NCBI GenBank assembly: GCA_902777275.1
Contig: CACYTI010000025.1
Span: 1-35,504 of the forward strand
Direction: 5' to 3'
Origin: an uncultured Ruminococcus sp.
GTDB lineage: Bacteria; Bacillota; Clostridia; Oscillospirales; Acutalibacteraceae
DNA: 35,504 nt
Part shown: one piece after another, positions 1 through 35,504 of the stretch
How the letters are laid out: each line of letters begins with the position of its first letter
Numbering within the stretch: position 1 is the stretch's first letter
Notes under the pieces: model-generated
Told to the model about the DNA's origin: nothing
The model's input: the letters and a program-made list of their open reading frames with translations, nothing else
Databases searched by the model: none
Translations under genes and position numbers: made by a program

Positions 1-45
1 CAGAATATAATATACAGGCTCGGTCAGTGCGTTATGCTTTGACAT
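1..45 (-). CDS. PadR-family transcriptional regulator, N-terminal 15 codons only
   Basis: Only the first 15 residues (MSKHNALTEPVYYIL) lie in the window; the gene runs off the left edge. The LTEPVYYIL stretch is the usual opening of PadR winged-helix repressors, which bind palindromic operators and often control efflux or stress genes and themselves. The ATG at 45-43 is preceded by GAGGTGA at good spacing. Directly upstream lie a near-consensus promoter and three copies of a palindromic site, which fits autoregulation. Family assignment from so few residues is tentative, but the motif and operator context agree. Confidence 0.6.
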   Translation of the reverse strand, partial: MSKHNALTEPVYYIL

Positions 46-60
46 AAGTTCACCTCTGTT

Positions 61-150
61 ATCGTTCTCCGATATATCATTTGCTGTTATATCGTTATCC
101 GATATATCGGACGTTGTAACAACTATATCACCTTCCGATATATTTGTCAA
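61..150 (-). promoter_or_regulatory. Promoter of the PadR gene with three repeated palindromic operator-like sites
   Basis: On the minus strand TTGACA (150-145) and TATAGT (127-122) are separated by 17 bp, a near-perfect sigma-A promoter for the PadR gene. TCCGATATATC occurs at 68-78, inside the perfect 14-bp palindrome TCCGATATATCGGA at 98-111, and in degenerate form at 134-144, between the -35 and -10. The first two copies are embedded in an 18-bp direct repeat (61-78 and 91-108, one mismatch) with a 30-bp period. A repressor bound at the third site would cover the spacer. The binding protein is inferred to be the adjacent PadR. Confidence 0.65.
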
Positions 151-176
151 GAGCTTTTTGAAATAAATCAAAATCA

Positions 177-207
177 CCGCCAAGCAGGAGATTATCCCGC
201 TTGGCGG
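177..207 (-). terminator. Terminator-like hairpin after the XRE gene
   Basis: CCGCCAAGC (177-185) pairs perfectly with GCTTGGCGG (199-207) around a 13-nt loop. It lies 28 bp beyond the stop codon of the XRE gene on the minus strand and is followed there by a moderately T-rich stretch. An almost identical hairpin recurs at 1075-1109. Confidence 0.6.
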
Positions 208-234
208 CTGTCATTATAATTCCTAATTAGAATT

Positions 235-432
235 TTATTCCGATTCCCAGAATAAATCGTCTAAGCTTTTTCCGAGTGTACGGCAAATAGCGATACATAG
301 CTTGATAGTTGGGTTATAATCCCCTTTTTCAATCGCGTTGATTGTTTGCCGACTCACACCTACTTTTTCGGCAAGCTGCTGCTGAGAAAGGTCAAGCGCG
401 GCACGGGCGCTTTTTAGTTTCAGGTTTTTCAT
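235..432 (-). CDS. XRE-family helix-turn-helix regulator (65 aa)
   Basis: A small DNA-binding protein made of one Cro/C1-type HTH domain over almost its whole length (residues about 5-60). The SQQQLAEKVGVSRQTINAIE stretch contains the two HTH helices and is typical of the short YozG/YdzF-like regulators of Firmicutes. The start ATG (432-430) abuts the stop codon of the upstream membrane-protein gene with zero spacing, so the two are very likely translationally coupled. In such pairs the regulator usually represses its own operon; the dyad-rich sequence over the promoter near 981-1024 could be its operator. Family certain; targets unknown. Confidence 0.9.
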   Translation of the reverse strand: MKNLKLKSARAALDLSQQQLAEKVGVSRQTINAIEKGDYNPTIKLCIAICRTLGKSLDDLFWESE

Positions 433-948
433 TTACTTCTCCGTTCCGCGTTTTTCCAAAATAATTTTAATAACTGCGAGGATTCCCAAAGCAATAAAAC
501 AGACCGAAGAAACCAAATACAATACGAGAACGGTCAGCTCACCGTTATCAAAAAGCACTTCTCCCTTACTTAATCTCATCATCAAATAAATAAAATAAAG
601 TAGTCCAAACCCAAAAAAGAATAAGACGGAATGAAGATTTCGTTTCGGCGAATCGGAAAAATATGCATCCTTTATCATACATACAGCGATAAACAGCACA
701 AATGATAAGATGATTCCGAGAAACATTTGTATAGAGGTATCCGCCCATTTGACATCAAAAATTCGCAACAATCCGCAGGTGAAGCAATACACAATCAAAA
801 AGAAAAACGCACCTTTGTAAGCGGCATTTCTAGCCAAAAGCTGGCGTTCATCATAATTTGCTTTCTTGTTTCTAAACAAGCGGGCAATTGCGACAAACAA
901 AACCACAACAACCGCAATAATAATCGGGAACAGAACATTGTCTAACAT
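433..948 (-). CDS. Multi-pass membrane protein paired with the XRE regulator
   Basis: About 171 aa with an N-terminal membrane helix (LFPIIIAVVVVLFVAIARLF), a short charged segment NYDERQLLARNAAYKGAFF, and four further hydrophobic segments. The DERQ..R..A.K pattern before a membrane block is seen in small membrane proteins that travel with XRE regulators (DUF2178/DUF3796-like). The start was set at ATG 948-946, preceded by GAGGAGTG; the frame is open 19 codons further upstream but without a ribosome binding site. It is the first gene of a two-gene operon. Its function is unknown; it may be a membrane sensor or immunity-type partner. Confidence 0.75.
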   Translation of the reverse strand: MLDNVLFPIIIAVVVVLFVAIARLFRNKKANYDERQLLARNAAYKGAFFFLIVYCFTCGLLRIFDVKWADTSIQMFLGIILSFVLFIAVCMIKDAYFSDSPKRNLHSVLFFFGFGLLYFIYLMMRLSKGEVLFDNGELTVLVLYLVSSVCFIALGILAVIKIILEKRGTEK

Positions 949-995
949 AATAAACACTCCTCTCAGGTGATTTTGACAACTATCATTACAAGCAT

Positions 996-1024
996 ATTGT
1001 ATCATATAATTATCATTATGTCAA
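996..1024 (-). promoter_or_regulatory. Sigma-A promoter of the membrane protein/XRE operon
   Basis: On the minus strand TTGACA (1024-1019) and TACAAT (1001-996) are 17 bp apart. The spacer and surroundings carry ATGATA/TATCAT half-sites (981-987, 1001-1005, 1011-1018), a plausible operator for the XRE protein. Confidence 0.75.
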
Positions 1025-1074
1025 GTATATTTTACAAATCATCGTAGATATTTTTACTTGCAGAATCCACAAAA

Positions 1075-1109
1075 AGCCGCCAAGCAGGAGGTTATCCTAC
1101 TTGGCGGCT
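1075..1109 (-). terminator. Intrinsic terminator after the TnpV remnant
   Basis: AGCCGCCAAG (1075-1084) pairs with CTTGGCGGCT (1100-1109), 10 bp perfect; on the minus strand a TTTTT run follows (1074-1070). It is near-identical to the hairpin at 177-207, suggesting shared descent within the mobile region. Confidence 0.8.
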
Positions 1110-1116
1110 GTGCTTA

Positions 1117-1302
1117 TCAGGTGTAAAGTAGCTCTACATTTACAATCTCCGTCGCACGGTTGCGAATATTATTCATTCTCGCAACCCACAACATTTGATT
1201 ATTCGCTTTGAGCTGTTCAGTTATACCTTCTTTTTCGGCAAGTTGTTTTACCAACCGAAAGAATAGTTCCTCTGCCTGCTCGTCTGCGTAAGCCACCCAT
1301 TC
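1117..1302 (-). pseudogene. TnpV-family transposon protein, C-terminal remnant
   Basis: The minus strand encodes the conserved C-terminal part of TnpV, a small protein of Firmicutes transposons and integrative elements. Recognizable segments are DEQAEELFFRLVKQ, then GITEQLK, then WVARMNNIRNRATEIVN and a final ELLYT, roughly 60 of the usual 110-120 residues. The N-terminal half is missing: going upstream the frame runs straight into a tRNA 3' fragment (1303-1361), whose antisense translation produces spurious residues (MDHRGIEPLTSRL). No start codon or ribosome binding site belongs to the remnant. The role of TnpV is not established. The break marks a recombination junction. Confidence 0.8.
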
Positions 1303-1361
1303 GGGAGAGCGCCAGGTTCGCAATCTGGAGGTCAGGGGTTCGATCCCCCTATGGTCCACCA
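1303..1361 (+). tRNA. 3' fragment of tRNA-Ala (anticodon CGC), 5' part missing
   Basis: The fragment begins in the D-arm (GGGAGAGC), then has an anticodon arm CCAGG-TTCGCAA-TCTGG with anticodon CGC, a variable loop, T-arm AGGGG-TTCGATC-CCCCT, acceptor 3' strand ATGGTCC, discriminator A and encoded CCA. U at the position equivalent to 70 would give the G3:U70 pair that marks alanine tRNAs. The expected 5' acceptor strand (GGGCCAT) and most of the D-arm are absent; the TnpV remnant lies there instead. It is most simply a non-functional copy, an attachment-site duplicate left by an integrative element or a deletion scar. Confidence 0.7.
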
Positions 1362-1486
1362 GAAACGCTTCACTGACGTGAAGCTCAATGAATAGTGAAT
1401 AATGAATAGTGTATAGCAGATGAAACTTTATGGCGTTTCTGGTGTATTATTCGTTATTCGTTATTCACTATTCTTTATTCATTTAA
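1357..1486. repeat. Nested inverted repeats after the tRNA fragment
   Basis: A 12-bp perfect inverted repeat, CACCAGAAACGC (1357-1368, containing the tRNA CCA end) and GCGTTTCTGGTG (1433-1444), encloses another arm. The GAATAGTGAATAATGAATAG-type sequence at 1387-1411 is complementary to the TTATTCACTATTC-type sequence at 1449-1483. Together they could form a large cruciform or a tRNA-readthrough terminator. The ATTATTCACTATTC units look like a short dispersed repeat or MITE-like end. Confidence 0.55.
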
Positions 1487-1503
1487 AATGGGGTTATAGT
1501 TGT

Positions 1504-1769
1504 ATGGAGATTTTAGCTGAACATTTATTGCCTCTAAGGATGAAAGCAGATATTACTCAGGAAGAATTATATTGAAGAAGATTCATTAGTGTATGTGAGT
1601 ATACCTGAAAAAGGTGGAGAATCAATTATCATTGGAAAAGACGGTGATGTTCTGTATGCTGATTCATCAGTAGGATATCTACATAACCGCCAAGCAGAGA
1701 AATTCAAGATGGTTCATTGATGAATCCGAGCCTGTAAAGTCTGTAGATCGCAGGAAAAAGAAGAATTAA
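1504..1769 (+). pseudogene. Decayed small gene, unrecognized
   Basis: Three coding-looking pieces in different frames follow one another. They are MEILAEHLLPL to EELY-stop (1504-1575), a second frame from about 1577 reading YVSIPEKGGESIIIGKDGDV and then GYLHNRQAEKF, and a third frame ending RWFIDESEPVKSVDRRKKKN at the TAA 1767-1769. A good terminator follows at once. This looks like one small gene of about 85 codons broken by at least two frameshifts. I do not recognize the family. No clear ribosome binding site precedes the first ATG. Confidence 0.45.
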
Positions 1770-1771
1770 TT

Positions 1772-1809
1772 AAAAATCTCCGTTTGTTATATCAAGCGGA
1801 GATTTTTTA
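1772..1809 (+). terminator. Strong intrinsic terminator
   Basis: AAAAATCTCCG (1774-1784) pairs with CGGAGATTTTTT (1797-1808) around a 12-nt loop, ending in a T-run. The A-run on the other side means it could also serve the minus-strand pseudogene ending at 1818. Confidence 0.85.
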
Positions 1810-1817
1810 ATGGTAGT

Positions 1818-2061
1818 TTAGTGATTGAAATAGTATTCCCAATTACTTGATTTTGGACGAGCAGAAAAAGGGATTGATTGTTCAGCTTCTTTTTTGTTTG
1901 CGTATAATCTGCTTGTTCTAATCTTGATTATTGTGCGTGAATCAATATATCTAATCGTACAGAAATCGCGTGTAACACGCACGCAAAATTATGACCTCGC
2001 GCAGAAAACGAGCATTGTCCACTATGTATGCTTTATTGCCTTGTTGAAACTTATTAGCCAT
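1818..2061 (-). pseudogene. Mobile-element-associated small protein, frameshifted
   Basis: From ATG 2061-2059 (with GAGG upstream) the minus strand reads MANKFQQGNKAYIVDNARFL, then REVIILRA, and soon stops. Shifting by one base near 1975 restores TIRYIDSRTIIKIRTSRLYA, then NKKEAEQSIPF and NWEYYFNH before a TAA at 1820-1818. The length of 244 nt (81 codons plus one base) confirms a single-base indel. Short proteins with a KAYI..N..REV...IR pattern and a C-terminal SRLYA..EEA block are common in Firmicutes integrative elements; their function is unknown. The indel could be natural or a sequencing error. Confidence 0.6.
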
Positions 2062-2456
2062 CTTCTCTACCTCTAATAAAGGACTAATATCATTATACGA
2101 ATATTTGTTCTAAAATTCAAGAGGATATTTGAAAATAAATGATAATAGGAGTGTTTGCGTTTTAATAAAAGATAATTACTGAATTTTTATTGTTTTGCCC
2201 TTTGTTTCGACAGAATAATCAGGTAATCCCTGCTATGATATATAGCAGTGGAATTTTATACAAGATTTTACAAAAAGACAGAATATAAACAACGAACAAA
2301 AGGGGAATATGGAAATTATAGCAGAATAACAGATGATTTAGGCGTTGTGTCGTTGAAGGACGATACAGCGCTTTTTTCATCGACAAAAATATACTCTATC
2401 TTTTGTGATTTTGCTTTTTCGTACATAAAAGAACAGAATAGCACTTTAATTCGCGC
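2062..2456. other. AT-rich intergenic stretch with no clear gene
   Basis: No convincing gene is visible. A plus-strand frame from GTG 2248 runs to 2529 and overlaps the start of the sigma-like gene by 20 bases, but it has no ribosome binding site and an unnatural composition. A small perfect dyad, TGCTAT-GATAT-ATAGCA, lies at 2231-2247 and could be an operator or part of a promoter for the downstream operon. Confidence 0.5.
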
Positions 2457-2502
2457 TCCTCCGCTCAACTTGAAACCTAACCATTTCAAGTTGAACGGAG
2501 GA
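2457..2502 (+). promoter_or_regulatory. RNA hairpin sequestering the ribosome binding site of the sigma-like gene
   Basis: TCCTCCGCTCAACTTGAAA (2457-2475) and TTTCAAGTTGAACGGAGGA (2484-2502) pair over 18 of 19 positions (one C-A mismatch, 2464/2495) around the 8-nt loop CCTAACCA. The right arm ends in GGAGGA, the Shine-Dalgarno sequence of the TTG start at 2510, and the left arm supplies a perfect anti-Shine-Dalgarno TCCTCC. No T-run follows, so it is not a terminator. Translation of the gene should be blocked unless the hairpin is melted, for example by upstream translation or an RNA or protein ligand. Confidence 0.75.
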
Positions 2503-2509
2503 CTTATAA

Positions 2510-3079
2510 TTGTCAATCTTTTTTATTGAAGATAAAAACGGAGATTACTTCTCTGCCGACGGTAAGAGAAGATTTATTAGATTAACAGGCAAAGCGGCTT
2601 ATGACTATTTCAAAAGCCCGAACGGACGAGGAAAACGCTTCTATAAGCTGTCAGCCGAAGATGAAACGGAAGATGATGTTTTTATTGAGATTCCTTCCTC
2701 TAAAATCAGCCACATCCGTAACGGCGAACGTCGTACCCAATATGTCGCTGATTGCAAGAAAAAAAGCGGACGATACGAAATCTCGCTGTATGCTTTGGAA
2801 GCAAACGAACACGGCGAAAGGTGTTCCGGCGAGGAATTGATCGAGGACGTCGATATTGATGTTGAGAGCGCAGCTATACATAATATCGAGCTTGAAAAGC
2901 TCTATCAGGCTGTTCAATCGCTTTCAGAAGAAGAACAGGAACTTGTAGCCCGTCTGTATAGCAAAAAGCCTGCAACAATCATTGATTTGTCAAAGGAATG
3001 GAACGTCCATTTTTCCACCATCAGTCGCAAACATAAGGCTATTTTAAGAAAACTAAAAAACTTTTTGAAAAATTCTTAA
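2510..3079 (+). CDS. Mobile-element sigma-70-like factor
   Basis: 189 aa. The C-terminal part (about 125-187) resembles sigma-70 region 4: a helical stretch LSEEEQELVARLY followed by an HTH, TIIDLSKEWNVHFSTISRKH, and a basic tail LRKLKNFLKN. The N-terminal 120 residues are typical of sigma-like proteins of Firmicutes conjugative elements and lack a region 2, so it may act as an accessory transcription factor rather than a full sigma. The start is TTG at 2510, chosen because GGAGGA sits 7 bp upstream. That site is buried in a stable hairpin (2457-2502). It is the first gene of the element module leading to the MazF-like gene and recombinase. Family fairly certain; promoter targets unknown. Confidence 0.8.
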   Translation: MSIFFIEDKNGDYFSADGKRRFIRLTGKAAYDYFKSPNGRGKRFYKLSAEDETEDDVFIEIPSSKISHIRNGERRTQYVADCKKKSGRYEISLYALEANEHGERCSGEELIEDVDIDVESAAIHNIELEKLYQAVQSLSEEEQELVARLYSKKPATIIDLSKEWNVHFSTISRKHKAILRKLKNFLKNS

Positions 3080-3683
3080 AAAAGTCTGCAAAAAATTCTG
3101 AAAAAGTGTGGAATAAAGGGTGAGAGGGTTATTTACCTCTTTTGCCAAAGAATTGGCAAGCCCTTTGACAACCGAATAACAGCATATCAGAAACTTTCCC
3201 TTTGTTGTCCGGCACGGACAAGCTACAGAAGCGAACGCTGCTTTGCAGCCTTCAGGACTTCGACCTTGATAGGCACAATCAAGGAGGGCGATGACAGACA
3301 AAGGGCATAATGATACTTCCGTTTAGTCACAGTCCGAGCGTTAAAAGCGTCGCAGGCAATGAGAGCGGCTATGAGAGATCCTTGTAGTATGCCGTAAGGC
3401 TGATGAGGTCAATATGCGTTGACCGTCTGATGTGTTCCCGTTCGGGGGAGTTGAGAACGAATACCGAACAAAAAGTCGCAGTACAGCAGAGCCATTCATT
3501 ACACAGCTCGCGGCAAACTATGTCCTCAAAAGGAAAGCAACCACAATGCCGCTTGTATTGCGCTCTGTTGCGACTTGGCATCAAAACGGACTTGAGCTGT
3601 TCGTTCAATATGGATGCAATAAAACGAAAACAGCGCGTATCTGTGAAAGGTACGCGCTGACTACATAATACGGAGGTATTATT
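3080..3683 (+). other. Hairpin-rich 600-bp stretch without a convincing gene
   Basis: Several perfect small stems are visible: TGCCAA-AGAA-TTGGCA near 3143-3158, GCTGC-TTT-GCAGC near 3238-3250, CCTTGAT-AGGCACA-ATCAAGG near 3263-3283, GGTCAA-TATGCG-TTGACC at 3407-3424 and AGCGCGTA...TACGCGCT at 3632-3658, just upstream of the MazF-like gene. Open frames exist (3403-3660 and 3432-3668, plus strand), but they overlap each other and lack good ribosome binding sites. The second (ending GCNKTKTARICERYALTT) could be real. The stretch is either a structured untranslated RNA or leader of the element, or a degraded gene. Confidence 0.5.
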
Positions 3684-4052
3684 TTGAGAGTTTACAGAGG
3701 CGAAGTCTATTTAGTGGACTTCGGTATAGGCTATGGCAGCGAACAGGGCGGTGTTCGTCCGGCTGTCATCGTCCAGAACAATATAGGTAATAAATACAGT
3801 CCCACGACAATCGTTGTCCCTGTCACGTCCAGACAGACAAAGGCACATATCCCTACGCACGTTAGAGTAAAAGGTGCTTGTCTGACAAAGAAATCGTTGG
3901 CGCTCACAGAACAGGTTGCGACCATTGACAAAAGAAGGATCATCAGAAAAATGGGCAACATCAAGCTCAAATCCCTTTTCAAAATCGGTACGGCGCTTAT
4001 GATCGGCTTGGGACTGAACAACAATACATTCAAGAAAGGAAGTCACAAATGA
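3684..4052 (+). CDS. PemK/MazF-family protein (putative endoribonuclease toxin)
   Basis: 122 aa with the family opening RGEVYLVDFGIGYGSEQGG followed by VRPAVIVQN, then TTIVVPVTS and LTKKSLALTEQVATIDK. MazF-fold proteins are usually sequence-specific mRNA endoribonucleases neutralized by a small antitoxin. The start is TTG 3684 with GGAGG about 9 bp upstream. No antitoxin gene is present immediately upstream; the preceding 600 bp hold hairpins and weak frames. The stop overlaps the next start in an ATGA tetrad. MazF-like genes without a standard antitoxin are common in Firmicutes integrative elements, where the role may be regulatory. Fold certain; toxicity is inferred. Confidence 0.85.
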   Translation: MRVYRGEVYLVDFGIGYGSEQGGVRPAVIVQNNIGNKYSPTTIVVPVTSRQTKAHIPTHVRVKGACLTKKSLALTEQVATIDKRRIIRKMGNIKLKSLFKIGTALMIGLGLNNNTFKKGSHK

Positions 4053-4189
4053 TAGGATTTATAGTCGGCTTATTCGTCGGCGCTTTTCTCGGAGTAGTGG
4101 TTATGTGCTGCTGCTTTGTAGCTTCAAAGGCTGACGACGAGATGGAGAAGATGAAAACAGACACTTTAGGCGAAAAGGATGACCGCTGA
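4049..4189 (+). CDS. DUF3789-type small membrane protein (46 aa)
   Basis: The sequence begins MIGFIVGLFVGAFLGVVVMC, a single transmembrane helix, followed by CCFVASKADDEMEKMK and a charged tail ending GEKDDR. This matches the short DUF3789 proteins that accompany mobile elements. The ATG overlaps the MazF-like stop (ATGA), so it is translationally coupled. Function unknown. Confidence 0.75.
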   Translation: MIGFIVGLFVGAFLGVVVMCCCFVASKADDEMEKMKTDTLGEKDDR

Positions 4190-4249
4190 ATATTAGCATT
4201 TTGTGCTGACAATACTACTCTTACGGTGATAAAAAATTATGGAGGTTAT

Positions 4250-4429
4250 ATGCGAATTAATGATGACAATACCGTACTCGAAGGTGCAGGATGTAATGTT
4301 CAAAATAATGAAGAATATCAAATCAATCAAGTGATGTATCAAGTAAATCGTTTTTTTGAAGGTGACAAGACTATTAAGGAACTTCTTTCCCTAAAACTTT
4401 CCAGCGAATATAGCGCATCGCATAATTGA
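4250..4429 (+). CDS. Small conserved-looking element protein (59 aa), function unknown
   Basis: Starting at ATG 4250 (GGAGG four bases upstream) it reads MRINDDNTVLEGAGCNVQNN and continues through YQINQVMYQVNRFFEGDKTI to a short Ser-rich end. An upstream in-frame GTG (4226) lacks a comparable ribosome binding site. It is soluble, slightly acidic and has no recognizable domain. It lies directly before the serine recombinase; the recombinase -35 box overlaps its last codons. Small genes at this position can encode excision or directionality factors, but nothing in the sequence proves that here. Confidence 0.6.
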   Translation: MRINDDNTVLEGAGCNVQNNEEYQINQVMYQVNRFFEGDKTIKELLSLKLSSEYSASHN

Positions 4430-4483
4430 TAAGCAAAACGACTTATGATATACTGTTGTTGTTGAAGTTAAGAAACAGCAGTA
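4426..4483 (+). promoter_or_regulatory. Promoter and dyad upstream of the serine recombinase
   Basis: TTGATA (4426-4431) and TATACT (4449-4454) have a 17-bp spacer. TACTGTTGTT (4451-4460) and AACAGCAGTA (4474-4483) form a 10-bp inverted repeat with one mismatch, covering the -10 and the expected transcript start. It could be an operator or an RNA hairpin in front of the GGAGGA (4485-4490) of the recombinase. Confidence 0.6.
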
Positions 4484-4499
4484 TGGAGGAGATGACTAA

Positions 4500-6119
4500 A
4501 TGAAAACTGCTGTTGCTTTAGCTGATATTTACTTGAGATTATCTCGTGAAGAAGCAAGCTCGGGTGAATCTCAAAGTATCAATAACCAACGAAATATCAT
4601 TAGACAATACTGTAGTGATCACGGTATCACAATCGTCAGGGAGTTTGTTGATGACGGCTTTTCGGGATCGAATTTTATCAGACCGGGATTTCAAGCGATG
4701 TTAAATCATATTAAAACCGGTTTGGTGAATATGGTTATCACCAAAGATTTATCCCGATTAGGCAGAGATATGTCGGAATCAAGCTATTATGCGGAATCGT
4801 TCTTTCCCGAACACGATATTCACTATCTCGCAATCAGCGATGGATTTGATTCCGAGCAAGTCAACCTGATGGCACCTTTCCAATTTGCAATGAATGATGT
4901 CTATCTAAGAGATTGCTCACGGAAGATAAAACAGGTTATTAAGCAAAAGCGAGTACGCGGTGAATACTGTGCTTGTCCGCCGTTTGGTTATATGCGTAAT
5001 CCGAATGACAAATCAAGCATTGTTCCCGATCCGAATACAGCTCCGATCGTGCAGCGCATTTATGCTCTTGCGGTTAAAGGGTGTTCTGCTCATTCAATCG
5101 CCAATATTTTGACTGATGAATCTGTTATAACGCCATTAAAGTACAGAGTTATGTATCGTGATAATTTTAGCGACAAAGGTGCCGCACACGCTACAGATAT
5201 TTGGAATGTCTTGGGAATGACGAAGAAAGCATCGGTTAAATCCAAAAAGAAAGTCAATATTCCGGAAGATGAATGGTGTATCACTTATAATACGCACACG
5301 CCACTCATTACTCAGGAAGAATATGATACAGCTCAATATAATATGGGTATGAATACAAAGAGTTGGAGCAAATATGACAATGTCCGAAAAAGTATTTTTA
5401 ACGGATTGATTTTTTGCAAAAACTGCGGTTCTGCTCTATGTTCATCCGGTTCTGTTTATAAAGGTGAACGAGTGAAATATTGGTATCTTTCCTGCCTGAA
5501 TATTCCGAAGCGTTCAACCAACCATTGTGAACACGGGGCGCGTATCAAGTACGCTGACTTAGTTGAGATTGTAAAATCTGAGCTGAATCATTTTATCTCT
5601 CTCAGCAAAAAGGATATTGACGAGATTATTGATGTTGCTATCAAGGAAAGCTCAAAAAATGCTTATCAGGAAAAAGATAGTCTAAAGAGTATTGAAAAGA
5701 GAATCGCTGACATTGACAATATCATCTTGAAACTCTACAACGATAATGCTCTTGGAAAGATTTCTGATGAACAATTATCTTTAATGATTGCAAAACTAAA
5801 TAAGGAATCAGCATCATTAAAGGAAAGAGCTAAAGAGCTTCAGAAAAAATCAGATGAACAACCGATTGATGAAGCATATAAAACTTTCTTCCACCTTATT
5901 GAGCAGTACAACCACATCGACGAATTAACGCCTGAGATTGTCAGAACATTTATTGAAAGAATCGAAGTCGGTGAGAAGATATTGCCCGATGGCTATAAGG
6001 TAGCTTCGCACAGTATTCCGTTTAGACAAGATGTGAAAATCACATATCGGTTTATCGGAAACATCGGCAAAGACGAAAGAGCTTTTAATCAGGATGATTT
6101 ACCGTCAAAAATCGCTTAG
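4500..6119 (+). CDS. Large serine recombinase (TnpX/TndX-like integrase)
   Basis: 539 aa. The N-terminal resolvase domain has the catalytic serine in YLRLSREE (Ser15) and the arginine-rich active-site segment TKDLSRLGRD (about residues 80-92). A recombinase domain follows (about 165-290), then a zinc-ribbon with CKNCGSALC near 304-312 and paired cysteines near 331 and 343, a coiled-coil stretch (about 390-450) and a C-terminal block LTPEIVRTFIERIEVGE typical of DUF4368. Such enzymes integrate and excise elements between short att sites through a serine-DNA intermediate. The gene has its own promoter and ends about 20 bp before a truncated spore-protein gene, as expected for an integrase at the end of its element. 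The catalytic residues look intact. Confidence 0.93.
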   Translation: MKTAVALADIYLRLSREEASSGESQSINNQRNIIRQYCSDHGITIVREFVDDGFSGSNFIRPGFQAMLNHIKTGLVNMVITKDLSRLGRDMSESSYYAESFFPEHDIHYLAISDGFDSEQVNLMAPFQFAMNDVYLRDCSRKIKQVIKQKRVRGEYCACPPFGYMRNPNDKSSIVPDPNTAPIVQRIYALAVKGCSAHSIANILTDESVITPLKYRVMYRDNFSDKGAAHATDIWNVLGMTKKASVKSKKKVNIPEDEWCITYNTHTPLITQEEYDTAQYNMGMNTKSWSKYDNVRKSIFNGLIFCKNCGSALCSSGSVYKGERVKYWYLSCLNIPKRSTNHCEHGARIKYADLVEIVKSELNHFISLSKKDIDEIIDVAIKESSKNAYQEKDSLKSIEKRIADIDNIILKLYNDNALGKISDEQLSLMIAKLNKESASLKERAKELQKKSDEQPIDEAYKTFFHLIEQYNHIDELTPEIVRTFIERIEVGEKILPDGYKVASHSIPFRQDVKITYRFIGNIGKDERAFNQDDLPSKIA

Positions 6120-6141
6120 TTTTTGATGTAATTGAACGCCA

Positions 6142-6264
6142 AGGGAGGTGGGCGTAAACCTCAAGCAGGGCTATAACGGCGACCTCAGCTCAAGAGAAGC
6201 AGGCTCCGTCGGCGGTCAGATGGTCAAGAGAATGATCGAGTCCTACGAGAACAGCATGAAATAA
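6142..6264 (+). pseudogene. Alpha/beta-type small acid-soluble spore protein, 5'-truncated by element insertion
   Basis: The plus strand reads REVGVNLKQGYNGDLSSREA, then GSVGGQMVKRMIESYE and NSMK before TAA 6262-6264. This is the C-terminal two thirds of an alpha/beta SASP, the DNA-coating proteins of bacterial spores. The N-terminal segment (about 20 residues) and start codon are missing; the sequence becomes element DNA about 20 bp after the recombinase stop. A strong terminator follows, as after an intact SASP gene. The missing half should lie at the other end of the element, left of this window. The attachment core is probably at 6130-6150. Confidence 0.85.
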
Positions 6265-6288
6265 TCAAACAGAGATAATACGCTTCAC

Positions 6289-6330
6289 AAACGGCTGTGC
6301 CGGGCGCTTGCCTGACACAGCCGTTTATTA
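6289..6330 (+). terminator. Terminator of the spore-protein gene
   Basis: AAACGGCTGTG (6289-6299) pairs perfectly with CACAGCCGTTT (6316-6326), followed by ATTA. It lies 24 bp after the SASP stop. Confidence 0.75.
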
Positions 6331-6386
6331 GGATATAATTTTTTTGCCAAAATCCGCGTTCTTTCTCACAAAAATTAAAACTCTTA

Positions 6387-6415
6387 TTGAACTTTTGAAA
6401 AATTTTTGATATACT
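6387..6415 (+). promoter_or_regulatory. Promoter of the DUF1015/asparaginase operon
   Basis: TTGAAC (6387-6392) and TATACT (6410-6415) have a 17-bp spacer, 33 bp before the ATG at 6449. It lies in an AT-rich stretch typical of an UP-like region. Confidence 0.7.
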
Positions 6416-6448
6416 GTTATAGGAAATTTAAAGAATAGAGGTATAGAT

Positions 6449-7738
6449 ATGGCAGTTATCAAACCATTTAAGGGAATGCGTTTTGACACCGAAAAGGCGG
6501 GAGAGCTTAAAACGCTTTGTTGTCCGCCCTACGACATCATCAGTGAGGAACAGCGCAAGGAGTTTATCGCGCAGAATGAATACAATGTTATCCGTCTGGA
6601 GCTTCCGCGCGAGGGAGAGGATGTTTACGCCCGCGCCGGAGAGGTTCTCGACTTGTGGCGCAGTCAGGGAGTTCTCATCTATGAGGACCGTCCCGCGATA
6701 TATGTCTACGAAATGGAGTTCAACGCCTACAACAAGCGCAGAAGCGTCAAGGGCATTATCGCCCGCGTTAAGGTCGAGCCGTTTTCAAAGGGAGTTATCC
6801 TCCCTCACGAATTCACTCTTTCAAAAGCAAAGACCGACCGCTTTAATCTTATGAAAGCGACAAATTGCAATTTCAGTCAGATTTACGCGCTTTACATGGA
6901 CAGCGAGCACACCACCCTCAACACCATCGACGAGCTTTCAACGGGAGATGCGCCCTATGAGTTCACCGACGACGACCGCATCACGCACCGTCTTTGGGTC
7001 ATTACCGACGAGGACGTGATCGAAAAGCTCTGCGCTGACTTTGAGGACAGAAAGCTTTATATAGCCGACGGTCATCACCGCTACGAAACTGCTCTGAACT
7101 ACCGCGACTACTGCCGCGAAAACGGAATTTCAAAGGAGGGCGACGCTCAGGATTATCAGATGATGTATCTCGTTGATATGGAGCACCCGGGTCTTGTGGT
7201 GTTCCCGACCCACCGCATGGTTCGCGATTTGCCTAACTTTGACAAGAATATTGTGCTTGACGGCTGCAAAGAATATTTTGAGACGGAGAAATTCGATTCT
7301 GTCGGCAACATGAATACCCTTCTCTCGAAGAAATATAAGGAGGGCAAAAAAGCCTTCGCGTTCTATGTGGGCAAGGGCGAGTGGTATATGCTCACGCTTA
7401 AGGATATCGGCGTTATGAGCAGCGTGCTGCCCGATTTGAGCGCCGCGTCACAGCAGCTTGACGTCAGCGTGCTCCACAGCCTTATCCTTGAGAAAACAAT
7501 GGGTATCGACAAAGAGAACATGGCGAATCAAATCAACCTGACCTACACAAAATTCTTTGAGGAAGCGATCGTTAAGGTTGATAAGGGTGAGTTCCAGTGC
7601 TCGTTTATCCTCAATCCGACCCGCGTTACAGAGATTCGCGACGTGGCGGCTGAGGGTGAGAAGATGCCCCAGAAATCCACCTATTTCTATCCCAAGATGA
7701 TCACCGGCATGGTTATGAATGATATCGGAGTGGACTGA
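6449..7738 (+). CDS. DUF1015 family protein
   Basis: 429 aa, the full length usual for this family. The N-terminus has IKPFKGMRFD and CCPPYDIISEEQR, and the middle carries the conserved LYIADGHHRYETALNYRDY (about residues 205-223), the family hallmark with a GHHRYETA core. DUF1015 proteins are widespread in Firmicutes and other bacteria, often near serine-biosynthesis genes; no biochemical function is firmly established. No membrane segments or signal peptide are seen, so it should be cytosolic. It is the first gene of a two-gene operon, six bases before the asparaginase-like gene. Base composition is GC-richer than the element to its left, so this is host chromosome. Confidence 0.88.
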   Translation: MAVIKPFKGMRFDTEKAGELKTLCCPPYDIISEEQRKEFIAQNEYNVIRLELPREGEDVYARAGEVLDLWRSQGVLIYEDRPAIYVYEMEFNAYNKRRSVKGIIARVKVEPFSKGVILPHEFTLSKAKTDRFNLMKATNCNFSQIYALYMDSEHTTLNTIDELSTGDAPYEFTDDDRITHRLWVITDEDVIEKLCADFEDRKLYIADGHHRYETALNYRDYCRENGISKEGDAQDYQMMYLVDMEHPGLVVFPTHRMVRDLPNFDKNIVLDGCKEYFETEKFDSVGNMNTLLSKKYKEGKKAFAFYVGKGEWYMLTLKDIGVMSSVLPDLSAASQQLDVSVLHSLILEKTMGIDKENMANQINLTYTKFFEEAIVKVDKGEFQCSFILNPTRVTEIRDVAAEGEKMPQKSTYFYPKMITGMVMNDIGVD

Positions 7739-7744
7739 TAATAT

Positions 7745-8647
7745 ATGCGTATTTTGACCGTCCTAACGGGCGGAACTATCGGCAGCAGTGTTCGCGGCGG
7801 AGTTATCTCTCCCGTCGCGGATTTAGCGCCGATGATAGAAGATTATCAAAAGAGCGGAGCGGCAGTGTTTGACGCTGTCACTCCGTATACTATATTGAGC
7901 GAAAATATGGATGCCGAACACCTGAAAGCGCTTCGGCGTTGTATTGAAAGCCGGATGAGCGGTTATGACGGAGTGATAGTAACCCACGGCACCGATACTC
8001 TGCAATATACAGCGGCGTATCTTGACCTTGTGCTCGGCGCTCAGCCCGTGCCGATAGTGCTCGTCTCGGCTGATTATCCGCTTGAGGACAGCCGCTCGAA
8101 CGGTGCGGATAACTTCAACGCGGCAGCGGATTTTATCCTCGGCGGAGCAGAACGCGGAGTATTTGTGTCTTACCGCAACAGGGGAGACGGTTTTGTCACG
8201 GTTCACCGCGGCAGCGAGGTTTTGCCTCACGCTGCGTTCGACGACAGGGTGTTCAGCGCTTTTAACAATTATTTCGGAACGATCCAAAACGGAATATTTG
8301 TGAGGAATCCCCTGTACAGTGAGCCTGAGCGGGTTGATATGTCGGGCTGCGAGCTCAACGGCAGAGTGCTGTTCCTGCGCCCATATGTCGGAATGACCTA
8401 TCCCGATATCCCGAAGGACACCAAAGCCATTCTGTTTGAGGGCTGGCATTCGGGAACGCTTCCCACAGCTTTGAAGGAGTTCAAAGATTTCTGCAAAACG
8501 GCGGGGGAGAGGAAGGTTCCCGTTTACCTCACGGGCAGCGAGGCGGGCTTTGAGTATGAGAGCAAGCTTGAATATGAATCGCTCGGAATAAACGTCCTGC
8601 CGCCCTGCTCGCCGGTTTATGCTTATATGAAGCTTTTTGTCGGCTGA
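7745..8647 (+). CDS. Asparaginase-family protein (L-asparaginase-like amidohydrolase)
   Basis: 300 aa. It has the N-terminal catalytic threonine motif LTGGTIGS (residues 7-14) and the second signature VIVTHGTDTLQYTAAYL (about 77-93) with the Thr-Asp pair. These are the two active-site motifs of the bacterial asparaginase/glutaminase family, which releases ammonia from asparagine. No signal peptide is present, so it should be a cytoplasmic, type I-like enzyme. It is slightly shorter than the usual 320-340 aa. It follows the DUF1015 gene by six bases and is probably co-translated. The substrate could also be another amide, so the exact reaction is inferred. Confidence 0.87.
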   Translation: MRILTVLTGGTIGSSVRGGVISPVADLAPMIEDYQKSGAAVFDAVTPYTILSENMDAEHLKALRRCIESRMSGYDGVIVTHGTDTLQYTAAYLDLVLGAQPVPIVLVSADYPLEDSRSNGADNFNAAADFILGGAERGVFVSYRNRGDGFVTVHRGSEVLPHAAFDDRVFSAFNNYFGTIQNGIFVRNPLYSEPERVDMSGCELNGRVLFLRPYVGMTYPDIPKDTKAILFEGWHSGTLPTALKEFKDFCKTAGERKVPVYLTGSEAGFEYESKLEYESLGINVLPPCSPVYAYMKLFVG

Positions 8648-8693
8648 GGCAGCAGCGTGACGCTGCACCCGGTCCGCGCTCCTAAACAATATA

Positions 8694-8747
8694 AAAAGCC
8701 TTCCTTCAATTTCCGCGTCAGACTGCGGAGTTGAGGGAAGGTTTTAA
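8694..8747 (+). terminator. Terminator of the DUF1015/asparaginase operon
   Basis: A long hairpin: GCCTTCCTTCAA-TTTCCGC pairs with GCGGAG-TTGAGGGAAGG, followed by TTTTAATTA. A smaller hairpin, GCAGCG-TGA-CGCTGC, precedes it near 8652-8666. Confidence 0.85.
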
Positions 8748-8906
8748 TTATATGTTTTTATTAATAGGCGCCCGCTCGGTACCATTAAAAGAACGGGGCT
8801 TAGGCTCGATGAAGCGTTTAGTGATCTGCCCGAAATAAAAGAGACGTTCGGCGCGTTCTGTCTTTCGGCGACGCGTTTCGACGGGGACGTTACGGTTGTA
8901 AAATAA
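8748..8906 (+). pseudogene. C-terminal remnant of an unidentified gene
   Basis: After the terminator an open plus-strand frame without a start codon reads GTIKRTGLRLDEAFSDLPEI, then KETFGAFCLSATRFDGDVTV and VK before TAA 8904-8906. Composition and codon choice look like real coding sequence, but no promoter, ribosome binding site or ATG precedes it. It meets the 3' end of the broken ABC transporter gene tail to tail, suggesting a deletion joined two gene ends. I do not recognize the family. Confidence 0.4.
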
Positions 8907-8962
8907 AAAGTTATTAAAAAACACCTCCGTAAATGAAATATATTGTTTATTGTTATTTTGCA

Positions 8963-10198
8963 GTCGCCGTTTTCCATATAAAGTATCACGTTAGCGTCAC
9001 GGATCGTTGACAGCCTGTGCGCGATAACAAAGCTCGTTCTGCCTTTCAGCAGTACAGCCATAGCGTTCTGGATCGCTTGCTCGGTATGCGCGTCAACGTT
9101 GCTTGTCGCCTCGTCAAGGATCATGATCTCGGGATCGGCGATAATGGCTCTGGCAATCGTCAAAAGCTGCCTTTGACCCTGAGAAATGTTACCTGCGCCT
9201 TTTGAAAGCACCATATTATATCCGCCGGGCATGGTGCGGATAAAGCTGTCCGCGTATACGGATTTGGTCGCCGCTTTTATTTCCTTGAGGCTCACTTTGC
9301 GGTCGGTAGAGTATTTCAGGTTGTCGCGTATCGTTCCCTCAAACAGCCAACTGTCCTGTAAAACCATGCCGAAATGCTTTCTCAGCTCATGGCGTGTCAT
9401 TTCCTTTGTGTTTATTCCGTCAACCGTTATCTCGCCGCCGTCTATCTCATAGAACCGCATCAAAAGATTGATAAGCGTCGTTTTGCCCGCGCCGGTCGGT
9501 CCTACAATAGCGATCTTCTGTCCGGGCTTGACCGAAAAGCTGACGTCTGTCATCAACGGATTTTCGGGAGTGTAGCCGAATTTAACATATTTGAATTCAA
9601 CTAACTGTTCCGTCACAAACCGCCGGGATCTTGCCTGTCTCGGGATCGGGGAGCTCCTCTTCCTCGTCCAAAAGCACGAATATCCTCCGGGCGGCTGCGA
9701 TTGCCGTTGAAAGCTGGCTCGACATCTGTGCAAAGGTTGCAAAGGGCTGCTGGAAGGTCTTTGCATACTGCAAAGCCGACTGTATAGCGCCGATTGAAAT
9801 TTGTCCGTTGATCGCAATCAGGCAGCCTATAAGACCCGTGACGCCATATCCGATGTTATTGATCATCTGCGTTAGCGGCATCATCTTGCCGGAATATTTT
9901 TCTGCCTTTGCCGCCTTTTTGCAAAGCTCCTCATTTATTTCGTTAAATGCTGTTCGCGGAGCTTGACCGAGTAACGACTTGCCGTGATCAGGATAGCTGA
10001 AACAAGCGCGATCAATACCGGATAGCTACGGCGAGCACGACCGCAAGATGACCGGTAGTTGCCACGGCGAAAACCAAGCCGAATATCGCCATCATCGGTG
10101 CTAACAGTCCTATGCGGAACAGCATAATAAGAAAGCTTTTCCGATGAAGAAAAACAGAAGTTGACAAGGCTTGTCAAAAATCTTCTTACGCATATCAA
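8963..10198 (-). pseudogene. ABC exporter (MsbA-like, membrane plus ATPase domains), broken and truncated
   Basis: The ATPase half has Walker A GPTGAGKTT, signature NISQGQRQ, Walker B IMILDEATS and switch histidine IAHRLS. It ends at YMENGD, where intact proteins have about 30 more residues. The membrane half is split over frames: LFRIGLLAPMMAIFGLVFAV (about 10050-10110), VLIALVSAILITASRYSVKL, then NEINEEL and MMPLTQMINNIGYGV to DPETGKIPAVCDGTV. The last frame switches to EFKYVKFGYTPENPL through a 4-bp tandem duplication, AACTAACT at 9599-9606. At least three frameshifts are seen and the first 80-100 residues are missing. Intact exporters of this kind have about 580 residues and often work as heterodimers; no partner gene is here. 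Confidence 0.85.
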
Positions 10199-10224
10199 AC
10201 CGCAGAAATATAGACATATATTTA

Positions 10225-10248
10225 GCGGGCAGCCTTGTGACTGCCCGC
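10225..10248. terminator. Hairpin between the ABC remnant and the dockerin gene
   Basis: GCGGGCAG (10225-10232) pairs with CTGCCCGC (10241-10248). It lies 64 bp past the dockerin-protein stop on the minus strand. The following bases on that strand are AT-rich rather than a clean T-run, so termination is likely but not certain. The rest of 10199-10312 shows nothing else. Confidence 0.5.
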
Positions 10249-10312
10249 CGTTTGTCCGGTTGTTTCTATTGATATTTTTTGATTTTTTTCAGATCCTCAA
10301 TTGAAGCAGCCG

Positions 10313-13300
10313 CTATACGGTCTGTCCTATGGGATAGCTCACGTTGTATTCCGCGAGGTACTGTTGCAGAGCGGTCGCGTCAGCAATGGTGACATCTCCG
10401 TCGCCGTTGACGTCCGCTGCAAGAAGGGCAGTACCCGTCAGAGCTTCAAGCTGCGCTATATGGCGCTGTATGGCGGTGACGTCCTTGACGTTTACAATGC
10501 CGTCGAGCGTGGCGTCGCCGATTTTGTATTCCATGTGCAGAACCGCTTCGCCGATGCTGTTGAGCTGTACCGTGTAGTCGCTGTCATTGCTGATAAAGTT
10601 GGATGCGGTGCCTTTTCCGTTCAGCCCCGATGTGAACGCGCTGCCGTCGGGCTCGCTTTGACGCACGCCGATCTTAGCGTTCACGGTCAGAGCGCCAGCT
10701 ACCGTGATGGTGCTGCCGTTGTTGACGAACACGTCGTCAGCCGCTCCGCCCGCCGTGTTGCCTGTGATGACGGGCGAGCCTGAAATGCCGAATGTGCCGC
10801 CGCTGCAGAATACGCCGCCGCCGCTGACAGCAGCGCTGTTGCCCTTGACAGTGATGTCCCTGACGGTGAGCTTGCCGTTATTCAGGATACCGCCGCCTGA
10901 CGCGGTGTTGTTGCCGCCGGTGATCGTTCCGCCGCCGGTGACGGTAAGTATTCCGTTGTTTGTGATGACGTTGCCGTTTGCTGCCGCGCTCTTATCCGCA
11001 AGATCCCTGTTGAGGGTACAGCCGTTTAGGTCGAGGGTGAGCGGCTTGCCTTCGGGAATGACCAGCGCGGTGTCAGAGACAAGCGCCGTGCAGTCTTTGC
11101 TCAGCTTGATGGTGTTGCCGGCTCGGGCGAGGTCGATCTTCTGCTGCAGCTCCTTCCAGGACGTAGCGGTATGAACGGTGGCGGTGTCGAGCAGACCAAT
11201 GCTGACAATATCGGAGCGCTGCTCAGAGTTGCCGCATTGGATGGTGCAGATGATGCCCGTGTCCTTGAAGCTCTCCTTTTTGTCTCCGTCAACGGCAATG
11301 CTGCAGCTGCTTTTGTACCTTCCGTCGTCGTCGGCTTCTCTCAGAGTTTCCTCAGCTATCTTTACCCATTTGTCTGTAAGCGGGCTGCGTTTCATCCAGG
11401 TGAAGGTTACGTCGCCGTCAGCAGGGTGGAAGTCCTCCGCCAACTCCGCTTCAATGCCGAAATACGCTGTTTCGCTGCTGCTGTCATTCGTCATCCAGTA
11501 GGTTTCCGGCTGCTTGGTGATGATGATGTTTTTGTTTATGTCTTCAACATTCATTATCGTCGCTTTCTTGCTGATCGTGCCCTCCAGCACAGTGTTGATA
11601 TCGCCTGCCTTGTAATATGCGGGGGCGAGATAAAAGTTCAGATTTTCTGTTCTATAATCGTTAGCTCCCAAATGGACCGTATAGGTCGTATAATGAGAGT
11701 TTTGGTTTGCTACGATGAGGCCGTCCTTGTTTTGCAGATGGATATGTCCCTGCCAATTCTGGTTGGCGTCATCCATATAGATGTTGTAGCCGTCAGGTTT
11801 TCTTCTTTGGTTGCGGTTGACGGCGTCCCAGATAAGCGTGACGTCCAGTGAACCGTCATCGTACTTCCGCACAGATTGGATCGCAAAATCCTTCGGCTGT
11901 TCGGGCGGGAAGGCATAGTTCAGCTCTGCGGGAGAGTTGTTACCTTCAAGCGAAACGGTGAGCCGGGGGATATCGGTATAGAAGCCGTGCGCGTATATGC
12001 CCACTATGCTGCCGCCGCTGTAATCGGTCTTGTAGCACACGGAGGTCGCGTCGTAGTTGTACCAGTCTCCCGTTGTCGGTTGATAGTGATTGATCACCGC
12101 GTCGCTGTTACCGTAGGTTTCAATACTGTCGTCAAAGGTCAGACTTCCGAGCAGCTGTTGATTCGCCAGCGGCGGATAGTAGGTCGTGCCGAAGGAAACG
12201 CCGTCCATGCTGCCGGTTCCGGAGGTGCTGCCATATTCTCCCACTAAATTGCCGTTTAGGTCGCCTTTGAAATATCCTGCATCAACGCCGAGATGAAAGC
12301 CAAGGTGAGCGTCAACCGTGCCGCCTGCTTCCGTTGTGGTGCCGTAACCGAATTCGATCTCGGTTCCGACCAATGCAATATTATTGTTGTTGTACACGTT
12401 GGCGGTCATATCTCCGGCGGAGGTGGAGCCGGAACCGATAGAGCTTTGTCCGATGACGTCCTCAAGGTTGTGATCGTACGCTGTCGGGTCTCCGCAGACT
12501 GTATTCGGGAGTATCGTATCGTCGATCGGCTTTAATTTATTTTCATCGGGAAGGTCGTCGCCCGTCTGCAATTCTGCCGCCTTATTGTATTCGCTGATGG
12601 GGATCGCCGTAAAGATCGGTTCCTCCATCATGCTGTACTGAACGATTTCGTGTTCCAGTATTCCTGCTTCGTCGCCCGATTCACATGCCGCATCGGAGGC
12701 TGCTAAGGCTTCGTCGGAGGGTCTTGTGTGGTAGACCTCATAGACGTTGATGACCAACGGCGTCACGTAGCATACCGCACAGTCCTCCTCCGATTCGATG
12801 TCGAGCGACCGGGTGAGCGTCCTGTCGTGTGACCACGTTTTATTACTGACATGTCGCACGTCAGCTCCAACGGATCCCTGTAATTGCACATGTTTATTTC
12901 CTCCTCCTATGTCAAGGTCAACAGCGATGCCGGCGCTCCATTCGACCGCGGAATCCTCGGTGTTGCCCACGATCAGACTGAAATCATATGCATAGATACC
13001 GTTTGCCTCTTCGTAATAGGGCGGTACCTGCAAAATCGAGTAGAGGGCGGGCGCGGAGTAGCTGCAATAGGTGCCTATCCAGCGGTAAACGGCGGTATCC
13101 GGCTCGCTGTCGATGAAGTGGACGAACAGAGAGGAGCCGTGACGGTCGGAGTCTCCTTCGCCTGTTAATTGATAGTCGTTGTGGGACTTCACTACCCATG
13201 CTTCGTCGTCTGCGGAATAAGAGAGAATGGAGATATCCCAGCAGTAAGTTTTAACGAAATCCCAAGTGATAACAGCGATTTGATCCAGCTCGGAGCCTGT

Positions 13301-15229
13301 GATGAACCGTCCTGAGGCACAGGAGTCATACCATGAGAAATCTGTAGTGAGAAGCGAGCTCAAATCATAGTAATATTTTTCTTCAAGGATCACCTCTCCC
13401 GCGGGGAAGTTGAGTTTATCGCAGCCCGGCAGGGTATCGGCGACGTAATTTGTTTTGACGCCGCTGATGTTGTAGCTGTAATAGAGCGGCTTGCCTGAGA
13501 TTTTGGTATTTTTCAAATCATAAACGAATCCGTTGATATACACCTGATCCTTTAAATCGAGCTTTCCCGGAAGAAAATGACCGGCACAAAGCGAAACGGG
13601 AGGGAATACGCGGTAGTTTCTGAGAGCGAATGCACCATGTTCCTGTTTTGACTGGTCGATGGTCATATCATTAGTCCAAACAATATCATAGCAGCCGTTT
13701 TGGCAGTCGTAGGTGATTATATTGGCGCAGGAGATTGTAGGATCGAGACATTCGTCTTTTATATAGCAATAGCCCGCAACGAAGATCTCCTTGAAGCCGT
13801 CGCCGTTGAGGTCGGCGTCACAGGTGTTTACACCGTGCATACGGCGTTTACAGTTATCGGGGTCGTCAGCAATAGTAAATTCCTCATATTCATGCTGAAA
13901 CAGCTTTTGATAGCTGCCGTCCTTCTTTCCGAAGATCGCGGTGGTGGAATCGGTGTTCAGTGCGCTTCCCTCATATGTTTCCGGAACTGAAACCGAAACG
14001 ACCAAATCGTCGAAGGTTTCGTAGCGTTTAGCGCTGCAGGTGTTGGGGTCGGTGTTGACCACATTGCCGAGACGGGTAGAGGTAGTGGAGAGAGCGACGA
14101 TCGGAAGACATAAGCCGTTTCCCATCTCGCCGTAATCGGAGCAGATGTTCTTCAGATAGAAGCTTGCCAGCTCGCTGTGGCTGCATTGCCCGTCGATCAG
14201 GTTAAATTTCTCGATGATAACGCGGGCGTCTTGGGCGTCGCTGTCGCCTCCTTTATCGGGCATATAGTAGGCGAGTTCCTCGTTGCCGTCGCCGTCATAA
14301 TCGCCCGCGGCAAGCGATAAAAAGGCTTTGCTTTCGCATTCGATGAGATTTCTGTACAGATAGTCGCTGTACGACATGATCATATGGTATTCATCTATCT
14401 TAGACCATACGTAGTTGTTGCTGCTGCCCGGAACTCTGTCATAAAGCTGCACGCGGATATAGGTGCCCGGCTGCATATTGTCGCTGTCGGTTTCCTTTTG
14501 CTGCAGGCTGTAGTAGGCGAGCTCGTCAGCGCCGTCGCCGTCAACATCTATGCCGATGGCGTTGGAGTAAGCGGTGTTCCAATTGTTGTCGTCATCGTGG
14601 AAAAACACGTCGTCGGTGTTTTTGGCGAGGTTGTCAAAGTTGTTTGACTGGATATCGTCCATAGACTCTACGTCGTTGCAGGTGTGAAGATAGGTGTCAA
14701 AATCATTGTTGCGGTTGCAGTCGCCGATCAGCAGCTCGTTCGGGTTGATATAGGAATATCCCGACAGAGGATCCTGACAATTAGGATCGGCGGCGTAATC
14801 CTTGGCGTTTGATTGCAGCTGCTCATAAGAAAGCCCCAGTGCGCCGTACACCTCTGCGCTAGCGGAGGTCGTGTGGAAATACTCGGAGTATTCCTCACTT
14901 GTAGCATAGTTGTCAGGGTCTACGAGTTCACGCACATAGTTGGTGTCTTCCATTATCTGGCTGGTTTTGCCCGTATGACGTACCAATATAGAGGTGTCAA
15001 GCTGATCCTCGGTGAACTGACCGACTGTTGCCGCAGCCGGGTCATAAGCCGGCGGCTTTGTCGGTTGGGGATCGTCGCCGACATCGGAAGCGGGCGCGGC
15101 GGCGGCTGCAACAGCGGTGTTGCCGTTCTCAGCAGCCGAACCGGTGAAAACGCCTGCCGTAACAGTCGGCACGATCATACATACTGCCAAAACAATTGAC
15201 AGCAGTTGTTTTGATTTGCGTTTGAGCAT
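10313..15229 (-). CDS. Very large secreted protein with FG-GAP-like repeats, beta-helix region and C-terminal type I dockerin
   Basis: 1638 aa. A signal peptide (residues 1 to about 31: KRKSKQLL, hydrophobic core, GSAAE) marks it as secreted. Three FG-GAP/VCBS-like calcium loops occur: DVDGDGADELAYY (228-240), DYDGDGNEELAYY (310-322) and DADLNGDGFKEIF (471-483). A fibronectin III-like region lies around 1110-1220 and an Ig-like region around 1240-1345. A Gly/Thr-rich region with TLDLNGCTL, ITNNGILTVTGGGTIT and GILNNGKLTV (about 1390-1520) resembles a parallel beta-helix. The last 60 residues are a dockerin: two loops, GDATLDGIVNVKDV and DVNGDGDVTIADA, each followed by a helix. Dockerins bind cohesins in cellulosome-like complexes. 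No catalytic domain is recognized, so the role may be adhesion or structure. AAGGAGG lies six bases before the ATG. Confidence 0.85.
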   Translation of the reverse strand: MLKRKSKQLLSIVLAVCMIVPTVTAGVFTGSAAENGNTAVAAAAAPASDVGDDPQPTKPPAYDPAAATVGQFTEDQLDTSILVRHTGKTSQIMEDTNYVRELVDPDNYATSEEYSEYFHTTSASAEVYGALGLSYEQLQSNAKDYAADPNCQDPLSGYSYINPNELLIGDCNRNNDFDTYLHTCNDVESMDDIQSNNFDNLAKNTDDVFFHDDDNNWNTAYSNAIGIDVDGDGADELAYYSLQQKETDSDNMQPGTYIRVQLYDRVPGSSNNYVWSKIDEYHMIMSYSDYLYRNLIECESKAFLSLAAGDYDGDGNEELAYYMPDKGGDSDAQDARVIIEKFNLIDGQCSHSELASFYLKNICSDYGEMGNGLCLPIVALSTTSTRLGNVVNTDPNTCSAKRYETFDDLVVSVSVPETYEGSALNTDSTTAIFGKKDGSYQKLFQHEYEEFTIADDPDNCKRRMHGVNTCDADLNGDGFKEIFVAGYCYIKDECLDPTISCANIITYDCQNGCYDIVWTNDMTIDQSKQEHGAFALRNYRVFPPVSLCAGHFLPGKLDLKDQVYINGFVYDLKNTKISGKPLYYSYNISGVKTNYVADTLPGCDKLNFPAGEVILEEKYYYDLSSLLTTDFSWYDSCASGRFITGSELDQIAVITWDFVKTYCWDISILSYSADDEAWVVKSHNDYQLTGEGDSDRHGSSLFVHFIDSEPDTAVYRWIGTYCSYSAPALYSILQVPPYYEEANGIYAYDFSLIVGNTEDSAVEWSAGIAVDLDIGGGNKHVQLQGSVGADVRHVSNKTWSHDRTLTRSLDIESEEDCAVCYVTPLVINVYEVYHTRPSDEALAASDAACESGDEAGILEHEIVQYSMMEEPIFTAIPISEYNKAAELQTGDDLPDENKLKPIDDTILPNTVCGDPTAYDHNLEDVIGQSSIGSGSTSAGDMTANVYNNNNIALVGTEIEFGYGTTTEAGGTVDAHLGFHLGVDAGYFKGDLNGNLVGEYGSTSGTGSMDGVSFGTTYYPPLANQQLLGSLTFDDSIETYGNSDAVINHYQPTTGDWYNYDATSVCYKTDYSGGSIVGIYAHGFYTDIPRLTVSLEGNNSPAELNYAFPPEQPKDFAIQSVRKYDDGSLDVTLIWDAVNRNQRRKPDGYNIYMDDANQNWQGHIHLQNKDGLIVANQNSHYTTYTVHLGANDYRTENLNFYLAPAYYKAGDINTVLEGTISKKATIMNVEDINKNIIITKQPETYWMTNDSSSETAYFGIEAELAEDFHPADGDVTFTWMKRSPLTDKWVKIAEETLREADDDGRYKSSCSIAVDGDKKESFKDTGIICTIQCGNSEQRSDIVSIGLLDTATVHTATSWKELQQKIDLARAGNTIKLSKDCTALVSDTALVIPEGKPLTLDLNGCTLNRDLADKSAAANGNVITNNGILTVTGGGTITGGNNTASGGGILNNGKLTVRDITVKGNSAAVSGGGVFCSGGTFGISGSPVITGNTAGGAADDVFVNNGSTITVAGALTVNAKIGVRQSEPDGSAFTSGLNGKGTASNFISNDSDYTVQLNSIGEAVLHMEYKIGDATLDGIVNVKDVTAIQRHIAQLEALTGTALLAADVNGDGDVTIADATALQQYLAEYNVSYPIGQTV

Positions 15230-15311
15230 GGGTAATTCCTCCTTGTATTATTTGTTTTTTGTATAATTGCGCAGTTTGGCAAAGCTTTTCTTTCGGAAAA
15301 ATCATATTTTT

Positions 15312-15340
15312 ATTTTACAACGTTACGGATAAAAATTCAA
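15312..15340 (-). promoter_or_regulatory. Candidate promoter of the dockerin gene
   Basis: On the minus strand TTGAAT (15340-15335) and TAAAAT (15317-15312) have a 17-bp spacer, giving a leader of about 75 nt before the ATG at 15229. Confidence 0.5.
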
Positions 15341-15456
15341 TACTGAAATGCGCTTTCCCATGGATATCAATTTTGCAAATCACATGAAATTATCTGCGAT
15401 AAACTACTGAGTTGCAGGTTCCCTTATATGTATCATCAACTTTATGGAATACAGCC

Positions 15457-15485
15457 TTGAAAAATATCCGACATTGTATTACAAT
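15457..15485 (+). promoter_or_regulatory. Promoter of the BASS-family transporter gene
   Basis: TTGAAA (15457-15462) and TACAAT (15480-15485) have a 17-bp spacer, 23 bp before the chosen ATG. Confidence 0.65.
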
Positions 15486-15508
15486 ATTCTCGAAAGGTTG
15501 TGTTTGGA

Positions 15509-16456
15509 ATGAAGGCTATGGAAAAAATCGGCGGTTTTTTCGGCAGATTTATGGCTCTTATCGTGCTTGCTGTTGCGGCTCTCGCACTGTTTGTGCCGCA
15601 GTCGTCGCTGTGGATCGATACAAAATGGGTCAATTACCTGTTGATGGTCATTATGTTCGGCATGGGGCTTACCATGAAGCCGAAGGATTTTGCTGTTGTG
15701 ATAACCCACCCAAAGGAGATCATCATCGGCTGCGCGGCACAGTTTATCATTATGCCGCTTCTCGCTTTTGCGCTCAGCAAAACTTTTAACCTTGACCCTG
15801 CGCTGACCGCAGGCGTGGTTCTCGTGGGTACCTGTCCCGGAGGTACGGCGAGCAATGTTATCACATATTTTTCAAAGGGCGACGTCGCGCTGTCGGTCGG
15901 CATGACGAGCGTCAACACTCTTTTAGCTCCGCTTTTAACTCCCTTTATAACGTGGCTGCTGCTTCAAAAAACCGTCGCGGTCGATGTGTGGAGTATGTTT
16001 TGGAGCATTATCAGCGTGATACTCATTCCTATAGCTCTTGGATTAATTATAAGCAAGCTGTTCCCCCGGTTCGTTCAAAGGATAGTTTCGCTGCTGCCCG
16101 TTGTATCGACTGTCGGCATATGTATGATAGTGGCGACGGTTGTGTCGCACAACGCCGAAAAAATCTACACAAGCGGTATTGTGGTGCTTGCAGTCGTCAT
16201 TCTTCATAATCTGCTCGGTTACGGCTGCGGCTTCGGAATAGGAAAGCTGTTCGGGATGACTCCCGAAAAAACAAAGGCGCTTTCCATAGAGATAGGTATG
16301 CAGAATTCGGGGCTTGCGACAAGCCTTGCGAATACGGCTTTTCCCGATCCCTCAATGGCAATGGCGACAGTGCCCGGTGCGCTGTTCTCGGTATGGCACA
16401 ATATATCGGGCGCGGTTTTGGCGGCATTTTACAGAAAATGGAACTCGAAGAAGTAA
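15509..16456 (+). CDS. Bile acid:sodium symporter (BASS) family transporter
   Basis: About 315 aa, nearly all hydrophobic, consistent with nine or ten membrane helices. The family core is visible: MVIMFGMGLTMKPKDF, VGTCPGGTASNVITYFSKGD followed by VALSVGMTSVNTLLAPLLTP, and IEIGMQNSGLATSLA near the C-terminus. These are the crossover-helix segments that bind sodium and substrate in BASS proteins. Bacterial members move bile acids, pantoate, keto acids or other organic anions; the substrate cannot be read from sequence. ATG 15509 was chosen; GTG at 15500 is in frame but sits only two bases after AAAGG, and ATG 15518 is another alternative. It is monocistronic, divergent from the dockerin gene. 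Confidence 0.88.
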   Translation: MKAMEKIGGFFGRFMALIVLAVAALALFVPQSSLWIDTKWVNYLLMVIMFGMGLTMKPKDFAVVITHPKEIIIGCAAQFIIMPLLAFALSKTFNLDPALTAGVVLVGTCPGGTASNVITYFSKGDVALSVGMTSVNTLLAPLLTPFITWLLLQKTVAVDVWSMFWSIISVILIPIALGLIISKLFPRFVQRIVSLLPVVSTVGICMIVATVVSHNAEKIYTSGIVVLAVVILHNLLGYGCGFGIGKLFGMTPEKTKALSIEIGMQNSGLATSLANTAFPDPSMAMATVPGALFSVWHNISGAVLAAFYRKWNSKK

Positions 16457-16473
16457 AAATTGTCAAATAATAC

Positions 16474-16502
16474 TTGATATATAAATATGTTTGTGTTATA
16501 AT
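16474..16502 (+). promoter_or_regulatory. Promoter of the DUF308 gene
   Basis: TTGATA (16474-16479) and TATAAT (16497-16502) have a 17-bp spacer, about 43 bp before the ATG at 16546. It starts 18 bp after the transporter stop, so the DUF308 gene has its own promoter. Confidence 0.75.
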
Positions 16503-16545
16503 TCGGAAAAGAGTGAAAACGCTCAATAAAAGAAGGAGAATAAAA

Positions 16546-17064
16546 ATGAGAGTATTATCAATTATTTTCGGAATCCTAATGGTAATTTGCGGCATTTGCT
16601 GCCTGTTCACACCGCTTGGAACCGCGTTGGCACTAAACATTTTTATCGTGATTATGGCGGCGGTTTACGGCGTAGTCGGTATTATCATGGGCATTTCCGA
16701 AAAGCACTTCGGAGTCGGATTTGTTTTCAGTATTATAAGCGTTCTTTTCAGTATCGCGGTGCTGATATTCCCGATATTGTTAGTAGATTTCAAAATTATC
16801 GTCAGCTACATGGCAGTGTGCTGGATAATAATCATGGGAATCGTCTCCATAGTGTCCTCAATTCAGGTCAGTAAGCTGACCGATTCAAAGATGTGGATAT
16901 TTGAGTTGATTATCGGCATTCTCAGCGTTTTGCTCGGTATCTATTCTTTGTTCCATCCAATTGTTTTCAGCGTAACAATCGATTGGCTGATAGGCTTGAT
17001 CATCGGCGTTTACTTTATTATGACGGGCTTCTCAATGATATTCATTACATCGGAAGCTGATTAA
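16546..17064 (+). CDS. DUF308/HdeD-like small membrane protein
   Basis: 172 aa from ATG 16546, preceded by AGAAGGAG; the longer upstream frame has no start signal and overlaps the promoter. Six hydrophobic segments in three tandem two-helix units, each with a GI..V..G.....P pattern (IFGILMVICGICCLFTP, FSIISVLFSIAVLIFPILL, LIIGILSVLLGIYSLFHP), are the hallmark of the DUF308 repeats of HdeD. In enterics HdeD is linked to acid resistance at high density; in Firmicutes the role is unknown. It is transcribed alone, with a terminator 65 bp downstream. Confidence 0.8.
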   Translation: MRVLSIIFGILMVICGICCLFTPLGTALALNIFIVIMAAVYGVVGIIMGISEKHFGVGFVFSIISVLFSIAVLIFPILLVDFKIIVSYMAVCWIIIMGIVSIVSSIQVSKLTDSKMWIFELIIGILSVLLGIYSLFHPIVFSVTIDWLIGLIIGVYFIMTGFSMIFITSEAD

Positions 17065-17129
17065 GGTAACACCGCACGGCGAAAGACCTACAGAGCGGTT
17101 TACGCACTCGGATCAAAAAAATACAGCTG

Positions 17130-17157
17130 CACCTCCGCCCGGGCGGAGGTGTTTTTT
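17130..17157 (+). terminator. Terminator of the DUF308 gene
   Basis: CACCTCCGCCC (17130-17140) pairs with GGGCGGAGGTG (17141-17151); seven T residues end the element. Confidence 0.9.
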
Positions 17158-17183
17158 ATCATTTTAACGGATCCCTTAAAAAT

Positions 17184-17226
17184 CAAAAAAACCGCCCCAA
17201 CCGGTATAAAACACGGTTGAGACGGT
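17184..17226 (-). terminator. Terminator of the SRP/ribosome operon
   Basis: On the minus strand ACCGTCTCAACCG pairs imperfectly with CGGTTGGGGCGGT around a loop of about 10 nt, followed by a run of seven T. It sits right after khpA, so the operon ends there. Confidence 0.85.
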
Positions 17227-17232
17227 AAAGAT

Positions 17233-17466
17233 TCAGTCTATTTCAACAGCGACCTTTTCGTTGCTGCGAACTGCCGCGGTTCGGGCGATCGTGCGGATAG
17301 CTTTGGCGATTCTGCCCTTTTTGCCGATTATTCTTCCCATGTCGGGCTCGGCAACGTGGATGTGATAGGTTACGGTGCCGTCCTCTGCCGGCTCGTCCTT
17401 TTCAACGCTCACCGCGTCGGGGTCGTCAACAAGACCCTTTGCGATAATAGCGAGTAATTCCTGCAT
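17233..17466 (-). CDS. khpA: KhpA, KH-domain RNA-binding protein (YlqC family)
   Basis: 77 aa, a single type II KH domain. The GxxG RNA-binding loop is in GRIIGKKGRIAKAIR (about 49-63). The N-terminus (MQELLAIIAKGLVDDPDAV) is diagnostic of the YlqC/KhpA family, which works with KhpB in RNA binding and control of cell elongation in streptococci. GGAGG lies eight bases upstream of the ATG. It follows rpsP by 17 bp and is the last gene of the operon. In many Firmicutes rimM, trmD and rplS follow; here a terminator follows instead. Confidence 0.95.
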   Translation of the reverse strand: MQELLAIIAKGLVDDPDAVSVEKDEPAEDGTVTYHIHVAEPDMGRIIGKKGRIAKAIRTIARTAAVRSNEKVAVEID

Positions 17467-17483
17467 TCCGGTTTCCTCCGCGA

Positions 17484-17729
17484 TCAGTCGATAACGCCGT
17501 TCTTCTTGAGAAGAGCCTTAACGGTATCGGTGGGCTGAGCGCCGTTGGCGATCCACTTCTTGACTGCTTCCTCGTCAACCTTGAACTCGCTGGGGTTCTT
17601 GAGGATATCATATGTTCCGACCTCTTCGATAAAACGGCCGTTTCTGGGATATCTTGAATCTGCTACGATAACTCTGTAATAAGGAGCCTTTTTGGAACCC
17701 ATTCTTCTAAGTCTGATTTTTACTGCCAT
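17484..17729 (-). CDS. rpsP: 30S ribosomal protein S16
   Basis: 81 aa, full length. It starts [20 protein letters not shown], continues [19 protein letters not shown] and ends [20 protein letters not shown], the standard S16 sequence. S16 is an early 30S assembly protein. GAGGTG precedes the ATG. It lies between ffh and khpA, the conserved order in Firmicutes. Confidence 0.98.
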
Positions 17730-17803
17730 AATTTACACCTCATAAATTTTTTTGATTTTTGTTTTGATGTATATTCACCAATTTGCTTGGAGAATGTCAC
17801 TTT

Positions 17804-19186
17804 TTAAAACGGCATTCCGTTGCCGCCCATGCCGTCAAACGGCGCGCCGCCCAGTCCGGGAAGCATCATTTTCTTTTTGCGCTTGCCCTTTTTGCCGCCC
17901 TTGTTCATCTGCTTTATCATCTTCTGCATTTGTTCAAGCTGTTTGATAAGGCGGTTGACCTCTTCGACGGTTCTGCCCGAGCCCGCCGCTATCCTGCGTT
18001 TGCGCGAGGGGTTCATAATGTTGGGGTTGGCGCGTTCCTCGGGAGTCATCGAGAGGATTATTGCCTGCAGCCAGTCGATTTGGCGGTCGTTTATGTCCAC
18101 GTCGTCAAGCTGCTTGCCCATGCCCGGGATTTTTGAGAGGATACCCTTGAGCGGACCCATTTTTTTGATTTGCTCAAACTGCCCGAGAAGGTCGTTGAAG
18201 TCAAAGCGGTTCGACATGATCTTTTCAGCCATTTCCTCCGCCTGCTTCTGGTCGAGCTTGCTCTGAGCGTCCTCGATAAGGGTGAGCACGTCTCCCATGC
18301 CTAAAATACGGCTTGCCATTCTGTCGGGGTGGAACAGCTCCAGATCGTCAAGCTTTTCGCCCGTACCGGCGAATTTGATGGGCTTGCCCGTGACAGCCTT
18401 GACCGACAGCGCCGCGCCGCCGCGTGTGTCGCCGTCGAGCTTGGTTAGGATCACGCCCGTGACCTCAAGCAGCTCATTGAAGCTTTTTGCGACGTTGACC
18501 GCGTCCTGACCCGTCATGGAGTCGATAACAAGCAGGATCTCGTCGGGCTTGACCTCGGATTTGATATCCTTGAGCTCGTTCATCAGCACCTCGTCAATGT
18601 GCAGACGTCCTGCGGTGTCGAGGATAACTATATCGTTGCCGTAGTCCTTCGCGTGCTTGACAGCGTGCTTAGCGATTTTAACGGGGTTGGCGGTTCCCAT
18701 TTCAAACACGGGAACGCCCGCCTTTGCGCCCACGACCTTCAACTGGTCGATAGCGGCGGGGCGGTAAATATCGCACGCTACAAGCAGCGGACGGCGGTTC
18801 TGCTTTTCCTTGAGCATTTTTGCGAGCTTCGCCGAGTGGGTAGTTTTACCCGAGCCCTGCAAGCCGCACATCATAATGATCGTGGGAGGCTTTGAGGCGA
18901 ACTCAAGACGGGCGTTCTCGCCGCCCATAAGCTCGGTCAGCTCCTCGTTTACGATTTTGATAACCATCTGCGCGGGGGTCAGGCTTTCCATTACGTCCTG
19001 ACCGATAGCGCGTTCGGTCACTTTGTTTGTAAAGTCCTTGGCAACCTTGTAGTTTACGTCGGCTTCGAGCAGCGCGAGCCTGACCTCGCGCATGGCTTCC
19101 TTAACGTCGCTCTCGCTCAGCTTGCCTTTATTTTTAAGCTTTTTAAACGCTCTGCTCAGTTTGTCGGAAAGTCCTTCAAATGCCAT
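17804..19186 (-). CDS. ffh: Signal recognition particle GTPase Ffh
   Basis: 460 aa. The N domain (1 to about 90) is followed by the G domain: P-loop GLQGSGKTT (108-116), [19 protein letters not shown] and the closing [10 protein letters not shown]. The Met-rich M domain (about 300-430) has [16 protein letters not shown] and the RNA-binding [17 protein letters not shown]. Ffh binds 4.5S/6S-type SRP RNA and delivers ribosomes with hydrophobic nascent chains to FtsY. The P-loop continues with THSAKLAK, where most homologs have TTAAKLA; His after the two Thr is unusual but outside the catalytic core. It starts 9 bp after ylxM. Confidence 0.98.
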
Positions 19187-19195
19187 AAAACACCT

Positions 19196-19546
19196 CTATT
19201 CTTTAAGACCGCCCGCCAGCGTCACTATCTGACCGGCAAGCGCGGCTGCTTTTGTGTCGGATGATTCTTCCGCGATTTGCAAAGCGAGCGACGCTATTTC
19301 GTCCAGCCCGCTTTCAACCTGACGGAAACGCCGCATAAGCCCGAGCTTGCTTTCAAACTCGTAAAGACGGGCTTCGCCGCGCTTTACGCTGTCCCGCACG
19401 CCTTGACGGGTTATGCCGCATTGTTGCGCGACCTCGGACAGCGATAGGTCGTCGTTGTAGTAAAGGTCTATCGTCTGCCGCACGCCGGGCTTTAACAGCT
19501 CGCCGTAAAAATCGAGCAGCAGCGAAACCTCAATGTTCTTCTCCAT
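19196..19546 (-). CDS. ylxM: YlxM, putative SRP-associated HTH protein (UPF0122)
   Basis: About 116 aa from ATG 19546, with GGAAGGAG upstream; a longer in-frame opening reaches into the promoter and is not used. The central LSLSEVAQQCGITRQGVRDS segment is a sigma-region-4-like helix-turn-helix followed by VKRGEARLYEFE, the signature of YlxM. In Gram-positives YlxM is encoded just before ffh and has been linked to SRP function. Here it leads the ylxM-ffh-rpsP-khpA operon. Confidence 0.92.
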   Translation of the reverse strand: MEKNIEVSLLLDFYGELLKPGVRQTIDLYYNDDLSLSEVAQQCGITRQGVRDSVKRGEARLYEFESKLGLMRRFRQVESGLDEIASLALQIAEESSDTKAAALAGQIVTLAGGLKE

Positions 19547-19598
19547 GTGCAGCTCTCCTTCCGATAGGGTGTAAAGAAAAAAGCTGTACACCTCGGCT

Positions 19599-19627
19599 AT
19601 TATAATACATAAGGTGCTGTTTGTCAA
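19599..19627 (-). promoter_or_regulatory. Consensus promoter of the ylxM-ffh-rpsP-khpA operon
   Basis: On the minus strand TTGACA (19627-19622) and TATAAT (19604-19599) are exactly 17 bp apart, a perfect sigma-A promoter, about 50 bp before the ylxM ATG. Confidence 0.92.
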
Positions 19628-19737
19628 GAGGAAATTTCCTGAATTGACGGGGGACGATTTACAATGTACGATTTCGGTTGCCGCGTTGCTTTATTATGCT
19701 GTGTGCGCCGGCGGGCGATTTTCGGCAGTGTTGAAAA

Positions 19738-19977
19738 ATGCCGCCGCAAGTGATAGAAAAGCGTTCGGACGACAGCGGAAACGATTTGTGGTCCCCTATG
19801 ATGCTTGAATATTTCGACGGCTCTCCCTACGCATTGAAAAACGGCGTTTCAGGGGAGAAAGGGCTTTATGAGCACTTCCGCCACAGGCAGGATCCGGAGC
19901 TGTAAATCTGCCGCGAGGTTTTCCCGAACAGATCTACGATGCCGAGATCAAAGGAATACTTTGACGCGGAGCTTTGA
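19738..19977 (+). pseudogene. Fragmented coding remnant, unrecognized
   Basis: An open plus-strand frame from ATG 19738 reads through DLWSPMMLEYFDGSPYALKN and GEKGLYEHFRHRQDPEL to a stop at 19905. A second frame follows, reading LPRGFPEQIYDAEIKGIL to a stop near 19965. Composition is coding-like, but there is no ribosome binding site or promoter. This looks like pieces of a lost gene in the 690-bp gap between ylxM and the sugar operon. The rest of the gap to 20032 shows nothing I can identify. Confidence 0.35.
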
Positions 19978-20032
19978 TTCGGATACGTTTTAAAAGGGAA
20001 AACGCCAAATATCGACAAATAATATAATTATC

Positions 20033-20060
20033 TTGACAGATAACAGAAAAATGATATAAT
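20033..20060 (+). promoter_or_regulatory. Promoter of the sugar/glycan operon
   Basis: TTGACA (20033-20038) and TATAAT (20055-20060) have a 16-bp spacer. Transcription should start near 20067, leaving an untranslated leader of about 250 nt. Confidence 0.85.
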
Positions 20061-20066
20061 ATAGAT

Positions 20067-20317
20067 TGAATAAAATGGATTTGTATGGGTTGCGGCAAAT
20101 TTTGAGAAAAAACGCATTCATTTAATTATGTTTGGGATAATCAAAGCTTGTTTGATCCTATCACGGATTTGCCTGAGCGGAAGTGTGGGCAGGCTGCGGC
20201 AGAAAAAGCCGGACACTTCCGAACAACACATTTATACAAAGTAAGACCGCTTAGGAAATCACGGTTCCGGTGCGGTGTAAGGATAAAATCTCAAATTAAG
20301 CGAATGGAGAGATTATT
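20067..20317 (+). promoter_or_regulatory. Structured 5' leader RNA of the glycan operon
   Basis: About 250 nt without an obvious gene. Three stems are visible: one around 20135-20158 (ATCAAA-GCTTG... pairing with TTTGAT plus flanking GG/CC), CGGAAGTGT (20178-20186) with ACACTTCCG (20213-20221), and ACCGC-TTA-GGAA (20246-20257) with TTCC-GGT-GCGGT (20265-20276). No T-run terminator is seen at the end; the ribosome binding site GGAGA (20305-20309) follows 29 nt after the last stem. It does not match a riboswitch class I can recognize by eye. A cis-regulatory RNA is inferred. Confidence 0.45.
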
Positions 20318-21505
20318 TTGGCGTTCACTCCGTTTAAAAAGAAGGTTTGGCTGTCGTCACCGACGATGCACGGCGATGAGCTGAATTACATGAAGCTCGC
20401 CTATGACACTAACTGGATGTCGACCTTGGGCGAAAATTTGAATCAAATAGAACAATTGCTTTGCGAGAAGATCGGCTGCAACTGCGCCGTGCCGCTCGCT
20501 TCGGGAACCTCCGCGCTGCATATGGCGGTGAAGTTGGCTGACGTCCGCCGGGGCGACAGGGTGTTTTGCACCGATATGACGTTCGGCGCCACGGTCAATC
20601 CGGTGGTGTATGAGGGCGGCGAGCCTGTCTTTATCGACACCGAGCGCGACACATGGAATATGAGCCCCGAGGCTCTTGAAAAAGCCTTTGAGCTGTATCC
20701 CGATGTAAAGGTGGTCATACTTGCGCACCTTTACGGCACTCCCGCAAAAATAGACGAGATACAGGCTGTTTGCGACAAATACGGCGCTATCCTCATTGAG
20801 GACGCCGCCGAGTCGCTCGGCGCTTCATATAAAGGAAAACAGACGGGCAATTTCGGAAAATATTCCGCCATAAGCTTCAACGGCAATAAAATCATCACGG
20901 GATCGGCGGGCGGAATGCTGCTGACTAATGATTTTGAGGCAGCAGACAGGGTGCGCAAATGGTCTACCCAAAGCCGTGACGTTGCGCCGTGGTACCAGCA
21001 CACCGAAATCGGCTACAACTACCGTATGTCAAATGTGATCGCGGGCGTTGTGCGCGGTCAGCTTCCGTATCTTGAGGAGCATATAGCTCAGAAAAAAGCG
21101 ATTTATGAAAGATACCGTGACGGCTTGAAGGGTCTGCCTGTTCAAATGAACCCGTTCGATAAAGAAAACAGCGTGCCCAATTACTGGCTGAGCTGTTTGC
21201 TTATTGATAAGGAGGCAATGTGCAGACAGGCGCGCACCGAATGTGAGGCTGATTTTTGGGAGGAGCCGGGCAAAAGCTGCCCCACTGAGATACTCACAAA
21301 ATTGGCAAGACTGAACGCCGAGGGCAGACCTATTTGGAAGCCCATGCATATGCAGCCGATTTATAGTGACAAGGAGTTTGTTTCGGTAGGCGAGGACGTC
21401 GGCGCGGACATTTTCGCGAGAGGCCTTTGTTTGCCGAGCGACAATAAAATGACAATTGACACGCAGGATAAAATCATAGAAATTGTCAGAAGCTGTTTTG
21501 ATTGA
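20318..21505 (+). CDS. DegT/DnrJ/EryC1/StrS-type PLP-dependent sugar aminotransferase
   Basis: 395 aa, usual length. It contains the cofactor-binding ASGTSALHMAVKLADVRRGD (about 62-81), the aspartate segment LIEDAAESLGA (about 158-168) and the PLP lysine in SFNGNKIITGSAGGM (lysine near 190). The FNGNK motif is typical of the PglE/EpsN branch, which makes UDP-4-amino-4,6-dideoxy sugars such as the bacillosamine precursor. The start is TTG 20318 with GGAGA nine bases upstream. As first gene of the operon it would supply the amino sugar for the transferase encoded next. The matching 4,6-dehydratase is not in the window. Exact substrate inferred. Confidence 0.92.
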   Translation: MAFTPFKKKVWLSSPTMHGDELNYMKLAYDTNWMSTLGENLNQIEQLLCEKIGCNCAVPLASGTSALHMAVKLADVRRGDRVFCTDMTFGATVNPVVYEGGEPVFIDTERDTWNMSPEALEKAFELYPDVKVVILAHLYGTPAKIDEIQAVCDKYGAILIEDAAESLGASYKGKQTGNFGKYSAISFNGNKIITGSAGGMLLTNDFEAADRVRKWSTQSRDVAPWYQHTEIGYNYRMSNVIAGVVRGQLPYLEEHIAQKKAIYERYRDGLKGLPVQMNPFDKENSVPNYWLSCLLIDKEAMCRQARTECEADFWEEPGKSCPTEILTKLARLNAEGRPIWKPMHMQPIYSDKEFVSVGEDVGADIFARGLCLPSDNKMTIDTQDKIIEIVRSCFD

Positions 21506-21513
21506 GGGGAAAA

Positions 21514-22158
21514 ATGGAGAAGCATAAGCCATACGGCGTATATGAGCGTTTTTTTAAGCGCCCGATAGATATCATGTGCGCTTTGATGGCGATGATTGTC
21601 TTTTGTTGGCTGTACGCGATCGTCGCTGTTCTTGTCAGAATAAAGTTAGGAAGTCCCGTTATTTTTAAGCAGAAGCGACCCGGCAAGGATGAAAAGATTT
21701 TCAATCTTTATAAATTTCGCTCCATGACAGATGAGCGCGATGAAAACGGCGATTTACTGCCAGATGATATCCGCCTTACAAAGTTCGGAAAGCTGCTGAG
21801 GAAGCTTTCGCTTGATGAGCTGCCCGAGGCGGTCAATATCCTGCGAGGGGATATGAGCGTGGTGGGACCGCGCCCGCTGCTTGTGAAGTACCTTCCGTAT
21901 TATAATGAAAGGCAGCGCCACCGCCATGACGTAAGACCCGGTCTTTCGGGTTACGCTCAGGTGAACGGCAGAAATTCCCTTTCGTGGGATGAAAAGTTTG
22001 AATTGGATATAGAATATGTTAACAAAATCACCTTTTGGGGTGATGTGAAGATAGTATTTCAGTCGGTAATCAAATCCTTTGTTAAGCAGGAGGGTATTTC
22101 GTCCGAAACCTGCGCGACAATGGAGGATTTTACGGAATACGCTAAAAGTAAAGCTTGA
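21514..22158 (+). CDS. Initiating sugar phosphotransferase (PglC/EpsL/WcaJ-type, polyisoprenyl-phosphate)
   Basis: 214 aa from ATG 21514 (GAGGGG upstream). One N-terminal hydrophobic segment (about 22-45) precedes the catalytic domain with FKQKRPGKDEKIFNLYKFRS, the conserved KLSLDELPEAVNILRGDMS followed by VVGPRPLL, and RPGLSGYAQVNGRN. These are the motifs of bacterial monotopic phosphoglycosyl transferases that move a sugar phosphate from a UDP-sugar to undecaprenyl phosphate, the first membrane step of glycan assembly. The short length fits the PglC-like minimal form. It starts eight bases after the aminotransferase stop. Confidence 0.93.
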   Translation: MEKHKPYGVYERFFKRPIDIMCALMAMIVFCWLYAIVAVLVRIKLGSPVIFKQKRPGKDEKIFNLYKFRSMTDERDENGDLLPDDIRLTKFGKLLRKLSLDELPEAVNILRGDMSVVGPRPLLVKYLPYYNERQRHRHDVRPGLSGYAQVNGRNSLSWDEKFELDIEYVNKITFWGDVKIVFQSVIKSFVKQEGISSETCATMEDFTEYAKSKA

Positions 22159-22178
22159 CAGGAACAGGAGATGGATCG

Positions 22179-23381
22179 GTGAAAAGTAACAAGCCCTTGG
22201 TTAGTATAATAGTGCCGATTTATCGCATTGACAGGTATATCGGTATCTGCATCGAAAGCTTGATCCATCAGACCTACTCAAATCTTGAGATCCTTTTAGT
22301 CAACGACGGAAGCGACGACCGCAGCCCCGAGATCTGCGATTTGTACGCAAAAAAGGATGCGCGTATCCGCGTTATCCACAAGCGGAACGGCGGACTTGTT
22401 TCTGCAAGAAAAGCCGGTCTTGAAAAGGCTTCGGGAGAATATATAGGCTGTGTGGACGGCGACGACTGGCTTGACAAGGATTTTGTTGAGCGTATGCTTG
22501 CCGACGCTTTGGATAACGGCGCGGATATTGTCTGCGCCGGATTTACGCGCGACCTTTTTGAGGAAAGCGTCGCCATGTTCAACAACTATCCCATGGGTGT
22601 TTACAGAGGCAGCGATTTGGACGAGCTCAAAAAAAAGATGCTTTCCGACGGCGCGTTTTACCGTTTGGGAATAACCACTTATGTATGGAACAAGCTTTTC
22701 AGGCGCGAGATCGTAACGGAGCCGCAAATGCGAGTTAACGAGGATATTTCCATCGGCGAGGATGCTGCGGTCACATATCCCGCTATCATGGAAAGCTCCT
22801 GCGTGTGCGTCAATGACTGTGTTTCATATCATTACCGCCAAAGAGAAGATTCCATGTTAAAAAGAAGCGCCAGCTTTAACGTTGAGGCGGAAAAGCTGAG
22901 AGCGCTTTATGAGTATTTGATTTCATTTGCCGAAAGGTATGATGAAAAATACTGCTTGAAAAAGCAGGTAACTGATTACGTGCTCGGCATTTGTCTGATG
23001 CGTTCGGGCGGAAGACTGCCCGGAAAGGACAGCTACTCAACCTTTGATGCGGCGTATTACGGCAAAAACGTTGTCATATACAGCGCCGGTACCTTCGGTC
23101 AGCAGCTTGTCAACAGATTCAATGAAAGCAGACACTGCAAGATCGTCAAATGGATAGACGACGATTTTTGGGAATACAGGCGCTGCTGTCTTGATGTCGA
23201 TTCTGTGGAGAGCATAACCGAAGCCGACTTTGATTACGTGCTGATAGCCACTGTTGATCCGACGGTTGCCGAAACAGTGGAGCGCCGTTTGATCGGCTTG
23301 GGCGTTGACCCAAATAAGCTGCTTACGGTCAAATGCCCCGAGGACATCAGAGAAACGCTGATAAAAGAATATCTGTATTAA
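22179..23381 (+). CDS. GT2 glycosyltransferase with an extra C-terminal Rossmann-like domain
   Basis: 400 aa from GTG 22179, chosen because AGGAG lies eight bases upstream; an in-frame TTG at 22155 has no such site. The GT-A domain has VSIIVPIYRIDRYIGICIES, ILLVNDGSDDRSPEIC, the DXD-type VDGDDWLD and the acceptor-side IGEDAAVTYP. After about residue 285 comes a second domain beginning YYGKNVVIYSAGTFGQQLVN, with a glycine-rich nucleotide-binding turn, then IVKWIDDDFW and FDYVLIATVDP. Similar domains are found in capsule and teichoic acid enzymes. The donor and acceptor are unknown. Confidence 0.87.
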   Translation: MKSNKPLVSIIVPIYRIDRYIGICIESLIHQTYSNLEILLVNDGSDDRSPEICDLYAKKDARIRVIHKRNGGLVSARKAGLEKASGEYIGCVDGDDWLDKDFVERMLADALDNGADIVCAGFTRDLFEESVAMFNNYPMGVYRGSDLDELKKKMLSDGAFYRLGITTYVWNKLFRREIVTEPQMRVNEDISIGEDAAVTYPAIMESSCVCVNDCVSYHYRQREDSMLKRSASFNVEAEKLRALYEYLISFAERYDEKYCLKKQVTDYVLGICLMRSGGRLPGKDSYSTFDAAYYGKNVVIYSAGTFGQQLVNRFNESRHCKIVKWIDDDFWEYRRCCLDVDSVESITEADFDYVLIATVDPTVAETVERRLIGLGVDPNKLLTVKCPEDIRETLIKEYLY

Positions 23382-23390
23382 GGTAATAAT

Positions 23391-24161
23391 ATGAATGATT
23401 TTGCATTGAAGGTATTGACTGCCCCAACCGGAAAAACACATCTGTTTTCCGTTGGGCAGGCAGGCTTTATTATTAAAAGCGCGTGCGGGCAGCTGCTTGC
23501 GATAGATTTATATCTTTCCGACTGCGTTGAGAGGGTTGAGGGAAATGTCGGTTTTAAGCGGCTGCTTCCGAGAATTCTCTCGCCGTATGATTTGGATTTC
23601 GACGCTGTGATCGCGACGCATTTTCACCGCGATCATTTCGATATCGACGCGATCCCGTCTCTCATGGCAAACGGTCATACAAGATTGTTTGCTGCGGAGG
23701 ATTGCAGGGGATCGGTCGCGCAGCTTGAGATGAAAGAGAACAATATCACCTATGTCAAGCCGGATATGACCTGCGCGTGCGGTGATTTTACTATAAATTT
23801 TGTGAACTGCGACCACGGCGCGGGCGCTCCGCAGGCTGTCGGAGCAATTGTTCACGTCGATGATAAGATAATTTTTGAAACGGGCGACACCTGCCTGCGT
23901 CTTGATTGGGTCGATTATTTTAAAGCTCACGGCGCTCCCGATGTTTTGATAGCTCCCATCAACGGCGCTTTTGGCAATATGGACGAACAGGACTGCGCCG
24001 CGTTTGCCGACGCTTTGGGGGCGAAGCTGACGATCCCGTGTCACTACGGTATGTTTGCTTCTCACGGAGGAAGCGCGGGAAAATTTTATGAGATTATGAC
24101 AAAGCGTTATCCCGGACGCGATTTTTGTATTATGACGCAGGGAGAAAAAATCACGCTGTAA
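23391..24161 (+). CDS. MBL-fold metallo-hydrolase (UlaG-like)
   Basis: 256 aa. The metal-binding signature THFHRDHFD (about 79-87), the downstream aspartate in ETGDTCLRLDW and a late histidine in IPCHYGMF are the standard MBL ligands. The closest recognizable type is the UlaG-like lactonase/hydrolase group, which opens lactones or cleaves phosphoesters of sugar-like compounds. It lies nine bases after the glycosyltransferase and eleven before the ATP-grasp gene, so it belongs to the glycan operon. It could trim or hydrolyze an intermediate; the reaction is inferred. No membrane segment is present. Confidence 0.85.
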   Translation: MNDFALKVLTAPTGKTHLFSVGQAGFIIKSACGQLLAIDLYLSDCVERVEGNVGFKRLLPRILSPYDLDFDAVIATHFHRDHFDIDAIPSLMANGHTRLFAAEDCRGSVAQLEMKENNITYVKPDMTCACGDFTINFVNCDHGAGAPQAVGAIVHVDDKIIFETGDTCLRLDWVDYFKAHGAPDVLIAPINGAFGNMDEQDCAAFADALGAKLTIPCHYGMFASHGGSAGKFYEIMTKRYPGRDFCIMTQGEKITL

Positions 24162-24172
24162 GAGGAATAATT

Positions 24173-25453
24173 ATGGACAGAGAATTTGAGGGTAAAAAGC
24201 TGCTGATTTTAGGCGGTAATCCCGAAACAACACCATTGGTGCAAATTGCCAACGGCATGGGAATAAAAACCATCGTCACCAGCGGCAGATCAACCGACCA
24301 CGCGAAAAAGGCTGCTTGGAAAGCGTATGATGTTGACGGCATGGACGTTGACGGGCTGATCAAGCTTGCGAAAAGCGAAAAGGTTGACGGCGTATTGGTC
24401 GGCGTCGCCGACATTTTGGTGCCGTCCTACTGCAAGGTTTGCGGCGCACTCGGACTTCCGTGCTACGCCACCGAAAAAATCGTCGAGGTGTTTTCCTTTA
24501 AGGATAAATTTAAGGAAACCTGCGAAAAATACGGAGTCCACGGCATTCCCGAATACAAGCTTGACGCCGAATGCCGGCGCGAGGATCTGGACAAGATCGT
24601 TTACCCCGTAATGGTAAAGCCCGTCGATAACGGCGGCGGAGTCGGAATGACGGTCGCGTACAACGAGGAAGAGCTGCTTGAGGGCGTGAAAAAGGCGCTT
24701 GACGCGTCCTACAAAAAAAGATTCATCGTCGAGAGATATATGCAGTGCGACGATGTGGGTATCTACTATTCGTTTAAGGACGGCGTGTGCAGCGTTTCCT
24801 GTATTTACGACAGATACACTACTGATGAACAGGTCGGTTTCAGCAAGGTGAATCTTGGCTCTGTATATCCGTCACGCCACATTGAGGACTATTTCAGAAA
24901 TATGCATGACAATGCCGTGCGTATGTTCGGCGATATCGGGATCCAAAACGGAGTCCTTTTGTTAAGCGGCTTCTATGAGGACGGGGAGTTTTATATGTAC
25001 GACCCCGGGTTCAGGCTCCAGGGGGAGGCTCCGCATTTGCTGATGAAGGCGATCCACGGCTTTGACCAGCGCGAAATGCTTATCAGATTCGCGCTCACGG
25101 GCTCGCAGGGAGATTTTGATATCCGCGAGATAGACGATGTCCGGTTCAGGGGAAAGAGCGCTGCGACGCTTTGGTTCCTGCTGAAAAAAGGAAAAATCAA
25201 AGAGATAAGCGGCTTGGAAAAGGCGGAAAACGACCCGCGTATTGTCGCGAATGTACAGAGATTGAATGTCGGAGATACTGTTGAGGAGGACTGGATAGGA
25301 ACCGAAAGACAGGTATTGACAAGACTTTATATAATCTGCGACAGCAGGGAAGAATTGAAGAATTGCATCAACGAATATGAAAATACGGTAAAGGTTGTTT
25401 CCGACGACGGAGCCGATATGCTGCTGAACGGTCTGAATACTGATTTGATTTAA
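24173..25453 (+). CDS. ATP-grasp ligase (carbamoyl-phosphate-synthase-like fold)
   Basis: 426 aa from ATG 24173 (AGAGG upstream; an upstream in-frame start overlaps the previous gene and has no site). The N-terminal pre-ATP domain has KLLILGGNPETTPLVQIANG. The ATP-grasp core has KDKFKETCEKYGVHGIPEY, VYPVMVKPVDNGGGVGM with the glycine-rich lid, FIVERYM and the late EFYMYDPGFRLQGE with acidic metal ligands. This family joins a carboxylate to an amine, thiol or hydroxyl with ATP. In this operon it could acylate an amino sugar with an amino acid or other acid. The substrate is unknown. Confidence 0.87.
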   Translation: MDREFEGKKLLILGGNPETTPLVQIANGMGIKTIVTSGRSTDHAKKAAWKAYDVDGMDVDGLIKLAKSEKVDGVLVGVADILVPSYCKVCGALGLPCYATEKIVEVFSFKDKFKETCEKYGVHGIPEYKLDAECRREDLDKIVYPVMVKPVDNGGGVGMTVAYNEEELLEGVKKALDASYKKRFIVERYMQCDDVGIYYSFKDGVCSVSCIYDRYTTDEQVGFSKVNLGSVYPSRHIEDYFRNMHDNAVRMFGDIGIQNGVLLLSGFYEDGEFYMYDPGFRLQGEAPHLLMKAIHGFDQREMLIRFALTGSQGDFDIREIDDVRFRGKSAATLWFLLKKGKIKEISGLEKAENDPRIVANVQRLNVGDTVEEDWIGTERQVLTRLYIICDSREELKNCINEYENTVKVVSDDGADMLLNGLNTDLI

Positions 25454-25460
25454 ATCAAAA

Positions 25461-25515
25461 ATACACCCCGCTCTGCTTTCATAGAAAGAGTTTCTTGAAA
25501 GCAGAGCGGGGGTAT
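25461..25515. terminator. Bidirectional terminator between the glycan and iron operons
   Basis: CCCCGCTCTGCTTTCA (25466-25481) pairs with TGAAAGCAGAGCGGGG (25496-25511), with further ATAC/GTAT pairing outside. A-runs on the left and TTTT on the right suit both converging transcripts. Confidence 0.9.
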
Positions 25516-25519
25516 AGTT

Positions 25520-25681
25520 TTATTTGCAATTATCCTTCATCGGGCAATTGTCGCAGCCGCAGCCGCATCGGGGCTTGCCCTGCTTTTTTCTTTTGATGTG
25601 GTTTATAATAATCAACGCGACGACCGCGGCAACAATCAGTCCGACTATTATTGTCCCCAAATTTGCTGTTATCCAGTTCAT
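25520..25681 (-). CDS. FeoB-associated Cys-rich membrane protein (53 aa)
   Basis: The sequence begins MNWITANLGTIIVGLIVAAV, one membrane helix, and ends with a cysteine cluster, RCGCGCDNCPMKDNCK, holding five cysteines in 16 residues. It is the standard small partner encoded after feoB in Firmicutes, and the cysteines may bind iron. AAGGATA precedes the ATG at 25681. It is the last gene of the iron operon, 94 bp after feoB. Confidence 0.9.
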   Translation of the reverse strand: MNWITANLGTIIVGLIVAAVVALIIINHIKRKKQGKPRCGCGCDNCPMKDNCK

Positions 25682-25775
25682 AATATTATCCTTTTTATAA
25701 CATTAAATGATGTACCGTGTTTTCCTCTATTTGTCATTTTTCGACTGATTATTTCGTAATTTGTATCGCTCGGAA

Positions 25776-28187
25776 TTACAGCATATTCTTTTGCTTTGGC
25801 AACGGGCGGAAAAGCAGCCAGCCGATGAGCGTGATAACGGCTGCGGAGGAAATCAGTCCGATTATATTCGGGTTGCCCGTGACCGCCGAACCGATTTGGA
25901 ATATGCAGAGCGATACCGCGTAAGCGAATGCGCACTGATAAGATATGGCAAAGACTGTCCATTTTGCGGAGTTCATTTCGCGCCGGATAGCTCCCATCGC
26001 CGCAACGCACGGAGCGCAGAGCAGATTGAAGATCAGGAACGAGTACGCTGCAAGCTGAGTCATTCCCTCAAAGTCGAGCACTCCGAACACGCCCACGATT
26101 TCTTCCTTTGCGAGAAGTCCCATTATCGTGGCCACGGAAGCTGTTGCATTGCCGAACCCCAAGGGGGCGAAAATCCATTTTATCGCGCTGCCGAGCACCC
26201 CGAGGATACTGTCGGAAAGATTCAAATCGAGGTAGAAGCCGAACGCGCCGTTTACCCAGCCGAATCGTGAGAAAGCCCATATAAGGATAGAGGCAAGGAG
26301 AATGACCGTTCCTGCCTTTTTGATGAACGACCAGCCTCTGTCCCACATGGATTTCAGAACGTTGCCGGGTGTGGGCATATGATAGGCGGGAAGCTCCATC
26401 ACGAACGGGGCAGGCTCGCCTGCGAACGGCCTTGTTTTTTTGAGCATGATACCCGAGATGACGATCGCCGCCATTCCTGCAAAATAAGCTGAGGGAGCGA
26501 CCCACCACGCTCCGCCGAACAGGGCGGTCGAGATCATGGCTATAACGGGCAGCTTTGCGCCGCAGGGGATAAACGTCGTAGTTATGATCGTCATGCGGCG
26601 GTCGCGTTCGTTCTCTATTGTCCGCGATGCCATAATGCCGGGAACGCCGCAGCCCGTGCCTATGAGAATAGGTATAAACGACTTGCCCGACAAGCCGAAC
26701 TTGCGGAATATTCTGTCCATAACAAACGCGATACGCGACATATAGCCGCAGGCTTCAAGAAATGCTAAGAAGATAAACAGAACAAGCATTTGCGGAAGAA
26801 AGCCGAGCACCGCGCCTACGCCCGCGATAATGCCGTCCAAAATCAGGCTTTTCAGCCATTCGGCGCAGTTTATTGCGTCAAGCCCACGTTCGGTCAAGGC
26901 GGGGATCCCGGGAACCCAAATGCCGTAATCTGCTGGGTTGGGAGCTTTTTCAAGAATAGGCTTGATAAGCTTGTCCGTATTAAAGCCGAGAGCATCTATC
27001 TGAGGCGCGAATTTATTGTAATCCTCGCAGAACACCTCGAAGTTAGGTTCCTTTGCGGTGAAGTCCTCGTACAGCGTTTTTGCGGCAACGCTTTTTCCGC
27101 CCGATTCCTGCTTTTCTCTCTCGGCGGCGGCTTTCAGCGTTTTTTCGATTTCGGCGTTGTTAAAAAGGTTCTCCGCTCCGTATTTTTCGTTTGCCTCGGT
27201 ATATTCGCGGTCGCCGATCGTTAACAGATGCCAGCCTTCGCCGAAAATGCCGTCGTTCACCCAATTCGAGAATGCCGTGCCGACGGTCGTAATGGAAACA
27301 TAATATATAATGACCATTACTGCCGCAAAAATCGGCAGCGCGGCAAAACGGTTGGTGACGACCTTGTCGATTTTGTCCGAGGTCGTCAGCTTACCTTTGT
27401 TTTTCTTTTTGTAGCAGCCCTTGAGAATAGAGGCTATGTAGACATAACGCTCGTTGGTTATTATGCTTTCAGCGTCGTCATCAAGCTCCTTTTCGGCGCG
27501 CTGAATGTCCTTTTCGATATGCTCCAGCACCGAAGAAGATATATTTAATTGCTTGAGCACTTTTTCGTCGCGCTCAAAAATTTTGATCGAGTACCACCGC
27601 TGCTGCTCCTCGGGCATATCGTGAACAACAGCTTCCTCAATGTGAGCGAGCGCGTGCTCGACGACTCCGCTGAATGTGTGCTGCGGAACGGTTTTTGCTC
27701 CCTGAGCCGCCTCGATAGCAGCTTCGACTGCCTCATCGATTCCTGTATTTTTAAGTGCGGAGATTTCCACGATCTTGCAGCCCAAAGCGCGCGAAAGCTC
27801 CTCGACAATGATTTTGTCACCGTTTTTCCTTACGACGTCCATCATGTTTATAGCAACGACAACGGGTATCCCAAGCTCGGTGAGCTGAGTGGTAAGGTAG
27901 AGGTTGCGTTCAATATTGGTGCCGTCAACGATGTTCAGGATCGCGTTGGGGCGCTCGTTTATAAGGTAATTGCGCGCCACGACTTCTTCAAGCGTGTAGG
28001 GGGACAGCGAGTAAATACCGGGCAGATCGGTCAAAATCACATCGCTGCGGTTTTTAAGTTTTCCCTCTTTTTTTTCAACGGTCACGCCCGGCCAGTTGCC
28101 TACAAACTGATTAGAGCCTGTCAGCGCGTTGAACAGAGTCGTTTTGCCGCAGTTCGGGTTGCCCGCAAGGGCAATCGTAAGCTTCAT
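25776..28187 (-). CDS. feoB: Ferrous iron transport protein B
   Basis: 803 aa. The N-terminal G domain has GNPNCGKT (9-16), the switch I segment VGNWPGVTVEKKEG, DLPG (54-57), NMMD (114-117) and the ISALKN loop. A helical spacer follows, then the membrane part from about 285 with the gate-like segments IGTGCGVPGIMASRTIENE and FIPCGAKLPVIAM, whose cysteines are conserved. FeoB imports Fe2+ across the cytoplasmic membrane with its GTPase. Between the first membrane helix and the next (about 310-440) there is a long soluble insertion of about 130 residues (GEGWHLLTIGDREYTEANEK onward), larger than in the E. coli protein. It follows feoA by about 70 bp with a hairpin between. Confidence 0.96.
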   Translation of the reverse strand: MKLTIALAGNPNCGKTTLFNALTGSNQFVGNWPGVTVEKKEGKLKNRSDVILTDLPGIYSLSPYTLEEVVARNYLINERPNAILNIVDGTNIERNLYLTTQLTELGIPVVVAINMMDVVRKNGDKIIVEELSRALGCKIVEISALKNTGIDEAVEAAIEAAQGAKTVPQHTFSGVVEHALAHIEEAVVHDMPEEQQRWYSIKIFERDEKVLKQLNISSSVLEHIEKDIQRAEKELDDDAESIITNERYVYIASILKGCYKKKNKGKLTTSDKIDKVVTNRFAALPIFAAVMVIIYYVSITTVGTAFSNWVNDGIFGEGWHLLTIGDREYTEANEKYGAENLFNNAEIEKTLKAAAEREKQESGGKSVAAKTLYEDFTAKEPNFEVFCEDYNKFAPQIDALGFNTDKLIKPILEKAPNPADYGIWVPGIPALTERGLDAINCAEWLKSLILDGIIAGVGAVLGFLPQMLVLFIFLAFLEACGYMSRIAFVMDRIFRKFGLSGKSFIPILIGTGCGVPGIMASRTIENERDRRMTIITTTFIPCGAKLPVIAMISTALFGGAWWVAPSAYFAGMAAIVISGIMLKKTRPFAGEPAPFVMELPAYHMPTPGNVLKSMWDRGWSFIKKAGTVILLASILIWAFSRFGWVNGAFGFYLDLNLSDSILGVLGSAIKWIFAPLGFGNATASVATIMGLLAKEEIVGVFGVLDFEGMTQLAAYSFLIFNLLCAPCVAAMGAIRREMNSAKWTVFAISYQCAFAYAVSLCIFQIGSAVTGNPNIIGLISSAAVITLIGWLLFRPLPKQKNML

Positions 28188-28228
28188 TTTTATCGTCCTC
28201 TCTATTAGCGTATGCTAACTTTTGCGCA

Positions 28229-28250
28229 AAAAACGCGGAAAACCGCGTTT
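28229..28250 (-). terminator. Attenuator-like hairpin between feoA and feoB
   Basis: AAACGCGG (28231-28238) and CCGCGTTT (28243-28250) pair around AAAA. On the minus strand a T-run (28233-28228) follows, so the structure looks like a partial intrinsic terminator that could lower feoB relative to feoA. The dyad TTAGC-GTAT-GCTAA lies just downstream (28206-28219). Confidence 0.55.
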
Positions 28251-28258
28251 GCCCGTAA

Positions 28259-28489
28259 TTACTTGATTTTTTCGATTTCGATCATATCCGCGTCAGCCTT
28301 GCGCAGAGTCAGCTCATAGCCGCGAACGGTAATTTCAATCGGGTCGCCCAAGGGAGCAACCTTTTGCACCTTGATTTCAACGCCCTTTGTAATGCCCATA
28401 TCCATTATTCTGCGCTTTATCGCGCCCTCGCCGTGAAGCTTTACCACCTTAACTGTTTCGCCTATTTTAACTTGTTTTAATGTATCCAT
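28259..28489 (-). CDS. feoA: FeoA-domain protein (second feoA gene)
   Basis: 76 aa from ATG 28489 (GGAGA six bases upstream). An SH3-like FeoA fold: LKQVKIGETVKVVKLHGEG, then IKRRIMDMGITKGVEIKV and LGDPIEITVRGYELTLRKAD. FeoA is a cytosolic partner of FeoB. It lies directly before feoB on the same strand. Two consecutive feoA genes are common in Clostridia. Confidence 0.93.
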   Translation of the reverse strand: MDTLKQVKIGETVKVVKLHGEGAIKRRIMDMGITKGVEIKVQKVAPLGDPIEITVRGYELTLRKADADMIEIEKIK

Positions 28490-28532
28490 ACCCAATCTCC
28501 TCTCGGTTGATTATACGCTCGCAACCCGATTT

Positions 28533-28745
28533 TTATACAAAAATATGTCGAGCCATTTCCTCGCTTACCGCTACGCGCGATTCATTGACGCATACGATCA
28601 AATTTCCCGCGTTTTGAGTAATTACGGACACCTCCGCGCCCGCTGAAAAGCCGAGTTTTTTTAGGCGTTTTTTTGTTTCCGGGTTTCCGCCGACCCGTTT
28701 TATAATGCAGCTTTCACCCGTATCGGCAAATACCAACGGCATCAT
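28533..28745 (-). CDS. feoA: FeoA-domain protein (first feoA gene)
   Basis: 70 aa with SCIIKRVGGNPETKKRLKKL and GFSAGAEVSVITQNAGNLIV, ending VNESRVAVSEEMARHIFV, the FeoA fold. It is only distantly similar to the next feoA, so not a recent duplication. GGAGGGG precedes tandem ATG codons. It is the first gene after the iron-regulated promoter. Confidence 0.9.
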   Translation of the reverse strand: MMPLVFADTGESCIIKRVGGNPETKKRLKKLGFSAGAEVSVITQNAGNLIVCVNESRVAVSEEMARHIFV

Positions 28746-28795
28746 AATAACCCCTCCGGCAATAAATCAGCAATTGATGAAATTCAAAATCCGGT

Positions 28796-28854
28796 TAGGT
28801 TAGCTTAACCTAACCCTGTTACTATATTATACACTATTATCGTGAAAAGTCAAT
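28796..28854 (-). promoter_or_regulatory. Feo operon promoter with DtxR/IdeR-type iron box
   Basis: On the minus strand TTGACT (28854-28849) and TATAAT (28832-28827) have a 16-bp spacer. Immediately downstream, the 19-bp TTAGGTTAGCTTAACCTAA (28796-28814) is nearly identical to the classic DtxR/IdeR box; extended to 28794-28816 its arms are perfect over 10 bp with a 3-bp center. It covers the transcript start, so an iron-loaded DtxR-family repressor should block the operon. Confidence 0.9.
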
Positions 28855-28866
28855 AGATAATTGCGC

Positions 28867-28895
28867 GGCGGTCACATATATAATTAGGGACCGCC
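28867..28895 (-). terminator. Weak terminator of the ABC-F gene
   Basis: GGCGGTC (28867-28873) pairs with GACCGCC (28889-28895) with a 15-nt loop. On the minus strand it lies about 40 bp past the ABC-F stop. No strong T-run follows, so its strength is doubtful. Confidence 0.4.
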
Positions 28896-28935
28896 GGGAG
28901 AGCAGGCGCGGTTCCCTTTAGGCAACACAGCACGG

Positions 28936-30831
28936 TCACTCGCTCAGCGATTCCCAAATCTCATATTGCTCCTCAAGCCGGGCTTGAAGTTCTTCAAGCT
29001 TATCCGTCAGCTCTAACAGCCGTTCGTAATCGCCCGAAACCTCCGGAGAAGCCATAAAGCTCTGAACCTCCTCGATTTCCGAATCAAGCCGCTCGATTTC
29101 CGCCTCGGCTTTTTTCAGTCCGCTTTGGCGTTTGCGTTCAAGACTCGCCTGTTGTTTTTTTAAAAAGTAATCATTAACGGGCTTTTCGCGCTTTTCGGCG
29201 GTCTGCCTTGCCTGCTCCGCCTCCGCCTTTGTGTGCTCGTAATAGTAGTCGTAATTGCCGAGATACTCTTTTACTCCGTCCCTGCTCAGCGCTAAAACGC
29301 GGTCGGCAAGCTTATTGATAAAATAACGGTCGTGGCTGATTATGAGCATGGTGCCGCTGTAATCGAGCAGGGTTGATTCCAGCTCCTCGCGTGAGGCGGC
29401 GTCAAGGTGATTTGTCGGCTCGTCGAGTAGAAGCAGATTGCCTCCCTTCAGCATCAGCTTGAGCAGTGAGATACGCGCCCTTTCGCCTCCGCTCATCTTT
29501 GAAAGCGGCTTGAATACCTCGTCGCCCTTGAACAAAAACGCCGCAAGAGCGGAGCGAACCTCGGTTTGATTCAGTGCGGGAAAAGCGTCCCACACCTCGT
29601 CGATGGCGGTTTTTTCGAGCGAGAGATTTTGCTGCATCTGGTCAAAATAACCGGGAACCACATTTGCGCCGTATTCAAATTCTCCTCTGTCCTGCGGTAT
29701 AGACGCCGTCAGTATTTTGAAAAGCGTTGTTTTGCCGCAGCCGTTTTCGCCCAGAACAAAGACTCTTTCGCCCTTGCGCAGGTGCAGACTCACGTTTTTG
29801 AATATCAATTTGCCGTCGAAGGATTTGGATAAATTACGGCACATCAGCACGTCGTTGCCGCTTTCGCACCTCGGGCTGAAATGCATTCGCATGGTTTCAA
29901 GCTCGCTTTCGGGAGCGACGAGCTGCGCCTTAATGCGGTCGGCTTCCTTTTGCTTGCTTGCAGCGGTTATGTAGTTGCGCTCGCGTCCCCAACGCTTTTG
30001 CTGCTCGACGATACCCTCTATCCGCCTGATTTCCTTTATATCGTTTTCATATTTGTTTTTGAGAGATTCGTTGTACGCGCGCTTTTTCTTCATAAATTCC
30101 GAATAAGCCCCGCGATAGCACATCATCTTGCTGTGCTCAAGCTCAACCGTTTTGTTTGTTACGTTGTCCAAAAAGTAGCGGTCGTGGCTGATTATTATAA
30201 CGGCTCCTCTGAAATCCCGCAGAAAATCCTCGAGCCAGCGCACCGATTTTATATCGAGGTGGTTTGTCGGCTCGTCAAGCAGAAGAAGATTGCTCCGCGA
30301 CAGAAGCAGCTTTGCGAGGCACAGCTTGCTGCGCTGACCCCCGCTTAGGTTGCCGACGGGCATGGAGAACTCATTCTCGGTGAAGCCCAAGCCGAGAAGC
30401 GCGGCGCGGGTGCGGCTTTTGTAAGTCAGCCCGCCGAACCGCTCATGCTCATCGATCAATCTCATTTGCTTTTCGATAAGCTCGTTTATGTTTTGAGGCT
30501 GCCGCGCGATTTGTCTGTTGAGCGCCGCCAAATCCGACTCCATTTGTTTAAGATAGTCAAAAACGCTCAGCAGCTCGCTGTAAACGTCGATTTCGGGATT
30601 TCGGCAGGCGTGCTGCTCCATATAACCGACGCGCGTATTCTTTTCAAAGGCGACAGTGCCCTCGGACGGAGAAAGCTCTCCGTTCAGCACCCTGAAAAGC
30701 GTCGTTTTGCCAACGCCGTTGGCGCCGATAAAGCCCACCTTGTCGCGCGATTCAACGTCAAAGGACACTCCGCTGAACAGCACGCGCTCAACAAAGGTGA
30801 CGCCTAAATTTCTTACGGATAACGCAGGCAC
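28936..30831 (-). CDS. ABC-F family ATPase (YdiF/Uup-like)
   Basis: 631 aa from GTG 30831, chosen because AAAGGGGGT precedes it by a few bases; a TTG 33 bp upstream is in frame but lacks a site. Two ATP-binding domains lie in tandem: Walker A GANGVGKTT and GENGCGKTT, signatures LSGGQRSK and MSGGERAR, Walker B LLLLDEPTNHLD twice, and SHDRYFLDN/SHDRYFINK. A long linker joins them and the C-terminus is a charged coiled coil (about 545-631). There are no membrane helices. ABC-F proteins act on ribosomes, in translation quality control or antibiotic protection; the coiled-coil end resembles Uup/YdiF rather than resistance types. It is transcribed alone. Confidence 0.93.
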   Translation of the reverse strand: MPALSVRNLGVTFVERVLFSGVSFDVESRDKVGFIGANGVGKTTLFRVLNGELSPSEGTVAFEKNTRVGYMEQHACRNPEIDVYSELLSVFDYLKQMESDLAALNRQIARQPQNINELIEKQMRLIDEHERFGGLTYKSRTRAALLGLGFTENEFSMPVGNLSGGQRSKLCLAKLLLSRSNLLLLDEPTNHLDIKSVRWLEDFLRDFRGAVIIISHDRYFLDNVTNKTVELEHSKMMCYRGAYSEFMKKKRAYNESLKNKYENDIKEIRRIEGIVEQQKRWGRERNYITAASKQKEADRIKAQLVAPESELETMRMHFSPRCESGNDVLMCRNLSKSFDGKLIFKNVSLHLRKGERVFVLGENGCGKTTLFKILTASIPQDRGEFEYGANVVPGYFDQMQQNLSLEKTAIDEVWDAFPALNQTEVRSALAAFLFKGDEVFKPLSKMSGGERARISLLKLMLKGGNLLLLDEPTNHLDAASREELESTLLDYSGTMLIISHDRYFINKLADRVLALSRDGVKEYLGNYDYYYEHTKAEAEQARQTAEKREKPVNDYFLKKQQASLERKRQSGLKKAEAEIERLDSEIEEVQSFMASPEVSGDYERLLELTDKLEELQARLEEQYEIWESLSE

Positions 30832-30881
30832 GTGATTACCCCCTTTTATTATTTGATTCGTCAAACCAAAATTATTCTATA

Positions 30882-31247
30882 CTAAATCACAAAAAATAGC
30901 AAGAGGAAATTGACAACGTGCAAAAGGTTTACGAGCGTGTAGGCGACGATCCCGATGTTCAGCAAAACGGTTGTGAAGCGGCTGTCTTGCTCGCCCGAAA
31001 GCTTGAACAGAACGGCGCAGAGCAGCGTCAGTGCAAGCGGAAGCAAGCCCTTGATCAAAAGAGCGGGCAAAAAGCCTCGCATGACGGGGCTCATAACAGG
31101 GTTGGCTTCAAAGAAGCTTCCGGTGCGGAGCAGCACCGAGGTACACAGCCAGTCGCATAGATTGAGCGCGTAAAGGAAAAACAGCTTTCGGTAAAAAGAA
31201 TAGCGTCCGAGTGCCGTTGCTTTTGCGGGTCGATTTTGTTTGCTCAT
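30882..31247 (-). CDS. DUF5658 family small membrane protein
   Basis: 121 aa with four hydrophobic segments. The segment FFLYALNLCDWLCTSVLL followed by FFEANPVMSPVM matches the DUF5658 pattern (a helix with Asn and Asp, then EANP). AAAGGAAA precedes the ATG but is folded into a hairpin (31254-31283). Function unknown. It lies 34 bp before the ABC-F open frame on the same strand and might be co-transcribed, although the ABC-F gene has its own -10-like TATAGAAT. Confidence 0.72.
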   Translation of the reverse strand: MSKQNRPAKATALGRYSFYRKLFFLYALNLCDWLCTSVLLRTGSFFEANPVMSPVMRGFLPALLIKGLLPLALTLLCAVLFKLSGEQDSRFTTVLLNIGIVAYTLVNLLHVVNFLLLFFVI

Positions 31248-31253
31248 GCAGAA

Positions 31254-31283
31254 TTTTCCTTTCCGGCGGAGCCGGAAGGAAAA
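31254..31283 (-). promoter_or_regulatory. Hairpin covering the ribosome binding site of the DUF5658 gene
   Basis: On the minus strand TTTCCTTCCGGC pairs with GCCGGAAAGGAAA with one bulged A, loop TCC. The right arm contains AAAGGAAA, the likely Shine-Dalgarno of the gene starting at 31247. It may limit translation. Confidence 0.5.
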
Positions 31284-31360
31284 CAGGCGGCTCCCAAGAA
31301 GATTTTGGAATTATTATGTGCGTCAAAATAAGTTTTATGCTGAAAATTTTGAAAAAGGTG

Positions 31361-31389
31361 TTGACAAAAACCCAAGTTTGTGATATATT
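31361..31389 (+). promoter_or_regulatory. Promoter of the tRNA-Thr/tRNA-Tyr operon
   Basis: TTGACA (31361-31366) and TATATT (31384-31389) have a 17-bp spacer, 20 bp before tRNA-Thr. Confidence 0.85.
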
Positions 31390-31409
31390 AAATAGGCACT
31401 TGAAAAGAC

Positions 31410-31485
31410 GCTGGTGTAGCTCAGTTGGTAGAGCAGCTGATTTGTAATCAGCAGGTCGGGGGTTCGAGTCCGTCCACCAGCTCCA
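31410..31485 (+). tRNA. tRNA-Thr (anticodon TGT), CCA encoded
   Basis: Acceptor GCTGGTG/CACCAGC is perfect. The D-arm (GCTC...GAGC), the anticodon stem GCTGA/TCAGC around TTTGTAA (anticodon TGT) and the T-loop TTCGAGT are normal. The T-stem GGGGG/CCGTC contains one G-G mismatch and one G-T pair. Discriminator T and CCA are encoded. Confidence 0.95.
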
Positions 31486-31504
31486 TCAATGCTAAACTAA
31501 ATAT

Positions 31505-31589
31505 GGGAGAATTCCCGAGTGGCCAAAGGGGGCAGACTGTAAATCTGTTGCGTCATGCTTCGGTGGTTCGAATCCACCTTCTCCCACCA
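31505..31589 (+). tRNA. tRNA-Tyr (anticodon GTA), CCA encoded
   Basis: Acceptor GGGAGAA/TTCTCCC is perfect. The anticodon arm CAGA-CTGTAAA-TCTG carries GTA. A long variable arm (type II) and T-arm GGTGG-TTCGAAT-CCACC follow, with discriminator A and encoded CCA. It lies 19 bp after tRNA-Thr in the same transcript. Confidence 0.96.
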
Positions 31590-31598
31590 AACTCAAAT

Positions 31599-31640
31599 AA
31601 TCCGAACTTTTTGCTTATCGGCGAAACGTTCGGATTTTTG
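31599..31640 (+). terminator. Terminator after the tRNA genes
   Basis: AATCCGAAC (31599-31607) pairs with GTTCGGATT (31628-31636), followed by a T-run. The 50 bp to 31690 show nothing else. Confidence 0.85.
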
Positions 31641-31690
31641 GTTTTGTGTAGTTATTTGAAAGAACAGTGAAACATTATAAACTTATAAAA

Positions 31691-32224
31691 TTATTTTTCA
31701 ACCGCAATAACATGAAGCATAAGCCCGATTTTTTTATTAGGGTATATTTCATTATTTTCTTTGTCATACATCTTCCATTTGGAACGGTAATTGCCTAACT
31801 GTTTAACATGATATTCGACTGATAGAGTTATTATCTCACCTGGTAATGTTGTAGGCACTTTAATCTCATTGTTTACAGGATAAAAACAATCACCAGCGAA
31901 TTCAACGCATCGAAGTATTCTTCCTTTCCAAACGATATTACCGTTGTTTTTTATAGTCCACGATTTCTTAAATATTTTATTTATAGGTACTGATATTCCG
32001 TCATACGGCATTTCTGAAATGAACAATGAATCATCATAGTTTGGTTGTTTTTGTTGCTTTAATATTTTTTTTGCTTTAAAATATGTCAATATTCTGTGGA
32101 AAGAATTTTTTAAAAATTTTTTTATTCTTTTTGAAAAAGCAATAAATAGACCAATTAAAGTAATTCCTAGACCAGAGAATAACCATTCTTTATTCTCTTC
32201 AATCCATTTTAAAAATTTATCCAC
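31691..32224 (-). CDS. Membrane-anchored protein with NBR1-type Ig-like domain
   Basis: 177 aa. One N-terminal membrane helix (KEWLFSGLGITLIGLFIAF, about 13-31) is followed by a basic linker and, from about residue 80, an Ig-like region. It has KSWTIKNNGNIVWKGRILRC, VPTTLPGEIITLSVEY and LGNYRSKWKMYDKENNE, a pattern close to the central Ig-like domain of NBR1 (W-x-W-type tryptophans, PG turn, GxYRSxW). The start is GTG 32224 with GAGGTGA upstream. It is AT-rich, has its own promoter and sits between a mobilization module and tRNA genes. Similar short membrane-plus-domain proteins occur as accessory genes in mobile DNA; a defense role is possible but unproven. Confidence 0.65.
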   Translation of the reverse strand: MDKFLKWIEENKEWLFSGLGITLIGLFIAFSKRIKKFLKNSFHRILTYFKAKKILKQQKQPNYDDSLFISEMPYDGISVPINKIFKKSWTIKNNGNIVWKGRILRCVEFAGDCFYPVNNEIKVPTTLPGEIITLSVEYHVKQLGNYRSKWKMYDKENNEIYPNKKIGLMLHVIAVEK

Positions 32225-32254
32225 AATCTCACCTCGCTTATTTCTCGCATATGA

Positions 32255-32283
32255 ATTGTAACATATTTGCTTAAACTTTACAA
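32255..32283 (-). promoter_or_regulatory. Promoter of the NBR1-Ig-like gene
   Basis: On the minus strand TTGTAA (32283-32278) and TACAAT (32260-32255) have a 17-bp spacer, about 30 bp before the GTG start. Confidence 0.6.
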
Positions 32284-32299
32284 TGCATATTTTTATTTA

Positions 32300-32334
32300 A
32301 ATGAACCGTAGAATTTTATAATCCTACGGCTCAT
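32300..32334 (-). terminator. Terminator of the mobilization operon
   Basis: ATGA-CCGTAG (about 32301-32311) pairs with CTACGG-TCAT (about 32324-32334). On the minus strand it lies just after the stop of the 46-aa gene, followed by AT-rich sequence; on the plus strand it ends in TTTTTT. Confidence 0.7.
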
Positions 32335-32340
32335 TTTTTA

Positions 32341-32481
32341 CTATTTATCTCGCTGCCGTTTCCATTCTTCGAATTCTTTTTTGCCCTCTTCCGTTTCAAA
32401 GAAAGCTATGATTTCTGGAAGGAATGTTTTTGCAAGTGAATCAATTTCGTGCTTTGGAATTTCACATTTTAATGATACCAT
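32341..32481 (-). CDS. Small acidic mobile-element protein (46 aa)
   Basis: The protein reads MVSLKCEIPKHEIDSLAKTF, then LPEIIAFFETEEGKKEFEEW and KRQRDK. Very short proteins with the EIPK..ID.LA.T.LP.I..FFE..EG...F..W pattern are found next to relaxase genes in Firmicutes elements; the role is unknown. The ribosome binding site is weak, so translation may depend on upstream genes. It lies at the end of the mobilization operon, just before the terminator. Confidence 0.65.
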   Translation of the reverse strand: MVSLKCEIPKHEIDSLAKTFLPEIIAFFETEEGKKEFEEWKRQRDK

Positions 32482-32518
32482 AGGGCATCACGGCATTATT
32501 GGTTTTCCGGATTCCCCC

Positions 32519-32653
32519 TTATCCTTGTGTGATTTCTCTTGAATTGATTATTGATTTCATAATGGGTTTCCCTTCCTCGTCGTAGTATAATCGACGGATA
32601 AATGTTATTTGTTGACTGCAATTAAAATTGGCTTTGGAATAAAACCAAATCAT
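32519..32653 (-). CDS. Small mobile-element protein (44 aa), unrecognized
   Basis: From ATG 32653 it reads MIWFYSKANFNCSQQITFIR, then RLYYDEEGKPIMKSIINSRE and ITQG. AAGGGA lies 12 bases upstream, a long spacing. It sits between the relaxase (stop at 32684) and the 46-aa gene. The natural composition and position suggest a real small gene, or the remainder of a longer one whose N-terminus shifted frame (a frame reading YISDEGIDEN overlaps just upstream). Confidence 0.45.
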   Translation of the reverse strand: MIWFYSKANFNCSQQITFIRRLYYDEEGKPIMKSIINSREITQG

Positions 32654-32683
32654 ATTTTCATCAATCCCTTCGTCTGATATATT

Positions 32684-33916
32684 TTAGAGTGTCATAGAGA
32701 AGCCTTCGTCCTCATCTTCATCCTCACTGTCATCATAATTATCGTAATCATAATCGTCAGCACCGAAGATTTCGTGGAGGATTTCTTCTCTGGTTTTGTG
32801 TTCTTCATGTTCATAATCAGGCTCCTGATCGAGCGTTTCATCTTGACTGTTAGCTGCTGTGTTGGTCACCATGCCGATACCTAAACCGAGAACCGTACCG
32901 AGAGCGGAGCCGTTTTCCTCGGCGTCAATACGCTTTCTGCGCTCGTCCGGGTCTTCGGAATCGTTGTCAACGATTTTTGAAACCGCTCCGGCAAGGCTTC
33001 CGATGCCGCCGATAATGTTCGGATATCTGTCGGCAATTCTCTGAGATTCCGCTTTTGCAAGAGTGCGTTCTCGCAGATGCTGCTCGTAAAGCTCACGTAA
33101 ATCCTCCCAGCCTGTCGGCTGTTTTTCTTCTGATTCGCTGTCAGGAAACTCTCTTTGCAGGAGCTCTCGCTCGATATTATCTTTGAGATATTTCTCGTCG
33201 TGGAGCTTAATATCGCGGCAGCTTTTGCCGTTGGGGCAATGGAAAGTGAGATATTTTCTCTCATCCGTCCACGTCATATGGTAGCCGAGAATGGACATGG
33301 AGCGGATAAAATCAGCCTTGCTGCCGCTGAACTCAATCGCCTTATCAATGTCATTTGCCAGCTTTTGTTTCCAGCTTTCGCCCCTCATCCTTGCGCGGTA
33401 CTCTTTGGTGGACATTCTTTTGCCGCCCCCCTCGTATGGTTGGAGAACGGAAAGTCCGTGAACAAGGCAGATTTCATCGCTGAGCTTGCGTAGCTTTTTC
33501 AGCGTTGACGGCGATTGCCGCAGCTTCATTCCAGACTCAAAGCCGACGGAATTGATGACGAAGTGGCTGTGTATATGAGAGGCATCGCAGTGAGTCGTGA
33601 CCAAAACCTCATGACCTTCCCACGCTTTCTCCGCAAATTCAAGAGCGATTTCGTGTGCCCGTTCGGGTGTAAGATTCTCGGACGGCGAAAAGGATTGCGC
33701 GTAATGATAGAAAAATATACCGTTGTCTTTGCCATAAACCTTTTTCGTCGCCATGAATTCGCGGTAGGCATTCTCGCCGTCGCAATTGACTCCGCTGACT
33801 AATCTGCGCTTGGATTTGCTGTCAAAGGTTTTGTGCTCTTGCTGACAGTAGTTGATAACCGCGCGCATTGCGGAACGATTTTGCCGACTTTCCTTGATAA
33901 AAATGACCGTTGCCAT
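32684..33916 (-). CDS. MobP/MobA-type relaxase (mobilization nuclease)
   Basis: 410 aa. The N-terminal relaxase domain has the likely catalytic tyrosine region (INYCQQEHK), RAHEIALEFAEKAW and the metal-binding histidines in HCDASHIHSHFVINSV (about 109-124). After about residue 290 the protein is highly charged, ending in an acidic Asp/Glu/Tyr tail (DDYDYDNYDDSEDEDEDEG). Relaxases nick at oriT and stay covalently bound to the transferred strand. The start codon overlaps the stop of the MobC-like gene. No mating-pore genes are present in the window, so transfer may depend on a helper. The origin is probably at 34231-34618. Confidence 0.9.
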   Translation of the reverse strand: MATVIFIKESRQNRSAMRAVINYCQQEHKTFDSKSKRRLVSGVNCDGENAYREFMATKKVYGKDNGIFFYHYAQSFSPSENLTPERAHEIALEFAEKAWEGHEVLVTTHCDASHIHSHFVINSVGFESGMKLRQSPSTLKKLRKLSDEICLVHGLSVLQPYEGGGKRMSTKEYRARMRGESWKQKLANDIDKAIEFSGSKADFIRSMSILGYHMTWTDERKYLTFHCPNGKSCRDIKLHDEKYLKDNIERELLQREFPDSESEEKQPTGWEDLRELYEQHLRERTLAKAESQRIADRYPNIIGGIGSLAGAVSKIVDNDSEDPDERRKRIDAEENGSALGTVLGLGIGMVTNTAANSQDETLDQEPDYEHEEHKTREEILHEIFGADDYDYDNYDDSEDEDEDEGFSMTL

Positions 33917-34230
33917 CAGCTGTCATCTCCCGTCAAGCTAAGAATCGCGTCATAGATTTTTCGCTGACCTTCGATAACCGAATCGAATTTTCCGAAGAAA
34001 AACCGTTTTGAGTTTATCTTTCGCGCGATTTGATTGAGGTTGTTGCCGATGTGTTTCAGCTCAACAAGCACCTCCGACAGGTCGGTTACATTGATTTCCG
34101 TGCTGCGTGAACACTCAATCAGGTAGTCGGTCAAGGTCATCTGCGCCTGCTTTGCTTTGGCGACAATCTCTTTCTTTTCTTCTGTTGTAAGACGAATTGA
34201 TATGGTTTGATTTCGTTTTCTGTTTGACAA
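33916..34230 (-). CDS. MobC-like relaxosome accessory protein
   Basis: 104 aa. The N-terminal ribbon-helix-helix (NQTISIRLTTEEKKEIVAKA) is followed by LTDYLIECSR and the MobC signature VLVELKHIGNNLNQIARKIN. MobC proteins bind oriT and help the relaxase open the DNA. The start is TTG 34230 with AGGAGGT seven bases upstream. Its stop overlaps the relaxase start, so the two are coupled. Confidence 0.9.
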   Translation of the reverse strand: MSNRKRNQTISIRLTTEEKKEIVAKAKQAQMTLTDYLIECSRSTEINVTDLSEVLVELKHIGNNLNQIARKINSKRFFFGKFDSVIEGQRKIYDAILSLTGDDS

Positions 34231-34618
34231 ATGTTTACCTCCTGTGGTTTGTTTAAAGTGGGTTCCGGGCTTCTGCCCGGCTTTATGCGTGCGGCGGACA
34301 GCCGGACGCTCTGCTTGCCTCAGCAGAGCTGAGTAAAGCGAGAGCCTCAGCAGAGCTGAGTAAAGCGAGAGATAAACTCCCGATTTACACAGTCCGAATA
34401 AATGTGGTTGTTATAATAAATGGGTGTACTGATTTTTTCTGCAACTTCTGCAACAGCGCGGAAGATGTCAGCGTATAAGCCAAATCTGACGCTTCCGTTT
34501 CTGCAACAGAGCGCGGCGCAACTGCAACAGCGCCACAGTTGTACAACAGAAAAAGAGAAAGGCTTTTTTCAGTGTACAAGCCGTTTTCAAAGCTCTGTCA
34601 CAGTTGCCACAGAAAATA
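34231..34618. other. Noncoding repeat-rich region, candidate oriT and/or replication origin
   Basis: About 390 bp without a gene, between the mobilization operon and the replication-type gene. It holds a perfect CCGGGC-TTCT-GCCCGG hairpin (34265-34280), the tandem 27-bp repeat at 34317-34370, four copies of CTGCAAC (34439, 34448, 34501, 34522) resembling iterons, and a stem CGGAAG-AT-GTCAG with CTGAC-G-CTTCCG (34459-34497). The position directly upstream of mobC on the template is where an oriT is expected. Confidence 0.55.
34317..34370. repeat. Perfect 27-bp tandem repeat, two copies
   Basis: The unit begins GCCTCAGCAGAGCTGAGTAA and ends AGCGAGA; copies are at 34317-34343 and 34344-34370 without mismatches. 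Each contains the dyad CTCAGC-AGA-GCTGAG. Confidence 0.9.
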
Positions 34619-35504
34619 TCAGGTACCGTTCACTATCTGTTCCGCTTTGAATTTGTCGAGCGCCATATAGCGGCTGTTCTTTCCTGCGTAGCGAACGGAG
34701 ACGGTATTGCTGCCCTGAGAGGTTTTTATCAATCCGTCCTCGGCAAGAGCTTTCAGCAGTGCCTTGCTCGTCAGGCTGAAATTTTCGCCCTGCTCATTGC
34801 AGAGCACCTTCACATATCTGTAGGCAATATCCTTGTTGAGGTAGAGATAATGCTCGTCCTCGAATCCAACAAAGTTTCTCGGATACGGGTCTTCGCCGAT
34901 TGACAAATCCTTGCGCGTCACCGTCGCTCTTGATATTCTCGCTCTGTCGCTGTGCCAAGCGGTAAAGGATTTCTTTAAATTCGCCGTCAATTATCTCCAC
35001 GGCTGATTCTGTGATAACCTTATGCTCCTCTAAAAACCACAGGAACATTTTCATGCCGATTCTCAACTGCGCTGCCATTTCAGGCACTCTGCCGTGACAG
35101 GAAATACCTGTTTGAATAAAATCATTTCGATAGGCGGTAAAAGATTCTTTGAGCATTTTCACAAAGCCTTTTTCAATTTTCTCTACTTGAAGAAACTTTT
35201 TCTTGATCCATTCCGTGTAGCCAAATATCGTTCTGCGAAAAACTCCCTGCTCCGCATACTGTTGAAATAAGGACAGAGTATCTAAGTTGACGTCGCCGTC
35301 CTTCAACTCCAACAGGAAATAACGTGCCGTACCACTCTCACCGATATCAGGCGGAAACTCGGAGGTGATGATCGCGTTGCCGAGCGGTGGACGTGACTCC
35401 ATTGAAGAAGAATCTTTACGCAATCTACCGCGACCTGTTCTGTCGCCATAGGCACGGACAAGTGCTTGCATGGTTGAAGTCAGCTTTCGTTCGTCATCTC
35501 TGCC
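34619..35504 (-). pseudogene. Mobile-element replication/primase-helicase-type protein, C-terminal part, frameshifted and cut by the window edge
   Basis: The minus strand enters from the right edge in frame (GRDDERKLTSTMQALVRAYG) and continues through AIITSEFPPDIGESGTARYF, GVFRRTIFGYTEWIKKKFL and SCHGRVPEMAAQLRIGMKMF to RLAQRQSENIK near 34920. There the frame changes. The following natural sequence, VTRKDLSIGEDPYPRNFVGF, then YLYLNKDIAYRYVKVLCNEQ and LLKALAEDGLIKTSQGSNTV, is in another frame, ending at 34619. The two parts look like one protein of the large DUF927/VirE-like replication type common in Firmicutes elements. A single indel near 34905-34935 explains it. The protein starts beyond the window. 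Confidence 0.6.

Follow-up and report, generated by a model that had tools for sequence, protein, structure and literature searches.

In a contig assigned to an uncultured Ruminococcus sp., a serine recombinase gene is followed by the C-terminal half of an alpha/beta spore-protein (SASP) gene. This raises the question whether an element has entered the SASP gene and, if so, whether the gene can be rebuilt by its excision. The window analyzed here, 35,504 nucleotides, is the whole contig, and the assembly of the source genome consists of 57 contigs. Comparison with related genomes shows that an element splits the sole detected SASP gene, and leads us to consider it probable, though by no means certain, that elements of this kind are precisely excised when the gene is needed. 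The following features of the window were identified:

2131..6144 (+), right-hand part of the inserted element, recognized by likeness to the L108 element; the left end lies off the contig
2510..3079 (+), cargo ORF with a weak sigma-70-like region 4 (NCBIfam TIGR02937, E 3.2e-7; Pfam Sigma70_r4, E 0.0055; each below its own cut-off)
3684..4052 (+), cargo ORF for a PemK/MazF-like protein (PF02452, E 5.5e-28)
4187..4217 (+), TGAATA...AATACTA, resembling a sporulation-type promoter and preceding the small ORF (blocks conserved among four aligned elements)
4250..4429 (+), small ORF (59 aa), candidate recombination directionality factor by place, size and weak conservation
4426..4454 (+), predicted sigma-A-type promoter of the recombinase, TTGATA-17-TATACT (alignment)
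4500..6119 (+), large serine recombinase, TnpX-like, with a 17-aa deletion (domain matches, alignment with relatives)
6141..6155 (+), right attachment site with the putative crossover at GA (left versus right ends of relatives)
6145..6264 (+), C half of the alpha/beta SASP gene with its stop codon (PF00269 match; translation)
6291..6329 (+), hairpin resembling a terminator of the SASP gene (identified by eye)

The interrupted SASP gene and its missing half

The SASP piece comprises the last 39 codons and the stop codon (translation EVGVNLKQGYNGDLSSREAGSVGGQMVKRMIESYENSMK*). It matches positions 21-59 of the PF00269 profile (66.4 bits, E 5.8e-18) and was the sole match to this profile in a search of the whole assembly. 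A sequence-only reading of the locus had described a recombinase gene about 20 bp before a SASP remnant without N-terminus but with intact C-terminus, stop and terminator. This description proved correct: the recombinase stop lies 25 bp before the C half, only the C-terminal profile positions are present, and the hairpin follows the gene. The same reading looked for the other element end to the left, but the window is the whole contig, so the left end lies outside. The part of the element that is present aligns at 2131-6167 with an element at another locus, L108 (91.4% identity over 4.1 kb). Elsewhere in the window, a fragment matching TnpV (PF14198), which we take to be a gene from Tn4451-type transposons, lies at 1117-1359 (-), and a 1638-aa protein, the end of which reads as dockerin-like in translation, is encoded at 10313-15229 (-). 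Goat rumen and deer are the recorded sources of several close relatives, likewise uncultured Ruminococcus.

A SASP 5' half with a shared core had also been expected. In the rest of the assembly it was found neither with a 33-aa query nor with a 32-nt degenerate pattern allowing up to three mismatches, but it is present in relatives. As the assembly is in 57 contigs, these searches do not show absence; the 5' half of the source genome may have fallen into a gap between contigs or have diverged too far. G015, a genome of the same genus, carries the N half on one contig and, on another, the C half beside a recombinase to which the window copy is 81% identical. The two G015 halves share the core GAGGTTGGCGTT, across which the in-frame reading is EAANEVGVNLK. 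Precise excision would thus restore a split sporulation gene in frame with the G015 halves; the window supplies the C half only. In G143 both halves are on one contig, 4.1 kb apart, and the recombinase adjoins the C half; in G080 the halves are 12.4 kb apart. Eight left ends were read in same-genus relatives. The left ends keep the GA of the glutamate codon and then diverge, and most right ends read AAGGGAGGT. Because GA is common to left and right ends, we infer that the crossover took place at 6145-6146 of the window.

Relatives with the 5' half and core, together with uninterrupted genes that are common in the genus, strongly support insertion into a SASP gene. None of these uninterrupted genes was found at the same chromosomal place, however. 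The gene next to the window SASP (DUF1015) was not near a SASP gene in the stretches of relatives that were compared, and judged by these stretches the chromosomal place of the SASP gene is not conserved among relatives.

The recombinase of the window

The recombinase (539 aa) comprises Resolvase, Recombinase, Zn ribbon and DUF4368 domains. The same TnpX-like domain set is found in a relative, P0002, to which the window copy is 81% identical and whose best PDB match, and thus best solved relative, is TnpX (2mhc, E 2.2e-29). YokA, presumably SprA of SPbeta, is a distant PDB relative of P0002 (E 6.6e-10). The window copy lacks 17 residues of the Recombinase domain that are kept in all 53 aligned relatives. 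Outside this clean 51-base deletion it is 97.2% identical to the L108 recombinase. Because residues common to all 53 relatives are lost, the window enzyme is probably impaired or defective, and the window copy is probably no longer able to excise. The statement that the recombinase keeps its catalytic motifs is nevertheless true: the N-terminal catalytic motif is present. A second recombinase copy was not detected in the source genome at E <= 1e-100 (8 of 20 first-look candidates scored). With an enzyme that is probably impaired and no further copy detected, the SASP split may be permanent in this genome. Among 54 recombinase reading stretches examined, none contained an internal stop.

Distribution within the genus

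PF00269 matches were obtained in 125 of 161 same-genus genomes, 112 of them with one match and 13 with two. The idea that the loss is tolerated because SASPs are redundant is not borne out by these numbers, which cover PF00269-type SASP only: the source genome, like the 112, has a single match. A clear break at the window's site (site 1), away from a contig edge, was seen in 11 genomes (G000, G015, G054, G067, G080, G096, G124, G128, G135, G137 and G143), and G096 has an intact SASP gene in addition. The window type of recombinase occurs in at least 8 of the 161 genomes (E <= 1e-100, with up to 8 first-look candidates scored per genome), and in seven of the eight it lies beside a SASP C half. 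In the eighth, G044, evidently the genome of L108, it lies at another locus and the SASP gene is intact. L108 (DEKP01000026.1, after 5565) carries an element 91% like that of the window at a GGGAAGTC site, in a target that reads like a tyrosine-recombinase gene. By its sequence, the L108 insertion is one at a secondary site.

SASPs are made in the forespore under sigma-G, and GPR is the protease that cuts them. Peptidase_A25, which we take to be this SASP protease, was found in 150 of the 161 genomes, including the source genome and all 11 genomes with a site-1 break. The source genome has a sigma-G-like factor at 389.8 bits, below the curated cut-off of 457, which none of the 161 genomes passed. 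Both matches count in favour of the excision reading, in that the host retains its equipment.

Recurrence in other genera

A wider scan with one genome per species yielded 74 recombinase loci. The 53 recombinases with at least 49% identity were all examined, and 51 of them have a SASP half within about 310 bp: 40 are followed by a C half on the same strand, and 11 have an N half on the opposite strand. The two without a SASP half are L108 and L152; the contig of L152 stops 5 bp beyond the match. At none of the 21 more distant loci does the recombinase adjoin a SASP half. TnpX and TndX are the recombinases of Tn4451 and Tn5397, and these elements use other sites, in contrast to the 51 relatives at the SASP gene.

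The SASP search took in 45 of the 53 genomes. In 31 of the 45 there was precisely one N piece together with one C piece, and the SASP gene was nowhere intact; in three of these (G182, G199 and G204) the C piece additionally ends around position 51. One SASP half only was found in nine genomes, G180 and G186 are complex, and the gene is intact or nearly so in G184, G177 and G218. Both halves lie on the same contig and strand in 11 of the 45 genomes, 4.0 to 75.8 kb apart. The halves at G197:C22:8360-84334, 76 kb apart on one contig, point to a very large insertion. At L129 (G195:C59) the N and C halves face each other on opposite strands with 6.8 kb between them, which looks like an inversion of the element or of a flank. 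The genus of A. massiliense (25 genomes) includes 13 genomes with an intact SASP gene, 10 split at site 1, one split at the second site described below and one without a match.

It is hardly conceivable that these arrangements are assembly artefacts or chance matches. Most sources are metagenome-assembled and some fragments lie at contig ends, but in 11 genomes the two halves share a contig and strand, which argues against this explanation, and one of these genomes is recorded as a strain, A. massiliense Marseille-P4005. Taken by their sequences, the split SASP gene and the element family are real and widespread, recurring in many Clostridia-type gut genomes.

In viral contigs (IMG/VR, best 80 of 144 matches) one relative of the recombinase reached 49% identity and the rest 38% or less. 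A viral origin was considered and rejected; the stretch of this nearest relative has only chance-level SASP matches. Among phage records one relative has 51% identity (MT836041); MT836041.1 was set aside as a phage because a SASP N half lies beside its recombinase, so that it is probably a chromosomal contig. This record, labelled bacteriophage, also contains an ORF that reads like a reverse transcriptase. Plasmid relatives have 35% identity or less among the 8 of 253 matches listed, with a plasmid TndX at 34%.

A second insertion site in SASP genes

In 23 further same-genus genomes the SASP piece ends at GGQMV, around position 51. An intact gene is present as well in two of these genomes (G133 and G161), and in G142 and G148 the pieces end at contig edges. 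GGQMV appears as a second, separate SASP insertion site (loci L057 at G039:C1:667411-667563, L025, L027-L030 and L061). Past GGQMV, five of seven sequences read have a similar replacement tail of the type NVMCPVRQ...YTYGLAV and two have another, MLPVRNK.... In the complete genome G039 the final SASP residues KKMIESYENAVK occur 23.5 kb downstream of the second site, where they close a reading frame that carries a serine-recombinase motif (motif read by eye). Such a remnant was not seen at 27 other loci within the stretches searched. L059 and L060 (in G080 and G143) represent SASP genes broken at both sites in the same genome. L061 (G161:C35) has a truncated and an intact SASP gene on the same contig, separated by 4.5 kb; the two are identical as far as the second site.

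Landing site or maintained insertion

An ordinary integrative element might use the SASP gene only as a conserved landing site, its loss being tolerated and the intact halves mostly reflecting recent insertion. Several observations agree with this. The distance between the halves in the 11 genomes is highly variable (see above) and the cargo differs in the four elements inspected; presence and absence are mixed within genera; and L108 represents insertion at a secondary site. Recombinases of the loci L102 and L103 are 96.8% alike and their flanks 83.5%, whereas those of L110 and L117 are 62.0% alike and their flanks 78.4%. As the recombinases of these pairs have not diverged in step with their flanks, some insertions appear to be horizontal or independent events, and not all are old. 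Further points in the same direction are the damaged recombinase of the window and the GPR matches in the wider set, found in 32 of the 45 genomes with such a recombinase and not found in 13. Five genomes of one small-ORF-upstream group (G197, G203, G206, G207 and G208) are all without GPR. Some hosts may be non-sporulating.

Four Agathobaculum genomes (G205, G215, G209 and G214) speak against the landing-site explanation. Their elements measure 16-23 kb, and element and both flanks share 85-92% identity. Divergence was compared in five of the six pairs, G209-G215 being left out. Identities of left flank, element and right flank are 91.6, 91.8 and 91.5% for G205-G215, 88.6, 85.6 and 87.1% for G209-G214, and 85.8, 84.7 and 84.6% for G205-G209, where the element figure covers 15.9 of the 23.2 kb of the G205 element. 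Because element and flanks are similarly diverged, the insertion looks inherited in these four genomes, and separate insertions are hard to fit. Of 66 codons of the split SASP gene, 12 vary across the four genomes, 11 synonymously and one nonsynonymously (P 7e-7, by a simple site-count binomial that ignores transition bias, codon usage and shared ancestry). The recombinase has a dN/dS of 0.06-0.08. On these codon changes both SASP halves are under purifying selection while split, so that by our own standard the host gene is selected in its interrupted state in these four genomes. The element-side bases of attL drift (GAGGTT, GAGCTT, GACCTT), and the attR copy that would serve in the rejoined gene is unchanged. 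This pattern matches the prediction of selection on the rejoined gene.

Taken together, co-divergence and synonymous change fit a gene that works after excision, like the skin element in sigK, and at least these four genomes are best explained by an insertion maintained through excision. Two further observations weaken the landing-site explanation, namely the absence of internal stops from all 54 recombinase stretches and the retention of GPR in 150 of 161 same-genus genomes. We hold it to be doubtful. A title on sporulation of Agathobaculum was not among the literature matches listed.

Conservation of both halves could also mean that they act as separate peptides, or that a truncated protein suffices. 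We regard this as very improbable. The C half in the window has no ATG: the frame after the upstream TGA begins TPREVGV, which leaves only an internal GTG as a possible start. Moreover, most Agathobaculum N halves stop within a few element-coded residues (G224 was left out of this left-end comparison).

Rebuilding of the gene by excision, as the sequence-only reading proposed, thus gains indirect support from co-divergence, purifying selection, constrained recombinases and a candidate directionality gene. An excised junction or circle was not found in the assembled sequences.

Small ORF, promoters and the timing of excision

By a mechanical rule, an ORF of 40-110 aa precedes 48 of the 53 related recombinases, although the one at L149 at least is in the wrong frame. 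An alignment of 41 such ORFs and that of the window contains one invariant arginine at a mean column identity of 25%. The small ORF of the window has no Pfam family; four of five small ORFs compared with Pfam gave no match and one a chance-level match. Its predicted structure (mean pLDDT 69) has no PDB match at E <= 0.001. The product is a candidate directionality factor by its position, size and weak conservation.

In the block before the small ORF, one of the four aligned elements has AATAATA. Upstream patterns were counted after having been chosen by inspection of the alignments. The 9-mer ACAATACTA was present upstream of 12 of 70 SASP genes, 4 of 42 small ORFs, none of 39 recombinases and none of 704 other ORFs (small ORFs versus other upstreams, Fisher P 8.7e-6). 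A composite promoter pattern was found before 5 of the 42 small ORFs and 2 of the 704 other ORFs, yet before just 1 of the 70 SASP genes. Most small-ORF upstreams, including those of Agathobaculum, do not match the SASP-like pattern. A SASP-like promoter before the small ORF is thus supported in a minority of lineages, among them that of the window. A model learned from SASP upstreams placed 15 of 42 small-ORF upstreams above threshold, compared with 16% of shuffles, and 9 of 40 recombinase upstreams, compared with 17% of shuffles, with ambiguous spacing; the enrichment was only moderate. A sigma-A-like pattern occurs upstream of 30 of 39 non-redundant recombinases, 81 of 704 other ORFs and none of the 42 small ORFs or 70 SASP genes.

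The preferred reading, maintenance by excision, may be summarized as follows. A site-specific integrative element, moved by a TnpX-like large serine recombinase, has entered the conserved E-V-G-V codons of the SASP gene. Precise excision, presumably when the gene is needed, would rejoin the halves in frame at ...EVGVNLK.... Speculatively, the recombinase would be made constitutively from its sigma-A-type promoter and the small upstream protein, expressed in some lineages from a SASP-like promoter, would set the direction; excision would then occur in the forespore, and once the spore has germinated the circle could integrate anew. Without such reintegration, forespore excision would remove the element from the germ line. 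The promoter resemblance in some lineages does no more than suggest forespore timing, and developmental control is speculative. The full cycle, in which excision in the forespore under a SASP-type promoter is followed by carriage of the circle in the spore and reintegration by a constitutive recombinase after germination, is rather unlikely in our judgement.

Excision might instead be stochastic or stress-driven rather than developmental, with element-free cells making fully protected spores. The frequent sigma-A-like recombinase upstreams (30/39) agree with this, and some contigs break at cores, as expected from mixed alleles (G040 at site 1; G148 and G142 at site 2), although strain mixtures can explain such breaks as well. 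The yin element of Clostridium botulinum is excised in part of the population at all times, as stated in the accessible part of that report (PMC10747680). However, the long retention in the four Agathobaculum genomes would require re-integration or rare loss, and the SASP-like promoter before the small ORF in some lineages points to developmental timing. We give this alternative limited credence.

Comparison with known elements and implications

Like sporulation gene-intervening elements, the present element encodes a site-specific serine recombinase. In the portions available to us, the work on Clostridioides difficile skin describes a recombinase under a sigma-A promoter and a small directionality factor that limits excision to the mother cell (PMC5025042). 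The arrangement at the SASP gene resembles skin (sigK; CD1231 and CD1234) in its large serine recombinase, sigma-A promoter, separate small gene and split sporulation gene. The likeness to CD1231 and CD1234 is drawn from gene arrangement; the target is a SASP gene instead of sigK, and excision is here proposed from comparison of genomes. SPbeta in spsM and gin in gerE of Bacillus likewise split a sporulation gene, and gin is described, in the parts of these papers that were accessible, as having three recombinases and no phage-related genes, gerE being a mother-cell gene (PMC5595907, PMC4191935). Unlike these, the same SASP site is hit in many genera. The insertion of yin in yabG shows a mixture of integrated and excised states and, according to the same partial source, is unique to one strain (PMC10747680), whereas the SASP-element family occurs in many genomes. 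SASP-splitting elements were not found in the titles and abstract openings of the open-access literature, a scope that excludes subscription papers and preprints.

The cell in which excision takes place determines what it costs. Excision in the mother cell costs an element nothing, because the mother cell dies. The genes spsM and yabG are mother-cell genes, and SASP acts in the forespore, which lives on. Mother-cell genes are also what the insertions in sigK and gerE concern, as far as the accessible text of the sources goes (PMC5025042, PMC5595907). If SASP is repaired in the forespore, the element is either lost or back after germination, which would be a different programmed rearrangement, taking place, unlike that of skin, in the surviving cell line. 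Because one site is hit in many gut genomes and a second site is used by other elements, SASP genes are a recurrent target, and the question can be put to the test in gut bacteria that are in culture. A SASP gene that seems truncated or missing in a genome need not mean that the DNA of the spore is unprotected.
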